The notes beneath the pieces are model-generated. The model worked only from the letters and a program-made list of their open reading frames with translations, was not told the origin of the DNA and made no database searches. A DNA stretch of 64,000 nucleotides. Origin: Spirochaetae bacterium HGW-Spirochaetae-1 (GTDB taxonomy: Bacteria > Spirochaetota > UBA4802 > UBA5550). The stretch lies in NCBI GenBank assembly GCA_002839375.1, contig PGXY01000010.1, positions 1 through 64,000 of the forward strand. The letters run 5' to 3'. Below, piece after piece: positions 1 to 64,000 of the stretch. How positions within the stretch are numbered: the first letter of the stretch is position 1; each line of letters starts with the position of its first letter. The position numbers were made by a program, and so were the translations under genes.

Positions 1-68
1 AGCAGTGTGTGGAGAAATTTCTCTGGTTTGAAGAGGCATACCGTAAAAGGCTGGCCCTGTATTTTTAA
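1..68 (+). CDS. Possible 3' end of a gene entering from the left
   Basis: Reading frame 3 is open from the window edge and gives about 21 residues ending in LALYF before a TAA at 66-68. A GGGGTCAGAGCCT motif follows 14 bases later. That motif often accompanies REP-associated (IS200-like) transposase genes, so this could be the C-terminus of one, but 21 residues are too few to identify a family. The frame could also be open by chance. Confidence 0.25.
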   Translation, partial: QCVEKFLWFEEAYRKRLALYF

Positions 69-81
69 AGAAATATACCGT

Positions 82-94
82 GGGGTCAGAGCCT
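82..94 (+). repeat. GGGGTCAGAGCCT motif, copy 1
   Basis: One of four copies of this short motif in the window (also 3169-3180 on the minus strand, 9199-9210 and 9227-9239). All lie in intergenic gaps of the left flank. Confidence 0.6.
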
Positions 95-201
95 TTGATT
101 AGTAAATGACTGCCGGGAAAGATTCCTGCTTTGAATAAGATATATCGGCTGAAAAAATCGAAGGAATATGCAGGAATGCAATTGTGGTTCAACCGGCATT
201 A

Positions 202-1683
202 TCAGCGGTGAGTTATATGGTGCTTCAGTTTAAGGAGCCAGAGTGCAATTCTGGTGGCCATATCCTGTTTCTCGCCATGCGAATCTGAACCATTATCTGA
301 TGCAATATCAGTGTTATTGAGATCTATCATTTTCGCATCGGGCCCGTACATACCGGAGAACATTTTTAATACATTTTTTTTCACCATGCCCCGCAGCGGT
401 ATATTGGCGATGAGACCATACATGGCTGCGCCTCCTTCATGGGCCAGGTGAGGATTTTTCTTTACATGGACCACTGAGGCTTTAAGGTCTTTCAGATATT
501 GCTTTACTACCTCAAGATGCAGTGGCGTCACCATGGCATGCAGGGCTGCCGGGCGCTGGAGCCGGTCGATCTGCCATCCCCGTTTTTCCATCTGGTCACC
601 CACGGCATAAATGTTTACATCTCCGCTGATTGAGCAGTATGAGAACAGGCTCGTCAAAGGCTTGCCGATCACCTCCAGTTCCGGTATGGAGTTTATGCCA
701 TTCATGAGTCCCTGTGTTGCTTTGAGTGTATCAGCGGCGATTTTCATGTAACCGTTTTGGCCGATGGACTGGATTGCTGCCCATGCTGCCGCATAGGCGC
801 CGCCGGGCCTTGTTCCCAACAGTGCCGGCGAGGCGAATATCCCGCCAGGCCAGTTTTCAAAGACGAAGAACTGGTAAGTCATGATATCGAGGCTCCGATA
901 AAGAATAGTGGATGCACCTTTGGCGGCGAAACCATATTTGTGGGTGTCGGCAGAAATGGATGTAACTCCTGGCACGCGAAAATCCCAGAGGGGAAGTTTG
1001 TGGCCCAATTTCTCGATAAAGGGAAGGAGATATCCTCCCACACAGGCATCAACATGGAGGGGGATATTTTTCGCCAGGGACAGAGCCCCCAGTTTTTCTA
1101 TAGGATCAATGATGCCATGAGGATATTCGGGAGCCGACCCCAGGATCATAATAGTGCGTCGGTTGATGAGCTTTTCAACGGCCTTTACATCGACCTGCCA
1201 GTTGTCATCCAGGGGAGCATGAACTGCTTTTACATTAAAATATTCTGCCGCCTTTTCCCATGCCACATGAGCCGTTACGGGAAGAATCATCTCGGGTTTA
1301 CGGATCCAGGGTTTTTTTGCCCGGGCCAGGTCCCGGTAGGTTTTAACGGCGAGAAGGCAGCTTTCTGTGCCTCCCGATGTCATGACACCGCAGACATTCC
1401 GGTCGCCGTGCAGCATATTAGCCGTCATACGCACTACTTCAGTCTCTATTTTTTTCAGGCTTTTAAATACTGCCGGGTTAAGGCCATTGGCGGACAGAAA
1501 TTTCCCATACGCATCCATGAGCAGGCCGGAATGTTCCTCTCCCAGGTAATAGACCAGGCTCCATGTTCTGAGCTGTTTATATGCTGGATCAGTAGTTGCA
1601 AAGGATTCAAGGTCTTTTAAAATATCCTTACGCTTTCTTCCTTTTTCCGGGATCATTATAGAATGAGGGTCTGTCTGTTTCAT
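202..1683 (-). CDS. Sphingosine-1-phosphate lyase-like PLP-dependent enzyme
   Basis: A 493-residue member of the group II PLP decarboxylase/lyase fold. Seen: TSGGTES at about 102-108 (phosphate-binding turn), HVDACVGG around 210-217 with the ring-nitrogen Asp at 212, and SADTHKYG at 244-251 with the Schiff-base Lys at about 249. The HVDAC...GG and DTHKYG wording resembles eukaryotic Dpl1/SPL and the bacterial SPL-like enzymes more than glutamate decarboxylases. Such enzymes cleave long-chain-base phosphates to an aldehyde and phosphoethanolamine; the real substrate here is unknown. No N-terminal membrane anchor is obvious, as in bacterial homologues. The gene starts 23 bases after the stop of the DUF819 transporter gene, so the two probably share a transcript. 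A tyrosine or glutamate decarboxylase function is the main alternative. Confidence 0.85.
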   Translation of the reverse strand: MKQTDPHSIMIPEKGRKRKDILKDLESFATTDPAYKQLRTWSLVYYLGEEHSGLLMDAYGKFLSANGLNPAVFKSLKKIETEVVRMTANMLHGDRNVCGVMTSGGTESCLLAVKTYRDLARAKKPWIRKPEMILPVTAHVAWEKAAEYFNVKAVHAPLDDNWQVDVKAVEKLINRRTIMILGSAPEYPHGIIDPIEKLGALSLAKNIPLHVDACVGGYLLPFIEKLGHKLPLWDFRVPGVTSISADTHKYGFAAKGASTILYRSLDIMTYQFFVFENWPGGIFASPALLGTRPGGAYAAAWAAIQSIGQNGYMKIAADTLKATQGLMNGINSIPELEVIGKPLTSLFSYCSISGDVNIYAVGDQMEKRGWQIDRLQRPAALHAMVTPLHLEVVKQYLKDLKASVVHVKKNPHLAHEGGAAMYGLIANIPLRGMVKKNVLKMFSGMYGPDAKMIDLNNTDIASDNGSDSHGEKQDMATRIALWLLKLKHHITHR

Positions 1684-1706
1684 GGTCTGCTCCTTGTCCG
1701 GATTTA

Positions 1707-2861
1707 TTAAAAAAGATATTTATAAAGATAGGCGAATGATATACCCAGATAATTACCGATGGCGTATCCTATAATACCCGTTGTCAGTCCCGAAAGGATG
1801 ACCTCTCGGTTTTTCAGGGCCGCCGCCACAACGGGTACAAAGGGCGGTGAGCAAATGGCCGATGTGGAAGTGACAAGGAATGTGTCCGTGTCTATCCGAA
1901 AAATTCTGCAGAGCAGTGCATGGATAAGCATGCTGCCAAAAATCATGAGAATCACAAAAAGCATGAGCAGGTAATTGATGTTGATAATTTTATCAATTTT
2001 TGCCATAGATGCAACCACAATACAGAAAATATAAATAATATACATGCCGGCCTGAAAGGTGTTCTCGATAGCCCGTACCCTCGGAATGAATGAAGCCGTT
2101 ATACCCAGAGTCGTTATGGTGAGGATTGCCGCCGATGTGGCCATACTTTGGGGGACAATGAGGGTCAGAGCATAGCCTGAGGCGGTGATAAAAATGGAAA
2201 GTAAAAATGCCATGGCAAGAGGACCTTTTTTCCCTTTTGTCAGCATGGTTTTGTAAGATGAAATATCCTCATTTTCCGGATTGTTGCCTGTCTCAAAATT
2301 CTGTTCATTGGAAGAGAAGGGAAGAAGAAATAAATTAAAGAACCGTTGTCCAACGGCAATTATAAAGAAAATATAAATGAATGAAATCAGCGTATCATAA
2401 CTGTGAATAATTATAAAGGTATCGGGGGTCACGGATAGGGCTGATTTGATGGCTGCCAGATTGGGGGTGCCTCCCGTGTATACACCGATGCTCATTCCGG
2501 CGATTTTCCATGCCTCGGGGTCAGAGCCTCTTATCATCAAGTATCCGGCGAGGGACAGAGCCAGGACCGCAACAACAGCCAGGGCCATGGAAAGGAGAGC
2601 CTTGCCGGCAAGTTTAAACCATTTTTTCACGTCCATGGAAAATAGGAGCAAGGGAAGGGCCAGGATGACGGCTATGTCAGCGGTCATGGACTGGTATGTT
2701 GCCAGTTCTACGGGAATAAGTCCTGAATTGCCTAGAATAATCCCCAGTGTGTAGCAAAGAACAACGGCTCCTATTTTATTAATGAATGTAAACCGGACGC
2801 AGAGATAGAGAATGATTGCCGGGGAAAGGATGTAGAGTCCGATTAGAACAGGCGCTGGCAT
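1707..2861 (-). CDS. DUF819 family membrane protein (first paralogue)
   Basis: 384 residues, almost entirely hydrophobic, with about ten predicted membrane segments and a short hydrophilic loop near 195-215. The GVYTGGTPNLAAI motif in the middle and the CSPPFVPVVAAALKNRE motif near the C-terminus are typical of DUF819 (YjcL-like) proteins, whose substrate is not established. It is the upstream gene of a probable two-gene unit with the SPL-like lyase, which suggests a transporter for a substrate or product of that enzyme (inference). A second copy with the same motifs is encoded at 7904-9055. Confidence 0.85.
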   Translation of the reverse strand: MPAPVLIGLYILSPAIILYLCVRFTFINKIGAVVLCYTLGIILGNSGLIPVELATYQSMTADIAVILALPLLLFSMDVKKWFKLAGKALLSMALAVVAVLALSLAGYLMIRGSDPEAWKIAGMSIGVYTGGTPNLAAIKSALSVTPDTFIIIHSYDTLISFIYIFFIIAVGQRFFNLFLLPFSSNEQNFETGNNPENEDISSYKTMLTKGKKGPLAMAFLLSIFITASGYALTLIVPQSMATSAAILTITTLGITASFIPRVRAIENTFQAGMYIIYIFCIVVASMAKIDKIININYLLMLFVILMIFGSMLIHALLCRIFRIDTDTFLVTSTSAICSPPFVPVVAAALKNREVILSGLTTGIIGYAIGNYLGISFAYLYKYLF

Positions 2862-3388
2862 GGTTGTCCCTCATCTACTTTTGTTTATTGGTTACAGATC
2901 GTTGATAATGCACTCATACGAAATATAATGCACTTAAGTGAAGTCTTAGATTGAATGGTCCTTTTGTCAAGTAATAATTTATGGGAGTTTCTGGGAATTA
3001 AGTTTAGTATTTTCCACAACAATGAATAAAACTGATTTTTTCAGACGGTCTCATTGCTATCGTGATTATTAAAGCTGCTGCTGCTATTGCGTTGAGAAGG
3101 CCAGGTGTTTTCTCTTTGTATTAAAGGTGAACCCCTAAAAGTTGAGATGAGTGATGATTCACAGACAGGGCTCTGACCCCTGGTGTTCACTACGCATCAA
3201 CTTTTTGGATGCATGGCTAAAATGTTCTTGATATACATATCCTCATATGCAAATATTTACCGCATAATCGTAATGAATTGCCTGTATGCGCCGGGTAACG
3301 GCACATATTGCCCTGGATGCTCTCAGGGGATTATGAAAGAATTATATTCAGTTATCGATAGAATAATAATAAAAAAAAAGATGGAAAC
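2862..3388. other. Intergenic region between divergent DUF819 and tetR genes
   Basis: No credible gene seen. It contains a run of GCT triplets near 3073, a reverse-strand GGGGTCAGAGCC motif, and AT-rich sequence just before the tetR start that probably holds its promoter. Short open frames here lack ribosome binding sites. Confidence 0.5.
3169..3180 (-). repeat. GGGGTCAGAGCC motif, copy 2 (reverse strand)
   Basis: Same 12-base motif as at 82-94, here inverted, in the gap upstream of the TetR gene. Confidence 0.55.
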
Positions 3389-4039
3389 ATGACCAGCAAA
3401 GAAAGAAAAATCTGGGAAAAAGAACAGAAGAGAAACAGGATAATTGATATCGCTCAGGAAATATTTTTTTCCAAGGGTTTCGACACTGCGACGATGGACG
3501 AGATTGCCAAGTCGGCTGGTTATAACAAGCGAACCATGTATCTTTATTTTAAGGACAAGGAGGATCTTTTCCTTGCCGTGGTTCTGCGGGGTCAGAAGAT
3601 TCTTGTCACAAAACTTGAGGAAGCTTTCCATAGTCCTGCAACGCAGGGGACTATCATTTATAACCTGGGGAACGCCTTTTTCCGTTTTTCCCTGGAATAC
3701 CCGGATTTTTTCAATCTTATAATGATATATGAAGCACGAAGCAGGGACTATTTTAAAAAAGATGAGGTTCCAGATTCGGATTCTTTCAAGGATCAGTGTC
3801 ATGAGGCCTCGGACCGGTATGGCAGGTTTGTCATCGAGGCCATAGAAATAGGTAAAAAGAGCGGTCTTATCAAAAGCGAACTCACTGCGCAGCAGCTCAT
3901 GCTCATCCTCTGGGGTGAGGTCTTCGGTGTTATGCAGATCATTCTCATTCGGAAAGATCATTTTAACGAAGCTTACGGCATAACACCCGAGGAGCTTTTC
4001 AATAATTTCATGCGGTTTACGGAAAAAGCATTGAGCTGA
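3389..4039 (+). CDS. TetR/AcrR family transcriptional regulator
   Basis: 216 residues. The N-terminal helix-turn-helix is clear: IIDIAQEIFFSKGFDTATMD followed by EIAKSAGYNKRTMYLYFKDK at about 17-56. The C-terminal ligand-binding half is all helical and diverges from well-studied members, as usual. The start follows GATGGAAAC, a weak ribosome site. The target is not evident: the neighbour on the left is divergent (DUF819-lyase unit) and is the most likely regulated locus besides itself (inference). Confidence 0.9.
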   Translation: MTSKERKIWEKEQKRNRIIDIAQEIFFSKGFDTATMDEIAKSAGYNKRTMYLYFKDKEDLFLAVVLRGQKILVTKLEEAFHSPATQGTIIYNLGNAFFRFSLEYPDFFNLIMIYEARSRDYFKKDEVPDSDSFKDQCHEASDRYGRFVIEAIEIGKKSGLIKSELTAQQLMLILWGEVFGVMQIILIRKDHFNEAYGITPEELFNNFMRFTEKALS

Positions 4040-4072
4040 AGCAACGCGAGAGGATGTGGTAAGATCGTTAAT

Positions 4073-4975
4073 TCAAAGTTGATGGTTTTTAGTATACCTG
4101 ATGTTGCGGGCCGTCAGACCAATTCTTCCCGTATCGAGGCTTTCCCCTGGTATTATTCGACGCAGTTCGTCAACGCTTATTATTTTTTCGATATAGTCGT
4201 TCATGCCGTTTATCCTTTTAAGCGCCTCCCCGGCCGCTCCTTCCAGCAGCGCCGCATAACTGGTCCGCAGAATTTTCCCGTCGATGATATCGCGGTATTC
4301 AATAGTACCATCCAGGTCTGACAGGCGGTCTCTTCGGGGTACATTGGCGTAAAAGAGACCAAGGTTTTCCGGTTCCCTCATGGTGAAGCGAAGGATATGA
4401 TAGGGCAGGCGCCGCATGAAAAGTCTGTTCATTGAAATCTGGCGGCGAAGCGCTTTGCGCAGATGCTGTTCCTGCAGACCGAAGATATGGTGTAAGGTCT
4501 TTCCGAAAATCAGTCCCTGCAGGTCGTCAGTTGCTATATTTTTCTGAACAGTAACGGGCGATGCTACACAGAGGTCCAGGCGGGTCTCCAGATATCGGTG
4601 CATATACCGGGCACGTGTGCTTTTCTCCGGTTCATTGTCATAATAGTTGCCTGAAAGATAATAAATAACGGGATGAAAAAAGATATCAAGAACGCAGTGT
4701 GATATATATCCGGCGATGAAAGCCAGGTCGCCATGCGATGGTCCGGCATCGAGCATGTTTAAAATAAGGGTGTTTGTCGGCTCTCCGGTTACACCGTGCA
4801 TGGCCTCGGAAAGGCTGCACAGGGAATGGTCCTTGCTGTAAAAGAGGATATCGGGGGCGATGGAGCCCAGGTAATAACTGGACAGGTTTTCCTGAACAGT
4901 ATTTTTCATGGCGCCTTCTACCATCCGGGTTTGCAGGGTGCGGGCAAAAAAGAGGTGTGTGTTTTCCTTTGGCAT
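4073..4975 (-). CDS. Zinc-dependent phospholipase C-like protein
   Basis: 300 residues from the chosen ATG at 4975, which has AAGGA eight bases upstream; an upstream in-frame ATG at 5032 adds 19 residues with no ribosome site. It matches the zinc-dependent phospholipase C (PF00882-like) family: an early HLFFAR, then YYLGSIAPDI, then GDLAFIAGYISHCVLDIFFHP, supplying His and Asp residues placed like zinc ligands. No signal peptide is visible, so a cytoplasmic role is likely, as for most bacterial members annotated only as hydrolases. Divergent from the rRNA methyltransferase gene. Confidence 0.75.
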   Translation of the reverse strand: MPKENTHLFFARTLQTRMVEGAMKNTVQENLSSYYLGSIAPDILFYSKDHSLCSLSEAMHGVTGEPTNTLILNMLDAGPSHGDLAFIAGYISHCVLDIFFHPVIYYLSGNYYDNEPEKSTRARYMHRYLETRLDLCVASPVTVQKNIATDDLQGLIFGKTLHHIFGLQEQHLRKALRRQISMNRLFMRRLPYHILRFTMREPENLGLFYANVPRRDRLSDLDGTIEYRDIIDGKILRTSYAALLEGAAGEALKRINGMNDYIEKIISVDELRRIIPGESLDTGRIGLTARNIRYTKNHQL

Positions 4976-5205
4976 GCGTGTATCCTTGATATATTTGATA
5001 AATACCAGGGTCGGGTAAATGTTTGCATACATCTTTTTATGATATCAGGGTTGATCCGTCAAGCCTATAAAAGGCTTGCATAATGGACGGTTTCCCGTGA
5101 AATGGGTATTGTCGGGAATATGGGGATAACAGTTTATCGGAAAAATGATTTACTCCATGGGCCGGCCCGCCTTGGCCGCATACTTTGCATTTCAGGAAAA
5201 ACATC

Positions 5206-6339
5206 ATGACGACATTTACAATCGCGGTTACCTGTTCATTCGGCATTGAGTCAGTTCTGGTGAGAGAGCTGAACAGGCTGGGAATCACAGAAAATATCGC
5301 CGTGGAAAACGGCCGGATAACCTTTCCGGGGTCCGCCGGCGATGTGGTGCGGTGCAACCTCTGGCTTCGCTGCGCTGACCGGGTTTATCTTGAGATGGCA
5401 AGGTTCGGAGCCGTGGACTTCGAAGAACTTTTTCAGGGAACTCTCGCCGTCCCCTGGGAGGAAATTATCCCCATGGACGGCACTATGCATGTCGTGGGAA
5501 AGTCGGTGAAGTCGAAACTCCACAGTGTGCCGGATTGTCAGGCCATTGTAAAAAAGGCCGTGGTTGAATCCATGAAGCGGAAACACCGGCTCACTATTTT
5601 CCCCGAGGACGGTCCGCTCTTCCGTATCGAGATATCCATGCTGAAGGATACGGCCATCATTTCCATGGACACCAGTGGGGTGGGACTGCATAAGCGGGGG
5701 TACCGCGAGGAGGGAGGTGAGGCGCCCCTGCGGGAGACGCTGGCCGCCGCTCTTATATATCTGTCGCGATGGCGGCCCGAACGTATCCTGGCCGATCCCC
5801 TGTGCGGTTCCGCCACTATTCCCATTGAAGCGGCTCTTATGGGATGTAATATTGCTCCGGGGATTAACCGCTCTTTCGCAGCCCAGGAATGGGATTTTCT
5901 TGGCAGGGACATCTGGGAAAGGGAACGGGCTGCAGCGCGTGAAGCCGTGACCGATATTCCCCTTACCATACTTGCCTCTGATAATGACCAGCGGGTTTTC
6001 AAAAAGGCCCGTGAAAATGCCCGACGGGCCGGGGTGCTTGAGAAAATCACTTTTCAGAAAAAGCCCGTTGAAGAATTCAGCACACGAAAAAAATACGGAT
6101 GCGTAATATGCAATCCGCCTTACGGTGAACGGCTGGGAAGCAATGACGAGGTCACAGCCCTGTACAAGAATATGGGGACGGTACTGAGCCAGCTCGATTC
6201 CTGGTCTCTCTTTATCCTGACGGGACATGAGGAATTCGAGAATCACTTCGGGCGGAAGGCAGACAAAAACCGAAAATTGTATAATGGCAAGATAAAGACA
6301 TACCTGTATCAATATCTGGGACAACTCCCTCCCCGTTAA
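5206..6339 (+). CDS. THUMP-domain class I methyltransferase, RlmL-type (23S rRNA guanine-N2)
   Basis: 377 residues from ATG 5206, with AGGA about eight bases before it. A longer reading from a TTG at 5185 is unlikely. Order: N-terminal ferredoxin-like/THUMP region (to about residue 155), then a Rossmann methyltransferase with DPLCGSATIP (motif I, about 197-206) and NPPYGER (motif IV, about 310). The DPxCGSGT plus NPPYG pair is diagnostic for N2-guanine methyltransferases of the RlmL/RlmK-N and YpsC type. It is YpsC/RlmL-N length, without the RlmK half of the E. coli fusion. Confidence 0.9.
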   Translation: MTTFTIAVTCSFGIESVLVRELNRLGITENIAVENGRITFPGSAGDVVRCNLWLRCADRVYLEMARFGAVDFEELFQGTLAVPWEEIIPMDGTMHVVGKSVKSKLHSVPDCQAIVKKAVVESMKRKHRLTIFPEDGPLFRIEISMLKDTAIISMDTSGVGLHKRGYREEGGEAPLRETLAAALIYLSRWRPERILADPLCGSATIPIEAALMGCNIAPGINRSFAAQEWDFLGRDIWERERAAAREAVTDIPLTILASDNDQRVFKKARENARRAGVLEKITFQKKPVEEFSTRKKYGCVICNPPYGERLGSNDEVTALYKNMGTVLSQLDSWSLFILTGHEEFENHFGRKADKNRKLYNGKIKTYLYQYLGQLPPR

Positions 6340-6392
6340 AGCGGTACTGCAAGGGCGCAGAACCGAAAAAGACTTGAAGGATATTTCCCTGT

Positions 6393-7847
6393 GTGGTTAC
6401 AATAGGCATGCCCGGGATAGAAGAAATAATTCGAAAAAGCGATTCCGAACTGCGGCGTTTTGAGCAGCGTCTCCGTTTTCCCCCCATTATGGAAGAACTG
6501 TTTAATGTGTATGATCATCAGCGTTCTCTGAGTATTCTCAGGGTTGCCCTTATCCTCGCCTTTTTACTTTATGCAGGGTTCGGCGTTCTCGATATTTATA
6601 TGGCGCCAAATTCGGTTCATGCCATCTGGATAATCCGCTTTGCCGTGGTCTGTCCCGCCATCGGGCTGCTTTTTTTAATGACATTCATGCGCATGTTTTA
6701 CTCGGTAAAGCTTGTGGTTGTTTCTCTCGTAGTCCTGCTGGCTGGATATGGAATCATCGGCATGCTGGTCATTGCCGACGATCCCGATACGGGGCAGCTC
6801 TATTACGCGGGACTTATACTTGTTATCATGTGGGCATGCGTTCTCATGCAGATGCGTTTCAGAAATGTCAGCATCATCTGCTGGTTAATCGTCCTGGGTT
6901 ATGAGTACACGGCGGTTGTTCCCCTCCATATGCTCGAGTCCGAAGAGACAGTGAGGATATTCATCAGTAATAACTTTTTCTTTATATCGGCCAACATAAT
7001 CGGGATGATTTCCAGCTATCTTATTGAAAGATCGGTCAGGAGAGATTTTATCAATGGACTTCTGCTCGAGGAAAGAAATCGCAATATCGAGTTCGAGAAA
7101 AACGAATTGAAATCACGTGACGAGCGTATCCATAAGGAACTGGTTATGGCTCGTAATATCCAGCAGCAGCTGATCCCCTCACGGCAGCCGCGCGATAATA
7201 TCTGCTCCCTCTATGTTCCCATGGAAATGGTTGGTGGTGATTTCTATGATTTCATCCCGTTCCGCGAAGAAAATCTCATGGGAATTTTTATCAGTGATGT
7301 GACGGGTCACGGTATTTCCTCTTCGCTCATCACGGCCATGATAAAAAGTCTCGTGCTCCAGGCCTATTCCTTAAAAAATGATCCCGCAGCATTACTGCTG
7401 CACATAAACACCCTGCTGGTGAATCAGACAGGAGGAAAATTTATCACGGCATTTTACGGAATCTATGATTACGGGACCGGAACCATGACCTATGCCAATG
7501 CCGGACACAATCCTCCCTATATAATAACAGCATGGAAGGCCGACACCCTGGCAGTGGAAGCCTGTTTTCCTCTGGCGGCCTTCACCGGAGATGACCTGAA
7601 ACGGTTTGGCAAACTGTACCGGAATGATACTGTAACACTGCAGCGGGGAAGCAAGCTTCTTCTCTATACGGACGGATTCCAGGAAGTTCCGTGGCCCGGT
7701 GGTGATGAAGGGATTGCCGGATTCTTGCAGTCGATTCATGGGCTTCCCTGTGGAGAATTCATACAGGTACTCAATGACCGCCTTGTGAAGGTCAACGGTT
7801 CAGATATGTTTCAGGATGATATCTGTCTCATATGTATCGATGTTTAA
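6393..7847 (+). CDS. Membrane-anchored SpoIIE-type (PP2C) serine phosphatase
   Basis: 484 residues. Six hydrophobic segments occupy about 47-212, then a charged, probably coiled linker (215-255), then a PPM/SpoIIE phosphatase domain with GGDFYDF (281-287), DVTGHG (302-307), NAGHNPP and YTDGFQE, giving the metal-binding Asp residues. Such proteins dephosphorylate anti-anti-sigma-type partners after sensing through the membrane region. The start is GTG 6393 with AAGGA 12-16 bases upstream; ATG 6408 is an alternative. No sensor kinase or STAS gene is next to it. Confidence 0.9.
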   Translation: MVTIGMPGIEEIIRKSDSELRRFEQRLRFPPIMEELFNVYDHQRSLSILRVALILAFLLYAGFGVLDIYMAPNSVHAIWIIRFAVVCPAIGLLFLMTFMRMFYSVKLVVVSLVVLLAGYGIIGMLVIADDPDTGQLYYAGLILVIMWACVLMQMRFRNVSIICWLIVLGYEYTAVVPLHMLESEETVRIFISNNFFFISANIIGMISSYLIERSVRRDFINGLLLEERNRNIEFEKNELKSRDERIHKELVMARNIQQQLIPSRQPRDNICSLYVPMEMVGGDFYDFIPFREENLMGIFISDVTGHGISSSLITAMIKSLVLQAYSLKNDPAALLLHINTLLVNQTGGKFITAFYGIYDYGTGTMTYANAGHNPPYIITAWKADTLAVEACFPLAAFTGDDLKRFGKLYRNDTVTLQRGSKLLLYTDGFQEVPWPGGDEGIAGFLQSIHGLPCGEFIQVLNDRLVKVNGSDMFQDDICLICIDV

Positions 7848-7903
7848 GGCGGCAACGCTGCAGGAATTCATAGATGAATAAGAGCAGCAATTCTCCGGTG
7901 CTG

Positions 7904-9055
7904 TCACATGAAAAAGTTCTTCAGGGTATAGGCAATGGATATGCCCAGGTAATTGCCCACCACCCAGCCCAGTATTCCTGTCAGGACGCCGGAAACCACC
8001 ACCTCTTTGTTTTTCAGTGCCGCGGCCACCATGGGAACGAAGGGCGGCGAGAAGACCAGCGCGGTCGAAGTTATAATATGCGTATCGGCATCAACACGGA
8101 AAATCGCGGAGAATATCAGATGGATTATAGCCGTTCCGAAAACCGCGATGCTCACATAACCGATCATTGCCGGTGCGGTGTTGATGAGCTTTGATAGGTC
8201 CGCCATGGAACTGACGACGAGGGAAAATATGAGGATGATGAAATAGCCCAGCTGAAAGGTCATGCGAATCTTTCTGACGGCGGGCACGAAGGAAAAGACA
8301 ACTCCCAGTGTGGTGATAGTCAGTATGGCTACTACCATGCTGATTTCTTTGGGAACAATCAGTGTCAGTCCGCCGCCCACAGCGAATATGACTATGGCCA
8401 GTGCCAAGGCTCCCAGGAGCGGAAGAATACCCTCCTTCCTGATTCCGCGGAACGAGGTCATGAATCCTTCATTTCCCGATTCAGCGTCACTGTTCCCGGC
8501 AGATTTGAAGGGGGGCAGAACCTTCAGAAGGAGTCGCTGCATGAAGGATATGAGCATGAATATGTACAGGGCGCCTACGACAACATCGGACGTATGGACA
8601 GCGAGATATATCGTAGGATCCATCCTGAGGGCGGTGCCTATGGCGGCCAGGTTTGGAGTGCCTCCCGTGTAACAGCCTATGAGCATTCCCGAAACCTTCC
8701 AGCTTTCATTGCCGATGGATTCGTGGAAAATAAGGAAGGCTATCGTGGTGGATATTATAACGGCCGCTATGGAACTGAAAAAGGATATCATGGTCTTACC
8801 GGCAAGGCGAAACCATCCTCTTATATTCAGGGAAAAAAAGAGCAGTGGAAGGGCTACGGGAATGGTGAGGGTCAGGAAGGTGTCCTGAATCTTGAAAAAA
8901 TCCCCGGGCAATATGCCCGTGTTACCGATGATTCCCCCTGCAATATAGCAAATGACCACGGCTCCCAGCTTGTCGAGGAAGGCGTAACGGTCGCAAAGAT
9001 ACATTACCAACGCCGGGAAAAGAATAAAAAATGCTATCATGCTTATTTTTATCAT
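7904..9055 (-). CDS. DUF819 family membrane protein (second paralogue)
   Basis: 383 residues, closely similar in layout to the protein at 1707-2861: GCYTGGTPNLAAIG in the middle, a hydrophilic loop near 190-210, and a C-terminal FSPPFVPMVAAALKNKE. About ten membrane helices. Transcribed alone and convergent with the phosphatase gene. Two copies within 6 kb suggest duplication; here no lyase gene accompanies it. Confidence 0.85.
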   Translation of the reverse strand: MIKISMIAFFILFPALVMYLCDRYAFLDKLGAVVICYIAGGIIGNTGILPGDFFKIQDTFLTLTIPVALPLLFFSLNIRGWFRLAGKTMISFFSSIAAVIISTTIAFLIFHESIGNESWKVSGMLIGCYTGGTPNLAAIGTALRMDPTIYLAVHTSDVVVGALYIFMLISFMQRLLLKVLPPFKSAGNSDAESGNEGFMTSFRGIRKEGILPLLGALALAIVIFAVGGGLTLIVPKEISMVVAILTITTLGVVFSFVPAVRKIRMTFQLGYFIILIFSLVVSSMADLSKLINTAPAMIGYVSIAVFGTAIIHLIFSAIFRVDADTHIITSTALVFSPPFVPMVAAALKNKEVVVSGVLTGILGWVVGNYLGISIAYTLKNFFM

Positions 9056-9198
9056 GGATTCCTCCCTGTATCTATTGAGAGCATGGTTTTTTGTAATATT
9101 CTATGAAAAATAATTCAAGTCAATAAAAAAAAATACACTATCGTGGTTGAAGTGATTGTTTTATCCCGCATCAGGCAGAAGCGTTCTTTGACCCGGCA

Positions 9199-9210
9199 GG
9201 GTCAGAGCCT
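9199..9210 (+). repeat. GGGTCAGAGCCT motif, copy 3
   Basis: Lacks one leading G compared with the others. It lies 16 bases before copy 4 in the same gap. Confidence 0.55.
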
Positions 9211-9226
9211 GAATTTTACCTCCAGC

Positions 9227-9239
9227 GGGGTCAGAGCCT
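9227..9239 (+). repeat. GGGGTCAGAGCCT motif, copy 4
   Basis: Exact copy of the 13-base motif at 82-94. The closely spaced pair with copy 3 suggests remnants of a REP-like unit between the DUF819 and cysE genes (56-base-pair AT-rich stretch plus this pair fill most of 9056-9374). Confidence 0.55.
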
Positions 9240-9374
9240 CTAATCGTAACATCCATGAATAAAGTTATACTCATTTGTTTAACCATACCGTGAATATGGA
9301 GATTGACCCGGGCAGGGCAGCCAGGAGAAATAACCATAACCGCCTGGTTCATGTTGTTGAAATATGAATATGTA

Positions 9375-9403
9375 TTGACAGGACCGTGGCATGCAAGTGA
9401 TTC
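9375..9403 (+). promoter_or_regulatory. Candidate sigma-70 promoter for cysE
   Basis: A perfect TTGACA at 9375-9380, a 17-base spacer, then TGATTC as a weak -10 at 9398-9403. It sits about 60 bases before the cysE start. Downstream at 9419-9443, CGCTACG and CGTAG can form a leader hairpin. Confidence 0.4.
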
Positions 9404-9461
9404 TAGCTCTTTTGTAAGGGCGCTACGCATTTCCGTAGGGCATTTTCCGAGGACTAAAGAC

Positions 9462-10418
9462 ATGAAGATTATCAAACAAATATCATCGAAAACCCCTCTC
9501 TTCAAAGACAGTGAGCTGCACGAGGTTGTGGAAAGGCTCTGCCATCCCGAATCGTACAGCTCGGTTTATCATCGTGTGAAGCATCAGGAAGTTGCCATGC
9601 CGTCCACGGAGACCCTTTCTGAGATAGTTGAGCTCCTGAAATCCGTTATCTTTCCCGGCTATTTTCTCAATTCCGATGTGAATCCCGGAACCATGAAGTA
9701 TTATATCGGGTCCACACTGGATAGGGTCATGAGGCTTTTATCGGAACAGGTAAAACGTGGATTTTGCTTTTTCTGTTCCACCGAAGCGGACAAGGAATGC
9801 CATGACTGCGAGAATAAGGCGGCCATCATATCGCACCGGTTCGTTAAAAGTCTGCCGGAGCTCCGTGAGCTTCTTGCACTGGACGCCCTGGCTGCATTCG
9901 AGGGCGACCCGGCAGCCCAGAAGCTGGGGGAGACCATTTTCTGTTACCCCAGTATCACCGCTATGACATATTATCGCATAGCCCACGAACTCTACAAGCA
10001 CGATGTTCCGCTCATACCACGGATAATCACTGAAATGGCCCACTCCCATACGGGGATCGACATCCATCCCGGAGCGCAGATAGGGCGGCGCTTTTTCATT
10101 GATCACGGAACAGGGACTGTAATCGGAGAGACCTGTATTATCGGTGAAAATGTTCGTATATACCAGGGAGTAACCCTGGGCGCCAAGAGTTTTCCCATCG
10201 ATGAAAAGGGAAATCCCATCAAGGGGATTCCCCGGCATCCCGTGGTGGAGGACGATGTAATCATTTATTCCGGCGCTACTATCCTGGGCCGGGTAACCAT
10301 CGGCAAAGGGGCCGAAATAGGCGGCAATGTGTGGATCACTACCAGCATCGAGCCCGGTGCTAAAATTATCCAGCAGAAGGCTCTGAAGACATGTTTCGAA
10401 GACGGTGCCGGTATCTGA
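9462..10418 (+). CDS. cysE: Serine O-acetyltransferase
   Basis: 318 residues from ATG 9462, chosen for GAGGA nine bases upstream; the open frame reaches back to 9303 without support. The product acetylates L-serine with acetyl-CoA, the committed step to cysteine. The C-terminal left-handed beta-helix of hexapeptide repeats begins near residue 197 (TGIDIHPGAQIGRRFFIDHGTG style, with the catalytic His-Asp region), and the long N-terminal helical part (about 1-190) is larger than in EpsC-type enzymes. Odd: four cysteines at 102, 105, 113 and 116 form a C-X2-C-X7-C-X2-C cluster in the N-terminal half, resembling a small zinc site that I do not know from classical CysE. Confidence 0.88.
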   Translation: MKIIKQISSKTPLFKDSELHEVVERLCHPESYSSVYHRVKHQEVAMPSTETLSEIVELLKSVIFPGYFLNSDVNPGTMKYYIGSTLDRVMRLLSEQVKRGFCFFCSTEADKECHDCENKAAIISHRFVKSLPELRELLALDALAAFEGDPAAQKLGETIFCYPSITAMTYYRIAHELYKHDVPLIPRIITEMAHSHTGIDIHPGAQIGRRFFIDHGTGTVIGETCIIGENVRIYQGVTLGAKSFPIDEKGNPIKGIPRHPVVEDDVIIYSGATILGRVTIGKGAEIGGNVWITTSIEPGAKIIQQKALKTCFEDGAGI

Positions 10419-10438
10419 GGCCGTGAGGTAGTTCGCAT

Positions 10439-10897
10439 ATGCAGTTTATTCCCGGGATTGCCTTTGGCAATATTCATTTCGGTATGTCTGTGCAGGATGT
10501 CCAGTCCATAATGGGCCCGGACTGCATTATGGAAACATCCGACGAGGATGACCTGCGCCTGAATTATTATGACGGCCGTCTTATATACGTTTTTTACCAG
10601 GAGTATGACTTCGACCTGACCGGTATTTCCATCCAGCGGGCAAGCGTATCAATCGAATACGCCGGCCGTGACCTGTTCGCCATGAACTACGGTGAGATTA
10701 TGGAAATATTCCTGGCCGAGGGCAATATCAGCGACCATGCCTTCAGTTATTATGAAGACGCCGGTGAAATGGAAAGCGTTGAGTTCGAGTCCATGGGGAT
10801 TACGTTATACTTTGACGTCAACCAGAACCTCATGGAGGTGAATATATTCGAACTGGTTGCGGATGAAGATGAAGATGAATTGTGGGATGAAGATTGA
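10439..10897 (+). CDS. Hypothetical acidic protein
   Basis: 152 residues, strongly acidic, ending in a run of Glu/Asp. The opening IPGIAFGNIHFGMSVQDVQSIMGP resembles the start of small beta-strand proteins in which a GMS.ddV...lG motif begins a repeat, but I recognise no named family. No signal peptide or membrane segment. GAGGT precedes the ATG. The stop is six bases before the next gene, so the two are probably cotranscribed, possibly with cysE 20 bases upstream. Confidence 0.65.
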   Translation: MQFIPGIAFGNIHFGMSVQDVQSIMGPDCIMETSDEDDLRLNYYDGRLIYVFYQEYDFDLTGISIQRASVSIEYAGRDLFAMNYGEIMEIFLAEGNISDHAFSYYEDAGEMESVEFESMGITLYFDVNQNLMEVNIFELVADEDEDELWDED

Positions 10898-10903
10898 TGG
10901 GGG

Positions 10904-11503
10904 ATGAACAGGTCGATGGAGTCCATTATTATCAGGGGTACAAAAAAATTCGGTCTTCGGATGCGCCTGCTTCTGCAGGGCGGTTTTTTTGTGAAAATAC
11001 CCGCTCCTGTTTCCCTCGGTGTTATGCTTTCCACTTTTGGAATAAATGAAGAATATATCAGCAGCCGGATCGGCACTGTTTATTATAATTCCCTGCCCGC
11101 GGAAAATCCGCAGGGACTGATTGTATCGTGTGGATCGGCTATCGCGCTTTGCGGACCCATGGACGCAGCGCCTGTATCGGCACTCCAGCCCGGCGGGAAT
11201 ATTCCATCGGCAAAAGGTGCCACCGGCCCGGGCGGGTATGTCAAAATCAGCCTTTTCGATTCGGTGCTGGAAGATACGGGAGGCCTTTTTCTGAGCAGAG
11301 GTATTTTCATCGGAGCAGGGGAACTGGCCGTGTTCCTGAAAGAGAATGAAAATTTCCTGAACCGGTTTTATATGGAAGCTGTCACCGGCAGCAGGCCCCT
11401 CTCCACATTTTTGCAGCTCATCGGGTTTCTTTCCACCCATGAGAAGGATATGATTCTGCTCATGATGCGGAATGTTGATACGATGAAATACCAGGGAGAA
11501 TAA
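10904..11503 (+). CDS. Hypothetical protein
   Basis: 199 residues without a recognised domain. A glycine- and proline-rich central stretch (about 85-110) separates an N-terminal half rich in beta-type residues from a helical C-terminus. A run of G just before the ATG acts as ribosome site. It follows the acidic protein gene by six bases and ends 20 bases from the convergent acyl-CoA synthetase gene. Confidence 0.6.
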   Translation: MNRSMESIIIRGTKKFGLRMRLLLQGGFFVKIPAPVSLGVMLSTFGINEEYISSRIGTVYYNSLPAENPQGLIVSCGSAIALCGPMDAAPVSALQPGGNIPSAKGATGPGGYVKISLFDSVLEDTGGLFLSRGIFIGAGELAVFLKENENFLNRFYMEAVTGSRPLSTFLQLIGFLSTHEKDMILLMMRNVDTMKYQGE

Positions 11504-11523
11504 CGATCTCCCTGCAGACGGGA

Positions 11524-13341
11524 TTATTCCTCGTACATGGCTTCAATGGTATCGCGGTAATTGTTCTGTACGATCTTCCGCTTTATCTTCATCGTCGGAG
11601 TTACCTCGCCCTTTTCCTGTGAAAAGGAATTAGGGATGAGCGTGAACTTTTTCACCTGTTCCACCCTTCCCAGTGTCTTGTTGACGCCGTCCATTATGGT
11701 CTGATATTTTCCAATCACTGCCGGGTTTTTGATCAGTTCCTCCAGTGTGTTGTATTTAATATCATTTTCGCCGGCCCATTTTTCCAAATTGCCGAAATCG
11801 GGAGCGATCAGGGCCGTGATGTATTTTCTCTTGTCCCCGATGAGGGTTATCTGCTCGATGAAGGCGCTCCTGAGGATGTCTCCCTCAATTACCTGGGGCG
11901 CGATGTTCTTGCCGCCCGAGGTGATGATGATGTCTTTTTTCCTGTCAGTTATCCTCAGGTAGCCGTCTTTATCAATGATGCCGATGTCGCCGGTTTTAAA
12001 CCAGCCGTCGTCGGTGAAGACTTCCCGGGTTGCCAGGGGGTTATTGTAATATCCCATCATGACCTGGGGCGACTTGATGAGGATTTCGCCGTCATCGGCG
12101 ATTCTGCATTGGGTCAGGGGAAGGGCCGGTCCCACGGTTCCGGGCTTCAGCGGTGATATATGCGTGTGGGTGTGGCAGTGTGTGACCGGGGCCGTTTCCG
12201 TCAGGCCATAGCCTGTCAGGATATAAACCTGCATGGCCGTAAAGAAGGTGTGTATCTCTTCAGAGAAAGGAGCGCCGCCGGTTCCCATGCAAATCATTCG
12301 GTCCATGCCCAGGGCGTCGCGCAGCTTGGAAAGAACCAGTTTATAGGCCAGGGCGTATTGCCTGCCCAGGAGCCCCGGTATGGGACGGTTTTCCGCCAGG
12401 TACGGCGCGGCCTTTTTACCGGTTTTTACGGCCCAGCCGAAGAGAGCCTTCTTAACTGCCGGTGCGCCGGCTACCTTGGCCTGTATGCCTTCATACATTT
12501 TTTCCGGGAGCCGGGGTACGGATATCATGCACGTGGGACGGATCTCCACCAGATCCTGTATGAGGAATTCCGGTCCGCGTGAAAAGGCTATCTCGCCACC
12601 GCAGTAGAGAAGAAGATTGTACCCGATGCTCCGTTCCAGCGCATGGGAGAGGGGGAGAATTGACAGGGCAATATCAAACGTGGGATGCGGCTGGTGGCGC
12701 ACGAAATGCAGTACCTGGGATACCATGTTCTTTGCCGAGAGCATGACTCCCTTGGGGTCTCCCGTGGTGCCTGAAGTGTACATAATGGTCATGACATCTT
12801 CGGGATTGATGTTACGGATGCGCTTGTCTATTTCCTTCTCGTTGTTTTTCTTCCTGCCCATGTCAAGGGCGTCTTTCAGGGTTATTACTTTTGAATCATT
12901 ATATTTCCCATCATTGAAGACGATTATTTTTTTCAGCTTGGACAGCTTGTTTTTTATTTTCAGCAGGTTCTCCACCTGGAAGGAACCGGAGCAGAAGCAC
13001 ATGCGGGAATCGGAATCATTGATAATGTGGGCCGCTTCACCGCTGGAGTTAGTGGGATATATGGTCACATCGGCACCGCCCGCGGAAAGTACGGCCAGGT
13101 CTGCCATGATCCATTCGGGCCGGTTTTCCGAGTAGATGGCAACTTTATCACCGGGTTTAATGCCGTTTTGAATGAGATATGAGGTAAGGGCATCGGCCCG
13201 TTCTTTGACCTCGCGCCATGTGATATCATTCCATTTATCCTTATTGCGAAAGCGCAGAAAAGTACTGTCGGCCAGAACATCGGCACGGTTTCTGAAGATG
13301 CCGGGGATTGATGTTTCGGGATAGAAGCTGGGAAATTGCAT
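11524..13341 (-). CDS. Long-chain fatty acyl-CoA synthetase (AMP-binding), first paralogue
   Basis: 605 residues from ATG 13341, which has GAGGAGG six bases upstream; the ATG at 13365 lies before this ribosome site and is rejected. ANL-superfamily motifs: MYTSGTTGDPKGVM (P-loop), YGLTETAPVTH, GDIGIIDKDGYLRITDRKKD (hinge), and a C-terminal Lys-containing TPTMKIKRK. It activates fatty acids to acyl-CoA through an acyl-AMP. Length and motifs fit the FadD15-like long-chain class. A 7-bp inverted repeat lies just upstream. Confidence 0.93.
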   Translation of the reverse strand: MQFPSFYPETSIPGIFRNRADVLADSTFLRFRNKDKWNDITWREVKERADALTSYLIQNGIKPGDKVAIYSENRPEWIMADLAVLSAGGADVTIYPTNSSGEAAHIINDSDSRMCFCSGSFQVENLLKIKNKLSKLKKIIVFNDGKYNDSKVITLKDALDMGRKKNNEKEIDKRIRNINPEDVMTIMYTSGTTGDPKGVMLSAKNMVSQVLHFVRHQPHPTFDIALSILPLSHALERSIGYNLLLYCGGEIAFSRGPEFLIQDLVEIRPTCMISVPRLPEKMYEGIQAKVAGAPAVKKALFGWAVKTGKKAAPYLAENRPIPGLLGRQYALAYKLVLSKLRDALGMDRMICMGTGGAPFSEEIHTFFTAMQVYILTGYGLTETAPVTHCHTHTHISPLKPGTVGPALPLTQCRIADDGEILIKSPQVMMGYYNNPLATREVFTDDGWFKTGDIGIIDKDGYLRITDRKKDIIITSGGKNIAPQVIEGDILRSAFIEQITLIGDKRKYITALIAPDFGNLEKWAGENDIKYNTLEELIKNPAVIGKYQTIMDGVNKTLGRVEQVKKFTLIPNSFSQEKGEVTPTMKIKRKIVQNNYRDTIEAMYEE

Positions 13342-13358
13342 GATATACCTCCTCAGAC

Positions 13359-13383
13359 TTGACATTATGTTTGTTTATGTCAA
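13359..13383 (-). promoter_or_regulatory. Inverted repeat upstream of the acyl-CoA synthetase gene
   Basis: TTGACAT at 13359-13365 and ATGTCAA at 13377-13383 with an 11-base spacer, immediately 5' of the ribosome site. The symmetry and placement suit a repressor operator, for example for a TetR/FadR-type protein; on the minus strand the outer arm also supplies a TTGACA -35-like hexamer. Confidence 0.4.
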
Positions 13384-13671
13384 TATTCCTTATCCTGCTG
13401 TTTAATTGTCAATCTAAAAATGACAAAATATTGCATCAAAATATAATAAAAATAATATAAACATATATATTAAATGTATATAATAAATTCGCTTATATTG
13501 ATGATTTCCCTGGGTAGAAATAAGCAGGAATGCCGCTATCAGGTCCTCTTGAGCGCGATTCACCTGGCACGGGATAACTCTGACACTGTAATAAAATGCC
13601 AATAAAATCGGAGACAAGCAAATCATTTCCGGAGGAATAAACATGAAGGCGACGGGAATCTTCCCGGCGGA
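13384..13671. other. AT-rich intergenic region
   Basis: Very AT-rich from 13400 to 13490, probably containing the promoter of the acyl-CoA synthetase gene, followed by ordinary sequence to the end of the transglutaminase gene. No gene recognised. Confidence 0.45.
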
Positions 13672-14349
13672 TCAGTTCAAAGGTTCCCTGTCTGCCTCGT
13701 GCTCGAAGTTGCCTTCCGGAACGTCCAGCGTGCCGTCGATGAATTTCTCCAGGTGGGGATAATATATTTTACTCTCGTTTATCATCTTTTCCAGGGGGAA
13801 GTCGGGGAAAGAACCGTAATCGTAAACGTATTCCATGTGCTTCTGTCCCTTCATATCCAGGGGATGGAAGATGGAATCGTGGATGCCGTCGAATTCCAGG
13901 GGGCAGGTGCCGAATTTTTCGCACAGGGACAGGTTGAAGGCCGGTGTGGCTTTGACCCACCTGCCGTTGATGTACAGCTCGGTATAGCCATGGAAAACGA
14001 AAAGATCGGTTCTCAGGATGTCCCGCAGGTTTTTTGTGGAGAGGTGGTTTATAACATTGGCGAATCCCAGGCGGGACGGTATCCCCGCTGAGCGGGCCGC
14101 GGCAGCCAGGAGAATGGCCTTCTGGATGCAAAACCCTTCACCCTTTTCCAGGACATAGGATGCGCGGTAGTATTGCTTTTCGAAGCGCATCATGTAGGGG
14201 TTGTATTTGAATCCGTCACGAACGGCGTAGTACAGTTTTACGGCCCTTGCTGTTTCGTCTTTTTCAGTGCCCATGCTTTTTTGTGCGAAGGCAGTCACGG
14301 CAGGGTCTGTGGATTCAATGTAATAGGTTGATTTTAGATAGTCTTCCAT
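13672..14349 (-). CDS. Transglutaminase-like superfamily protein
   Basis: 225 residues with a papain-like transglutaminase core: GEGFCIQKA with the nucleophile Cys at 74 and HGYTELYINGRWVKATPAFN with His at 120. The usual DPT after the Trp-Val strand is ATPAFN here, as in a bacterial subgroup that keeps Cys and His but has a divergent third residue. No signal peptide, so it is probably cytoplasmic. Function may be protease, amidase or cross-linking; not determinable. Confidence 0.75.
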   Translation of the reverse strand: MEDYLKSTYYIESTDPAVTAFAQKSMGTEKDETARAVKLYYAVRDGFKYNPYMMRFEKQYYRASYVLEKGEGFCIQKAILLAAAARSAGIPSRLGFANVINHLSTKNLRDILRTDLFVFHGYTELYINGRWVKATPAFNLSLCEKFGTCPLEFDGIHDSIFHPLDMKGQKHMEYVYDYGSFPDFPLEKMINESKIYYPHLEKFIDGTLDVPEGNFEHEADREPLN

Positions 14350-14698
14350 CGTACTGCATCCCTCGTAACCTTATTTGAAGAAAAGAGGTGCTGACCCCGA
14401 TTTTCCAGGGAACATTCATTTCATTATGTTCCCCATGGGGCCGTTATTTGTCAAGGATGAATCGATGAGGGGAGCCGAAAAGGTTCTCAGGCGCGTCTCG
14501 CGATAATAAAAACCCTGATGCTGCCGGTAAAAAATCAATCAGAATCCGCTCTTTAAATAGGGGTTTCATATGGATGAATGGGAAAAAATAATTGACAGAA
14601 AAGACATTGTGTCTAATTGTGAAAACTGACATGTCAGTATTGAATGCCGGTTTCTGACACTACAACATTCCGGATATTACAACAAGGCGGAGTATCCT
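14350..14698. other. Intergenic region upstream of the second phosphatase gene
   Basis: No gene seen. It holds a TTGACA at 14592-14597 (candidate -35 with a poor -10) and the palindrome listed separately at 14625-14638. Confidence 0.45.
14625..14638. promoter_or_regulatory. Perfect 14-bp palindrome, candidate operator
   Basis: ACTGACATGTCAGT is fully self-complementary and lies 60 bases before the phosphatase start, just after a TTGACA. Dimeric repressors commonly bind such sites. Confidence 0.4.
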
Positions 14699-16528
14699 AT
14701 GAATACCCTTCCCGAGCACAATGCGCTGTCGGACAAAAAACTTGAGCGAAGTGTAAAATATTTCTTCTGGCTCTTCAATATCCGCACCGAAGGCCTCAGC
14801 TTCTTCGTGGTGGTTCCCTTCGTGCTGCTCTATGTGTGGATAAATATCCAGTTTACTCCGGAGCAGCTCACCATATTTGCCAGGATATGGCCCCCGGCCT
14901 TTATCTTTGGTATCGCCTTCGTCCTGATCAATAACTGGATAGTATTGAGACCTGTTCTGATTTATTTCAGGAAACTGAGGCATGGTGTTGAATATTCGCG
15001 CGATGAATACAGGGCGGCAAGGAAACGTTTCCTCAGGCTTCCCTATATCCATGCCATCGGGGCATTTTTCCGGTGGATAGTGCTCCTGGGGAACGCCATA
15101 ACGGCCATGATGATCGTGGGCGGGCCGGAAATACCACAGACCGTGAACATGTGGACCGGTGCCGGTATCTGTGCGGTCCTGGGACTTTTTTCCTATTTTT
15201 CCATAACAGAGGTCCAGGTCCAGGACATGCTGAACAGTGGATTGTTCGCCCGCCTGTCAGCCACGGCATATCAGCCCCGTTTCAACCTGCAGCCCCGGCT
15301 GACGCTTATGGCCCTGGGCGCGTCGCTTTTACCGACGGCCGTCGTGTTTGCTTTCTTTTATATAACTGTTGAAACACATAATCTGGGCAGCCTTGCCATG
15401 TATCTGAAAATAATGGTTCTCATCCTTCTGGGAATTTTGGTCGGGACACTCAGCCCCTATTTCCTGAGTAAGACCATCAGGGGCAAGGTCCGCACAGTGA
15501 GGAAATTCCTCGACGAAATCGGCGCCGGAAACCTCGATGCCCGGCCCGACAATGTGGTCATAGAGGATGAGATCAGCCAGATAAACCGCTCCGTTGATGA
15601 CATGCGTGAAAAGCTCAAGAAAACCACCGATGATCTCCGCGGTCTGAACCTGACCCTCGAACAGAAAGTGGAGGAACGCACGGAAGAGCTGCAGGCCACC
15701 ATGGAAGAACTGGAGGCCATGAATGAAAACCTCACGGCCCTCAATGAAGAGCTCGAGGAGGCCTACATCAGGCACCGGAAGGACCTTAAAATGGCAGCCA
15801 ATGTGCAGAGCGCTTTCATGCCTGAAGAGGCACCGCAGAGCGCCGAATATGATATCGCTTTTCTGTCCCGCCCCATGGAGATCGTTTCAGGCGACTTTTA
15901 TGATTTTTATCTTGATGACAGGAACAGACTTCGGGGCATCGGCCTTTTCGACGTATCGGGTCACGGCATATCGTCAGGCCTTCTTACTATCATAGCCAAG
16001 TCAATAATACAGAAAAATTTTTACCGGTTCCACGAGGAAAAAATGAATGATGCTCTCAAAAAAATCAACGGGGAGCTCATACATGAAATAGGTCAGTCCG
16101 ACAAATATCTCACGGGGATACTGCTCCGCTTCCGGGAAGACGTCATTGAGTACTGCAACTGCGGCCATCCCGATGCTTTTTTCAGGGTCTCCGGCAAGGA
16201 CAGGGTGGGCCGAATCGTTAATCGTGAAGGGGAGAGTATCAGGGGCATGTTTCTCGGCATTGCCGAAATGGATGATTCCTTTGAGGTGCTTTCTCTGAGG
16301 CTGCAGAAGGGCGATTGTCTTTTCCTTTTCTCCGATTGCCTGCTCGAATCAGCAAACGCAGCCGGAGATACCTATAGCGAAGATACTATAAAGGCTTCCC
16401 TCAAGGCGGCGCCGAGAAATTCGGCGAAGGATATCATGGGTCACCTCATCGCCGATTTCGACGCCTTTATCGGCCGCGGCAGACCGCCCCAGGATGATCT
16501 TACAGCCATGGTGATTATGAAGAAATAG
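14699..16528 (+). CDS. SpoIIE-type phosphatase with HAMP linker
   Basis: 609 residues. Hydrophobic segments around 30-90, 120-170 and 200-260 form the membrane part; a HAMP-like region follows (about 258-312), then a long coiled coil (305-365) rich in Glu and Leu, then the PPM/SpoIIE phosphatase domain with GDFYDF (398-403), FDVSGHG (417-423) and a C-terminal QDDLTAMVI. The layout resembles spirochaete and Leptospira phosphatases that relay membrane signals to STAS/anti-sigma partners. GGCGG lies about ten bases before the ATG. Confidence 0.9.
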   Translation: MNTLPEHNALSDKKLERSVKYFFWLFNIRTEGLSFFVVVPFVLLYVWINIQFTPEQLTIFARIWPPAFIFGIAFVLINNWIVLRPVLIYFRKLRHGVEYSRDEYRAARKRFLRLPYIHAIGAFFRWIVLLGNAITAMMIVGGPEIPQTVNMWTGAGICAVLGLFSYFSITEVQVQDMLNSGLFARLSATAYQPRFNLQPRLTLMALGASLLPTAVVFAFFYITVETHNLGSLAMYLKIMVLILLGILVGTLSPYFLSKTIRGKVRTVRKFLDEIGAGNLDARPDNVVIEDEISQINRSVDDMREKLKKTTDDLRGLNLTLEQKVEERTEELQATMEELEAMNENLTALNEELEEAYIRHRKDLKMAANVQSAFMPEEAPQSAEYDIAFLSRPMEIVSGDFYDFYLDDRNRLRGIGLFDVSGHGISSGLLTIIAKSIIQKNFYRFHEEKMNDALKKINGELIHEIGQSDKYLTGILLRFREDVIEYCNCGHPDAFFRVSGKDRVGRIVNREGESIRGMFLGIAEMDDSFEVLSLRLQKGDCLFLFSDCLLESANAAGDTYSEDTIKASLKAAPRNSAKDIMGHLIADFDAFIGRGRPPQDDLTAMVIMKK

Positions 16529-16550
16529 GGAAGTGGCGTGTTGGTTCGGT

Positions 16551-18143
16551 CTAATTCGTCGGTGAATCATGGAGCGGTACGCGGGGATTGTTTTCCATGA
16601 AGTACTGCATGGACCATGTATTGTTGAACAGAAGCACGGGCCTTCCCCTGTCATCAGTGCCTTCAGCACTGTTATAGGGGAGCTGGAGGTCCGCGGTATC
16701 AGTTGCATCGGCATCGCCTATCCATCGCATGACGGTCCATTGCTTCATCTCCAGGTTGGAATCGACGCCGTATTCATCCTTTAACCGGTACTGCAGAACA
16801 TCAAACTGCAATGGGCCGACAGCTCCCAGCAGGGGGATATTGCCGGCATGGGACTTGAGGAAAAAGGACTGGACAATGTCCTCGGCAAGAAGATGTTCGA
16901 TTCCTTTTCGGAAGGATTTATAGCTCGAGGACGATACGTTCCTGATGTAGGCGAAACACTCGGGCGCGAAGCGGGGAATTTCATTGAAAGTAATTTCCGG
17001 GTCGGAACTGAGAGTATCGCCTATGCGGAAATCGGCATTGGTCACGAAACCGATAATATCGCCTGCGAAGGCCTCGTTTGCCGTTTCCCGTTCCCGTCCA
17101 AAAACGTTATGGGAATTTGATATCCGCACTTCTTTGTTGTTTCGCGTATTGTAAACCGTCATGTCCCGGAAAAACCTTCCGGAACATATCCTGGCGAAAA
17201 CCATCCTGTCCCTGTGCTGGGGGTTCATGTTTGTCTGGATCTTGAAGACAAAGGCGGAAAAAGCCGGACCATCCAGGGGGATGATCTCGTTTCCGGCCTT
17301 CCGGGGAAGGGGCTCGTTTGAATATTCCAGGAATCCTTTCAGGAGCATCTCCACGCCGAAATTGTTGGCGGCGCTGCCGAAAAAAACGGGCGTGGTTTTC
17401 CCCGCATGCACTTCATTTATTTCAAGGGCCTTTTGGGCGCCGTCGAGCATTTCGAGCTCTTCCATTATTTCATTATATGATGATTCGCTGAGAATGCCTT
17501 TGACGAAGGGGTCCGTGATGTCATGAACGGAGACGGGGGCCTTGTATGCTCCACCGGGGACTTTTTCGAATAGATGGACTTCCCGGGTGATTCGGTCATA
17601 CACTCCCTTGAAAAAGGCGCCGTTTTCAAGGGGCCAGCATACGGGGCAGGCATGCATGCCCAGAACCTTCTCAATCTGGTCCAGCAGTTCAAGAGGCGGG
17701 AGGGCGGGGCGGTCCAGTTTGTTGATGAAGGTGAATATGGGGATGCCGCGCTTTTTGCAGATCTCGAAAAGCTTGAGAGTCTGACTTTCAATTCCCTTAC
17801 CGGCGTCGATGACCATGACTACGGCATCAACGGCCATGAGGACCCGGTATGTATCTTCGGAGAAATCCTTGTGGCCCGGCGTGTCCAGGAGATTGATCCG
17901 GAAACCGTTATAGTCGAACTGAAGGACCGTGGAGGATATGGATATTCCTCTCTTCTTTTCCAGTTCCATCCAGTCTGAGGATGTTTCCCGCTGTTTTTTC
18001 CGCGCCGTTACCGAACCGGCCAGCTCGATTGCTCCTCCATAGAGAAGCAGCTTTTCGGTCAAAGTGGTTTTTCCCGCGTCGGGGTGTGAGATGATGGCGA
18101 AGGTACGCCTTCTTTTTATTTCGATTTGCATGGGATCGTTCAT
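16551..18143 (-). CDS. prfC: Peptide chain release factor 3
   Basis: 530 residues from ATG 18143 (GGAAG about 11 bases upstream); an ATG at 18197 would add 18 residues unlike the family. GTPase motifs: SHPDAGKTT (G1, about 19-27), GISISSTV (G2), LDTPGH (G3), NKLDRP (G4). The domain order and length match RF3, which recycles RF1/RF2 from the ribosome after termination. A single-copy housekeeping gene that argues for a chromosomal locus. Convergent with the phosphatase gene. Confidence 0.96.
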   Translation of the reverse strand: MNDPMQIEIKRRRTFAIISHPDAGKTTLTEKLLLYGGAIELAGSVTARKKQRETSSDWMELEKKRGISISSTVLQFDYNGFRINLLDTPGHKDFSEDTYRVLMAVDAVVMVIDAGKGIESQTLKLFEICKKRGIPIFTFINKLDRPALPPLELLDQIEKVLGMHACPVCWPLENGAFFKGVYDRITREVHLFEKVPGGAYKAPVSVHDITDPFVKGILSESSYNEIMEELEMLDGAQKALEINEVHAGKTTPVFFGSAANNFGVEMLLKGFLEYSNEPLPRKAGNEIIPLDGPAFSAFVFKIQTNMNPQHRDRMVFARICSGRFFRDMTVYNTRNNKEVRISNSHNVFGRERETANEAFAGDIIGFVTNADFRIGDTLSSDPEITFNEIPRFAPECFAYIRNVSSSSYKSFRKGIEHLLAEDIVQSFFLKSHAGNIPLLGAVGPLQFDVLQYRLKDEYGVDSNLEMKQWTVMRWIGDADATDTADLQLPYNSAEGTDDRGRPVLLFNNTWSMQYFMENNPRVPLHDSPTN

Positions 18144-18334
18144 ATGATTGTTTTCTTCCGCCTCTGTGACATGGTAATTTCCACTGAAAATTGTCAAGAA
18201 ATATTATATGTGATCGCTTATGATAAGGAAAGTATGGTTATTGTCATGGCCGGCTGCAGATCCATCGGGGACAGAGTGATGGTCGGTGTAATGGTGAAAA
18301 AACGAGAAAGGGATGGATTGTGCCGTTGAGCAGG

Positions 18335-18390
18335 GGTCACCGGTATTTCATATTGCGGCGCCGCAGGATGATACCTGAATACCGGTGACC
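18335..18390. terminator. Large nested inverted repeat downstream of the second acyl-CoA synthetase gene
   Basis: Thirteen bases at 18335-18347 (GGTCACCGGTATT) pair perfectly with 18378-18390; inside sits a 12-base palindrome TGCGGCGCCGCA (18354-18365). It lies 14 bases beyond the stop codon of the minus-strand gene. No T-run follows, so it may stabilise mRNA ends or be a REP-like element rather than an intrinsic terminator. Confidence 0.55.
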
Positions 18391-18403
18391 GTTGCCGATG
18401 AGT

Positions 18404-20311
18404 TCAGGAATATAGCGCTTCTATCTCTTTTTCAAATTTTTGTTCCACGACCTTGCGTTTGACTTTCAATGTCGGTGTCAGGTCTCCCCACTGTTCAAGG
18501 AGTTTTCGGTTTAATATGTGAAATTTTTTAATGCGTTCATATTCCTCCAGTTCCTGGTTGGCTTTCCGGATATCCTCGTCGATCATGAGAATGAGTTTTT
18601 CATTCCCGATAAAATCATCACCCGCCTTGATGCAAACGGGAATTGTTCCCTCGTCGGAGAATTCCAGTGAATCCTTATTATACTGAATTCCGTTTTCATC
18701 GAAGTATTTAATGAAGGCGTCAAAATTGGGAACAACCAGCGCCGAAACGAATTTCCTGTCGTCTCCCACAGGCAGGACCATGTCGATGTACGGGCTGAGG
18801 GAAAACATGCTCTCTATCCTCGCTGAAGGAACATTTTTCCCCGTATCGAGCACCATGATACCTTTTTTACGGTCAATTATTTTGATGTAACCGTCGGCCA
18901 CCTCCTGGACGATATCACCGGTTTTAAAGTAACCATCCTCGGTGAAGGCCTCGGCGGTGTCTATGGGCTTATTCCAGTAGCCGGAAAAGAGATTGTCACC
19001 GCGCACTTGCCATTCGCCGTCCCCGGCGATCCTGCCCGTTACGCCCGAAGAGGCAGGTCCCACAGAGCCAGGCAGAATCTTTCCGGCCCTGTTGAGATTG
19101 ATGGTGTTCCAGGTCTCTGTAAGACCGTATCCCTCGAGGATTGTGAATCCCATGGCCATAAAAACTTTACAAAGGTCAGCCGGGAGGCTCCCGGCCGCTG
19201 AAAAAGCGCCGCGCATTCTGCCGCCGAAACGGTCCCTGACCTTTTTAAAAACCAGCTTGTCGAAGATCCGGTATCTGAACCCGAGCCAGAAACCGGTTCC
19301 TTTACTCAGGTCGGTGAATTCATCCATGGCAATAAAACCGTTTGCGTCACTCTGTTTTTCCACTACTTTTATGCCGGTCTTCATGGCGCTGTTGAAGATA
19401 ATCCGGCTGAGGGGGTTTTTTGAGGCCAGGTCCTTCATGGCCATGTAGACGCGTTCGTATATGCGGGGCACCGACATGAATATATGAGGTCTGAAGAGCT
19501 GCAGGTCCGACACGATGTCTTTCGGTGTGGTATAGGCGATGTTCACACCCGCCATCATGGCGCAGCCGTGTCCGCATTCCCGTTCATAGGTATGAGACAG
19601 GGGAAGAAAAGAGAGCAGGACGTCTCCGGGGCGATAGTTGGGTGCGTCCCTGAGATCGCGGCATATGGCCGCGTTAAAGCTTCGGTGTGTATGCACTGCA
19701 CCTTTGGGTACACCTGTGGTGCCTGAGGTGTAAACGATGGTCATGTAGTCAAGAATGTTAACGGACCGCCATCTTCTTTCCACGGCTTCCCGGTCCCGCG
19801 CCATGAACAGAATGCCGTTATTTCTCAGGTCACCGAGACTGATGATGCGGGGGTCCGAAGATGTAAATGATTCATTTAATATCACGACCTTTTCCAGTTT
19901 TGGCATCCTGTCCCACGACGAGAGGACCTTGGCCAGGTTTTCCTCCTGGAGATAGATGATTTTTGATCCTGAGTCGTTGATTATATAACACATTTCAGTT
20001 TCTGAAAGGGAAGGGTAGATGCACACGGTTATGCCGCCTGATGTCAGGATGGAATAATCGGCCCGTACCCATTCGGGACAGGTGTGGCACATAAGCGCGA
20101 TGCGGTCTCCTTTTTCACACCCGGCTTCAAGAAGCCCGGCCGCCAGCTCTTTCATAATTCCCCATCCTTCGGCATAGGTGATTGATTCGGTTTTGCCGGG
20201 GCCGGTCTTCCATGTCTGGAATTTCCAGTGTCCGAATTTAATGGCGTTCCTGTTCATCATGGCAGGAGCGGTCAGCTGTTCAATATACAGTTTGTCCTGA
20301 AGTTCGCTCAT
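18404..20311 (-). CDS. Long-chain fatty acyl-CoA synthetase (AMP-binding), second paralogue
   Basis: 635 residues with VYTSGTTGVPKGAV, YGLTETWNT, GDIVQEVADGYIKIIDRKKG and a C-terminal TPTLKVKRK, so an intact ANL-type acyl-CoA synthetase. It is more divergent from FadD than its neighbour at 11524. It follows the TetR gene with 43 bases between, so the two probably form a unit in which TetR controls fatty-acid activation (inference). Confidence 0.92.
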   Translation of the reverse strand: MSELQDKLYIEQLTAPAMMNRNAIKFGHWKFQTWKTGPGKTESITYAEGWGIMKELAAGLLEAGCEKGDRIALMCHTCPEWVRADYSILTSGGITVCIYPSLSETEMCYIINDSGSKIIYLQEENLAKVLSSWDRMPKLEKVVILNESFTSSDPRIISLGDLRNNGILFMARDREAVERRWRSVNILDYMTIVYTSGTTGVPKGAVHTHRSFNAAICRDLRDAPNYRPGDVLLSFLPLSHTYERECGHGCAMMAGVNIAYTTPKDIVSDLQLFRPHIFMSVPRIYERVYMAMKDLASKNPLSRIIFNSAMKTGIKVVEKQSDANGFIAMDEFTDLSKGTGFWLGFRYRIFDKLVFKKVRDRFGGRMRGAFSAAGSLPADLCKVFMAMGFTILEGYGLTETWNTINLNRAGKILPGSVGPASSGVTGRIAGDGEWQVRGDNLFSGYWNKPIDTAEAFTEDGYFKTGDIVQEVADGYIKIIDRKKGIMVLDTGKNVPSARIESMFSLSPYIDMVLPVGDDRKFVSALVVPNFDAFIKYFDENGIQYNKDSLEFSDEGTIPVCIKAGDDFIGNEKLILMIDEDIRKANQELEEYERIKKFHILNRKLLEQWGDLTPTLKVKRKVVEQKFEKEIEALYS

Positions 20312-20354
20312 GGCTTTTCTCCCTTTGTGTATTTATTTTTTTACTGCACCACGT

Positions 20355-20957
20355 TCATCGCATGCCCGGAGTGTCCGCATCAAATCGGAAGTTCAGCAGC
20401 ATGAACCCCAGGGTTTTCAGTAACTCTTCGTCGGCCAGAATTTCGTCCAGAAGAAGCTGCTGCATGCACAGTCCATCCACGGCGGCAAGGAAGAGCGCCG
20501 CGTATGTCTTTGTCAGGGGGCACGGCTCAACGTCATGTATGGTTGAAATCACCTTTTCTACATTTTGTATCCATTCGCTGTATTTTGATCGATATTTTTT
20601 CATAAGTCCATCATTCCCCCTCAGCGCCTCTCCCTGCAGGTGGACATTTATACTGTTCTTTTCAATGTTTTTGATTCTTTCCATGGTCGCCGAGATGATG
20701 TCGCTGATCACTTTAATATGGTCACAGGATTCTTTGTTAAGACGATCGACCATTTTCATGGATTCCACGTTGTCCTGTTCCATGATGTCATAGAGGATGT
20801 CGTCCTTGCTCCGGTAATAATAGTACAGGGAGCCCTTGCTCATGCCTGCCGCTTCGGCAATGACTTGGAGTGTAGAGTTCTGAATGCCCTGTCGGGCCAC
20901 TATGTTTCGAGCGGCTTTCAGGATTTTTATTCTGTTGAGATTATACTTTTTATTCAT
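20355..20957 (-). CDS. TetR/AcrR family regulator next to acyl-CoA synthetase
   Basis: 200 residues. HTH: ILKAARNIVARQGIQNSTLQ then VIAEAAGMSKGSLYYYYRSK at about 13-52. The C-terminal half is helical and carries no recognised ligand motif. The gene lies directly upstream of a fatty acyl-CoA synthetase gene, a setting typical for acyl-CoA-responsive repressors of the FadR/PsrA kind. A perfect inverted repeat at 20985-20998 in front of the gene is a good autoregulatory site. Confidence 0.9.
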   Translation of the reverse strand: MNKKYNLNRIKILKAARNIVARQGIQNSTLQVIAEAAGMSKGSLYYYYRSKDDILYDIMEQDNVESMKMVDRLNKESCDHIKVISDIISATMERIKNIEKNSINVHLQGEALRGNDGLMKKYRSKYSEWIQNVEKVISTIHDVEPCPLTKTYAALFLAAVDGLCMQQLLLDEILADEELLKTLGFMLLNFRFDADTPGMR

Positions 20958-20984
20958 ATATCTTTCCGATTTGTACGAGCAAAA

Positions 20985-20998
20985 GTCGGCCAGCCGAC
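20985..20998 (-). promoter_or_regulatory. Candidate TetR operator
   Basis: GTCGGC CA GCCGAC: a 6-bp perfect inverted repeat, 28 bases upstream of the tetR start. Its GC-rich sequence stands out from the AT-rich surroundings. Confidence 0.5.
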
Positions 20999-21261
20999 CA
21001 AATTCATGTTGAAGTAATTGTTATTTTTGTCAAATCTTAATTAATGAAAAGCTCGATTTGATCTCTGGAAATACGGAACGCAGGTTTCTACTCTCGATAG
21101 CACATTTCAATCATAGTGCTGCCATGTTACCGCGATGTTAATTTTGCGGGAACCCCGGCAAAATATCTTGACCGTGGTTTGCTTAAAAAAGGATAAATCA
21201 GTCACATTAATGACCAGAAAATGAAAAGAATTCAGGAATAAAAGGAGCAGGGGATAAAAAT
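20999..21261. other. Intergenic region between divergent tetR and asnB genes
   Basis: No gene seen. AAAGGAG at 21240-21246 is the ribosome site of asnB. Confidence 0.45.
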
Positions 21262-22926
21262 ATGTGCGGAATAGTTGGTGTATTTAACCTGAAAATGTCG
21301 GCCGGGGAACTGAGGCCGCGGGTCCTGGACATGTCGAAAAAACTTAGGCACCGGGGCCCTGACTGGTCCGGCATATTCGCCTGCGACCGGGCCATCCTGG
21401 CTCACGAAAGGCTTTCCATCGTAGACCCCCAGTCGGGAGGGCAGCCCCTGTCCAGTCCCGACGGCAGCATCATGCTGGCCGTCAACGGTGAAATATACAA
21501 CCACCAGTCCCTGCGAGAACGCTTCAAGGGCACCTATGAGTTCCGCACCAATTCGGACTGTGAGGTTATCATCCCCCTTTACCTGGAGAAGGGATCTGAT
21601 TTTATCGAAGACCTGAACGGGATCTTCGCCTTCGCCCTTTATGACAGGAACAGGGACCAGTACCTCATCGCCAGGGACCACATGGGTATCATCCCGCTGT
21701 ACAAGGGATGGGACGTGTTGGGCAACTTCTTTGTTTCATCGGAGTTGAAGGCGCTCGAGGGAGTGTGCAGCCGGATAGAGGAGTTCCTGCCGGGGCATTC
21801 CCTGTGGAGCGGCGACGGAGAAATGAAGCGATGGTACGGGCGCGACTGGAATGACTATGACGCCGTTGCCCGAAATGAAACATCGATTGATGATTTGCGC
21901 AGGGCCCTGGAGGACGCCGTACACCGTCAGCTCATGTCCGATGTTCCCTACGGTGTGCTCCTTTCGGGCGGCCTCGATTCCTCGATAATATCGGCCGTGG
22001 CAAAGAGGTTTGCCGCGAAGCGCGTCGAGTCGGGTGACACCCAGGAGGCATGGTGGCCCCAGCTGCACTCCTTTGCCGTGGGCCTGAAGGGATCACCGGA
22101 CCTGGAAGCGGCACGTAAAGTTGCAGCGCACATCAATTCGGTTCACCATGAGATATATTTCACCATACAGGAAGGTCTCGACGCCCTGCGCGATGTCATA
22201 TACCATATCGAGACATACGACGTCACCACAGTCAGGGCATCGACCCCCATGTACCTCATGGCCCGGGTCATCAAATCAATGGGAGTGAAGATGGTTCTTT
22301 CAGGCGAGGGGGCCGATGAGGTCTTCGGCGGGTATCTCTATTTTCACAAAGCGCCCAATGCCCGGGCCTTCCACGAGGAGACGGTGCGCAAACTGGGCAA
22401 GCTCCATCTCTATGACTGCCTGCGCGCCAACAAGTCCCTTGCCGCCTGGGGCGTTGAGGGGCGTGTTCCCTTTCTCGACAAGGAGTTCCTGGACGTGGCC
22501 ATGAGGCTGAATCCCGAAGACAAGATGGCAAAGGACGGTAAAATGGAGAAGTGGGTTCTCCGGAAAGCCTTCGAGGATTACCTGCCGGAGAGTGTGGCCT
22601 GGCGGCAGAAGGAGCAGTTCTCCGACGGTGTGGGTTACAGCTGGATCGATACGCTGAAGGAGATGACTTCCGGGGCCGTGACGGACGAGCAGATGGCAAA
22701 CGCGAAGTACCGGTTTCCCCTCCAGACGCCCATGACCAAGGAGGAATACTATTACCGCAGCATTTACACTGAGCATTTTCCCTCTGACTCGGCCGCCCTG
22801 TGCGTGCCTTCGGTTCCCTCCGTGGCATGCAGCACGCCCGAGGCCCTGGCCTGGGACGAGGAGCTGAAAAAGAACATAGATCCCTCGGGGCGTGCCGTTA
22901 AAATGGTGCACAAGGAGGCTTACTGA
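21262..22926 (+). CDS. asnB: Asparagine synthetase, glutamine-hydrolysing
   Basis: 554 residues beginning MCGIVGVF, so Cys2 is the N-terminal nucleophile of the class II glutaminase domain (with RHRGPD at 29-34 and NGEIYNH at 75-81). The synthetase domain has the pyrophosphate loop SGGLDSS at 235-241 and GEGADEVFGGY. Full length for the AsnB family; it amidates aspartate with ATP and glutamine. A strong hairpin plus T-run follows the stop. Confidence 0.95.
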   Translation: MCGIVGVFNLKMSAGELRPRVLDMSKKLRHRGPDWSGIFACDRAILAHERLSIVDPQSGGQPLSSPDGSIMLAVNGEIYNHQSLRERFKGTYEFRTNSDCEVIIPLYLEKGSDFIEDLNGIFAFALYDRNRDQYLIARDHMGIIPLYKGWDVLGNFFVSSELKALEGVCSRIEEFLPGHSLWSGDGEMKRWYGRDWNDYDAVARNETSIDDLRRALEDAVHRQLMSDVPYGVLLSGGLDSSIISAVAKRFAAKRVESGDTQEAWWPQLHSFAVGLKGSPDLEAARKVAAHINSVHHEIYFTIQEGLDALRDVIYHIETYDVTTVRASTPMYLMARVIKSMGVKMVLSGEGADEVFGGYLYFHKAPNARAFHEETVRKLGKLHLYDCLRANKSLAAWGVEGRVPFLDKEFLDVAMRLNPEDKMAKDGKMEKWVLRKAFEDYLPESVAWRQKEQFSDGVGYSWIDTLKEMTSGAVTDEQMANAKYRFPLQTPMTKEEYYYRSIYTEHFPSDSAALCVPSVPSVACSTPEALAWDEELKKNIDPSGRAVKMVHKEAY

Positions 22927-22929
22927 AAA

Positions 22930-22955
22930 GCCGTCCCCCGCGACGGCATGTTTTT
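22930..22955 (+). terminator. Intrinsic terminator of asnB
   Basis: GCCGTC (22930-22935) pairs with GACGGC (22942-22947), followed by ATG and five T. A second small hairpin (CACTCC / GGAGTG, 22969-22987) follows. Confidence 0.75.
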
Positions 22956-23123
22956 CCGTAAAGCACTTCACTCCTGATAGTGGAGTGCCGTAGAATATAT
23001 TAATCTTGACTATTCATTTCCTTTGTCATAGTTTTGACGCGTACTGCAGCTCTCTCAATACAGATGCCTGTTGTGTCAATGGGTGTGATGAATCCCACGC
23101 TGTATGGTATAAGGGGATGTGAA

Positions 23124-23531
23124 ATGTTCGGCAAGAATTATTATATCACCAGGTTCGATTTTGAAAGGATACAGAATATTCTGGACACGCTGAAGCCCGA
23201 TGAATATACTCATTCCGTGAGAAAATTGAAGGAAAAGTTCAAAAAGTCCAAACTGGTCAACCCGGAAGATATAAAACCGAACATAATCACCATGAATAGC
23301 CAGTTCGTTCTCCGCAACCTGGGTAATGGGATCAAATATAATTATTCACTGGTGTTTCCCCACGAAGCCGATTACCTGCGTAATAAAGTATCCGTCCTCG
23401 ATTCCATCGGTGCCGAAATACTGTCCCTGGAAGTAGGGGCCGTGGTCCATTCTTCGGAAAGCGGTGATGTCTATTATCTGATAGAACATATTATCTACCA
23501 GCCCGAAGCCGCCGGCGATTATCACCTGTAA
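23124..23531 (+). CDS. GreA/GreB C-terminal-domain protein, Rnk-like
   Basis: 135 residues from ATG 23124, which has AAGGGGA about eight bases upstream. The C-terminal two thirds (ITMNSQFVLRNLG, YSLVFPHEAD, ISV-type core VLDSIGAEILSLEVGAVV) match the FKBP-like domain shared by GreA/GreB and the nucleoside-diphosphate-kinase regulator Rnk. The Gre coiled coil is missing; a short helical N-terminus replaces it, as in Rnk. It probably binds RNA polymerase near the secondary channel; whether it acts as anti-Gre factor is inference. Confidence 0.78.
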   Translation: MFGKNYYITRFDFERIQNILDTLKPDEYTHSVRKLKEKFKKSKLVNPEDIKPNIITMNSQFVLRNLGNGIKYNYSLVFPHEADYLRNKVSVLDSIGAEILSLEVGAVVHSSESGDVYYLIEHIIYQPEAAGDYHL

Positions 23532-23557
23532 TTATGCCGCGATATGTCTCGATATGC

Positions 23558-23591
23558 CACGTAGAGACGCGAGGCATCGTGTCTCTACGTG
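23558..23591. terminator. Hairpin between convergent genes
   Basis: CACGTAGAGAC (23558-23568) pairs perfectly with GTCTCTACGTG (23581-23591), followed by TTTTA. The loop GCGAGGCATCGT holds a further small pairing. The stem sequence GTAGAGAC also recurs loosely at 58202-58223 (GAGACGCGA), both times in a gap between convergent genes. Confidence 0.65.
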
Positions 23592-23636
23592 TTTTACGCA
23601 TGTATCCTTTTCAGCAATGCCGTAATGTAAATGTAC

Positions 23637-25196
23637 CTATTCAATTTTAATCCAGGTCGCCCCGGTGCCAACATTGTTGCTGCCGTACTCGATCCACATA
23701 TATCCTTCTTCCCCCCAGCCTTCACTCCAGGAATTTTTTATCAGGAAGGCCTTCCGGTCGTCGTCCCATCCTACGATGACGATGACATGATTCACGTCAC
23801 TGAGGTTTTTAAGCGTCGGGTGTTCGTCATAGACGCCGCTTTTATAGGCCTTGAAAAGGTCCGTGGCCTTCACATATCCGCCCAGGGGGCCGAATTTGCA
23901 GAGTAGTTCTTTTATAGTGGTAATGTTCGTTCCGGCGTTGACAAAGCCGAATTTTTTTACCTTGTAAGGGAATTTTTCACTGATCCTTTCGCAGGGCATC
24001 TCTTTCCCCTCATAGGGAAGCATGGCCTCGGGAACCGCCGATTCCTTCTGCAGGGCCTGGAATACGCTGTAGTCGCTGCCGCCGCCGCAGGAGCCGCAGT
24101 CTCTTTGCGGGGTACGAAGGCAGTCCACGACATGTTGTTCGGAGATGTCGAGCTCGGTCCCGTGTTTAATTTTATAAACCGCCTCATATACGCCCGCTGA
24201 TCCGAAGGCCCAGCAGCTACCGCATGCCTCTTGAAATTTAACGGGGGTCATCATGCCTGCATCGCGCCAGTTAAAGGCTCTCATGGATGGGTCACGTTTA
24301 ATGGAGTCGGGCAGATTGGACGGTTCCTTTTTCCAGACATCGTCAGGTGAATAGGGTTTTATGTCAAAGAATCCCGTGATATCCTTAATCGCCCTGGTGA
24401 TGACCGACGTGTCGCCGATTTTAAACCGGGCGCCTTTCTTCATTGTTTTCTGCAGTCTTTGCAATTCCTTCTGCGCCAGCGCAGCGGTTTCCCGGGACCT
24501 TTTGCCGATCATTTCCAGGGTCGTTTTTCTTTCGTCCGTTTTCGCGATGATAATAAACTCCCAGTAGGAATTGTCATTGGGAGTGGAAACGGTTATGAGC
24601 TCCGCCCCGTTTTTCGACGCCTTGCCTTTCGCTGTTATGTAATTGTCATTGAGCCTGCACTGGATTAAAAACCTGTTTTTGCCCTTGTTGATTATTCTCC
24701 AGTGGTACGAATAATGCTCGTAGAGCACCTGATGATAGTTCAGTTCGACACGATTATCTATATCCCGGGCATAATATCCCGTGGCGCTCCTGATTAAATA
24801 ATATCCCTTGTCCCTGGCCAGGCCGGTGAACTGCTCCAGGGGATAGAACCTGTAGCGGTGGTCTCTCTCCGGCCAGCGCTGGAACTTGTACTCCAGTTCC
24901 CAGAGGATGAGGGGCTTTCCCGGGCCTTCGACCTCTTTGCCTTTTCCGCGAACATCCCAGAAATTCCCCATGTCATTCTTGTCTTTTTTAAAGGGGGTCC
25001 GTATAGCGACCCACCGTTCCGTCGACGGTACGTCATGTTTGGCCCAGCCATATATATAGCGGTCCCAGCCGCCCGCAACTTCAATCGTCTCTTTCAGTTC
25101 GATTAGAATATTTTTTCCGTATCCCCGTGAAATCAGGGCTGTTGATATAACAGCGCAGGCTGTTGTCAATGTAAGAAAGTAAAAGAGCTTTTTCAT
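23637..25196 (-). CDS. Secreted papain-family (C1A) cysteine protease with ricin-like domain
   Basis: 519 residues from ATG 25196, which has GGAGG five bases upstream. A signal peptide is evident (KKLFYFLTLTTACAV...). Residues about 100-220 hold three repeats with YYLI, RFLIQ and YWEFI strands, suggesting a ricin-type beta-trefoil for carbohydrate binding. After a Lys-rich helix (220-260) comes the C1A catalytic domain: oxyanion Gln 323, GSCWAFG with Cys 329, NHVIVIVGWDD with His 471 and KNSWSEGWG with Asn 489 (numbering from the preceding TTG). All catalytic residues are present. Probably exported to periplasm or medium. No inhibitor-type I29 propeptide motif is obvious. Confidence 0.88.
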   Translation of the reverse strand: MKKLFYFLTLTTACAVISTALISRGYGKNILIELKETIEVAGGWDRYIYGWAKHDVPSTERWVAIRTPFKKDKNDMGNFWDVRGKGKEVEGPGKPLILWELEYKFQRWPERDHRYRFYPLEQFTGLARDKGYYLIRSATGYYARDIDNRVELNYHQVLYEHYSYHWRIINKGKNRFLIQCRLNDNYITAKGKASKNGAELITVSTPNDNSYWEFIIIAKTDERKTTLEMIGKRSRETAALAQKELQRLQKTMKKGARFKIGDTSVITRAIKDITGFFDIKPYSPDDVWKKEPSNLPDSIKRDPSMRAFNWRDAGMMTPVKFQEACGSCWAFGSAGVYEAVYKIKHGTELDISEQHVVDCLRTPQRDCGSCGGGSDYSVFQALQKESAVPEAMLPYEGKEMPCERISEKFPYKVKKFGFVNAGTNITTIKELLCKFGPLGGYVKATDLFKAYKSGVYDEHPTLKNLSDVNHVIVIVGWDDDRKAFLIKNSWSEGWGEEGYMWIEYGSNNVGTGATWIKIE

Positions 25197-25227
25197 CAAA
25201 TCCTCCGTGCCATGTCATGCGTGTTTG

Positions 25228-25273
25228 TTATTATTATTATTATTATTATAAACGATCAGCCATGCATTGAAAA
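25228..25273 (-). promoter_or_regulatory. Promoter with adjacent (TTA)7 simple repeat for the protease gene
   Basis: On the minus strand TTTTCA (25268-25273), a 17-base spacer and TATAAT (25245-25250) form a good sigma-70 promoter whose -10 merges into a run of about seven AAT/TTA units (25228-25249). Transcription would start inside or just after the repeat, so changes in unit number would alter the 5' leader. Confidence 0.5.
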
Positions 25274-25353
25274 CAAGAAAAAAATATTTTTTATTCCAGC
25301 GGGGATATGCCGCAGGAATTGGAACTTATGGCGGGAAGGATCTATTGCTGCTG

Positions 25354-26472
25354 TCATTGTTTTACAAAATTAATGTTAATTACCATTATTTCTGAAATGC
25401 CCGCTGTCCGGACAGGGGGGCCCCAGCCCTGAATTCCGCTTGTCACGAATAGATGTGTATTGCCGGTCTTTTTGTAGCCCCAGCTCAGCGTGTTGAGATA
25501 TCTGACAATAAAATTCAATGGAAATAATTGTCCATTATGGGTATGACCGGAGAGTTGTACATCAATGGTCATATCATCGGCATCTTCACTGTTCAAAGGA
25601 CGATGATCAAGGACCAGGACCGGCAGTATGGCAGGGGCGTCCTTCAAAATATCCTTAATTTTTTTTCTTTTATCGGAATTACGGTCATTTCTACCAACCA
25701 GGTAAAAAGAATCAGCTATGGTACGGTACTCATCCCGAAGAAGGGTGATATTCGCTTTCTTTAGAAAATCAAAACTCCGCATTGGGCCGTGTGATTCATG
25801 ATTCCCCGGTGAGGCGTAGACCCCGTACCTTGTCCTGATATCTTTAAAAAGCGTTTCGAAATCCGATGTATCCATATTGTTATTATCACCTTCGAGTATG
25901 TCACCGGGGATTAAGAGGATGTCGGGATTCAGCGAATTGATCGTTTTGACAAAATTTACCACGAACTGCCTGCCGGTTATATCGCGCAGATGGAGATCGG
26001 CGGCAAGCGATACTTTTATGCTCCTTATCTTTGATGATTTTGCCGGTATGTTGATGGAATATTCACTGACACGAATCGTATTATAGTTAATTGTCCCGAT
26101 TATAATGAAGAGCAGCGGTATTACAGTGATGATGCCCAGCATGGCTGCGCGGTACCGGGGGCCTTCAAGTGTTTCGCGTGATATAACGTTCAGAACACGG
26201 TTTGCCAGCAATAGAATATCCTGAAGAATTACTAAGAGAACCACATACAGCAGGAAGGGCAGGCTGTAATAGCCGGGAAGCAATAGATATTTTAATGCGT
26301 CGCCATACGATGAGTGGGATAAAAGCTCGGTGATCGGAAAGGCCGCGACTACTATGCCGTATACGCATGAAACGAGTGTTTTTGTTGACGGCTTTTTTAA
26401 TAATGTACGGATTCTCGTAAGAGCATAGAGATTCAATAATATAAAGATGCTAAATATGCTGAATTTGATCAT
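25354..26472 (-). CDS. Membrane-anchored metallophosphoesterase
   Basis: 372 residues. Three or four hydrophobic segments fill the first 135 residues. The calcineurin-like core follows: AADLHL, IPGDILEGD, SPGNHESHG, LDHRP and LSGHTHNGQLFP, which supply the two-metal site. Resembles the YkuE/YaeI group acting on lipid-linked or nucleotide phosphates; substrate unknown. It follows the methyltransferase gene by 20 bases on the same strand. Confidence 0.88.
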   Translation of the reverse strand: MIKFSIFSIFILLNLYALTRIRTLLKKPSTKTLVSCVYGIVVAAFPITELLSHSSYGDALKYLLLPGYYSLPFLLYVVLLVILQDILLLANRVLNVISRETLEGPRYRAAMLGIITVIPLLFIIIGTINYNTIRVSEYSINIPAKSSKIRSIKVSLAADLHLRDITGRQFVVNFVKTINSLNPDILLIPGDILEGDNNNMDTSDFETLFKDIRTRYGVYASPGNHESHGPMRSFDFLKKANITLLRDEYRTIADSFYLVGRNDRNSDKRKKIKDILKDAPAILPVLVLDHRPLNSEDADDMTIDVQLSGHTHNGQLFPLNFIVRYLNTLSWGYKKTGNTHLFVTSGIQGWGPPVRTAGISEIMVININFVKQ

Positions 26473-26492
26473 CGCAGCCTCTTCGTGCCGTG

Positions 26493-27302
26493 TTACGCGC
26501 TGTTTTTACAGATAAATAATCCGCTATTCGCCGGAATGCTGATATTCCCCTTGCGTTCAATTATATTTTTTACAAATTCTGTCAGGGGTTCTCTTTCATC
26601 TTCATTAAAAATAATTTTATCCCGCTGAATACCGACAGTTGAATAAATGAAATTAATGAACGGTTCGGCTTCATTGATTATCAATATATTATCATACGGT
26701 TTTAAAACAATATTGTTGAAATATTTTTTTAACTGTTCCCCGCCGTCTTCTATCGAAAAGTTTTGTATAAGGTCATTGGTTGCATTTTCCTTAACGGGTT
26801 TAGCCCTGTATTCAGAAATTATTTCCTTCATCTCCTTCATGTAGTATTTACTGAATGTCGTCGCGTAGAATGTTCCGTTTTTCTTTAAAACCCTTTGTAT
26901 TTCCGAAAGGGCCTTATTCCTGTCGGGAACATGATACAGCATATTATTTGCTATTATTAAATCATAGCTATGATCTTCAAAGGGAATATGCTCAATATTT
27001 ATGACCTCATAGGTGATGTTCTTTATGCTGTCTCCTATGGTGTTTTTCGCATCGTGTATCATCCCCACGGAGAAGTCGGATAACGTAATTTCCCAGGTAC
27101 CGGGGACCCTCTTCGCATTTAATCTCCACAGCAATCCATTCCCGCAGCCCAGTTCCAGTACTTTTAGATTGTTTTCTTTGCTGATATTGTCAAAAACCCA
27201 CTGTGTCAACGGATACTTGTTCGTTCCAAATTTATAATGTAAATAAATGCGATCGTTAAATTTCGATGAGTCCTTATACTGAATATCTTTTAAGATGGAC
27301 AT
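26493..27302 (-). CDS. Class I SAM-dependent methyltransferase
   Basis: 269 residues with LELGCGNGLLW (motif I, about 50-60), then an acidic turn after a strand, and IIANNMLYHVPDRNKALSEI in the UbiE/Methyltransf_11 style. Substrate unknown. GAGG nine bases before the ATG. The 40-base upstream sequence is repeated before the Fe-S protein gene at 31301-31342. First gene of a unit with the metallophosphoesterase. Confidence 0.87.
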   Translation of the reverse strand: MSILKDIQYKDSSKFNDRIYLHYKFGTNKYPLTQWVFDNISKENNLKVLELGCGNGLLWRLNAKRVPGTWEITLSDFSVGMIHDAKNTIGDSIKNITYEVINIEHIPFEDHSYDLIIANNMLYHVPDRNKALSEIQRVLKKNGTFYATTFSKYYMKEMKEIISEYRAKPVKENATNDLIQNFSIEDGGEQLKKYFNNIVLKPYDNILIINEAEPFINFIYSTVGIQRDKIIFNEDEREPLTEFVKNIIERKGNISIPANSGLFICKNSA

Positions 27303-27309
27303 GGTATCG

Positions 27310-27350
27310 CCTCAACTGGTTTTAATTTACGGTAAAGCGGACTTTCCTCC
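27310..27350 (-). repeat. Leader repeat, copy A
   Basis: CCTCAACTGGTTTTAATTTA then CGGTAAAGCGGACT reads almost the same as 31301-31340 (CCTCAATTGATTTTATCTTT then ACGGTAGAGCGGAC). In both cases it lies directly upstream of a minus-strand start codon. Confidence 0.6.
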
Positions 27351-27390
27351 AATCCTTTTTCTTTCAAGGTTTCTTTCTATATTAGTAACT

Positions 27391-27609
27391 TTATTTTTGC
27401 AAGAGGATTTTCCCCTGTTTATCCGGTACGCTTTTCGGGGAACGGATAAACAGTATTTTCAATCCCGGGATATAGTTTAAGCGTGATGAATTATAGTTGA
27501 CTTTCTGGAAATTTCCGTTTAATATTTTATTAAAAATAATTATAATCAATGAACTCAATACACATAGTGTTAATAACTTGAGAAGGAGTATTCTTTTCAT
27601 CATTACCAT
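27391..27609 (-). CDS. Possible small membrane protein
   Basis: 72 residues with one strongly hydrophobic N-terminal segment (LLLKLLTLCVLSSLIIIIF) and a basic C-terminus. AAAGGA stands seven bases before the ATG pair, which supports translation. It is divergent from the transporter gene. Nothing in the sequence identifies a function; it could be chance in an AT-rich gap. Confidence 0.35.
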   Translation of the reverse strand: MVMMKRILLLKLLTLCVLSSLIIIIFNKILNGNFQKVNYNSSRLNYIPGLKILFIRSPKSVPDKQGKILLQK

Positions 27610-27641
27610 CCTTTATCAAAACAATGTGAATAGACCGGCAT

Positions 27642-29903
27642 ATGAAAAAATTCGGGACATTTAAAGGCGTATTCGTTCCATCAACTGAAGCGATACTGGG
27701 AACAGTATTATTTTTATTGCTGCCGGCCCTTACCGCCGATGTCGGTTTGTTCGGCATACTCATGGTGATTTTTCTCTCACATACGGTTACCGTGGCAACG
27801 GCTTTTTCTATCGCCGATTGCGCCACGAACCTTAATAATATCGGCGGGGGCGGTATGTATGCCCTGTCAAAGAGGTCTCTGGGACTGTCTTTCGGAGGAT
27901 CGATCGGCATACAGCTGTTTATAGCCCAGGCCGCATCCATCGGTTTTTATTGCATCGGTTTCGCCGAGCCATTATCACCCTTGTTTTTTCCCCACATACA
28001 ACAGATGTTTCCGGAAATATTTTCGAATACTGATTCTATTCTGCTTTTCAAGCAACTTGTGGCTACGGTTGTTCTACTGCTGTTTTTTATCATAGTAATG
28101 TTTGGCGCCGATTTTACGCTTAAAATTCAGATGTTCATCCTTGTCATTCTCTTCGGCAGCATCGCCATCATATTCTTTTCACCAGTGATAAGTTCTGATT
28201 TTATCCAGGACGGCATTTTTTCTCAAACACTTCATCTGAAAGGGATGAGGCCCCTGACGGTATCACTTTTTATAATTACCTTCACCCAGTTTTTCCCGGC
28301 CGTTACGGGAATTGATGCCGGTGTCGGCATGAGCGGAGAACTGGCGGATCCCAAGAAGAGCCTTGTAAGAGGGACTTTTCTCTCAATAATTATAACCATG
28401 ATCCTTTATATTATTACCGTCTTTATTTTTTCACTCATGAATCCGCAAAAAATAATTTTAGAACATAAAGACGGTCTGCCCATTGGCAATCTTTTGACCG
28501 ATCTGCTGGGCTCCGGAAACATGTTCCCCTACAGTATTTTCGGGATTATCGTACTGCTGGGCATTCTGTTCGCGACCAGTTCTTCAGCCCTGAGCTGTTT
28601 CATGACCGCGCCCCGGACGGCCCAGTCGTTGAGCCGCGATAATGTACTGCCGCGCTTTCTTTCCTTTTTGTCAAAGGATTTCAGGTCATCGGGCAATGAG
28701 CCGCGATTTGCGGTAATTTTCACTTTCCTGATCGCTTTTGCGGTTATATGGATCGGCAATATTAATACCGCGGCGATGATCGTGGGTATCTGTTATCTTG
28801 TCGTCTATGGATGGGTGAACGGATCGGCTTTTCTTGAAAGGATCAGCCAGAATCCCACCTTCAGGCCCACGTCCCGGGGCCACTGGCTGATATCATTTTA
28901 CGGGTACCTCGCTTCCTTAACGGCTATTTTTATTTTCAACTGGCAACTCGGACTGCTGATTATAGTTGTTCAGTTCATCATTTTCCGGTTGATCTTAAAG
29001 TACAAGGAAGAGGGCAAGCTTGAAGGCGTATGGTGGGGAGTAGTCTATTCCTTCCTGATTAAGATCATCAATGTTCTTAATGGAATAGTGCAGGGCACAA
29101 AAAACTGGCGTCCCATCGTGACGGCCATTTCAGTTAAGGGAACGGATAAAGCGCCGGAAACCCTGGAGATCATCGCGCGGTTGTTGACGCAGTATAAGGG
29201 ATTTATCCATTTTCATCATATTTTAACTGAAAAGGATGAAGAGAAAGATCAGATAGATGAGGAGGCGCGCAATAATTACGGTTTAATCTTTTCCGGCGAT
29301 CCGACAGAAACAATTTTAAGCATGGTACAGATGAATTTTTACGGAAACCTCTCGCCCAATACGGTTCTCCTGGGGTATTCGAAAAAAATTGACACGGTCA
29401 GGGTTATTAAAAAGATCCTCTCATTACGGAAGAATATTATTTTATTAAAAAACGGCGAAAAGTTTTCAGGGTTTTCCGAGATTGATATATGGTGGCGGGG
29501 TGAAAAAAACGGGAACCTCATGGTCCTCCTGGCATATATTATCCAATCATCGGTTGATGAAAAATTAAATGACATTACCATTCGTATAATCAGAAAACTG
29601 AGTGAGGATGAAGCGGAACATGACGCGCGCGATGAGATGATGACGCTTTTAAGCAAGGCAAGGATAAACGGCGAAGTAATAATTCTGCCCTTTACCGATG
29701 AAGATTTTTTACAAACGGTAACGAAAATTTCCGGGAAATCAAATCTCGTTTTAATGGGAATTCCCGGGAATTACACGGATAAGACCAATCGAAGTTTATT
29801 CAATCTGAACGAATTCTTTTTCAAAAAAGAAATTCATAAATACGATTCACTGCCGCCGGTTCTCTTCGTAAAGAGCGCAATAACTCACAGCCTTATTGAA
29901 TGA
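27642..29903 (+). CDS. APC-superfamily permease, SLC12/cation-chloride cotransporter-like
   Basis: 753 residues. About twelve membrane segments in the first 470 residues with FSIADCATNLNNIGGGGMYA and FGGSIGIQLFIAQAASIGFY, wording typical of bacterial relatives of Na-K-Cl/K-Cl cotransporters. A long soluble C-terminal domain (about 490-753) recalls the cytoplasmic domain of SLC12 proteins, with alternating beta strands and helices. Likely moves amino acids or cations with chloride across the inner membrane. Confidence 0.82.
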   Translation: MKKFGTFKGVFVPSTEAILGTVLFLLLPALTADVGLFGILMVIFLSHTVTVATAFSIADCATNLNNIGGGGMYALSKRSLGLSFGGSIGIQLFIAQAASIGFYCIGFAEPLSPLFFPHIQQMFPEIFSNTDSILLFKQLVATVVLLLFFIIVMFGADFTLKIQMFILVILFGSIAIIFFSPVISSDFIQDGIFSQTLHLKGMRPLTVSLFIITFTQFFPAVTGIDAGVGMSGELADPKKSLVRGTFLSIIITMILYIITVFIFSLMNPQKIILEHKDGLPIGNLLTDLLGSGNMFPYSIFGIIVLLGILFATSSSALSCFMTAPRTAQSLSRDNVLPRFLSFLSKDFRSSGNEPRFAVIFTFLIAFAVIWIGNINTAAMIVGICYLVVYGWVNGSAFLERISQNPTFRPTSRGHWLISFYGYLASLTAIFIFNWQLGLLIIVVQFIIFRLILKYKEEGKLEGVWWGVVYSFLIKIINVLNGIVQGTKNWRPIVTAISVKGTDKAPETLEIIARLLTQYKGFIHFHHILTEKDEEKDQIDEEARNNYGLIFSGDPTETILSMVQMNFYGNLSPNTVLLGYSKKIDTVRVIKKILSLRKNIILLKNGEKFSGFSEIDIWWRGEKNGNLMVLLAYIIQSSVDEKLNDITIRIIRKLSEDEAEHDARDEMMTLLSKARINGEVIILPFTDEDFLQTVTKISGKSNLVLMGIPGNYTDKTNRSLFNLNEFFFKKEIHKYDSLPPVLFVKSAITHSLIE

Positions 29904-30002
29904 TGAGCGGATCTTATGAAGGCATTGATTTATTTTCTGCCTTTTATTGATTTAATTCTGACTTTCTGTGTGGACTTTGAAAAGCGTTTAAAGGGAATTA
30001 CT

Positions 30003-31283
30003 TTAAAGATTCATCCGTTTCAGCAATGCAGCCATGTAACGGGATTTGACCTGCTCAGACGCGAGAATCTGTTTTACCGGTGGCAGATTAAGGATAGCGC
30101 CGAAGATTGCCGCAAGGGCGCGGTGGTTCCACATGGCCTGATTGTCGAAAATCAGATGCTGCAGTGTTCCCCGTTCAATGGCCATCATTACCGCTTTATG
30201 AACGGAATCCACGGGAGTAATGACTTTTACTTTTCTTTCGACAAGCTTAAGGGCCTCGCGGGAGCATGATCGTACGCAGATACCGCATCCGAGACAATGC
30301 CTCTCTATGAGCTTCGCTTTTTTCTTTTTTTTGTTCACCGGATCTCCGGCCGAAACCAGCGAGAGCGATTCAACGGGGCATACTTCAACGCACTTTCCGC
30401 AGCCCGTACATTTTTCTTCGACAACCGCGGGGATAAAATTAGTGGTACTGATTGAATTCAGGAAAGCGAAGCGTTTCTGCGCCTGCATGGCCTCACAGCA
30501 GCAACCGCAGCAATTACATATAAAATTGACCCTGTTCTGCTGATTCTCACCGAACTGCACAAGATTATGTTCATAGGCTTTTTCCAGCAGGGAAAACATT
30601 TCACTTTTATCGACGGCCCGGGCTGAACCATGCTTGACCAGGGAGTAGGCGCTTGAATTAAAGGTCATGCATATATCAAGAGGTGCGTCACAGGCTTTTG
30701 CGGCATGCATCATTTTGTGACGGCAGTAACAGGTGCTTATGGCCATATGCTCCGCGCTGTTGATGACTTCACTGGCGCGCTCGTAATCGAGGACCTGCAG
30801 CGTGTCATCACCGGCAATTACCTGTTCATTGACAAAGGCGCGGCCAAGCTTCGTGTCTCCCACGGTGAAGAGTTTTTTAACGAAATCCTCTTCGACGTTC
30901 ATATACTGGTAATACAATTCGGCGAGCCGTTTCTGATTGCGGTCATTTCCCAGCCGCATCAGGGAAAACTCTATGAATCCGGCCATGGGAGGAGGGAGGA
31001 CATACTCGGGCTCACCCGAGGTTTCAATATCGACCAGCATGGTTTTATCGCAGAGATCATTCAGGATACTCCGTGCCTCGCTGATATCGCATTTCCATAA
31101 CTGTGCTGCTTTTTCTGTGTTGAAGGGTTTGATGGGAAGAAGGGAGAGCATCAGAGCTTCTTTCTCCGTCACCAGTGTCTGTAATATTCGGTACAGGGTC
31201 TCCGATTCCACAACTCCCAGGGGAAACTTATTCAGCCGTTCAACAAGGGTCTGATATCCCGATTTTGTCGTGATGTGTGACAT
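30003..31283 (-). CDS. 4Fe-4S ferredoxin-domain protein
   Basis: 426 residues from ATG 31283; an earlier ATG at 31445 would overlap the upstream methyltransferase gene by 100 bases and lacks similarity support. N-terminal part is helical with a winged-helix look (about 20-110), followed by cysteine clusters CYCRHK...CDAPLDIC and CNCCGCCCEAM, then two ferredoxin motifs CTGCGKCVEVCPVES and CLGCGICVRSCSREA, ending in a helical tail. It probably carries two 4Fe-4S clusters plus another metal centre and shuttles electrons; partner unknown. Confidence 0.8.
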   Translation of the reverse strand: MSHITTKSGYQTLVERLNKFPLGVVESETLYRILQTLVTEKEALMLSLLPIKPFNTEKAAQLWKCDISEARSILNDLCDKTMLVDIETSGEPEYVLPPPMAGFIEFSLMRLGNDRNQKRLAELYYQYMNVEEDFVKKLFTVGDTKLGRAFVNEQVIAGDDTLQVLDYERASEVINSAEHMAISTCYCRHKMMHAAKACDAPLDICMTFNSSAYSLVKHGSARAVDKSEMFSLLEKAYEHNLVQFGENQQNRVNFICNCCGCCCEAMQAQKRFAFLNSISTTNFIPAVVEEKCTGCGKCVEVCPVESLSLVSAGDPVNKKKKKAKLIERHCLGCGICVRSCSREALKLVERKVKVITPVDSVHKAVMMAIERGTLQHLIFDNQAMWNHRALAAIFGAILNLPPVKQILASEQVKSRYMAALLKRMNL

Positions 31284-31300
31284 TATTTTTCCGTGTATAG

Positions 31301-31342
31301 CCTCAATTGATTTTATCTTTACGGTAGAGCGGACCTTTTCCG
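31301..31342 (-). repeat. Leader repeat, copy B
   Basis: See copy A at 27310-27350. This copy lies between the stop of the methyltransferase gene at 31345 and the Fe-S protein start. Confidence 0.6.
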
Positions 31343-31344
31343 GC

Positions 31345-32181
31345 TTACGCTCCAGCCACAACAGCAAATTCCGATGACCCGGCATCGAAGTCCCGGCCGG
31401 ACACATCGCTGTATATCTCTTCGATAAGGAGCCCGTTTTCTTCAAATTCCCTTTTCAAAGATTGGGGCGTAAAATACTGCAGCCAGTTGTATACGATCCG
31501 GGTCTTTTCGCTTTCAATGATGGTGTATTTGTCCAGGGTTACTTTTTCGTCATTATATTTAAAGGCGTTGATGAAACAATAGTACTCACGGGGAGACCAG
31601 AAGTTGTCCATGTGATTCTGTTCATAAGCGGCCGATTCCTCCCGCCGGTTGAAATAATTCAGGGAATAGACATCGAGAAGGATCTTCCCGCCGGGCTTCA
31701 GCAGGCCCCGGAATTTCTTCAGCATGGTTTTTCTCTGATCCGGGCTCAGGGCGCAGAAGTCGCACATGATCATGATGATGAGATCGAAGCGCCTGTCGCT
31801 TTCGAACTCCAGGTAATTTCGGTGAATATACCGGGCCTTGAGATTTTTATCCGATGCCCTGTTAGCGGCATAATCGATGGATCGCTTTGAAAAATCAACG
31901 CCCGTGACGCTGATATCCATTGCGGCCAGGCGGTTGGCGTAGAGTCCCGGGCCGCAGCCCAGGTCCAGGACCCCGGACGCCGAATCCAGGCCGAAACGTC
32001 CGGCGATCCATGAAACCGACCGGTCGATGAATGCGGCATTCCGTGAAGAGACGTCAATTGATTCATTGAGATGATACTCCAGCATCTTTTTTGAGGTATG
32101 CTCATCGGCCCAGAGGTCTTCGGCGGTATAGAACTCGAAAGCTTTGGGCATGCTGTTTATTTCGGTTAATTCTTTGAACAC
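31345..32181 (-). CDS. Class I SAM-dependent methyltransferase
   Basis: 278 residues from GTG 32181, chosen because AAAGGAG lies eight bases upstream and itself overlaps the longer TTG start. Motif I is VLDLGCGPGLYANRLA, then VTGVDFS and an LIIMIMCDFCALSP strand. Substrate unknown. Precedes the Fe-S protein gene by 61 bases on the same strand. Confidence 0.87.
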   Translation of the reverse strand: MFKELTEINSMPKAFEFYTAEDLWADEHTSKKMLEYHLNESIDVSSRNAAFIDRSVSWIAGRFGLDSASGVLDLGCGPGLYANRLAAMDISVTGVDFSKRSIDYAANRASDKNLKARYIHRNYLEFESDRRFDLIIMIMCDFCALSPDQRKTMLKKFRGLLKPGGKILLDVYSLNYFNRREESAAYEQNHMDNFWSPREYYCFINAFKYNDEKVTLDKYTIIESEKTRIVYNWLQYFTPQSLKREFEENGLLIEEIYSDVSGRDFDAGSSEFAVVAGA

Positions 32182-32444
32182 GGGAAAACTCCTTTGCAAT
32201 AATTCCTGTTGTAATGTGCAGGTTTTTCTTCATAATAATTGATGAGAACACTGAGTATGTTGCTAATATAAAAAGAGTTATTCACATATTTTGTGCAGAA
32301 AGGGATTTATAAAAGCAAGAAGTTTTTGAAATCAAAAGGCCACTATGGTGAAACCCGGCGCAGGAGCCCCTGTCCCGATGTTCAATAATTCTTGACAGAA
32401 CAGCATCACAGAAATACTTCTATGGGAACAGGTACGAAACAATC

Positions 32445-33572
32445 ATGCGGGAAATCTTTGCGACAATATGTCTTGCCGGGTCGATCCAGGCCTTTCTTTT
32501 GTGCGTTGTGCTGCTGGTGAAAAAGAACAACCGCAGGGCCAACGGTTTTCTTTCTCTTGTCATGCTTTTCCTGGCCATTGACGCCTTTGAGCTGTACCTG
32601 GGCGCACGGGGACTCATGGCAGCGCCGCGTCCCTACCAGCTGAGCGTAATTCCCTATTCATTGATCTTCGGGCCTTCCATGTTTTTATATGTTGTTTTCC
32701 TCACGGCGCGCCTGCAGGCCTTCCCGAAAAAATACCTGCTGCTCTACGGTCCCTTCGCGGCCGCTCTTGCTGTCAATATGTTTGTACTGTTTTATGGTAA
32801 TACGTTTCCAGTGCCCCGGGCCGTTATATACGTTGACATGGCAATAAACGGGGGAGGGCTGATATTTGAAGCCCTGTTCTATGCCCTGTCCCTGGTACTG
32901 CTGCAGAAATATATAGGCCGCCTGAAAGACTATTTTTCCGCCATTGACGCCCTGAAGCTGTCATTTCTCCGGGTAGGCCTGATATTTCTGATCCTGGTCG
33001 TTTCTCTTATTTTCCTGTCCCTGGTCAGCGACGGCTATGTGAGGCGTCAGTATAAGCTTCCCGATGTCATTGCCGTCCTCAGCAGTGTGGGCCTGGGCTT
33101 CGGCATCGCCTTCCTGGCCATGATCCAGCCTGAGATATTCAACCGGGTGCGGCTCATGGAAAGGGCCGTGCCCCATGAAGAGACAGCGTCGGGACCCCGG
33201 TATGAAAAGCTCAGGCTCCCGGCCCCGGAAGAAGAAAGCCATGTGAGAAAACTGCGGGCCTATATGACGGAGCACAAACCCTATCTCCGGGAGGAACTGA
33301 CGCTCCAGGACATGGCCGATGAGCTGTCCCTGTCAACGCACCACCTTTCCATGATACTGAATATCCACTTCAAACAGAATTTCTATAATTTTGTCAACAG
33401 CTACCGTATTGCTGATGTTAAAGAGAAACTGCTTCACCCCGATTTCAAAAACCAGAACATTCTCTCCATCGCCTACAGCGCCGGATTCAATTCAAAGTCC
33501 ACGTTCAACACCATGTTCAAAAAATTCACGGGTAAAACGCCTAGGGAATACCGCGCCGACCTGTTCATGTAA
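32445..33572 (+). CDS. Membrane-bound AraC-family regulator
   Basis: 375 residues. Seven hydrophobic segments in residues 1-225, then a linker and a C-terminal AraC/XylS DNA-binding domain: LTLQDMADELSLSTHHLSMI and ILSIAYSAGFNSKSTFNTMF (second helix-turn-helix), ending in GKTPREYR. This membrane-sensor plus AraC design is common in Leptospira-like bacteria. The neighbouring downstream methyltransferase gene is the likeliest target. Confidence 0.88.
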   Translation: MREIFATICLAGSIQAFLLCVVLLVKKNNRRANGFLSLVMLFLAIDAFELYLGARGLMAAPRPYQLSVIPYSLIFGPSMFLYVVFLTARLQAFPKKYLLLYGPFAAALAVNMFVLFYGNTFPVPRAVIYVDMAINGGGLIFEALFYALSLVLLQKYIGRLKDYFSAIDALKLSFLRVGLIFLILVVSLIFLSLVSDGYVRRQYKLPDVIAVLSSVGLGFGIAFLAMIQPEIFNRVRLMERAVPHEETASGPRYEKLRLPAPEEESHVRKLRAYMTEHKPYLREELTLQDMADELSLSTHHLSMILNIHFKQNFYNFVNSYRIADVKEKLLHPDFKNQNILSIAYSAGFNSKSTFNTMFKKFTGKTPREYRADLFM

Positions 33573-33684
33573 AAAAACGTGCGGGTTTAGTAACCCGGGC
33601 GACGGCGGGCAATGCATTGTGTATCATTCATGAAAAAGAGAAAGACACGGAAGCGTCTTTTTCACACATTATGGAGGATAGACC

Positions 33685-34686
33685 ATGCTGTTTCGATCAA
33701 TGAAGAATCTTTTAGCGTCAAAGGATGTATGGGCACAATTACAAATCGGCGGTATCATGAAGTTCCAGGGCAGCCTGATATTTTATCATGCCGGTATTGA
33801 AACGGGATTGTTTAAAATACTGGAAAAACCCTCAACCCTTGAGGAGGTTATCCGGGAATCAAATATCAGCAATACACAGCTCCTGTCTTCGCTTTTGGAT
33901 ATGGGCTGCGCGCTCAAGGAGATATCGTGCAGAAAAGGGCTTTACCGCCTGAAGGGATCAATGGCGCGTGCCCTGGCGGCAAACGTTCCCCTGGCTGCGC
34001 TTGTCAGCGAAACGGTCCGGTATCACGGCGATGTGGCTCAGAACCTCGATAGCTTTCTTGCGGGGAATACGAAAGGGGACTACCTGAAAGACTTCGGCGG
34101 GGTGATCGCCGAATCATCAAGAATACTGGAGCCTATTATCAAGGCCTTCATTTATCACACCGTGAAGAAAAAAGCGCCCCTGACAATCCTGGAATTCGGC
34201 TGCGGCGCCGGGGAATACCTGAAATACTACGTGGACATAAACGGGAACAACGGCGGTATCGCCCTGGACAAAGACACGTCGGCCGCGGCCATCGCGCGAC
34301 AGAAACTGCGGGAAAACAACATCGAAGCCAATTTTACCGTGGCGCAGGACAATATCATACATCCCGAAACCATACAGGGGAAAACCTTTGACGTGGTTAC
34401 GTCCTTTTCAAACATCTATTATTTTTCCGACGAAGAGAGACTCCGGCTCTTCAGGGCAATTCACGCACTGCTGAACCGTAACGGCAGGTTTATGCTGGTT
34501 ACGGCTTTCAAAACGTCGCACCTGTCATCGGCCTATTATGATCTTATTTTTTCAGCGACCGAGGGGCTCTATCCCCTGCCGCGGGTCAATGACATTGTGC
34601 GTGATTTAAAGAAGGCCGGGTTCTCCCGCGTGAAGGTCGTCAATCTTTTCGGGGATTATTTCAAGGGTGTTGTGGCATACCGGTAG
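33685..34686 (+). CDS. SAM-dependent methyltransferase with N-terminal dimerisation/HTH region
   Basis: 333 residues. The N-terminal 100 residues (ETGLFKILEKPSTLEEVIRE) are laid out like the winged-helix dimerisation domain of plant-type O-methyltransferases; the C-terminal half has LEFGCGAGEYLKYY and SFSNIYYFSDEERL. GGAGGA precedes the ATG. Substrate unknown. Its last 26 bases overlap the convergent muramidase gene. Confidence 0.8.
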   Translation: MLFRSMKNLLASKDVWAQLQIGGIMKFQGSLIFYHAGIETGLFKILEKPSTLEEVIRESNISNTQLLSSLLDMGCALKEISCRKGLYRLKGSMARALAANVPLAALVSETVRYHGDVAQNLDSFLAGNTKGDYLKDFGGVIAESSRILEPIIKAFIYHTVKKKAPLTILEFGCGAGEYLKYYVDINGNNGGIALDKDTSAAAIARQKLRENNIEANFTVAQDNIIHPETIQGKTFDVVTSFSNIYYFSDEERLRLFRAIHALLNRNGRFMLVTAFKTSHLSSAYYDLIFSATEGLYPLPRVNDIVRDLKKAGFSRVKVVNLFGDYFKGVVAYR

Positions 34687-35407
34687 GAGCAGTGTTTATC
34701 ATTATCTCATGAAATGTATTTAAATTACCATTGAATACATTTAAATCAACGGGGCCTGTTATACCGGGTACACGGCCCCGGCAGTTATACTGCCAGATCG
34801 TCCAGGGGATGCCGGAGAACAGGTTCGGGTTTTTATATATATCACGAATCCATATGTTACGGTCGCTGAATTCATTGCCGAAATAGGCATCAATAAATTC
34901 ATATGTTGCATAGAGAATTGTTTTCTTCCCGTAATAGGCATCAACTATACTTAGAAAATCCTTTATTTCTTTTTGCACGTTACTCAGGGGAGGCCTGTTC
35001 CCGCAATTACCCGTGTACTCCAGATCCAGTACCGGGGGCAGGGAATCATTGTCTTTGGGCACTGTATGTATAAAATTCTGCGCCTGTTCCGATCCCGGTT
35101 TACAAAGGGTGAAAAAATGATAAGCGCCGACGGGAAAATTCCGCTTCTTTGCCGCGTGCAAGTTCAGCGCAAATGATTTATCTTTAAAATCGCCGCCTTC
35201 AGAGGCCTTGATATAGACAAAGTGCACTGTATCTTTGGGGATTTTGTTCCAGTCGATTTTCCCCTGGTGATTGGAAATATCAATTCCCCGAAGGGGGTAT
35301 TTTTCTTCAGAGGGGTATACAAACCATATGATTCCTGAATCAAGGGCCTTATATATGCCGATCGCGGTTATTGATGACAGTAAAATTATTAAACAGAATT
35401 TTTTCAT
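34661..35407 (-). CDS. GH25-family lysozyme (muramidase)
   Basis: 248 residues. N-terminal hydrophobic segment (LIILLSSITAIGI) acts as signal anchor. GH25 motifs: RGIDISNHQGKIDW, VYIKASEGGDF, VGAYHFF, LDLEYTG with the catalytic Asp/Glu pair, and WTIWQY. It hydrolyses the glycosidic bond between MurNAc and GlcNAc in peptidoglycan. A lipoprotein gene lies 15 bases upstream on the same strand. Confidence 0.88.
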   Translation of the reverse strand: MKKFCLIILLSSITAIGIYKALDSGIIWFVYPSEEKYPLRGIDISNHQGKIDWNKIPKDTVHFVYIKASEGGDFKDKSFALNLHAAKKRNFPVGAYHFFTLCKPGSEQAQNFIHTVPKDNDSLPPVLDLEYTGNCGNRPPLSNVQKEIKDFLSIVDAYYGKKTILYATYEFIDAYFGNEFSDRNIWIRDIYKNPNLFSGIPWTIWQYNCRGRVPGITGPVDLNVFNGNLNTFHEIMINTAPTGMPQHP

Positions 35408-35422
35408 AATACACTGTTTCCC

Positions 35423-35914
35423 CTATTTATTGATGTCCTCATTGAGCCGCTTGAAGGTCTCGTATTTATGATAGCGTTCTTCCGGTGTCAGTGGTTTCTC
35501 TTCGCGCACTTCTATCCAGCCCCTGCCACGGCACCGGGGACACCGGACCTTTTTTTTAACCGCAGACCGCGGCGGGAGGTCCCGCTCCATCTCATCCTTA
35601 TATTCCTCTCCTATCTGCCCGAAAGACGGATCATCGTCTTTCACCGGTTTCTTCTTTTCGGACTCGACGATCCACCCGATAAAAAGGCAACCCAGGGCAG
35701 TGGCGCAAAAACTTTCTTCTTCTTTGTCCATCTCGTGGATGTCGTCGGCACCTCCTACACCGGAAATGATTTCGGCCCGGCCCGTGCCCTTGCAGAGGGG
35801 ACAGATCTCCCATGAGCCGCCAGGGGGACGCTCCTTAACCTTCCCGGAGGAAGAACAGGTTGCCAGTGACGAAATCATGACGATGACCAGGAAGATTTTA
35901 AGAGATCGATGCAT
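35423..35914 (-). CDS. Lipoprotein with two DnaJ-type CxxCxGxG motifs
   Basis: 163 residues from ATG 35914 (GGAAG ten bases upstream). A lipobox LATC follows a short hydrophobic stretch. CPLCKGTGRA and CPRCRGRGW are zinc-knuckle halves as in DnaJ, placed about 100 residues apart, so they could bind one zinc together. Function unknown. Cotranscribed with the muramidase gene. Confidence 0.7.
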   Translation of the reverse strand: MHRSLKIFLVIVMISSLATCSSSGKVKERPPGGSWEICPLCKGTGRAEIISGVGGADDIHEMDKEEESFCATALGCLFIGWIVESEKKKPVKDDDPSFGQIGEEYKDEMERDLPPRSAVKKKVRCPRCRGRGWIEVREEKPLTPEERYHKYETFKRLNEDINK

Positions 35915-35971
35915 GGGATTCACTTCCGCTTTATTTTTGATATTTTTTTTAAAGGAATAGAGTGTACGCAT
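35915..35971 (-). pseudogene. Remnant of a C45/Ntn hydrolase gene start
   Basis: The 19 codons before the lipoprotein start read MRTLYSFKKNIKNK, nearly identical to the start of the Ntn hydrolase at 38427 (MCTLYSIKKND), and the 30 bases upstream also match. The key Cys2 is Arg here, so it cannot be a functional hydrolase. Confidence 0.5.
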
Positions 35972-36011
35972 ACTTTATACTTCTGACACGGATAATGCGG
36001 GGAACATCCTG

Positions 36012-36212
36012 TTAAAATGATAAATGTTTAATATCAAATGATTCATCTGATATGGAACCGAATAAATCAAAGTATCCCTGAGGATAATCTTCGGTTATTA
36101 CTTTTTTGATATTCTTGCCCACCCATTTTGAAATTGATATTTTTTCTTTGGCCGCGGCTTTTTCTATCTTGCTTAAAGTGTCTTTGTCTATGTATAACGA
36201 TATTTGCGGCAT
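36012..36212 (-). CDS. Ribbon-helix-helix protein, orphan antitoxin-like
   Basis: 66 residues: an N-terminal strand (ISLYIDKDTLSKIEKAAAKE) then a helix pair, typical of CopG/Arc-type DNA-binding folds. AAGAGG stands eight bases before the ATG. No toxin gene is adjacent, so it may be an orphan or a degenerate toxin-antitoxin half. Confidence 0.6.
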   Translation of the reverse strand: MPQISLYIDKDTLSKIEKAAAKEKISISKWVGKNIKKVITEDYPQGYFDLFGSISDESFDIKHLSF

Positions 36213-36340
36213 AGGAAACCTCTTATGTGGAAGATACTAAAACATGACAAAAAGTTAAGTATATTTGCAAGTATAAATTGAGTATAATCGCTTGCAGCAG
36301 AAGACGGAACCGCATACGTGCCGTTACCGGTCGTTCGATT

Positions 36341-36979
36341 TTACTTCAGCGACTCCATCAGATTGAAAAAATATTTTGCTTCCTTTGTCCTGTAGAGCTG
36401 GTACCAGGCCTCTAACGTTTCATCTCTCATGGCTTTACTTTTTTTGAAAAGCTCATAGGCAAATTCCAGTGGTGCAAGTCCTGTTGCCGTAATCAAATTT
36501 TCATCAACTGCAACCGGTGCATCGATATATGATAAAATGCCTTCATATGCCGGACAGAACATTTTTAAATATTCCTTATCATTGCTGGTATGTTTTCTGT
36601 TATTCAGCAGGCCTCTTTGAGCCAGGGCGGCTGTGGCGCCGCAAATTGCCGCGATTATAACCTTTTTTTGCAACAGATCGGGCACCATGTCTAAAATTTT
36701 TTTATTCTCCTCTTCCAACCATGTATCCGCACCGGGAAGAACCAATATGTCTCCTTCTTTAAACTCAATGTCTTCAACAGATATTTCCGGTGAAATCGAT
36801 ATCCCGCCCATTGTCGTAATTGATTGCAGTGTATTCCCAACCATGAGCAGTTCAATTTTAGTATTTTCAGGAATAAACCGCCTGCTTTTTAACTCCGCGG
36901 TGATGAATCCAATTTCCCAATCAGCCAATGTGTTCAAAACATAGAGATAACAATTTTTGTGTCCTGTCTGTTTTTCCAT
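36341..36979 (-). CDS. DJ-1/PfpI family protein
   Basis: 212 residues. Seen: a GDILVLPGADTW strand-turn and AAICGATAALA with the nucleophile Cys in the elbow after about residue 110, the standard glutaminase-like site of DJ-1/PfpI proteins (chaperone, deglycase or protease). YdeA-like length. First gene of the AT-rich accessory run as seen from the left. Confidence 0.82.
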   Translation of the reverse strand: MEKQTGHKNCYLYVLNTLADWEIGFITAELKSRRFIPENTKIELLMVGNTLQSITTMGGISISPEISVEDIEFKEGDILVLPGADTWLEEENKKILDMVPDLLQKKVIIAAICGATAALAQRGLLNNRKHTSNDKEYLKMFCPAYEGILSYIDAPVAVDENLITATGLAPLEFAYELFKKSKAMRDETLEAWYQLYRTKEAKYFFNLMESLK

Positions 36980-37026
36980 GGTTCCTCCCGATGTATTTCA
37001 TTTTTCCTGAGAATGACTTCCAGAGA

Positions 37027-37536
37027 TTACTGAAAAAAATAAAGGATCTCCCCGTATATTTTGACCCAGATATATAGCAAGAATGGAATTATGGCAATAG
37101 AAAAGAATATCTTGTTGGCAGTTATGGGTTCAATCCAGGAATAATTGCAATTATAACATCGCCATTTTCTTTTTCGAAAAATTATGGGAATACATAACAA
37201 TGGAATTGACAGGAGAATACGAAGCAGGCCTGCTCTTTCGGGGTAGACTTTTCTTGAATTGCACTTCGTACAGGGTTTTACGTGTATATTATCACCCTGC
37301 CGGTGAAATTTAAAATCATAATCACTTTCCTCTAAAATCCTTTTGGCCGTATCCGTTTCTCCTTCTTTCACTTGAAGTTTAATCCGCCCCAGGGCATTGG
37401 AATAAAGCGGGTTGATATCAAGTAAACTTTCATCGGCTAAAAAACAGTATATATCATTATTCTCCAGTAATGTTTTTATTATATTTGCTTCTACGGGATT
37501 ATCGAAGGTTAAAATTGTTACCAGTTTGTCTTCCAC
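37027..37536 (-). CDS. DUF2007-domain membrane protein
   Basis: 169 residues. The first 70 residues (ILTFDNPVEANIIKTLLENN, KVKEGE-type GRIKLQVKEGETDTAKRIL) look like a DUF2007 signal-transducer domain. Then CTKCNSRKVYP and CYNCNYSW pair up as a zinc ribbon, with a hydrophobic segment between and another at the C-terminus. Probably membrane-bound. Confidence 0.65.
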   Translation of the reverse strand: MEDKLVTILTFDNPVEANIIKTLLENNDIYCFLADESLLDINPLYSNALGRIKLQVKEGETDTAKRILEESDYDFKFHRQGDNIHVKPCTKCNSRKVYPERAGLLRILLSIPLLCIPIIFRKRKWRCYNCNYSWIEPITANKIFFSIAIIPFLLYIWVKIYGEILYFFQ

Positions 37537-37566
37537 AGTTCGACCTCATAATTGATTTTATAACCG

Positions 37567-37586
37567 CACCGCTATGGAAGGCGGTG
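37567..37586 (-). terminator. Hairpin between accessory genes
   Basis: CACCGC (37567-37572) pairs with GCGGTG (37581-37586), loop TATGGAAG. It lies downstream of the Ntn hydrolase gene start but upstream of the DUF2007 gene, so it may be an upstream leader hairpin rather than a terminator; its loop contains TGGA like the dispersed hairpins described elsewhere. Confidence 0.35.
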
Positions 37587-37632
37587 TTCATTTCTAAAAA
37601 TTGTTCGCAACGTTTCTTAGGAATCTCAATTT

Positions 37633-38427
37633 TTACTGTTTGAACGCGTCACTCATCACTATTTTTTTGGTTCCCTTACGCATCTCGTCCATGAGATTAT
37701 ACGTTTTATACGTGGAATAATCCATGCGATAGTACAGGCGCATTTCACGGTCTTTAAGATTATAAATACTTGTCCAGATCGTATTCAGCGTGTTTCCTTC
37801 ATAGGTGAAATCTGTCGTATTGGCAGCCCTGGCAATGTTCATGCATACGTCATAGGAAACATCACGGGCCGATTTCAGTAGTTTTTCAGCAATGGTATAC
37901 CGGGCATATCCCCCGCATCCTTCCACGTGATTTTTCCAGAGAATTTCCGGGTTTGACACGTAGAAATTCGTCATCAACTGATAGTCTTCTTCGGCGGTAA
38001 TAATTATTGTATCATCCATGAATTCCACAATGGCGGAGTTTCCCGTTTCATCGGCTATGAGACAATGAAACATGCTGAGGCCCAGGGCTGTTCCGAAAAT
38101 AACCGATCGTGATTTGATGACGGCTATTGCTTCTTCCACGGTGGAGCAGGTTCGCAGAATCGGCAGAAGAATATACGTAGTGAAAACCGGATTTATCAGT
38201 GATACGTTCCGTTTAATCATGGGCACAGCCGTCTGTCCGATATACAATCCCCGGTCATTCATCCCCTCATAAGGAAAGTATTTTCCATGCTGCGATGTGA
38301 CCATATAGGCGTGCTGATCTTTGCGGGCTTTGGTGAATAAAACTGTTCCATCGGGTTTCCCGAACCAGTCGAAGTTCAGTGCGGTAAATACGTTGTCGTT
38401 CTTTTTTATGGAATAGAGTGTACACAT
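37633..38427 (-). CDS. Ntn hydrolase of the C45/choloylglycine-hydrolase type
   Basis: 264 residues beginning MCTLYSIKK, so Cys2 is the N-terminal nucleophile after Met removal; NFDWFG follows as in linear-amide C-N hydrolases. A GLSMFHCLIAD strand and MTNFYVSNP loop fit the fold. The substrate (N-acyl amino acid, bile-salt-like amide, or penicillin) cannot be told. AGGGG eight bases before the ATG. Confidence 0.78.
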   Translation of the reverse strand: MCTLYSIKKNDNVFTALNFDWFGKPDGTVLFTKARKDQHAYMVTSQHGKYFPYEGMNDRGLYIGQTAVPMIKRNVSLINPVFTTYILLPILRTCSTVEEAIAVIKSRSVIFGTALGLSMFHCLIADETGNSAIVEFMDDTIIITAEEDYQLMTNFYVSNPEILWKNHVEGCGGYARYTIAEKLLKSARDVSYDVCMNIARAANTTDFTYEGNTLNTIWTSIYNLKDREMRLYYRMDYSTYKTYNLMDEMRKGTKKIVMSDAFKQ

Positions 38428-38499
38428 GGCTTATACCCCTGGCGCGGACAACTCAACGGTTCATAATGTTGAGCCTGAAATCGTAAAGATAATTTATAT

Positions 38500-38829
38500 T
38501 CACTTGTTTACTTTTGAATTGTAATACTTTAAAAATTTATCAGCTCCGGATTCTTTTAAGAAATTCTGGTTCTCAATGAAATTCTGACCATACTTCAGCC
38601 ATCTTTTTGAAAAAGATTTAAACCGTTTACAGGGAAAGTCACTGCACTCATGGCAAAAAGTTATCCCTTTTTCTTTACAGCATATATGAAAGGTTGTGCA
38701 GCCTTCACATCTTTTACTATTTTTTTCAGCTCCCGGGCATGGCTTTGTTTCTCTCGTATACGTTGGACATCCTCCGCAGAAAACACCACAGGCGGGCACT
38801 CTTCCCCAATATGGTTTTAAATCGTTCAT
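38500..38829 (-). CDS. DUF3795 cysteine-rich protein
   Basis: 109 residues from ATG 38829. CGVFCGGCPTYT, CEGCTTFHICC and CHECSDFPCKRF arrange about ten cysteines as in DUF3795 proteins, thought to bind zinc or an Fe-S cluster. Its stop is well separated from, and its start is four bases from, the SDR gene end. Confidence 0.78.
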   Translation of the reverse strand: MNDLKPYWGRVPACGVFCGGCPTYTRETKPCPGAEKNSKRCEGCTTFHICCKEKGITFCHECSDFPCKRFKSFSKRWLKYGQNFIENQNFLKESGADKFLKYYNSKVNK

Positions 38830-38833
38830 CAAT

Positions 38834-39553
38834 TTACTCTTTATTGTAAATAACGGGTGTCTTGAATTTCCATTTTTTCCAGAGTTCTTCATCTTTCAGC
38901 AGACATGCCATAAAATTTGCCACGTTTATTCTGCTTGTTTTTCCCGCATCAAAAATCGGACTTCTTACCGGTGACGGATGAACCGTATATGCTGAAACGT
39001 CAGCTTCATTTATCAGCGTATCAGGTCGTACCGCAATCCATTCAATCCGAGTATTGCTTCTTCCCACGCGCTCAATTAAATAGTCCAATGCCGATTCATT
39101 ATCCCGCTGCGGCGGCAATAATTTTCTTAAAATTGACATTATAATGTTCTCTTTCCCGCTTAACTTTTCATTCTGCAATTTGTTTGTGCAGCCTGTAGTG
39201 TTCATTAAAATTATTTTTACGGTTCGATTTTTATTAATGTCATTAACAGTATCAATAATCCGTATCAATGCGTCAGTAACGAGTGTATAGGGTTTTCCGA
39301 ATATTCCCTTAAAAGTAATATTATGCCCCAGGCAGGATATTACGGCGTCTGCGTCACGTACATATTGTTGCAATGTATGATTATCAATGTCCAATATGCC
39401 GGCCCGTATGATTTTTATGTGCTTGCTGTCTTTTATCGGATCAAATTTTTCAATATTTCTTGCTAATGCCAGAACTTGCATTCCCTGTAATAACAGTTGA
39501 GTGACAACGTTAAAACCTGTTGCTCCATTTGCTCCCAATACGAGGACTTTCAT
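38834..39553 (-). CDS. NAD(P)H-binding SDR-type protein
   Basis: 239 residues from ATG 39553, with AGGAGA eight bases upstream. Opens with VLVLGANGATGFNVVTQLL, the NmrA/atypical-SDR Rossmann motif, then VISCLGHN. It could reduce quinones or flavins (as BLVRB-like members) or act as a regulator. Upstream the frame continues eight codons without support. Confidence 0.82.
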   Translation of the reverse strand: MKVLVLGANGATGFNVVTQLLLQGMQVLALARNIEKFDPIKDSKHIKIIRAGILDIDNHTLQQYVRDADAVISCLGHNITFKGIFGKPYTLVTDALIRIIDTVNDINKNRTVKIILMNTTGCTNKLQNEKLSGKENIIMSILRKLLPPQRDNESALDYLIERVGRSNTRIEWIAVRPDTLINEADVSAYTVHPSPVRSPIFDAGKTSRINVANFMACLLKDEELWKKWKFKTPVIYNKE

Positions 39554-39667
39554 ATATGTTATCTCCTTCTGAGACACCTTTTGGCATATGGTTTTTTATA
39601 TAATTTATCACTTCACTTAACGTTTCTTCGTCAGGTGCTGTTTTTTTGGGCATTTACATAAAAAGAA

Positions 39668-40039
39668 TTAAGAATCAAGCTGCTGAAATGCTTTTCTAAA
39701 TTCTAATGGTTTGGAAATTTCAGAAAATTTTTCTTTTGTTCCGCCAGTACCAACAACTGTTATAGTTCCATAACCTAAAATACGACCCAAAATACTTTGA
39801 TCAACATTAACTGACTCAACTTTCGAGAGATTTAATTCAATTGTTTTTCTGCGAATTAAACCTACCTTAATTATTATTCGTTTATTTGTAATTGCAAATT
39901 CACTTGTTTTTAACTTAATTATTGGAGCAATAAACAATGTTAATAATGACTTTAAGGATATAAAAATTATCCAATGACATCTTACTTCAAAGATAACTGA
40001 TTCACCATTTGCTAAATTGTTATTAACATACTTGCCCAT
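39668..40039 (-). CDS. Bacterial PH-domain protein
   Basis: 123 residues: an early hydrophobic strand pair (WIIFISLKSLLTLFIAP) followed by FAITNKRIIIKVGLIRRKTIELNLSKVESV, the typical bPH_2/YdbT strand pattern, and GTITVVGTGGT. Membrane-associated, function unknown. Fifteen bases downstream of the next gene, so likely cotranscribed. Confidence 0.75.
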   Translation of the reverse strand: MGKYVNNNLANGESVIFEVRCHWIIFISLKSLLTLFIAPIIKLKTSEFAITNKRIIIKVGLIRRKTIELNLSKVESVNVDQSILGRILGYGTITVVGTGGTKEKFSEISKPLEFRKAFQQLDS

Positions 40040-40053
40040 AATCTTATATCTCC

Positions 40054-40377
40054 TTAAATTATAAAATGTCCGGCAATAGAAATCAATGTCCCAAGTATAA
40101 TTGACATTGCAACCATTATTGGAGGAGCTTTTTTCTCATTTAGATTTCTCGACACAATTAAAATAATTGGAAGTGCTAAACAAAGTGAAACAATTCCACC
40201 TTGTAGCCACCATGCAATATTTGGTAAGTTAATGTTTAGAATAACAATTGATACAAAAAAATATTGCAGGAATGCCGAGAGAATTGCTTTTTTGTCCAAT
40301 TTATTAATAATCATTGGTATGATATCAATTATACCCGCAGCAAAACCAATTACCATTGAGATCATTAATGTTTTCAT
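40054..40377 (-). CDS. Small multi-pass membrane protein
   Basis: 107 residues from ATG 40377 (GGAGG six bases before it). Four hydrophobic helices, no recognised family. Precedes the PH-domain gene. Confidence 0.6.
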   Translation of the reverse strand: MKTLMISMVIGFAAGIIDIIPMIINKLDKKAILSAFLQYFFVSIVILNINLPNIAWWLQGGIVSLCLALPIILIVSRNLNEKKAPPIMVAMSIILGTLISIAGHFII

Positions 40378-40440
40378 TTTTCCTCCTTCGACTGTAAAAT
40401 TTTCTGCCTTCTTCGTAGTCGATATTATTATCCCTGCACA

Positions 40441-40500
40441 ATTGATTGTATGTTCAAGAGTACCTGGAGCTGTCTGTTTTGAAAAATCAATGGGTAGCAT
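40441..40500 (-). pseudogene. Transposase N-terminal fragment
   Basis: Twenty codons read MLPIDFSKQTAPGTLEHTIN, resembling the opening of IS1182-type transposases (LLPVDFSKQILPGTFEHA-like, from memory). The frame decays right after it. It abuts the attC-like half site at 40529-40550. Confidence 0.45.
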
Positions 40501-40528
40501 TTGTTAAAATGCATTGATAATTTATTTG

Positions 40529-40550
40529 TTCTACAGGCTCGTTATATGCA
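40529..40550 (-). repeat. attC-like half site
   Basis: On the minus strand GCATATAAC is followed by GAGCCTGTAGAA, the R''-L'' layout of an attC site, directly after the stop of the membrane protein gene at 40567. The 15-base AACGAGCCTGTAGAA recurs with one change at 44060-44074. The other half is missing. Confidence 0.35.
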
Positions 40551-40566
40551 TTAAACACGATTTGTT

Positions 40567-41508
40567 TTACTGTATAATTTTACTTTGAAGCAACTCAGGA
40601 AATTTGGTTTGTTTGATATATATGTATAATAAAAATAACCACAGTATCGAACACACTGCTAATGATAAAGCAATATCCTTGTAAATTATTTCTGATATTT
40701 GTTGGTTAGTGGTTACTATTTCAAGTATTCTGTCTATCGGTATATTTTGTTTTTTGTAAAGAAGATATCCAACCGTAACATAATTTGAAATAATAACCAT
40801 GCTGATATTGACGCTCAACAAAATCCATGCTTTCAATTTTCCCAATTTGCCGCCAAATATCTCGTATCCTTTTATCGAAAGGTAAAACATCAATAAAGCT
40901 ATGCCCGCAGCAATTCTCTCCAGATATACTGTTGCCAATAACCAGACAATCATTCCAGGGATGCTGAAAATAATTGCGCCCAGTAAACCTCTTATGTAAT
41001 TCTTATCTTCATTTAAAAAATTTCTGTATTCGGTTAAAAGTTTATGCCTGAGATTCTCGGCACAGCCGCTGCAGATATGAAAATTCACATCTTTGGTGTT
41101 TAAATAATGCAGGGTATTGTCATCATTTTTTCCGCAATCAATGCAGGCCGTATTGACGGAAATGGAATTTCTTTTTAAAATGTTAACTATGGAATCCAAT
41201 GCCTGCAGTATCTTTTCTTTTTTCGCCGGTAAAAACATTTCTTTTATGGTGATATAAATTGAATTGTTCTTAATATCAATTACATTGAATGAGAAATTTT
41301 TCTTTATTGCATCAAATTCATTTTTTAAAAGATCAATTTTACTTTCAGGAATTACCATATTATGAAACAGAAAAAACTTAAATCCCTGGCCGTCACCCAT
41401 ATTTATCAGGTAATCATTTTCTACGCCGGAAGTCATACTGTTCGATCGTAACCAGTTTTTACTTTTTGCAATCTTTTTTATGCCGGGAAATATCATTTGA
41501 TTTCTCAC
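40567..41508 (-). CDS. Membrane protein with CxxC and hydrophobic C-terminal half
   Basis: 313 residues. The N-terminal half is soluble with an ACIDCGKN...FHICSGCAEN pair that could bind zinc; the C-terminal half has four hydrophobic helices. I do not recognise a family. AT-rich. Confidence 0.6.
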   Translation of the reverse strand: MRNQMIFPGIKKIAKSKNWLRSNSMTSGVENDYLINMGDGQGFKFFLFHNMVIPESKIDLLKNEFDAIKKNFSFNVIDIKNNSIYITIKEMFLPAKKEKILQALDSIVNILKRNSISVNTACIDCGKNDDNTLHYLNTKDVNFHICSGCAENLRHKLLTEYRNFLNEDKNYIRGLLGAIIFSIPGMIVWLLATVYLERIAAGIALLMFYLSIKGYEIFGGKLGKLKAWILLSVNISMVIISNYVTVGYLLYKKQNIPIDRILEIVTTNQQISEIIYKDIALSLAVCSILWLFLLYIYIKQTKFPELLQSKIIQ

Positions 41509-41617
41509 ATTATAAATTTAAAGTAAAAGTCACATCGTTTTTATCGCACCTTTGTCTCCGGATCAAACGACCGGTCTTTGAGCCGGGGAAGGTGAGCGGT
41601 TTATATTCAGAATAAAA

Positions 41618-42037
41618 TTACGCGATATCGATATTCTCTGATTTAAAATTCTGATATATTCTCATCCGTTTCGCTGAAAATTTTAAGACGCAATAGTCGG
41701 GATCGGTAACTCCCTGCGGATAGTACATCGTATCGCCATCCTGCCAGATCATGTCTTTTGTTTTTTGGTCATTCAATACTTCCATTGTGCCGATCAGCAT
41801 TACACCACGAAAGAACCGTTTGTCAAAAAAATAAATACAGGCCTTATTGTTCAGTTTATATTGGTTAACTCTCATCGATGATGTATTTGTTGTAAAATAA
41901 AATTCAGAAATACCATTCCTTTTTCTGGGCGGCAGCATGGCTTTGGTATTTGGAAAACCTGATTCATCGACCGAACTGATAAGAGATACACCGATTCCAT
42001 CGATCATTTTTTCTATTGTTTCTTTTGACATTGACAT
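41618..42037 (-). CDS. Pyridoxamine 5'-phosphate oxidase-like FMN protein
   Basis: 139 residues with the split-barrel pattern: SSVDESGFPNTKAMLPP, FYFTTNTSSMRVNQ and NNKACIYFFD, then RGVMLIGTMEVL. Typical of small PNPOx-like general stress proteins binding FMN or F420-type cofactors. It follows the HxlR gene by 80 bases on the same strand. Confidence 0.82.
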   Translation of the reverse strand: MSMSKETIEKMIDGIGVSLISSVDESGFPNTKAMLPPRKRNGISEFYFTTNTSSMRVNQYKLNNKACIYFFDKRFFRGVMLIGTMEVLNDQKTKDMIWQDGDTMYYPQGVTDPDYCVLKFSAKRMRIYQNFKSENIDIA

Positions 42038-42116
42038 TTCATGCCTCCATATAAATTATTTTCAGCATAATAAACCAAGGTATTTGAAATGTCAATTACC
42101 CACTTTTTCGGGGGTA

Positions 42117-42446
42117 TCAATGTGTAGTTTTCAATTCTTCCTGTATATTCGATCCGATTTTTTGTAAAATTACTATGGCATCAAGCAGCTCTTTGCCTCT
42201 TTCGGTTAAGTAATATTCAACCTTGAGAGGGTAGCCTTCAAATGATATCTTATCAACAATTTTAAATTCGATTAACTCCTTTAAATGTTCCAGCAGCATT
42301 TTTTGACTTATCCCGTTAATGCTCTTTTCCAGCACCGATAATGATTTATTTTGTTTTAAATTCCATATGATTATGGGCTTCCATTTGCCTTTGATTATAT
42401 CATGTGTTAATTCCAGCGGGCATGTGATATCTTTTCTTATTTTCAT
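42117..42446 (-). CDS. HxlR-type transcriptional regulator
   Basis: 109 residues. CPLELTHDIIKGKWKPIIIW, then a winged helix ISQKMLLEHLKEL and VEYYLTERGKELL match HxlR/MarR-like regulators. It carries the N-terminal Cys of the redox-sensing HypR/YodB group. It probably controls the adjacent PNPOx-like flavoprotein gene. Confidence 0.85.
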   Translation of the reverse strand: MKIRKDITCPLELTHDIIKGKWKPIIIWNLKQNKSLSVLEKSINGISQKMLLEHLKELIEFKIVDKISFEGYPLKVEYYLTERGKELLDAIVILQKIGSNIQEELKTTH

Positions 42447-42482
42447 ATTACCTTTAATTGAAGTCGTTACAGGCGTAGCCGT

Positions 42483-43286
42483 TCACAATGCATAACTATT
42501 CTCAATACAATCTGTCAGATGAGATACAAACCGGGCAGCTGGTGCGCCGTCAATTACATCGTGATCTATTAAAATTGTCATTTTTAAATATTCACGGATT
42601 TCAATTGAATTATTTATAACACCGGGTTTTTTGATTATTGAACCCAGGGCAAAGCATACGGGATGAATGCTGTATGGAATTATCCATCCATCTATTTTGC
42701 CAATCATTCCAATCGATGTGACAGCGGCTGTTCCCATCATTTTCTTTACTCGATACGGATTATGCAGTAATATTTTCCAAATAATTAAGCGAATATACTG
42801 CGGCAATAGTAAAAATATGTTTATGCCTTCTTTTTTGCGATTGTGTTCAATGACGTAATTATTTTCGTTTTCAATTATTTTCATTTTCGCATTTTCAATT
42901 TCACTATAAATATCATTCAGACTTTTTTTGTTTACTTCTCTTATAACAAGAGGCAAGGGAACAAGAACGCCTTCAACTTCTTTTTCAACGATTATTGACA
43001 AATCAATATCATTAAAAATGATCAATTTATTTTTTCCCTTTTTTAAAGCATGAACCTGTTTATGCTCAGTCATCGCATGACTGATGCATTTTAATATCCA
43101 TGATGTAAAAGAAATGTTATCTCCGGATTCTGTTCGTTTGACTTTTATTTTTTTTCTCGCTTCAGTGACATCTACTTCAATCAACGCTTTAACGTGATGT
43201 TTCGATAATCCAATCCTGCCTACATCTGAAGTGAAAATTCTGCTCGATGGAAAAGATTGTATGGTGTAATCGATGTTTTCTTTCAT
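42483..43286 (-). CDS. Stand-alone 2-oxoacid dehydrogenase E2-type acyltransferase domain
   Basis: 267 residues. The chloramphenicol-acetyltransferase fold of E2 catalytic domains: early KALIEVDVTEARK, then FTSWILKCISHAM, and a C-terminal DHDVIDGAPAARF where H-x3-D-G is the catalytic motif. There is no lipoyl domain or E3-binding domain, so it cannot work in a dehydrogenase complex; it probably acylates a small molecule. Confidence 0.78.
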   Translation of the reverse strand: MKENIDYTIQSFPSSRIFTSDVGRIGLSKHHVKALIEVDVTEARKKIKVKRTESGDNISFTSWILKCISHAMTEHKQVHALKKGKNKLIIFNDIDLSIIVEKEVEGVLVPLPLVIREVNKKSLNDIYSEIENAKMKIIENENNYVIEHNRKKEGINIFLLLPQYIRLIIWKILLHNPYRVKKMMGTAAVTSIGMIGKIDGWIIPYSIHPVCFALGSIIKKPGVINNSIEIREYLKMTILIDHDVIDGAPAARFVSHLTDCIENSYAL

Positions 43287-43313
43287 GATATGATTCCTTG
43301 CAGTATTCCTGAA

Positions 43314-43934
43314 TTATTGAGTAATGACATTGGTCATCTTTCCCCTTTTCTTTAATTCAGAAAATAAAAGCCGGAGACAATATATTCCGCAAATCAATAA
43401 GATAGTATCTTCCAGGGCATTAAAGAAAAAAGACTTTATTCCGGTCAGACCCCACAGTATCAGCAATACCAGCAGGAGTATATTTTTTCGTTTATACCCT
43501 GAATACATGACAATACTGAAACTGATCAGGGGACACGGCATTATATATACCACCATTCTGGGAAAAGAATTCCCCAATAAGAATGAAACACCCGGATAGA
43601 GAAGCACCATTATAAAAAGCACCCATTGAATTCCATTAAAAGGAGTAAATGCATCATTTCTATATTTAATACCTTCCCGGAGAAATAATGCCCCGGCTGC
43701 CATAAAAAGAGGTGCGGCAAAATAATGCTGAACCGGTTCTGTTCCATAATATAAAAAGAATACAATGCCCATATACATATTTGCTATACCTAAAATGATC
43801 TTGGGCAGCCATTGTAATTTATTTCTTACTGTTAGAATAAAGCTGAGGGCAATCAACAGCATGAAAATTAATTGTATGATCCATGTTTGCCCGTTATATA
43901 CAGCGATGATGTTCCAAAATGTATCGGCGTTCAT
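43314..43934 (-). CDS. DUF6064-like membrane protein
   Basis: 206 residues, six hydrophobic helices, opening ADTFWNIIAVYNGQTWIIQL. Fits the DUF6064 family pattern (uncharacterised membrane proteins). Starts 28 bases upstream of the E2-type gene. Confidence 0.65.
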   Translation of the reverse strand: MNADTFWNIIAVYNGQTWIIQLIFMLLIALSFILTVRNKLQWLPKIILGIANMYMGIVFFLYYGTEPVQHYFAAPLFMAAGALFLREGIKYRNDAFTPFNGIQWVLFIMVLLYPGVSFLLGNSFPRMVVYIMPCPLISFSIVMYSGYKRKNILLLVLLILWGLTGIKSFFFNALEDTILLICGIYCLRLLFSELKKRGKMTNVITQ

Positions 43935-44059
43935 GAGGGTATCCTGCCTATTTTTTTTTACAAATAAATCTTCTTACTCGACCTATAAATAATCATTTCC
44001 TGGTGGACTGTAAACGTCCAAAACTTCACCGGGTTCAATTATTGTAAAAGGACTATTTT

Positions 44060-44074
44060 TTCTACAGACTCGTT
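44060..44074 (-). repeat. Copy of the AACGAGTCTGTAGAA element
   Basis: One change from the 15-mer at 40529-40543, again just beyond a minus-strand stop codon. It may be the other surviving piece of cassette attC sites. Confidence 0.35.
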
Positions 44075-44089
44075 TGCCGCAGTTGAGAT

Positions 44090-44461
44090 TTATTTTATAA
44101 ACTCCATCAATTCTATCGGAGCGCCATTATGTTCTATCATCGCTACCCTTATTCCCTCCTTCGGCGGATTGGGTTCTATCAATACTTTGAAATTCCAGGT
44201 CTTCAATTCGTAATTCAGGTCTTCGACAACGAAAGCTAAATGAGGTATATTTTTAATCAAATCCGGCATTTTGCAATCATCCTCAAATCTCATCCATTCA
44301 ACACCGAAAGGACTTTCTGAAAAACCAGATACTGAAAATTTGAATTTTTCAAGGTAATGCTCATTCAATTTTTTTTCCTTTGTAGGAATCCCTATGTGGT
44401 GAAATTTCCAACCCCATTCCTGGATGGCCTGGGGTAAATCATATTCATCCCGACTTTTCAT
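44090..44461 (-). CDS. VOC-superfamily (glyoxalase-like) protein
   Basis: 123 residues from ATG 44461, with GGAGA seven bases upstream. KFHHIGIPTKEKKL at the start and HLAFVVEDLNYEL give the paired beta-alpha-beta-beta-beta units of VOC enzymes with metal-site His residues. Substrate unknown. Confidence 0.8.
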   Translation of the reverse strand: MKSRDEYDLPQAIQEWGWKFHHIGIPTKEKKLNEHYLEKFKFSVSGFSESPFGVEWMRFEDDCKMPDLIKNIPHLAFVVEDLNYELKTWNFKVLIEPNPPKEGIRVAMIEHNGAPIELMEFIK

Positions 44462-44558
44462 TAAATATCTCCTGCTCAATCGCGGCCAAGAAAAACATAG
44501 GCCATTCATGATTACTACTTAAAGCTGGTTGAAATCAATCGTATCCTCGCCGGAACGA

Positions 44559-45056
44559 TCACCGGGGAATGCCCTGATCCTCAATTCTTATACTGTAATT
44601 TCTCTCCGCCGTCCAGAAGTCCTGATGCATTTTCCTCATGCCATCGTGTTCAATCGGTCCATGTACTAGTATACCTGAATCATCAGCAGCAGCAATGTTG
44701 TGGGCTGACATGAATTTCCCCCATCCGCGTATGGCCGCAACCTGTTCCTGCGGCAGGAAGTATGTTACTTCCCGTATCCCGGACCATATACAGGCGCCAA
44801 TACACATGGGGCAGGGCTCATTTGATGATATCAGGTGCGCCTTTAACAGGATTTCAGATCCATGGTTTTCAATAGCTGACCGGATTGTCAGCATTTCCGC
44901 ATGCTGCAGCGGATCACCAGTCGATCGGGATTTATTGCAGCTGGAAGAAATAACTTTTCCATCGGCAATCAATACAGCGGCAAAGGGAGGGTTGCCCGAA
45001 GCAATCGCCTCGTGTTGAAGTTGAAGAATGATTGAAATTATCTCGTCCGATACCAT
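44559..45056 (-). CDS. Nucleoside/guanine deaminase-like zinc protein
   Basis: 165 residues of the cytidine deaminase-like fold: PLQHAEMLTI (zinc His and catalytic Glu) and SNEPCPMCIGACIWSGI (PCxxC zinc cysteines). Resembles guanine deaminase and tRNA-adenosine deaminase relatives. Last full gene before the cassette array. Confidence 0.88.
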   Translation of the reverse strand: MVSDEIISIILQLQHEAIASGNPPFAAVLIADGKVISSSCNKSRSTGDPLQHAEMLTIRSAIENHGSEILLKAHLISSNEPCPMCIGACIWSGIREVTYFLPQEQVAAIRGWGKFMSAHNIAAADDSGILVHGPIEHDGMRKMHQDFWTAERNYSIRIEDQGIPR

Positions 45057-45114
45057 TTGTAAGAATCTCCTGTATATGTGTAATGTTCCCCCGAAAACCT
45101 GACAGTTTATGCAC

Positions 45115-45237
45115 TTAGCCTGAATTCTTCAGATCATTTGAGCGACACGCTTCTACCAGGGGCGATTCCCCCTTGATGATCTTTAATACCAATTCGGCCT
45201 TACGACCTGCCGTCCATCTTTGTGTTTTCTGTTCCAT
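45115..45237 (-). pseudogene. Truncated IS3-type transposase OrfA
   Basis: Forty codons: QKTQRWTAGRKAELVLKIIK then GESPLVEACRSNDLK, matching the N-terminal helix-turn-helix of IS3-family or related OrfA proteins, then an early TAA at 45115-45117. A remnant, not a functional element. It abuts the decayed attC half at 45311-45373. Confidence 0.6.
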
Positions 45238-45310
45238 GTAATACCTCTTATAATATTGCTTATTACATGTCCAGTTTTAAAGGGGAACAGTATATCGCAC
45301 TGGTATAAAT

Positions 45311-45373
45311 GTAGCGAAGCCCAAGCCGATACTCCGGCGCAGCGTTTTAGCCTTTATTGTATGCTGTTGCCCC
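45311..45373 (-). repeat. Decayed attC half site
   Basis: On the minus strand CAACAGCATACAAT then AAGGCTAAAACGCTGCGCCG and CGGAGTATCGGCTTGGGCTT: the last part aligns with the left half of the attC at 46464-46561 (CTCGGAGTACCTCGCTTGGCC). The right half is absent. It follows the HEPN-type gene stop, as expected for its cassette site. Confidence 0.5.
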
Positions 45374-45416
45374 ACCTATTTCCTATTTCAAGTGAGGCAT
45401 GGATATAAAGCTTGAA

Positions 45417-46247
45417 TTATTTAGAGATAGTTATGTTTTTTTTAAATATATCTTTAACCGAAAATACCACGAATGCTAAAAGAGAAAACGACTTTAATGA
45501 GTTCAGTTCGTTGTCATAATCGAGATGTTTGCGATGCCCATGTAGGATGCCATTTCGATTTGGTGCTTTTTTCTTATCATTTGAACTTGACTTTCTTACA
45601 CCTTCAGAGAATTGTGTTTTTAGCATATAAGGTTCTAGCAAAATATCTTCAAAGAAACCTCTCTGAAGTTCACCAGTTTCGAGCATATTCTCCAATACTT
45701 CTTTTGGTTTATCTCCAGCAAACAAAAATGTTTTTATTTCTTCACAAAATATCCCGTCAGCCTGAGAGATAAAAAGAGGAACCGACGCTATATAATTCTT
45801 TTCCTCATGCAACTTTATTGCAGCTCTCAGCACATGTTCCCTATTTGGGCATAATTTAATTATTTCTGCTGTAACCTCCGCCCAACAATCATTTAAGTGC
45901 AATGTCATTAGCTCATCTATATCTGTGATTTCATTACCAGGTTCAAAATAAAACGTATACCAGTTTGGAAACCACCCACTCTCGGCCATTTTTGCAACAT
46001 TTTGTTTTTCTTGTTCTTGCCATCTTTTGGCTAATACTGCATACTTTTTTATAGTCTCAAATACATGTTCATTTTGTTTTACCCAAGCATTAACTGTATT
46101 TGATATTTGCGCCATTACTGGTTCATACTGTTTGCGTATTTGTTCAATTGCAAGTATTGTAGGGCGCATTGTCTCTGCTATTTGGTTAGCAAGTTCTTGA
46201 TATGGCTTAATGCTTTCTCTAATTATTTTTATAAATTCGTCGTTCAT
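45417..46247 (-). CDS. HEPN-motif cassette protein
   Basis: 276 residues from ATG 46247; an upstream ATG at 46280 is possible and no clear ribosome site decides. The N-terminal 100 residues are a long Gln/Glu-rich helix. The C-terminal part has RNGILHGHRKHLDYDNELNS, where R-x4-H is the HEPN ribonuclease motif, and a hydrophobic helix (SLLAFVVFSVKDIF) follows. HEPN proteins are RNases common in toxin-antitoxin and abortive-infection systems. No recognised partner gene lies in the cassette. AT-rich. Confidence 0.6.
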   Translation of the reverse strand: MNDEFIKIIRESIKPYQELANQIAETMRPTILAIEQIRKQYEPVMAQISNTVNAWVKQNEHVFETIKKYAVLAKRWQEQEKQNVAKMAESGWFPNWYTFYFEPGNEITDIDELMTLHLNDCWAEVTAEIIKLCPNREHVLRAAIKLHEEKNYIASVPLFISQADGIFCEEIKTFLFAGDKPKEVLENMLETGELQRGFFEDILLEPYMLKTQFSEGVRKSSSNDKKKAPNRNGILHGHRKHLDYDNELNSLKSFSLLAFVVFSVKDIFKKNITISK

Positions 46248-46435
46248 ATGGATTCTTTTAAATATAATATCTTTATACACTGCTTTCTAAAATATAGGGA
46301 TATTTTGTTTTTTGAAGTAATTTATTCATCCATTTTCATCTGTTTATGTCTTTAATAAAGAAGATAATTCCATAATGTGGGCAATAGATTTGTTAAATTA
46401 TAGTTATATTTAATCAGAAAATTACTTAAAGTTCT

Positions 46436-46455
46436 AACTGGCATAGATGCTAGAT
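46436..46455 (-). repeat. Cassette leader hairpin, degenerate copy
   Basis: AACTGGCA, loop TAGA, TGCTAGAT: a degenerate form of the hairpins at 50107-50128 and 52625-52648, with one mismatch and one G-T pair. It lies between the HEPN gene start and the attC at 46464. Confidence 0.5.
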
Positions 46456-46463
46456 GTTATACA

Positions 46464-46561
46464 ATATAACGTTTTGCTTACCCGAAGTTGCGCGGTCTTT
46501 TATGCAATTTGCCGCAGGCCAAGCGAGGTACTCCGAGCGCCGCAGGTAAGCCTTGTTATGC
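46464..46561 (-). repeat. attC recombination site (cassette boundary)
   Basis: 98 bases. On the plus strand ATATAAC (46464-46470) and GTTATGC (46555-46561) are inverted core boxes; GCTTACC (46476-46482) pairs with GGTAAGC (46545-46551) as L boxes. Central sequence is asymmetric and GC-rich compared with the AT-rich cassettes. This matches the short palindrome layout of integron attC sites. Confidence 0.6.
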
Positions 46562-46717
46562 GATGTCTCTTTTTGTGGTAAAAATCATTATATCTTTCAG
46601 AGGAACTTTAACCACCTTTATTTTTTCAGGCGACTGTCAGGTCAATACCATCACTATTCAGGTAACTCAATAAGTTTTAATAAAAAGATATAATGTTAAT
46701 TTTAGTTCCATTAATAT
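46562..46717. other. Gap inside cassette
   Basis: AT-rich sequence downstream of the small membrane protein gene; nothing recognised. Confidence 0.4.
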
Positions 46718-47026
46718 TTATTCAACATTTTCAGATAATTTACTTACAATCCTCTGTGATGTAGTTGTACTTTTAACCATACCATTAATTTTGATGAACC
46801 CACCAGAAAATTCAGCATTTAAATATCCTGTTTTACGGAATTTTCTCTCTTGCAATATTTTTGTAATTATATTTGCTGTAACACCGGATGCTATTCCTGT
46901 TATAAATCCAACGATCACACCACCGATAAATGTCGGTGACAATTGAATATATTGTGATATATCACCCCAATTTGGATTAACGTTCGTGATAGATGTAATG
47001 GGTTGAGTATTATTACTACTTGCCAT
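46718..47026 (-). CDS. Small membrane protein of the DUF6941 cassette
   Basis: 102 residues. One hydrophobic helix (TFIGGVIVGFITGIASGVTA) after a Thr/Asn-rich N-terminus; a basic stretch then a beta-rich C-terminus. The start follows one base after the stop of the DUF6941-like gene, so both are made together. Function unknown; a membrane effector for the partner is possible. Confidence 0.6.
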   Translation of the reverse strand: MASSNNTQPITSITNVNPNWGDISQYIQLSPTFIGGVIVGFITGIASGVTANIITKILQERKFRKTGYLNAEFSGGFIKINGMVKSTTTSQRIVSKLSENVE

Positions 47027-47027
47027 T

Positions 47028-47417
47028 TTAATTTACCTTGCGTACATATAATGGAATAGAAGATATTATCTCTTCATCGATAATTAGATTAACAGTATAT
47101 TCGCCAAATGTTGGTATGTTAAAATTAGTTATATTTACAGCTAAATTTACCGCACTGGTCTTTTCGGGTGCTTGTTTTACTTCCATTTCTCCATCAATAC
47201 CATCAATGTGAATTTTCCCATTGTCACCAGCAATAGTTATCTTTATTTTATATTTTCCCATTTTTTTACTTTCAAATCTAATTTTAGCCGCAATACCCAT
47301 GATTGGATGAACAACAGGCATTTGCCTAGAGAAGATGGTGTCAAATGTTCCCAAAATTGATAATTTCCCATTATAATCTTTTACGGCATCACACATTGAA
47401 AAAATTTCTACTTTCAT
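47028..47417 (-). CDS. DUF6941-like beta-sandwich protein
   Basis: 129 residues: CDAVKDYNGKLSILGTFDTI at the start, then many short beta strands (IAAKIRFESKKMG, YKIKITIAGDNGKI, GEYTVNLIIDEEII), the pattern of DUF6941-type proteins. No signal peptide. Cotranscribed with the small membrane protein at 46718. Confidence 0.6.
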   Translation of the reverse strand: MKVEIFSMCDAVKDYNGKLSILGTFDTIFSRQMPVVHPIMGIAAKIRFESKKMGKYKIKITIAGDNGKIHIDGIDGEMEVKQAPEKTSAVNLAVNITNFNIPTFGEYTVNLIIDEEIISSIPLYVRKVN

Positions 47418-47529
47418 TAATTTCTCCTTAATTTGATTACGATTCCCAAAAACAAATGTATTGTTAATAAAAATAATATGCTATGTAATAATTGTTTAAA
47501 TCTTAACACTAAAAATTCAAAAAGAAATT

Positions 47530-47570
47530 TCGCATAACGTTCCCGGCGTATACGACGTTTTCACCGAGTT
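47530..47570 (-). repeat. Half attC site downstream of the ATPase gene
   Basis: GCATAAC (47531-47537), GTTCCCGGCGTATACGACGT: aligns with the left end of the complete attC at 50172 (GCTTAAC, GTTCCCGGCACACGCGATGT). The partner half was not found before the ATPase stop at 47622, so the site looks truncated. Confidence 0.5.
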
Positions 47571-47621
47571 GAGCTTGGATTGTCTAAATACAAATAAATT
47601 CATTTATATAGCCATGAAACT

Positions 47622-50006
47622 TTAAATAAAAGTATCTCTGAAGTATTGAGCATATTCAGGAAAAATACTAATAAATGATTCTTTATTCTTATTCCCACTT
47701 CTATCTGCTAAAGACATTTCATTTATCATTTGTTGAATTGTAGTATTTAATTTTTCTTTAAATTCTGCTTTAAATTTTTTTTTCTCTGGTTCATCTAATT
47801 GAAATCTATTTAAAGCCTCATTGAAAACACTTGTGTATCCATTTTCAAAATTAATATCAAATTCAATAGATATTTGATTTTCATTCTTTATTTCATCAAA
47901 GACAGACTTTAATAAATTTATTGGTAATAAATCTTCTAATTCTGCGCTGTCAGATCTTGATGATTTATAATAGTAGTAATTAAACATTTCTTTTTCTTTA
48001 TTAGATGGATATTTTCCTTTAATGTTTTTCTCAAGTTCTTTACCAGCTCTATCATTATCCAAAATTAAAATCCATTTTGAATTCTCATTAATAACTTTTT
48101 CTTTAAAAAATGTTTTCATTGTCTCTGTTCCGTCTCCATCACGAAAAACATATCCTTCAAATTTTTTTTCAGTCTTTGTAAGACATTTTTTATAGAAGGT
48201 TTCAAATAATGTAATGTCTGCATCACCTTCGAACATTATGTTCTTAGCTGGAACTGAGAACTCTTCAAGAGAAGTACCCATTTCAGTATATAAAACCATT
48301 TCTTGGGTTAAAGCTCTTTCGGATGCATACTTTATACTTGTGACTTCATTAATCTTTTTAACAATAACTTGTCGTTCCAAGCAAAGTCTATCAATCATAA
48401 ATATGGAATGTGTAGCACAAAACACTGTATTCCCTAATTCAGAGAGTTTTAGTAACTCATTTCGCATAAAACGCACACCACTTGGATGTAAATGAGTTTC
48501 TGGTTCATCAAGTACTAATATATAATTACTAATAGATTCTGAATGTGTTTCTGCTGCAATTGTAAGTAGAAAGGATATAAATGTTCTACACCCTTGTGAG
48601 CGTTGGCTCATTCCATAGAAACTACCATAACTACTTTCTGGATCATGAATATGTGCTGTAATTCTATTTGACTCTATATTTAATGCAATTTTTTGGGTAT
48701 ATTCTGGCCATTTATTTTTTAAATATTCATTTATACAGCGATTAATTGACCTTTTATCTCTTTCCCTTTCGCTACCATCTTTTTTCCAAAGGTCTATTTT
48801 TTTAGATAAATCATTTTCGTTTGTTATTCCTAAATCAGGTGTAAGTTTAAATATATTATATAAGGGGCGACAGTTCTCCCAAGGAGCATTATTCTTCATA
48901 AGTCGTTCAAATGTCATGTCCGATGGTACCAGAAATTGATCAGAATATATCCAGTATACTACATTTGGTATTAAATCAATTACTATCGCATTTATTATTA
49001 TAGAGAGATGCTCTTTTAAAATATTTTGATCTAACTGAATATATCTATCTTTTATTTGAGTATCCTTTAAGCTTTCAATAACCATACTTTCATGATTTAA
49101 TCTTTTAATCAATTGTGAGTGACTATTTAATTTATTTTCTATTTCTTCTTTATTTGGGGGAGGAGTATCCGTATTGATACTTGTTTTTAAAGTGTTTACT
49201 TTCTCTTTTAATTCGGTTATTTTACTTCGCCTTTTATCAATCTCCTCTTCGAAAACATTAATATTAAAAAAATTTTCATATTCTTTAAGGTCATCTTCTA
49301 ATTCTTGTTCTAATATTTTTAAAGAAACTAGTGTAGTACTTATTTTATTTTCTGGAGAATTATTTTCTTCACTATTTGGGGGCTCAGTTTCATTCTTTGA
49401 ACCATCAGCTATTGAATTTTCTTTATCAATATTTTCTTTTACGCTAAGTAATTCATTATATTTATTAATTACTTCCTCAGTAGTATTTAAAATTGTTTTA
49501 TCAATAATTAAATTATGATTTGCTTGAATAGTTTCTTTATTCGCATTAAGCATTGGAAACATATATTGATGATACTCTTCTTTTAGAAAGAACAGTTCAT
49601 CTTTGATTTTTAACTCTTCATCAATTAAAAAGTGATGTTTGTTATTGCTGTCGTATATGGATGTTAAAGATATTTTATTTAATTGTTTCTCTACGTCGGG
49701 AAATATGTTATTTGTTTCCAATGTAGTATTCTCTAAAAGCCATACTTCAATTTTTTGTTTTATAATACCAATTTCATTTTCACTTAACTTAAAGTGATAT
49801 TTAATTTTTGTCTCTGGTGAACCAGGCATCTTCGGTCTATCACTTTCAGTAATATTAAAGTCATTGTCTAAAAGTCGAATTGAATCGAGGATGTTTGTCT
49901 TTCCTGCCTCATTGTATCCTATAAAAATTAGGAGATTGTTATCAATGTTTATCGGAGTGTTTAATATACTCCTATAAGACACTATATCAATTTTTGTAAG
50001 TACCAT
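47622..50006 (-). CDS. OLD-like AAA ATPase with C-terminal TOPRIM domain
   Basis: 794 residues from ATG 50006, with GGAGAG six bases upstream; the TTG at 50018 precedes this site. Walker A GYNEAGKT at about 30-37; a long charged insert with coiled-coil parts (about 175-325); signature-like MSQRSQGC (about 466); Walker B LVLDEPETHLHP (about 497-508); ATHSIFMID. Then a TOPRIM domain: MFEGDAD (Glu near 594) and ILDNDRAG (Asp near 650 and 652). This is the OLD/GajA-type nuclease layout used in anti-phage systems. No UvrD-like GajB partner is next to it, so it may act alone (class 1 OLD-like). AT-rich cassette gene. Confidence 0.8.
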   Translation of the reverse strand: MVLTKIDIVSYRSILNTPINIDNNLLIFIGYNEAGKTNILDSIRLLDNDFNITESDRPKMPGSPETKIKYHFKLSENEIGIIKQKIEVWLLENTTLETNNIFPDVEKQLNKISLTSIYDSNNKHHFLIDEELKIKDELFFLKEEYHQYMFPMLNANKETIQANHNLIIDKTILNTTEEVINKYNELLSVKENIDKENSIADGSKNETEPPNSEENNSPENKISTTLVSLKILEQELEDDLKEYENFFNINVFEEEIDKRRSKITELKEKVNTLKTSINTDTPPPNKEEIENKLNSHSQLIKRLNHESMVIESLKDTQIKDRYIQLDQNILKEHLSIIINAIVIDLIPNVVYWIYSDQFLVPSDMTFERLMKNNAPWENCRPLYNIFKLTPDLGITNENDLSKKIDLWKKDGSERERDKRSINRCINEYLKNKWPEYTQKIALNIESNRITAHIHDPESSYGSFYGMSQRSQGCRTFISFLLTIAAETHSESISNYILVLDEPETHLHPSGVRFMRNELLKLSELGNTVFCATHSIFMIDRLCLERQVIVKKINEVTSIKYASERALTQEMVLYTEMGTSLEEFSVPAKNIMFEGDADITLFETFYKKCLTKTEKKFEGYVFRDGDGTETMKTFFKEKVINENSKWILILDNDRAGKELEKNIKGKYPSNKEKEMFNYYYYKSSRSDSAELEDLLPINLLKSVFDEIKNENQISIEFDINFENGYTSVFNEALNRFQLDEPEKKKFKAEFKEKLNTTIQQMINEMSLADRSGNKNKESFISIFPEYAQYFRDTFI

Positions 50007-50106
50007 ATTTCTCTCCAAAATTAAAATATATTCAACTCAGAAATATTATGTTGCAAATGCATTGTAATTGATATATTATATCAAACTTTTAAGTTATTTT
50101 TAGTTT

Positions 50107-50128
50107 CAACTGGCACGGATGCCAGTTG
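50107..50128 (-). repeat. Cassette leader hairpin upstream of the ATPase gene
   Basis: CAACTGGCA (50107-50115), loop CGGA, TGCCAGTTG (50120-50128): a 9-bp perfect stem with T-run on the plus-strand side. It stands between the ATPase start and the attC. Nearly identical to 52625-52648. Confidence 0.65.
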
Positions 50129-50171
50129 TTTTTATATAATATTCCTTTCCCGCAAAGGGCGGGGTAATTGC

Positions 50172-50323
50172 GCTTAACGTTCCCGGCACACGCGATGTTT
50201 GCCATGTCAGTATTCATTATTTTCAACTTTAAATATAGTTAAGTCTTTAAATTTATCTCCACAATAATTTGGCAAATATGGGCGTAGGGCTGAAAGCCCG
50301 GAGCCGCGTGTGCCGTGTTATAT
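50172..50323 (-). repeat. attC recombination site (152 bp)
   Basis: Inverted core boxes GCTTAAC (50172-50178) and GTTATAT (50317-50323); L boxes CGGCACACGCG (50184-50194) and CGCGTGTGCCG (50305-50315) pair perfectly over 11 bp; a central GGGCTGAAAGCCC hairpin sits inside. Layout and length fit integron attC sites. On the minus strand it follows the TPR gene and precedes the ATPase gene. Confidence 0.7.
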
Positions 50324-50418
50324 GCTTTTGCCCCGCCCCCTCTTTATTTTTCATTTAACTTAAAGTCAAGCGAAACACGATGTTGAGCTTGAATTATAAT
50401 AATTAAAATATTTTATAA

Positions 50419-52428
50419 TTATAAATCTTTTAGTAGCTTACGAATTTCTTCAGCCTTTGTAGATTTTATTTCAAGGAAAAGATTTAACGATTTCGTGTAC
50501 ATCTCTTTAGCATGGTTAAGATCACCTGCCATCGCATATATAATACCAAGATTACCATATTGATTGCCGATTCCCTCTTTGTTATCAACTATCTTAAAAA
50601 GAGATAATGACTTTTGAAAAAATTCTTCTGCACGTTTTAATTCACCTTGATTCATATATAAAAGTCCAAAATCATTGAATAGATCTGCAATATAAGTTTT
50701 GCGACCAATTGTTTCTTCAATAGCCAATGATTTTTCAAACATCTCTTCAGCACATTTATAGTTCTCCTGAATAAAATACAAATGACCGATATTCCTATAA
50801 TCTTTTGTTATGCTATATTTTCTACCAAGGGCATCGTTAATAGCCAAAGATTTTTTGTACATCTTTTCGGCATTCACAAGATCACCGTGCGTTGTATATA
50901 GGATTCCTAGATTACCATATTCGTTAGCCATACCATCCATACTACCAAGAGTCTCATATAGGGATAATGACTCTTTATGCATTAGTTCAGCTTGTTTAAA
51001 ATCTTCTTGTAACTGAAACAGAACACCGAGATTGGCATACTGGTTTGCAATACCTTTCTTGCGTTCAAGTTTTTTATTGATTGTTAATGACTTTTTGTAC
51101 ATTTTTTTAGCACTTTCAATATCTCCTCTCGTTTTATATAAAAGTCCCATGTTACCATATTGATCGGCCATGCCTTCTTTGTTGCCAAGTTCTTTAAAAA
51201 TAGATAAAGATTTGTTATGCATTTTTTCAGCAAGATCATTATCATCTTGCATAAAATATAAGTTTCCTAAATTACCACAAATATCTGCTATGCCTATTCT
51301 ACTGCCACGTTCTTCATTAATGATTAACGATTTTTTAAACGCTTCTTCAGCACGCTCTAACTCACCTTGCTCCTGATAAAGGACTCCGAGATTGCAGTAT
51401 ATTCCTGCTATTTCGTCTTTACGGCCAAGCTCCTCATTTATGGCTAATGACTTTTGGTACATTTTTTCAGCTTTTTTAATATAACCTTGTGCTAAATAAA
51501 GATTTCCGAGGTTGCCATATGCATTTGCCGCTTCAGGAAAATTTGTTTCAGAATTACTAATAAATAGCCATTTTTTTAAAGACTCTAACGCAGAAGTCAA
51601 ATCACCAGTACGGAAAAAAAATTCATAACCAAGAGCTAAAATTCTTACATCAGTTGTTTCTGTTATTAGTTCTGCAAATTTTTGTCGAGCATATTCGATT
51701 TTCCCATCTTTAGATAATTCTGCCGCATCTTTTGCAATTTGAAATTGCATAATTTCTAATTTCAGGCGTGCTTTCTCTGCATCGTCATGAGCCTGTGCAG
51801 CTTCAAAAGCCTTTTTTTCTGCTAAGGCTTTTGCCTTATTCACCTCTTCAAGTACTCCTGATGGTAGAACGACAATGTCTCTTTGTTGATTAGTTTTAGG
51901 AAGTTCTCCTTTCACATAAGCTCTAAGGTGATGATCAATTTCTGCTACAAAACTTTCTTCATTTTCAAAATAATGATATAAGACTAAGTGTGTATCTTCT
52001 AATTGCTTTCTAAAATTTATTACTTTTTGTAATTGATAACCTGGATCAGCTTCAGATGCAGCATCAACTCTTTTAAAAAAGACAAATATCTCAGGAGTTC
52101 TTTCGTTTTTCCATCTTTCTAAAGCTCTGTAAAACTCTTCTTCTGTGTATGATGTGTATGGTGATGCGTCGGGTGCATCTTGGCCCCATCTTCTATACAT
52201 CACTAAAATAAAAACGTCACATTTATCAATTTTTTCATTGATCACACCTTGATTACGCCGACCTGTTGAAGCAAGAGTATCTTCCCAACATAAAGGCACA
52301 AATTCAACATTTGCTCCATCGCCAAAGCCTACATTTAGTTGCTTAATTACATCCTTAAAACAATGACGTTCGTCAGCAAGATCATTTGGAGAGGCTATAA
52401 ATACGGAGATTATCCTTTTCATATTCAT
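50419..52428 (-). CDS. DUF4062-TPR protein
   Basis: 669 residues. The N-terminal 180 (KRIISVFIASPNDLADERHC, VFILVMYRRWG, YTSYTEEEFYRAL) match DUF4062, a flavodoxin/TIR-like fold often fused to NACHT, NB-ARC or TPR modules in defence-type proteins. A charged helix (190-260) is followed by nine tetratricopeptide repeats of exactly 40 residues (about 298-657) in kinesin-light-chain style, each opening like YGNLGNLY and ending in KSLAI. Strict 120-base periodicity implies recent internal duplication or strong selection. No catalytic domain beyond DUF4062 is seen. Confidence 0.78.
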   Translation of the reverse strand: MNMKRIISVFIASPNDLADERHCFKDVIKQLNVGFGDGANVEFVPLCWEDTLASTGRRNQGVINEKIDKCDVFILVMYRRWGQDAPDASPYTSYTEEEFYRALERWKNERTPEIFVFFKRVDAASEADPGYQLQKVINFRKQLEDTHLVLYHYFENEESFVAEIDHHLRAYVKGELPKTNQQRDIVVLPSGVLEEVNKAKALAEKKAFEAAQAHDDAEKARLKLEIMQFQIAKDAAELSKDGKIEYARQKFAELITETTDVRILALGYEFFFRTGDLTSALESLKKWLFISNSETNFPEAANAYGNLGNLYLAQGYIKKAEKMYQKSLAINEELGRKDEIAGIYCNLGVLYQEQGELERAEEAFKKSLIINEERGSRIGIADICGNLGNLYFMQDDNDLAEKMHNKSLSIFKELGNKEGMADQYGNMGLLYKTRGDIESAKKMYKKSLTINKKLERKKGIANQYANLGVLFQLQEDFKQAELMHKESLSLYETLGSMDGMANEYGNLGILYTTHGDLVNAEKMYKKSLAINDALGRKYSITKDYRNIGHLYFIQENYKCAEEMFEKSLAIEETIGRKTYIADLFNDFGLLYMNQGELKRAEEFFQKSLSLFKIVDNKEGIGNQYGNLGIIYAMAGDLNHAKEMYTKSLNLFLEIKSTKAEEIRKLLKDL

Positions 52429-52624
52429 AGAAATAATTTTATTATAGAATTTATAGTTTCTAACATATTATTAAAGAGCCTATAGCAATTTTGGAAATAT
52501 TTATCATATAAAGTATATACTTTATACATTTATAAATGATATATTTAATAAAGTAATAACTCAATAATACAGGCAATATATTTTGAAACAGATTTCCTTA
52601 TTATATATAAACTTGCCTAAAGTT
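52429..52624. other. AT-rich leader of the TPR cassette
   Basis: Very AT-rich and probably containing the promoter of the TPR gene; no gene. Confidence 0.4.
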
Positions 52625-52648
52625 ACAACTGGCACGGACGCCAGTTGT
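52625..52648 (-). repeat. Cassette leader hairpin upstream of the TPR gene
   Basis: ACAACTGGC (52625-52633), loop ACGGAC, GCCAGTTGT (52640-52648). Same stem and NGGA loop as at 50107-50128 with a T-to-C change beside the loop. Confidence 0.65.
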
Positions 52649-52671
52649 CTCAGCAATTATTCCTTTCCCAG

Positions 52672-52712
52672 AAGGGGGCGGGGCAATTGCATATAACAAC
52701 ACTTATCCGCAA
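52672..52712 (-). repeat. Half attC site at the array's right end
   Basis: On the minus strand GGATAAGTGTT is followed by GTTATATGCAATTGCCCCGC, a core box plus the cassette terminal arm that also occurs inverted at 50317-50341. The pairing partner to the right was not found, so this marks the truncated array boundary. Confidence 0.45.
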
Positions 52713-53250
52713 TTCGCATTAACCGCATCATCCCCCCATAAACACCATTATTCAATTACAGGATTAAACTCTAATAAGTCAACCCCGATTTCATCCCGCG
52801 CACCCGATATTGATAAAAAGTTCCCGGGCACAAAAGCAGCACATGTTTCCTGACCACAGGCCCGTCTACAGTATCATACGTATTCCATCCCCAGATATTA
52901 AAACAATTTCCCTACTTTTGAAAAAATTCCGTCACCACCCGCCGATCCCGTAATCTCCCGGGCAGGCCGCTCCTCCGTTCTTCCTCCGTTCTTCCTCCGT
53001 TGTTCCTACCATGTTCCTGGCATGAAGCGTCTATGCTCCGACTATCATATTTCAAAGACCCGAACCCGAAATATAAAAAATGCTAACCAAAGCAAGAAAC
53101 GGAAAAAAAATTTTAATTTATTTCATCCCTGCGCGTATTAATAACAACAGGCATCACGGACCCGCACAGGGTTTTAAATATATAGCTCAGTCTCGCATTC
53201 GATCTTTGAAAACTGGAATTTTACATACACACAATGACCCGGAGAAGCAC
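52713..53250. other. Noncoding region at the accessory boundary
   Basis: Composition shifts from AT-rich to ordinary within a few hundred bases. No gene seen. Contains the 11-base tandem repeat at 52971-53025. Confidence 0.5.
52971..53025. repeat. 11-base tandem repeat, five decaying units
   Basis: Units TCCTCCGTTCT, TCCTCCGTTCT, TCCTCCGTTGT, TCCTACCATGT, TCCTGGCATGA. The period is exact while the sequence drifts from left to right. Confidence 0.7.
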
Positions 53251-53298
53251 ACGCGGCGCGGCAGCAAGGGCAGGGGAGCCCCGGCTGTCGCGCCGCGT
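53251..53298. repeat. 14-bp inverted repeat, GC-rich hairpin
   Basis: ACGCGGCGCGGCAG (53251-53264) pairs with CTGTCGCGCCGCGT (53285-53298) with one G-T pair; the loop contains GGGGAGCCCC. No coding gene reads through it. Confidence 0.65.
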
Positions 53299-53378
53299 AC
53301 CGGGACGCTCCCGATATTTTCGGAAAACCCTACATGATTTTTACGGGTATTTTTTTATGACAAAATATAAACACAAGA

Positions 53379-53625
53379 CAGCGAAGGCATGGACGCCTTC
53401 GCTGCTGAGCTGCGGCCGAGGATGGGGCAGGATGTCCCTCCGCAGGCCGCACAGGGCAGGTTAGCTGACACGGAGAGTCTTAAGCCCCTCGCGGCGTTTG
53501 AGCGAGCGCCCTTTTTTCGCCTCTTTTTTGTGGCGTGACAAAAAAGGGGCAAAGGTGCCAGGAACCGTCCGCCGGACACCCCGGCCTCCCTACACGGCAG
53601 AGTGCCCCCTGCCGCAATCCCCGTT
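53379..53625. repeat. GC-rich structured repeat, copy 1 (divergent)
   Basis: Starts with hairpin CAGCGAAGGC, loop ATGGAC, GCCTTCGCTG (53379-53404), then TGCGGCC...GGCCGCA (53411-53417 / 53445-53451) enclosing a smaller hairpin. Shares about 90 bases with copies 2 and 3, then has its own middle containing CCCTTTTTT / AAAAAAGGG (53509-53517 / 53540-53548), and rejoins near 53575 (GGACACCCCGGCCTCCC). Confidence 0.6.
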
Positions 53626-53693
53626 CCGGGAAACCGGAACACCCATGATCCGCCGGTGATCATACGCGAAGAACAGGGTCACCAGAAACCAGT

Positions 53694-54020
53694 CAGAGAG
53701 TACAGGGATGTACTCTCTGCTGGGCTGCGGCCGAGGATGGGACACGATGTCCCTCCGCAGGCCGCACAGGGCGGGTTATCTGATATGGAAAGACTCTTAG
53801 CCCGTCGCGGCCAGCGACCGCCGGGGAGGTCGAGGAGGGGGCGGCGAGGCCCCTTCCTCGTGATTCAGTCCCGGGCAACCGGGACATAAAAATCCCCAGC
53901 CTTGATAAAGGCTAAAAACCTCCCGGGAAGGGCAGCCCGGACACCCCGGCCTCCCCACCCGGCAGAGGGCCTCTGCCGCAAAGGTTCCTGTCCCGAACCC
54001 GCGGGACAACCCACCCCGGC
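53694..54020. repeat. GC-rich structured repeat, copy 2
   Basis: Starts with hairpin CAGAGAGTACA, loop GGGA, TGTACTCTCTG (53694-53719), then the TGCGGCC hairpin, then a series of perfect small hairpins including GTCCCGG/CCGGGAC, AGCCTT/AAGGCT and GGCAGAGG/CCTCTGCC. Aligns without gaps to copy 3 over about 285 bases at an offset of 2305. Confidence 0.7.
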
Positions 54021-54174
54021 AGGGAAACACCCTGACAGAGCAGCCGGCAGGCCCAACCGACCCGGAAAAAAGTACAAAAATAAACCTGATTTTAATTGCA
54101 TGAATAGGCATAATGTGTAAAAAGGACACAACCTGCAGTACAAGGATGAATAAAACCGGGTAGGGGAGTATTCA

Positions 54175-55857
54175 GTGAATTACGAAATAATATCAGGCAT
54201 GATCTTCCAGCTGATCGGCGGGTTAGCCCTCTTTCTCATCGGCATGAACAACATGTCAAACGGCATGCAGGCCGTAGCGGGTGACGGCCTCAGGAAAATA
54301 ATCAGTACCGTCACCAATAACAGGTTTAGGGGACTGGCCGTGGGACTGATCGTAACGTCCATAATACAGTCCAGTTCAATCACCACGGTTTTGGTTGTAG
54401 GATTTGTCAACGCCGGGGTCATGACCCTCACGCAGTCCATCGGCGTGATCCTCGGCGCCGATATAGGCACAACCATTACGGGATGGATACTTGTACTGGA
54501 CATCGGCAGATACGGACTGCCGCTTCTGGGTATCGCCGGCTTCTTCTACCTCTTTTCCTCAAAGGAAAAGGTGCGATACATAGCCCTCATGGTAATGGGG
54601 ATCGGCATGGTCTTTTTCGGCCTGGAGCTCATGAAAAACGGATTCAAGCCCCTCAGGGAAATTCCTGAGTTTCTCCGTCTCTTTACGCTCTTCTCTCCGG
54701 ATAATGGCGGGAGTCTGGTGCTCTGTGCCCTGGCCGGGGCCGTGGTCACCGCCATAATACAGTCATCGTCGGCATCCGTCGGTATTGCCATGGGCATGGC
54801 CGCGACAGGAGTGATCGATTTCCAGACATCGGTCGCACTCGTCCTGGGAATGAATATAGGTACGACAATCACGGCATTTCTCGCGTCACTGGGCGCGGGA
54901 GCGAACGCGAAGAGGGCGGCATATGCCCATATCCTGATAAAGGTAGTCGGGGTACTATGGGTACTGCCCCTGTTCAGCCTGTTCGTCAGACTGATCCCAT
55001 GGATAATAGGCGCGGACCCGAACACGATACTGGTGGAAAACGGCGTAACGACCTATCCTGTCGTGATAAAAGGAATCGCTACGGCGCATACCGTATTCAA
55101 TATTGCCAATGTAATCCTGTTTCTGCCTTTTACCCGGCTGTTGTCATCATCCCTGAAAAAAATCATATCAGACGATCCGTCGGCAACGGTCCACAGGCTG
55201 ACAAAACTCGACGTGAGGCTCCTTGACAGCCCCATGCTGGTAATCGAACAGTCGCGAAAGGAAATCCTCAACATGGGAGATAAGATCAGGACAATGTTTA
55301 CTGATCTCCGGGAGGTATACTCCCATCCCGAACCGGACCAGGAGATTGTAAAAAGAATATTCCAGATGGAAGATGAGCTGGATATAATGCAGAAAGAAAT
55401 CGCCACCTTCCTGGTGGATACCGTGTCCCGGGAGATTTCTCACCGGAACACCATAGAGGCCCAGGCGCATCTTCGAATCGCCGATGAATATGAATCGGTG
55501 AGCGATTATATCACCAATATCCTCAAGCTGCACCTCAAGCTCAGTGACGCCGGTATTAATTTGACGGAAACGAAAAGAATCGAGATCGGCAGGCTTCACG
55601 ATGATGTTGCTGCGTATTTTGAAACGATCAACACCTCCCTGTACAGAAGGCAGTCCGTTGATCTGCCGAAGGTATACAGCCAGGGCAGTGCCATAACCCA
55701 TCAGTTCAAGAAACTGAGAAACAACCATCTCCAGAGACTGTCGGAAAAGAAAATGGAACCTCTGCTCAGTGTCAGTTATATCAATATGCTCAATTCCTAC
55801 AGGACCATCAGGGAGTACATTCAAAACGTGGCCGAGGTAATGGCTGAAAAGAATTAA
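54175..55857 (+). CDS. Na/phosphate cotransporter family protein with PhoU-like domain
   Basis: 560 residues from GTG 54175, with GGGGAG nine bases before it. Two inverted membrane repeats carry the QSSSITTVLVVGFVNAG and QSSSASVGIAMGMA motifs typical of NptA/PNaS transporters (GADIGTT and GMNIGTT turns). The C-terminal 200 residues (about 345-555) form a PhoU-like helical domain with EIATFLVDTVSREI. Imports phosphate with sodium. The gene stands between two near-identical direct repeats. Confidence 0.93.
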   Translation: MNYEIISGMIFQLIGGLALFLIGMNNMSNGMQAVAGDGLRKIISTVTNNRFRGLAVGLIVTSIIQSSSITTVLVVGFVNAGVMTLTQSIGVILGADIGTTITGWILVLDIGRYGLPLLGIAGFFYLFSSKEKVRYIALMVMGIGMVFFGLELMKNGFKPLREIPEFLRLFTLFSPDNGGSLVLCALAGAVVTAIIQSSSASVGIAMGMAATGVIDFQTSVALVLGMNIGTTITAFLASLGAGANAKRAAYAHILIKVVGVLWVLPLFSLFVRLIPWIIGADPNTILVENGVTTYPVVIKGIATAHTVFNIANVILFLPFTRLLSSSLKKIISDDPSATVHRLTKLDVRLLDSPMLVIEQSRKEILNMGDKIRTMFTDLREVYSHPEPDQEIVKRIFQMEDELDIMQKEIATFLVDTVSREISHRNTIEAQAHLRIADEYESVSDYITNILKLHLKLSDAGINLTETKRIEIGRLHDDVAAYFETINTSLYRRQSVDLPKVYSQGSAITHQFKKLRNNHLQRLSEKKMEPLLSVSYINMLNSYRTIREYIQNVAEVMAEKN

Positions 55858-55998
55858 CCCCCCGCTGACGCGCGCCCGTCACACGCATTTTTGACATCCT
55901 GTCAGCATGTGACACTGGCGCCTCCATGCGCGTTGTCTTTAATAAAGGGGCCTACTGCCTCAAAGCAAAATAATCTGCCGGAATAATCACCATCTGAT

Positions 55999-56340
55999 AA
56001 GCGAGGGCACGGATGCCCGAACGCCTGGGCTGCGGCCGAGGATGGAGCAGGACGCTCCTCCGCAGGCCGCACAAGGCGGGTTATCTGATACAGAAAGACT
56101 CTTAGCCCGTCGCGGCCAGCGACCGCCGGGGAGGTCGAGGAGGGGGCGGCGAGGCCCCTTCCTCGTGCTTCAGTCCCGGGCAACCGGGACATAAAAATCC
56201 CCAGCCTTGATAAAGGCTAAAAACCTCCCGGGAAGGGTAGCCCGGACGCCCCGGAATCCCTCCCCGGCAGAGGGCCTCTGCCGCAAAGGGTCCTGTCCCG
56301 GACCCACGGGACATCCCACCCGGCAGGGAACCCCTGCCAA
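55999..56340. repeat. GC-rich structured repeat, copy 3
   Basis: Starts with GGGCA, loop CGGA, TGCCC (56005-56018), then the TGCGGCC hairpin (56031 onward) and the same downstream hairpin series as copy 2. The 5' hairpin stem differs from copies 1 and 2 while the following 280 bases are nearly identical. Confidence 0.7.
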
Positions 56341-56360
56341 AAAGCCCCGCAGGGACCGAG

Positions 56361-57707
56361 TTACCGCTTCACCATCTTCTGAGCCATGGCATTGACCGGG
56401 TCCCAGACCGGCGAGAAGGGCGGGGCGTAGCCCAGGTCAAGATACGCCAGCTGCTCTATAGTCATACCGGCCGTGATGGCCGTGGCGATGATATTGGTCC
56501 GCAGGGCCGCGCCGTCGGTGCCTATAACCTCACCGCCGATAACCTTCCGCGAGCCTTTATCGGCCGTGAGCGTGATGTATATTTTCTGTGCCCTGGGGCA
56601 GTACCCTGCGCGGGACTTCCACACCGTGGAATCCGAGACCGCCTCGATACCCTCGCGCGCCGCGTCGTCGGCGTTGAGGCCCGTTTTGCCCACCTCGAGA
56701 TCAAAGATCTTCACGAACTGCGAGCCCACGATGCCGGGGAATATTTCCGCCGAAACCCCGGCGGCCTGGAGGCCTGCCACGCGTCCCTGCTTGTTGGCCG
56801 TGGAGCCCAGGGGCATGTAGACGTCCTTTCCCGTGACCAGGTGTTTCACCGTGGCGCAGTCGCCGGCGGCGTACACGCCGGGAATCCCGGTTTCGGACTT
56901 CTCGTTAATGATTATGGCACCGCGCTCCGTCATGGCCAGGGGCGATCCTTTGAGGAATTCCGTGTTGGGAAGAACTCCCGTGGAAATGATGATAAAGTCC
57001 GCGTCAAAGGCGCCGTTGTCGGTCCGCACAGAAAGTCCCGTGCCCTTTTTATCGATACGCTCGATGGCCATACCCGTATGGACCGTGACGCCGTTCTCCT
57101 TCAGCTTTTCCGCGATACGGCCCCGGACGTCGCTGGACATGCCCATGGCCACGGATTCCAGGCGCTCCAGGATGACCGTATCAATGCCCATGGACCTGAA
57201 GGCCTCGGCCATTTCCAGTCCTATGAAGCCGCCGCCGATAATGAGTCCCCGCGATGGTTTCTTCTTTTCGACGTATTCCCTGATGGCCATGCCCTGGGCC
57301 AGGTTGCGCAGGTAGAAGATAGTATCGGCATCTCCTCCCGGAATGGGCGGCCGGAAGGCCCGGGCGCCCGTGGCAATGACCAGTTTATCATAACCGTATT
57401 CGGTGTCGCCGTCAGGTGTCCGGATGGTGACGGTCTTCGCGGTAAAATCCGTTTTTACGGCCTCGGCGTCGTTGCGGATATCGATGTTCTTTTTTTCGAT
57501 AAATTCGTCCTTATCGATGGCAATAAGGCTCCGGTGGTCCGCTATCTGCCCGGAAATATAATAGGGCATGCCGCAGGCCGCGTAAGAAACATGCTTTCCC
57601 CTGTCGAAAACCCCGATGGTCATGGATTCATTGACGCGCCTGGCCTGGGAAGCGGCGCTCATGCCCGCGGCGTCGCCGCCGATGACGAGAAGATCGAAGT
57701 GTTTCAT
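56361..57707 (-). CDS. FAD/NAD-dependent disulfide reductase, CoA-disulfide-reductase-like
   Basis: 448 residues. FAD motif GGDAAGMSAA (10-19); single active-site Cys 45 in YAACGMPYY, the pattern of CoA-disulfide reductase and NADH oxidase rather than two-cysteine thioredoxin reductase; NAD-binding GGGFIGLEMA; FAD motif II VYAAGDCATV. It reduces CoA disulfide, persulfide or polysulfide with NAD(P)H. It is divergent from the selenoprotein gene 180 bases away. Confidence 0.9.
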   Translation of the reverse strand: MKHFDLLVIGGDAAGMSAASQARRVNESMTIGVFDRGKHVSYAACGMPYYISGQIADHRSLIAIDKDEFIEKKNIDIRNDAEAVKTDFTAKTVTIRTPDGDTEYGYDKLVIATGARAFRPPIPGGDADTIFYLRNLAQGMAIREYVEKKKPSRGLIIGGGFIGLEMAEAFRSMGIDTVILERLESVAMGMSSDVRGRIAEKLKENGVTVHTGMAIERIDKKGTGLSVRTDNGAFDADFIIISTGVLPNTEFLKGSPLAMTERGAIIINEKSETGIPGVYAAGDCATVKHLVTGKDVYMPLGSTANKQGRVAGLQAAGVSAEIFPGIVGSQFVKIFDLEVGKTGLNADDAAREGIEAVSDSTVWKSRAGYCPRAQKIYITLTADKGSRKVIGGEVIGTDGAALRTNIIATAITAGMTIEQLAYLDLGYAPPFSPVWDPVNAMAQKMVKR

Positions 57708-57819
57708 GATGTCTGTCTCCTTAACCGTGATAGGGGTATCCTATAACAGTATTCCCGCCGTGTCAAAAGTTTTACCGGTTCCGGTAAGGGGAAAGCGGCC
57801 GGTTATTCTTTAAATTGTA

Positions 57820-57848
57820 TTGACAAATATGCAGAATATAAGTATATT
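57820..57848 (+). promoter_or_regulatory. Sigma-70 promoter of the selenoprotein gene
   Basis: TTGACA (57820-57825), a 17-base spacer and TATATT (57843-57848), 40 bases before the start codon. A near-consensus promoter. Confidence 0.7.
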
Positions 57849-57887
57849 GTAAATAACTAAAATAATATATTTACTATGGAGTTATCA

Positions 57888-58190
57888 ATGTCGGTCACCA
57901 TTACTGATAAGGCAAAAGAAAATCTTAACCTGGTTATGAAGGATGCCGATCTCAAGAACCCGGCCCTGCGAATACTTTTCTCGGGCTTTGGTTGAGGCGG
58001 ACCCCGACTGGGGCTGGCTCTGGATGAGCTGGAAGACTCAAAAGATCACAGTTTTACAACGAATGATATCACCGTCGTTCTCGATGACAAGATAAAGAAT
58101 TTTGTCGAGACCGGATCGGGCATAATCGTGGATTATCGCGAGACCCCCTACGGCAAGGGTTTTATTGTCGAAGGCGGCAGCACCTGCTGA
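57888..58190 (+). CDS. HesB/IscA-like selenoprotein
   Basis: 100 codons plus stop TGA at 58188-58190, with an in-frame TGA at 57993-57995 (codon 36) read as selenocysteine. The flanking sequence SGFG-U-GGPRLGLALDEL aligns with the first conserved Cys site of A-type Fe-S carriers (SGC-type in IscA) and with known HesB-like selenoproteins. After it the frame stays open and protein-like (ITVVLDDKIKNFV, IIVDYRETPYG, VEGGSTC), ending in a single Cys at 100; the usual CGC near the end is reduced. GGAG precedes the ATG by seven bases. The function is probably sulfur or Fe-S/redox chemistry. Requires SelB and the selenocysteine tRNA encoded elsewhere. Confidence 0.88.
58014..58032 (+). ncRNA. Bacterial SECIS hairpin
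   Basis: CTGGCTC (58014-58020) pairs with GAGCTGG (58026-58032), a 7-bp stem with two G-U pairs; the loop is TGGAT with G at the second position. It begins 18 bases after the UGA, so the loop is 25 bases away, within the range known for bacterial SECIS elements. Confidence 0.7.
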
Positions 58191-58201
58191 TTGAATTTAC
58201 G

Positions 58202-58223
58202 GAGACGCGAACCCTCGCGTCTC
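58202..58223. terminator. Hairpin between convergent selenoprotein and sulfatase genes
   Basis: GAGACGCGA (58202-58210) pairs with TCGCGTCTC (58215-58223), loop ACCC, with a T-rich tail on the plus strand. Serves as a bidirectional terminator. Confidence 0.6.
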
Positions 58224-60361
58224 TATAATTCTTTCCTCTCCGCTGCTTTCCGGTTTTTATTCAATGCATTTTTAGCGGCGCTTCTCTTTTTCAGGGCGGG
58301 GGAGCTTTCCTTTTTGAGCATGATATTATAATATGCCAGTTTATGCTCACGGGCCTTCAGCACATGGGAACGATACGTACTGACAAGGTCCGCGTTGCCT
58401 GCGGCCAGGTTTATTTTCTCACCGGGATCCTTTTCAATATCATACAATTCCTCAAAGCCTTCCTTCATGCGCCGGATGTATTTCCATTTCCCGTCGCGAA
58501 TAGCCATGTAGTCGTCCTTCCAGTAGGTGTGCAGCAGGGCCATCTGCCCGCGGTGGGGGCCGAAGAAGGATATCCCCTCCTGTTCCGCCGGGCCCCGTAT
58601 GTCCAGGATGTCCAGTATTGAAGGCATGATATCGATATGCCGCGAAATGCCCCGGTACTGATGGGCCTTTTTAATGAGCTTCCGGTTGTACACCAGGAAG
58701 GGGACATGGACATTGTCTTCGTACAGGAAAAAGGGATGGTTGTAGTTCTTCGCGTGTTCATAAAAGGCCTCACCGTGGTCGGCGAAGAGAAAGAGGAGGG
58801 TGTTTTCCATGAGACCCTCCTTTTCGAGCCGGTCCACCAGGGCGCCCAGGGCAGCGTCGGCGTAGTGCAGTGAATTGACGTAATTGAGCCAGTTCTTCGT
58901 CTTGTAATCGGCGTTAACCGGTATATCTCCTGTTATATTGAATTCCTTTCCCGGAATAGCGTAGGGATGATGGGGATTCACGGGTATGTACACCATGAAG
59001 AAGGGCGCTTCTCTTTTTTCCTTCATGAACGCCACGGAGGGCTCGATCATGGAGCGTTCATCGAGGCCCCATCCCACCTTGTAGTTGTAGGGAGGAATGT
59101 CCTTCAGGTCATTGTAATCGATGATCCTGTCGAATTTGCGGTACTTCAGGAAGCGCTTCTGGCCGGCGTAGCGCAGGTCGCCGGGATGGATGACGCAGGT
59201 CCGGTACCCCCTGTCCTTCAGGACCTGGGAAAGGCTCGTGAGACCGATATTGGAATGCTTCTGTATGATGAGATCCTTTGAGGGATGGTCATAGGCCGAC
59301 GTCATGATGGAGAGCATGGCATTGGCCGACAGGGGGAAATTGGCGTAATGGTTTTTTGCCGACAGGCTGTTTTCCCGCAGCCTTCGCCACACGGGGGTCA
59401 CGGCCCTGCCGTTTATGTCCAGGTCGATATATCGCGCCGCAGTCGATTCAAAGAAAAAGAGTATGATATTGTACCGGCGCCCCCGGGGGATCAGGTCTAT
59501 TTCATCGTACCGGTCGCTGTTCTCAAGGGAATCGGTATTGAACCGGTAGGTGAATGGTCCTGTACTACCGGCGGTTTTATCCGCGGCAGGACCGGTCTCC
59601 GGGGCCTGTCTCTCCAGGGCGAGGTTATACAGAGGACTCATGGCGAATTCGCGCAGGGCCACGGTGCTTTTTTTTGCGTCCATGCCGGGAAAACGGTCCG
59701 CCATGCTTTTCAGGCCCTTGTCGCCGCCGGTAAAAAGGGCCAGGGCCGCGAGGACAAGGGCTGCGGCTCCGGGGAACATCATTGCGGTCCGGGCAGGAAC
59801 CGTTGACGGCGTTGTATTCATGATATGGGCCATGCCCCGTTCATCATAGGTGCGGACAAAGAGGCGGTAGAACATGATGAGAAGGACCGTGAGGATAAAG
59901 AGGAAAACCCAGAAACGCAGGGACGTTTCGGAAAGGATAGAAATGAACATCTCGCCCAGGGCCGAATTGTTCTCATCGGTCCAGAAGCTTTTCTGGTATG
60001 TTGTTTCATAGACCCGGAAAAAATCCATGCCCAGAACCAGCGCCACGCACTGGACCAGGGTAAAGGCCGAGGCAAGCACAAGTCCCGTTTTCCTGAAGGG
60101 ACCAGCAGCCATGAATATGAGCAGCAGTATGGCCAGGATGAGCAGCGTTGTCACGGCATCGGTGCGTCCGAAGAGAGACATATAGTCCATGAAACCCAGG
60201 GAACGGAAATCGGCATAGGATTCCCGTATCATGGTGAGGATACGGACGCGGTACAGGACCTGCATGATGATGGAAATGAGCAGGTACAGGGAAAGGGCCG
60301 GGGACCACTCACGGTAGCGCGAGGCCAGATACTCATAAATCGATAAAAATATTGTCTTCAT
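58223..60361 (-). CDS. LtaS/sulfatase-like membrane phosphoryl-transferase
   Basis: 712 residues. Five hydrophobic segments in residues 1-215, then a periplasmic sulfatase-fold domain: FFFESTAARYIDL with the metal-binding acid and Thr nucleophile site, later LFLFADHGE and HVPFLVYN. The membrane plus sulfatase order resembles lipoteichoic acid synthase and phosphoethanolamine/phosphoglycerol transferases, which transfer a head group onto lipids or glycans. A plain sulfatase is less likely because of the membrane domain and absence of a CxPxR motif. Confidence 0.85.
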   Translation of the reverse strand: MKTIFLSIYEYLASRYREWSPALSLYLLISIIMQVLYRVRILTMIRESYADFRSLGFMDYMSLFGRTDAVTTLLILAILLLIFMAAGPFRKTGLVLASAFTLVQCVALVLGMDFFRVYETTYQKSFWTDENNSALGEMFISILSETSLRFWVFLFILTVLLIMFYRLFVRTYDERGMAHIMNTTPSTVPARTAMMFPGAAALVLAALALFTGGDKGLKSMADRFPGMDAKKSTVALREFAMSPLYNLALERQAPETGPAADKTAGSTGPFTYRFNTDSLENSDRYDEIDLIPRGRRYNIILFFFESTAARYIDLDINGRAVTPVWRRLRENSLSAKNHYANFPLSANAMLSIMTSAYDHPSKDLIIQKHSNIGLTSLSQVLKDRGYRTCVIHPGDLRYAGQKRFLKYRKFDRIIDYNDLKDIPPYNYKVGWGLDERSMIEPSVAFMKEKREAPFFMVYIPVNPHHPYAIPGKEFNITGDIPVNADYKTKNWLNYVNSLHYADAALGALVDRLEKEGLMENTLLFLFADHGEAFYEHAKNYNHPFFLYEDNVHVPFLVYNRKLIKKAHQYRGISRHIDIMPSILDILDIRGPAEQEGISFFGPHRGQMALLHTYWKDDYMAIRDGKWKYIRRMKEGFEELYDIEKDPGEKINLAAGNADLVSTYRSHVLKAREHKLAYYNIMLKKESSPALKKRSAAKNALNKNRKAAERKEL

Positions 60362-60571
60362 GTCCGGTATTTACGGAACGACAGTGTATTTCAGTCAAGC
60401 AAAATACGGGGTATTTCGGTAACTGTTTATTTTTCACCTGACGAGCGGGAAGGTTTTCCTCTGCTAACCCCGGCGAAGAAATTATTTTTATTCATGCATG
60501 TTCTGTCGCCACCCCTGAGAGGGGTTGATGAACAAGCGGCTTGTTTTTATGCCGCGATCTATAGATTTAGA
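60362..60571. other. Intergenic region
   Basis: No gene. Contains a CACCCCTGAGAGGGGTTG hairpin at 60510-60527 and AACAAGCGGCTTGTT followed by T-run at 60531-60548. Confidence 0.5.
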
Positions 60572-60587
60572 GCCCCCTTGAGGGGGC
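60572..60587 (-). terminator. Terminator of the methyltransferase gene
   Basis: GCCCCCT (60572-60578) pairs with AGGGGGC (60581-60587). It lies downstream of the minus-strand gene stop at 60637. Confidence 0.6.
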
Positions 60588-60636
60588 GGCGAACGTGCCT
60601 AATGAATCAGCATTGAGATTAATCCGCCGGGGGCAC

Positions 60637-61542
60637 TCATTTGAAGGCATACACCACCATGGAACTGGTGGCGCAGATATCGCCCACATGGAACTTGCTG
60701 AGGAAATGATACCACGATATCCGTATCCAGGCCCGGTAGTCCTTCAGGGAATGAAAGCTTCCCCGGGACTTCCGCAGCTTCGGCAGCAGGCCGAACTCCA
60801 CGGGATGAAAGACCTTCACTCGCGAGAAACCCGCTGCCAGGAGCGCCTCGGTGAGGTTTTTCTTTGTAAAATAGGAAAGATGCCCGGGAAGATAATAATT
60901 GTAGTCCTGGCCATGGTATTTGGCCTGGAGGCCCGCCATGTTGGCCGTTTGTATGACCAGGATTCCTCCCGGCTGCAGAAGCCGGAAGCACTCCCCTATG
61001 GCCTTCACCGGGTCCTTCAGGTGTTCTATAAGTTCGATCATGGTAATGGCGGCAAAGGAGCTTTCATCAAAGGGATGATCATCGAGGGTTCCCCGGTGAA
61101 CCGTGGTGCCGGGGATCGAGGCCGCATGGTCTGCCGCGTATGCCGAGAGCTCGATGCCAAAGGATGTATAGTACTGTTGCGCCGCCTCCATGAGGCCGCC
61201 GAAGGAGGCTCCTACATCGAGAAAATTACCCGAAGACACATATCGGTGCAGCATCTCGATGCGCCTGTTCCAGACATACATGGCGTATTTTTTGATATCG
61301 CGCTCGTCATGGTAGGTATAATCGGCATTGCCTTTGAAATAATCCTCGGAATAGAATTCCTCGATACTTGCGTCGCTGAACCGGGGATTCATGAATATGA
61401 AACGGCAGGTATCGCACCGGTCAACACGGAAGGGATGCCGGAACCGGGTTATTTCATGGAGAAAGCCGATTTCCCGGGAGCCGCACAGGGGGCAGGCTTC
61501 CCGGGGATGGGCGTAGATTGTTGTATTACCGTAATCATTCAT
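60637..61542 (-). CDS. SAM-dependent methyltransferase with N-terminal zinc ribbon
   Basis: 301 residues. CPLCGSREIGF and CDTCRFIFMNP form a zinc ribbon at about 15-50, then motif I FLDVGASFGGLMEA, MIELIEHLKDP and GGILVIQT. This architecture is common in Methyltransf_23-type enzymes modifying sugars or lipids, often near surface-polysaccharide genes. Substrate unknown. Confidence 0.85.
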   Translation of the reverse strand: MNDYGNTTIYAHPREACPLCGSREIGFLHEITRFRHPFRVDRCDTCRFIFMNPRFSDASIEEFYSEDYFKGNADYTYHDERDIKKYAMYVWNRRIEMLHRYVSSGNFLDVGASFGGLMEAAQQYYTSFGIELSAYAADHAASIPGTTVHRGTLDDHPFDESSFAAITMIELIEHLKDPVKAIGECFRLLQPGGILVIQTANMAGLQAKYHGQDYNYYLPGHLSYFTKKNLTEALLAAGFSRVKVFHPVEFGLLPKLRKSRGSFHSLKDYRAWIRISWYHFLSKFHVGDICATSSMVVYAFK

Positions 61543-61608
61543 GGCTCATGATTTACGGCCGATCGGAAGTGGTGTCAAGACATATACATAAGTTCTGCCA
61601 TGGATTTA

Positions 61609-62046
61609 TCAGTTATGATCAACTTCCAGTGTGTAGGAGCTAGACACGGAGTCATACTCGTCAACGACAATATAATAGTATGTGGTTGCAGCGAGAGCTT
61701 CCGTATATACTTCATCGGTGTTATCAAAATATTGGTCGCCGTTATCATAATCAATTATGTTATTAACGAGATCATCCAGAGAATTATCACCAGCGTCATA
61801 ACTGCACAGCGTCCAGCCAAGGTCACTTCCCAGGTTCGTTAATGAAATCTCATAGTTTCCTGCTGTAGTTGTGAGCACCCGGTAGATCTTTGTGCCATAG
61901 GACGGGATGGTTTCATTATATTGTACTCCTAATGTTATATCCGTGTATGACATGGAATCATCATTTTCAGAGGTGAAACAACCGGTAAAAAGAAAGACAG
62001 ATGTACTGAGAATAATAAAGAATGCTATAAGAAAATACTTTTTCAT
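61609..62046 (-). CDS. Lipoprotein with a PPC-like beta domain
   Basis: 145 residues. N-terminal signal (LIAFFIILSTSVFLFTGC) with lipobox FTGC gives acylation at Cys 22 or so. The mature part is acidic and beta-rich (Tyr/Asp/Thr), ending in YYYIVVDEYDSVSSSYTLEV, the style of bacterial pre-peptidase C-terminal (PPC) domains. GGAGG upstream of the ATG. Exported and attached to a membrane. Confidence 0.7.
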   Translation of the reverse strand: MKKYFLIAFFIILSTSVFLFTGCFTSENDDSMSYTDITLGVQYNETIPSYGTKIYRVLTTTAGNYEISLTNLGSDLGWTLCSYDAGDNSLDDLVNNIIDYDNGDQYFDNTDEVYTEALAATTYYYIVVDEYDSVSSSYTLEVDHN

Positions 62047-62431
62047 TTGTTCCTCCTGAAATTAGTAAAATTGTAGAAGATATATATTTATTACTGTATT
62101 TGTCAAGTAAATAACACTAGAAAAGCGCATTGTTGTTATGTCAATAGTTTTGGTCATTACGCCGGGAAAAGTAGTTTTCTCAAAAGGGGCTCATAAGAGC
62201 AAAGGGGAAAGAGGATTATGTACCTCGGTCGATGTGCTGATTCATTTCATGGATATTCTTTTGGCTACCTGTAAACTCAATTCTCCATGAGAACATCGAT
62301 TTGATAAGCCCATGACTCAGTCCCATATCCGTCCATAAATAGTTGACAGCACCTCTTTGAATCTGTATTATGTCATATCAAAAATCGACGGGTTTTCGAC
62401 CCAATTTCCCAAAAGGCATGTCTGAATGACC
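62047..62431. other. Intergenic region upstream of the solute-binding protein gene
   Basis: No gene with a ribosome site or recognisable product was found; a 36-codon minus-strand frame around 62220-62330 has no support. Confidence 0.5.
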
Positions 62432-64000
62432 ATGAGAATGACAATGTACCGTAAATCCTTTGCCGTCATCTTCCCGCTTATGCTGGTCATGTCCCTCACG
62501 ACCTGCACCGACGGCGCGTCAGGCAGGGACCCCGGCACGCTCTACACGCTTCTGGGTGCAGAACCGGGAACGCTCAATCCTGTTATCGCCAGCGACGCCT
62601 ATGAGGCCGCCATTAACGGCCATATCTATGAAACGCTCCTGGACATGAACCGCGACACCCTGGAGATGGAGCCCGACCTGGCCGAGCGCTGGGATATTTC
62701 ACCCGATAAAAGGCGTTTCCGCTTTTACCTTAAAAAGAACGTGGTCTGGAGCGACGGCGTGCCTTTCACGGCCGACGATGTGGTCTATTCCTTTAAGGTG
62801 ATCATGGACCCCAAAACAGCCAATGCGCACCGCAAGGTCAATTACATTGAAATCGAAGCGGTGAACAAAGTCAACTCCCATACCGTGGATTTCATCTATA
62901 AAAAGCAGTATTTCCTGGCCCTGCGCATCTGCGGCGGCATGACCATTATCCCGAAACATATCTTCGATGACGGCACCGATATCAACACTCACAAAAATAA
63001 CCGCCATCCCGTGGGTACGGGTCCCTACGTGTTCAGCAACTGGGTCACGGGGAGCAGGATAGTGCTGGCAGTCAATGAACGGTTCCGGGATAAAAAGCCC
63101 GAGATAAAACGTATCGTGTACCGTGTTATTCCCGAGGTGAACGTGGCCCTGCAGATGGCGAAGAAAGGGGAACTGGACCTCATGGCCGTGCGGCCCATAC
63201 AGTGGGTGCGCCAGACCGATTCGGAAAAGTTCAATAAGGAATTCTATAAACTGAAATATTACACGCCCAACTACAGCTATATAGCCTGGAACACGCGTTT
63301 CGGGCCCTTCAGCGACCGGCGCGTCCGCCAGGCCTTCGGCTATCTCATCAACCGGGACGCCATCCTGGAAAAGCTGCTCTTCGGTCTGGGGGAGCGCGTC
63401 ACCGGTACCTTTTATAAGAACGGCAGGTATTATAATAAGAACCTGGTCCCCCGGGAATATAATCCGGCAAAGGGCAGGGATCTGCTCAAGGCGGCGGGCT
63501 GGACCGACAGCGACAATGACGGCATCCTGGACCGGAAGGGCGAAAAGTTCTCTTTCACCTTCACCATTTCCTCCGGGAGCAAGTTCGCCGAACGCCTGGC
63601 CAGCATCCTTAAGGAAGACTTTTCCAAGGCCGGCATAGAAATGAATATCAACCGCTATGAATGGGCCGTTTTCGTCACCAAGCTCACGAAGCGCGATTTC
63701 GAGGCCGTGACCCTGAGCTGGAGCCTGGGATATAATGAAGATCCCTACGATCTCTGGCACTCGTCGCAGATGAAGGAAGGCTTTAATTTTACGGGATTCC
63801 ACAATGCCGAGGCCGACAGGATCATGGAAGAGGGGCGCAAGGAGTTCAATGCGGAGCGGAGAACGGTACTTTTCCGGAGGCTGGGCGAGATTCTCTACGA
63901 GGAACAGCCCTACACCTTCATGTTCTGCTCCCCTGACCTGGTGATAGCGAGTCGTCGTTTCGGCAATGTGAAGGTCCATCAGGCCGGGCTGAACATGGAG
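62432..64000 (+). CDS. ABC transporter family 5 solute-binding lipoprotein (5' part, runs off the window)
   Basis: Open to the window end (523 codons). A lipobox LTTC follows a hydrophobic stretch (MLVMSLTTCTDGA). SBP_bac_5 features: GTLNPVIASDAYEAAINGHI, LAERWDISPDKRRFRFYLKK, VWSDGVPFTADDVVYSF and RVRQAFGYLINRDAI. It binds oligopeptides, dipeptides or nickel-type ligands. Starts at ATG 62432 or 62438/62444. The permease genes lie beyond the window. Confidence 0.9.
   Translation, partial: MRMTMYRKSFAVIFPLMLVMSLTTCTDGASGRDPGTLYTLLGAEPGTLNPVIASDAYEAAINGHIYETLLDMNRDTLEMEPDLAERWDISPDKRRFRFYLKKNVVWSDGVPFTADDVVYSFKVIMDPKTANAHRKVNYIEIEAVNKVNSHTVDFIYKKQYFLALRICGGMTIIPKHIFDDGTDINTHKNNRHPVGTGPYVFSNWVTGSRIVLAVNERFRDKKPEIKRIVYRVIPEVNVALQMAKKGELDLMAVRPIQWVRQTDSEKFNKEFYKLKYYTPNYSYIAWNTRFGPFSDRRVRQAFGYLINRDAILEKLLFGLGERVTGTFYKNGRYYNKNLVPREYNPAKGRDLLKAAGWTDSDNDGILDRKGEKFSFTFTISSGSKFAERLASILKEDFSKAGIEMNINRYEWAVFVTKLTKRDFEAVTLSWSLGYNEDPYDLWHSSQMKEGFNFTGFHNAEADRIMEEGRKEFNAERRTVLFRRLGEILYEEQPYTFMFCSPDLVIASRRFGNVKVHQAGLNME

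Follow-up and report, generated by a model that had tools for sequence, protein, structure and literature searches.

We found that the window, by which we mean the whole 64,000-nt stretch of DNA analyzed from Spirochaetae bacterium HGW-Spirochaetae-1, almost certainly contains a gene for a genuine HesB-like selenoprotein, an assignment that, from sequence comparisons, concerns the identity and kind of the protein and not its function. The reading frame runs from an ATG at position 57888 through 100 codons, the last of which encodes Cys (C terminus GGSTC), to a TGA stop codon at positions 58188 to 58190, and the motif around the selenocysteine (Sec) is G-F-G-U-G-G-P. An earlier note on this DNA had described a HesB/IscA-like selenoprotein with a UGA at codon 36 that continues as a family-like sequence to a Cys-ending stop, and its coordinates proved correct. 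It had also stated that standard gene callers fail on this gene; indeed, the standard open reading frame (ORF) list contains no ORF of at least 60 amino acids in this frame at the site. Ordinary gene callers miss the gene because the Sec codon reads as a stop. From the recoding signal, the Sec machinery, the conservation, and the predicted fold, we infer that SelB and Sec-tRNA would recognize a hairpin just after codon 36 and insert selenocysteine, and that translation would then proceed to the stop at codon 101. The product would have an A-type HesB/IscA fold, with a single terminal Cys and with Sec at the site of the first cluster-binding residue.

The features of the locus are listed in Table 1. 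Given its sigma-70-like promoter and strong terminator, the selenoprotein gene resembles a one-gene unit.

Table 1. Features of the selenoprotein locus, in window coordinates
Feature	Position	Strand	Basis
HesB-like selenoprotein gene	57888..58190	+	Translation with TGA read as Sec; NF038090 and TIGR01911 matches; IscA fold
Sec codon (in-frame TGA, codon 36)	57993..57995	+	TGA here in 27 order relatives and the Zixibacteria MAG locus
SECIS hairpin, 7-bp stem, loop UGGAU	58014..58032	+	Covariation; frozen codons
Likely promoter, TTGACA-17-TATATT (11/12)	57820..57848	+	Consensus scan only; sigma-70-like
GGAG, ribosome-binding-like, 5′ of the ATG	57878..57881	+	Read from sequence
Intrinsic terminator, 10-bp stem	58201..58224	+	Scan and fold, z −6.9
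CoA-disulfide reductase family flavoprotein, divergent conserved neighbor	56361..57707	−	TIGR03385 E 1e−126, below equivalog cut-off

Elsewhere in the window, a GC-rich repeat of about 300 bp (53695-53994 and 56000-56299, also 53373-53480) flanks a gene at 54175-55857 whose product, judged by eye, is like a Na/phosphate cotransporter. Identity between the two copies is 91 to 94%. The repeat has 27 matches of differing length, spread across most of the genome's contigs, and has the appearance of a dispersed family of non-coding repeats. On the minus strand, positions 50419-52428 encode a 669-amino-acid protein with many TPR-like repeats, whose N-terminal part resembles DUF4062-type proteins by eye.

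The host genome, which spans 5.2 Mb in 14 contigs and is 96.5% complete, carries all four of the genes selA, selB, selC, and selD, for which the earlier note had recommended a search. The tRNA-Sec gene selC (anticodon UCA, 72.1 bits), selA (494.6 bits), selB (312.3 bits), and selD (366 bits) all score above their cut-offs, and selC, selA, and selB are contiguous on contig C1. The selD gene, which has one in-frame TGA within a GSGU motif, is itself a selenoprotein gene (locus L011 of the source genome G000, C1:297760-298683). An in-frame TGA would also be seen if the whole genome decoded TGA as tryptophan or some other standard amino acid, but nothing beyond the TGA itself speaks for such recoding. 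Against it, the reading frames of selA and selB have no internal TGA, the selenoprotein gene, like several of its relatives, terminates in TGA, and the codon in question aligns with a Cys and encodes Cys in a relative (G029) in which no SelB scored above the cut-off. We consider genome-wide recoding refuted by these comparative data and its probability negligible.

A search of 59 genomes, comprising the source genome and its relatives, recovered a homologue in 32, and the best match carries one TGA in 30 of these 32, including the source genome. Relatives were also checked for a Cys codon at the site with disrupted downstream frames, which the earlier note had named as refuting its reading: in all 27 relatives from the order that were read through by hand (38 to 57% identity), TGA is retained at the Sec codon and the downstream frame is intact. 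A search of genome contigs yielded a single match, a locus in a Zixibacteria MAG, which also has TGA at the Sec codon. The dN/dS ratio after the UGA is low in close pairs; synonymous sites are saturated in more distant ones, which are therefore uninformative. In G029, which has no SelA match, the homologue (L051) has TGT in place of TGA, its loop reads AUAGAU in place of CUGGAU, and its C terminus is altered. The Cys codon, the broken loop, and the altered C terminus are the expected outcome of a loss of Sec decoding, and L051 is an apparent case of Sec loss. Neither SelA nor a homologue was found in the genomes G021, G026, and G030 of family f3. Because three other genomes (G001, G004, and G028) have SelB and no homologue, the presence of SelB does not predict that of the gene.

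The earlier note had proposed a 7-bp SECIS-like stem with GG in the loop at the right distance from the UGA, and this element withstands comparison. Positions 58014 to 58020 pair with positions 58026 to 58032 (two of the pairs are G-U) around a loop at positions 58021 to 58025 that lies 25 nt after the TGA, and the hairpin alone has a folding energy of −8.2 kcal/mol. The hairpin satisfies all published constraints on bacterial SECIS elements, namely, a loop of 3 to 9 nt, an upper stem of 4 to 16 bp, a spacing of 16 to 37 nt, a G in the first two loop positions, and a minimum free energy (MFE) of at most −7.5 (PMC13188914). By itself, the 48-nt stretch exceeds its shuffles in stability only slightly (z −1.8), and a different pairing is preferred in its MFE structure. 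Since the lone fold is unremarkable, the case for the SECIS element is made by comparison, and the comparative data are decisive. Across 29 sequences (the window, the 27 order relatives, and the Zixibacteria MAG locus), 96.6% of stem cells are paired, and 9 cells are altered on both sides, for example, from C-G to U-A. The covariation score exceeds those of all 500 shuffles, although the shuffles give no strict probability because the sequences are related; versions of the stem slid along the alignment pair in at most 44% of cells. Codon choice in the SECIS region is also frozen (Ala GCT in 21/21, Leu CTG in 28/28, and Pro CCC in 28/28), whereas at other positions of the gene these residues are encoded by all or most of their codons (Fisher P from 1e−8 to 1e−13). 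No Rfam family matched in the 64,000-nt window.

An alternative hairpin, CCCC/GGGG at 58002-58013, shows no covariation, and its outer pair is broken in 16 of the 29 sequences; it is therefore not the supported element. The CCC/GGG stretch there, just 5′ of the SECIS stem, is nevertheless near-invariant at the Pro codon counted above and may reflect a further constraint acting on this part of the SECIS region.

The gene could be a truncated pseudogene in which the TGA is a nonsense mutation, as its absence from the standard ORF list would allow. This reading is contradicted by the TGA common to 27 relatives, by purifying selection after the TGA, by the covarying hairpin, and by the full Sec machinery of the genome. 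The comparative data refute it, and we regard it as extremely improbable.

The encoded protein belongs to a kind that is already known, the HesB-like selenoproteins (TIGR01911, HesB_rel_seleno; NF038090, IscA_HesB_Se). These have been catalogued since 2005-2006 (PMC1088965, PMC1794560) and are included, with their UxGP motif, in a 2026 review (PMC13188914); their hosts are mostly anaerobic (PMC1794560, PMC13188914), and their function is unclear (PMC11097638). The two models are the best-scoring families for the protein and likewise for its relatives, but the scores (NF038090, E 5e−16, 58.8 bits; TIGR01911, E 6e−13, 49.3 bits) fall under the curated cut-offs of 85 and 66.35, respectively, and no genome among 120 from the phylum reached the TIGR01911 cut-off. 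Judged by these scores, the protein represents a divergent branch of the HesB-like selenoproteins rather than a member as the curated models define one. It shares with them the HesB fold, a Sec residue in the position of the first conserved Cys, the UxGP motif (here UGGP), and a bacterial SECIS element, and differs in its scores and in a link, within its own family of genomes, to CoA-disulfide reductase and oxygen-defense genes. By description, it can also be likened to MMJJ_08070 of Methanococcus maripaludis, which mutagenesis and 75Se labeling in that species showed to be a HesB-like selenoprotein and whose function is unclear (PMC11097638), although the latter has an archaeal host and an archaeal SECIS system.

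The predicted structure (AlphaFold2, pLDDT 85) matches the solved IscA/SufA structures 1x0g, 1s98, and 2d2a (Foldseek, E from 2e−5 to 6e−4). As the earlier note had anticipated, Sec occupies the alignment column of the first conserved IscA-family Cys (the Cys of HI1723), and only one C-terminal Cys is left. The CxC pair of IscA is absent; a single C-terminal Cys is near-invariant in most of 27 sequences. The protein thus has the fold and the aligned first Cys position in common with the A-type Fe-S carriers IscA, SufA, and ErpA (TIGR00049, PF01521) and differs from them in having Sec for that Cys, in lacking the three cluster-ligand Cys residues that include the C-terminal CxC, and in scoring below the TIGR00049 and PF01521 cut-offs. 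It could still be an ordinary carrier in the role of IscA or ErpA, with Sec merely substituting for a cluster-ligand Cys. The fold is compatible with this role, and the protein may fill it because it is the only TIGR00049-like (HesB/IscA-family) protein found in the genome. The single C-terminal Cys in place of the CxC pair, the existence of order relatives without the selenoprotein, and the linkage to oxygen-defense genes in same-family relatives argue against it, and we view a carrier role as conceivable but somewhat improbable.

That linkage was seen in the gene neighborhoods. In the window, the CoA-disulfide reductase gene lies 180 bp from the selenoprotein gene, and relatives have the same divergent neighbor. 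About 4 kb of flanking sequence was read in nine relatives from the same family (G002, G003, G005, G006, G010, G014, G017, G018, and G019); the selenoprotein gene faces cydB-cydA, encoding cytochrome bd oxidase, in all nine, and the divergent CoA-disulfide reductase gene is upstream in six. Genes for superoxide reductase (SOR; 8/9), rubrerythrin (6/9), cysE (8/9), and cysK (4/9) are also near. With shorter flanks, parts of the same cydAB/oxygen-defense cluster are found in G012, G015, and G016, and no part of it was seen in G007 and G011. Elsewhere in the order, in families other than this one, the gene upstream of the selenoprotein gene is lon in 9 of 11 cases. The source genome has its rubrerythrin-SOR-cydBA genes on contig C2, away from the selenoprotein gene, and rubrerythrin, SOR, and cydAB are clustered in relatives that lack the gene or carry it elsewhere (L075, L078, L079, and L080). 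Because such clusters occur independently of the selenoprotein gene, the neighborhood is suggestive and not proof, and the gene may have landed beside a pre-existing oxygen-defense cluster. Its placement among oxygen-defense genes in related genomes is new and hints at function; we found no paper linking HesB, selenoprotein, and rubrerythrin.

On the basis of this neighborhood, we tentatively suggest that the protein serves in the oxygen-stress response, either through selenol redox chemistry or by protecting Fe-S clusters, and we favor this role over that of a plain Fe-S carrier, with neither reaching an even chance. The selenoprotein would work with the divergently encoded CoA-disulfide reductase. 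It is a more speculative and rather doubtful extension that the HesB-like selenoproteins of the order as a whole are a selenol component of oxygen defense coupled through this reductase to a thiol system that uses CoA and NAD(P)H, and not Fe-S carriers.

The gene adds an order-wide branch to a known, functionally unexplained selenoprotein family. Because the curated NCBI models score this branch below their cut-offs, annotation may truncate or overlook its members. The neighborhood in one family, with cytochrome bd oxidase, superoxide reductase, rubrerythrin, and CoA-disulfide reductase, provides a testable functional lead. If true, a role of the selenol in oxygen defense would be the first function for the HesB-like selenoprotein family.
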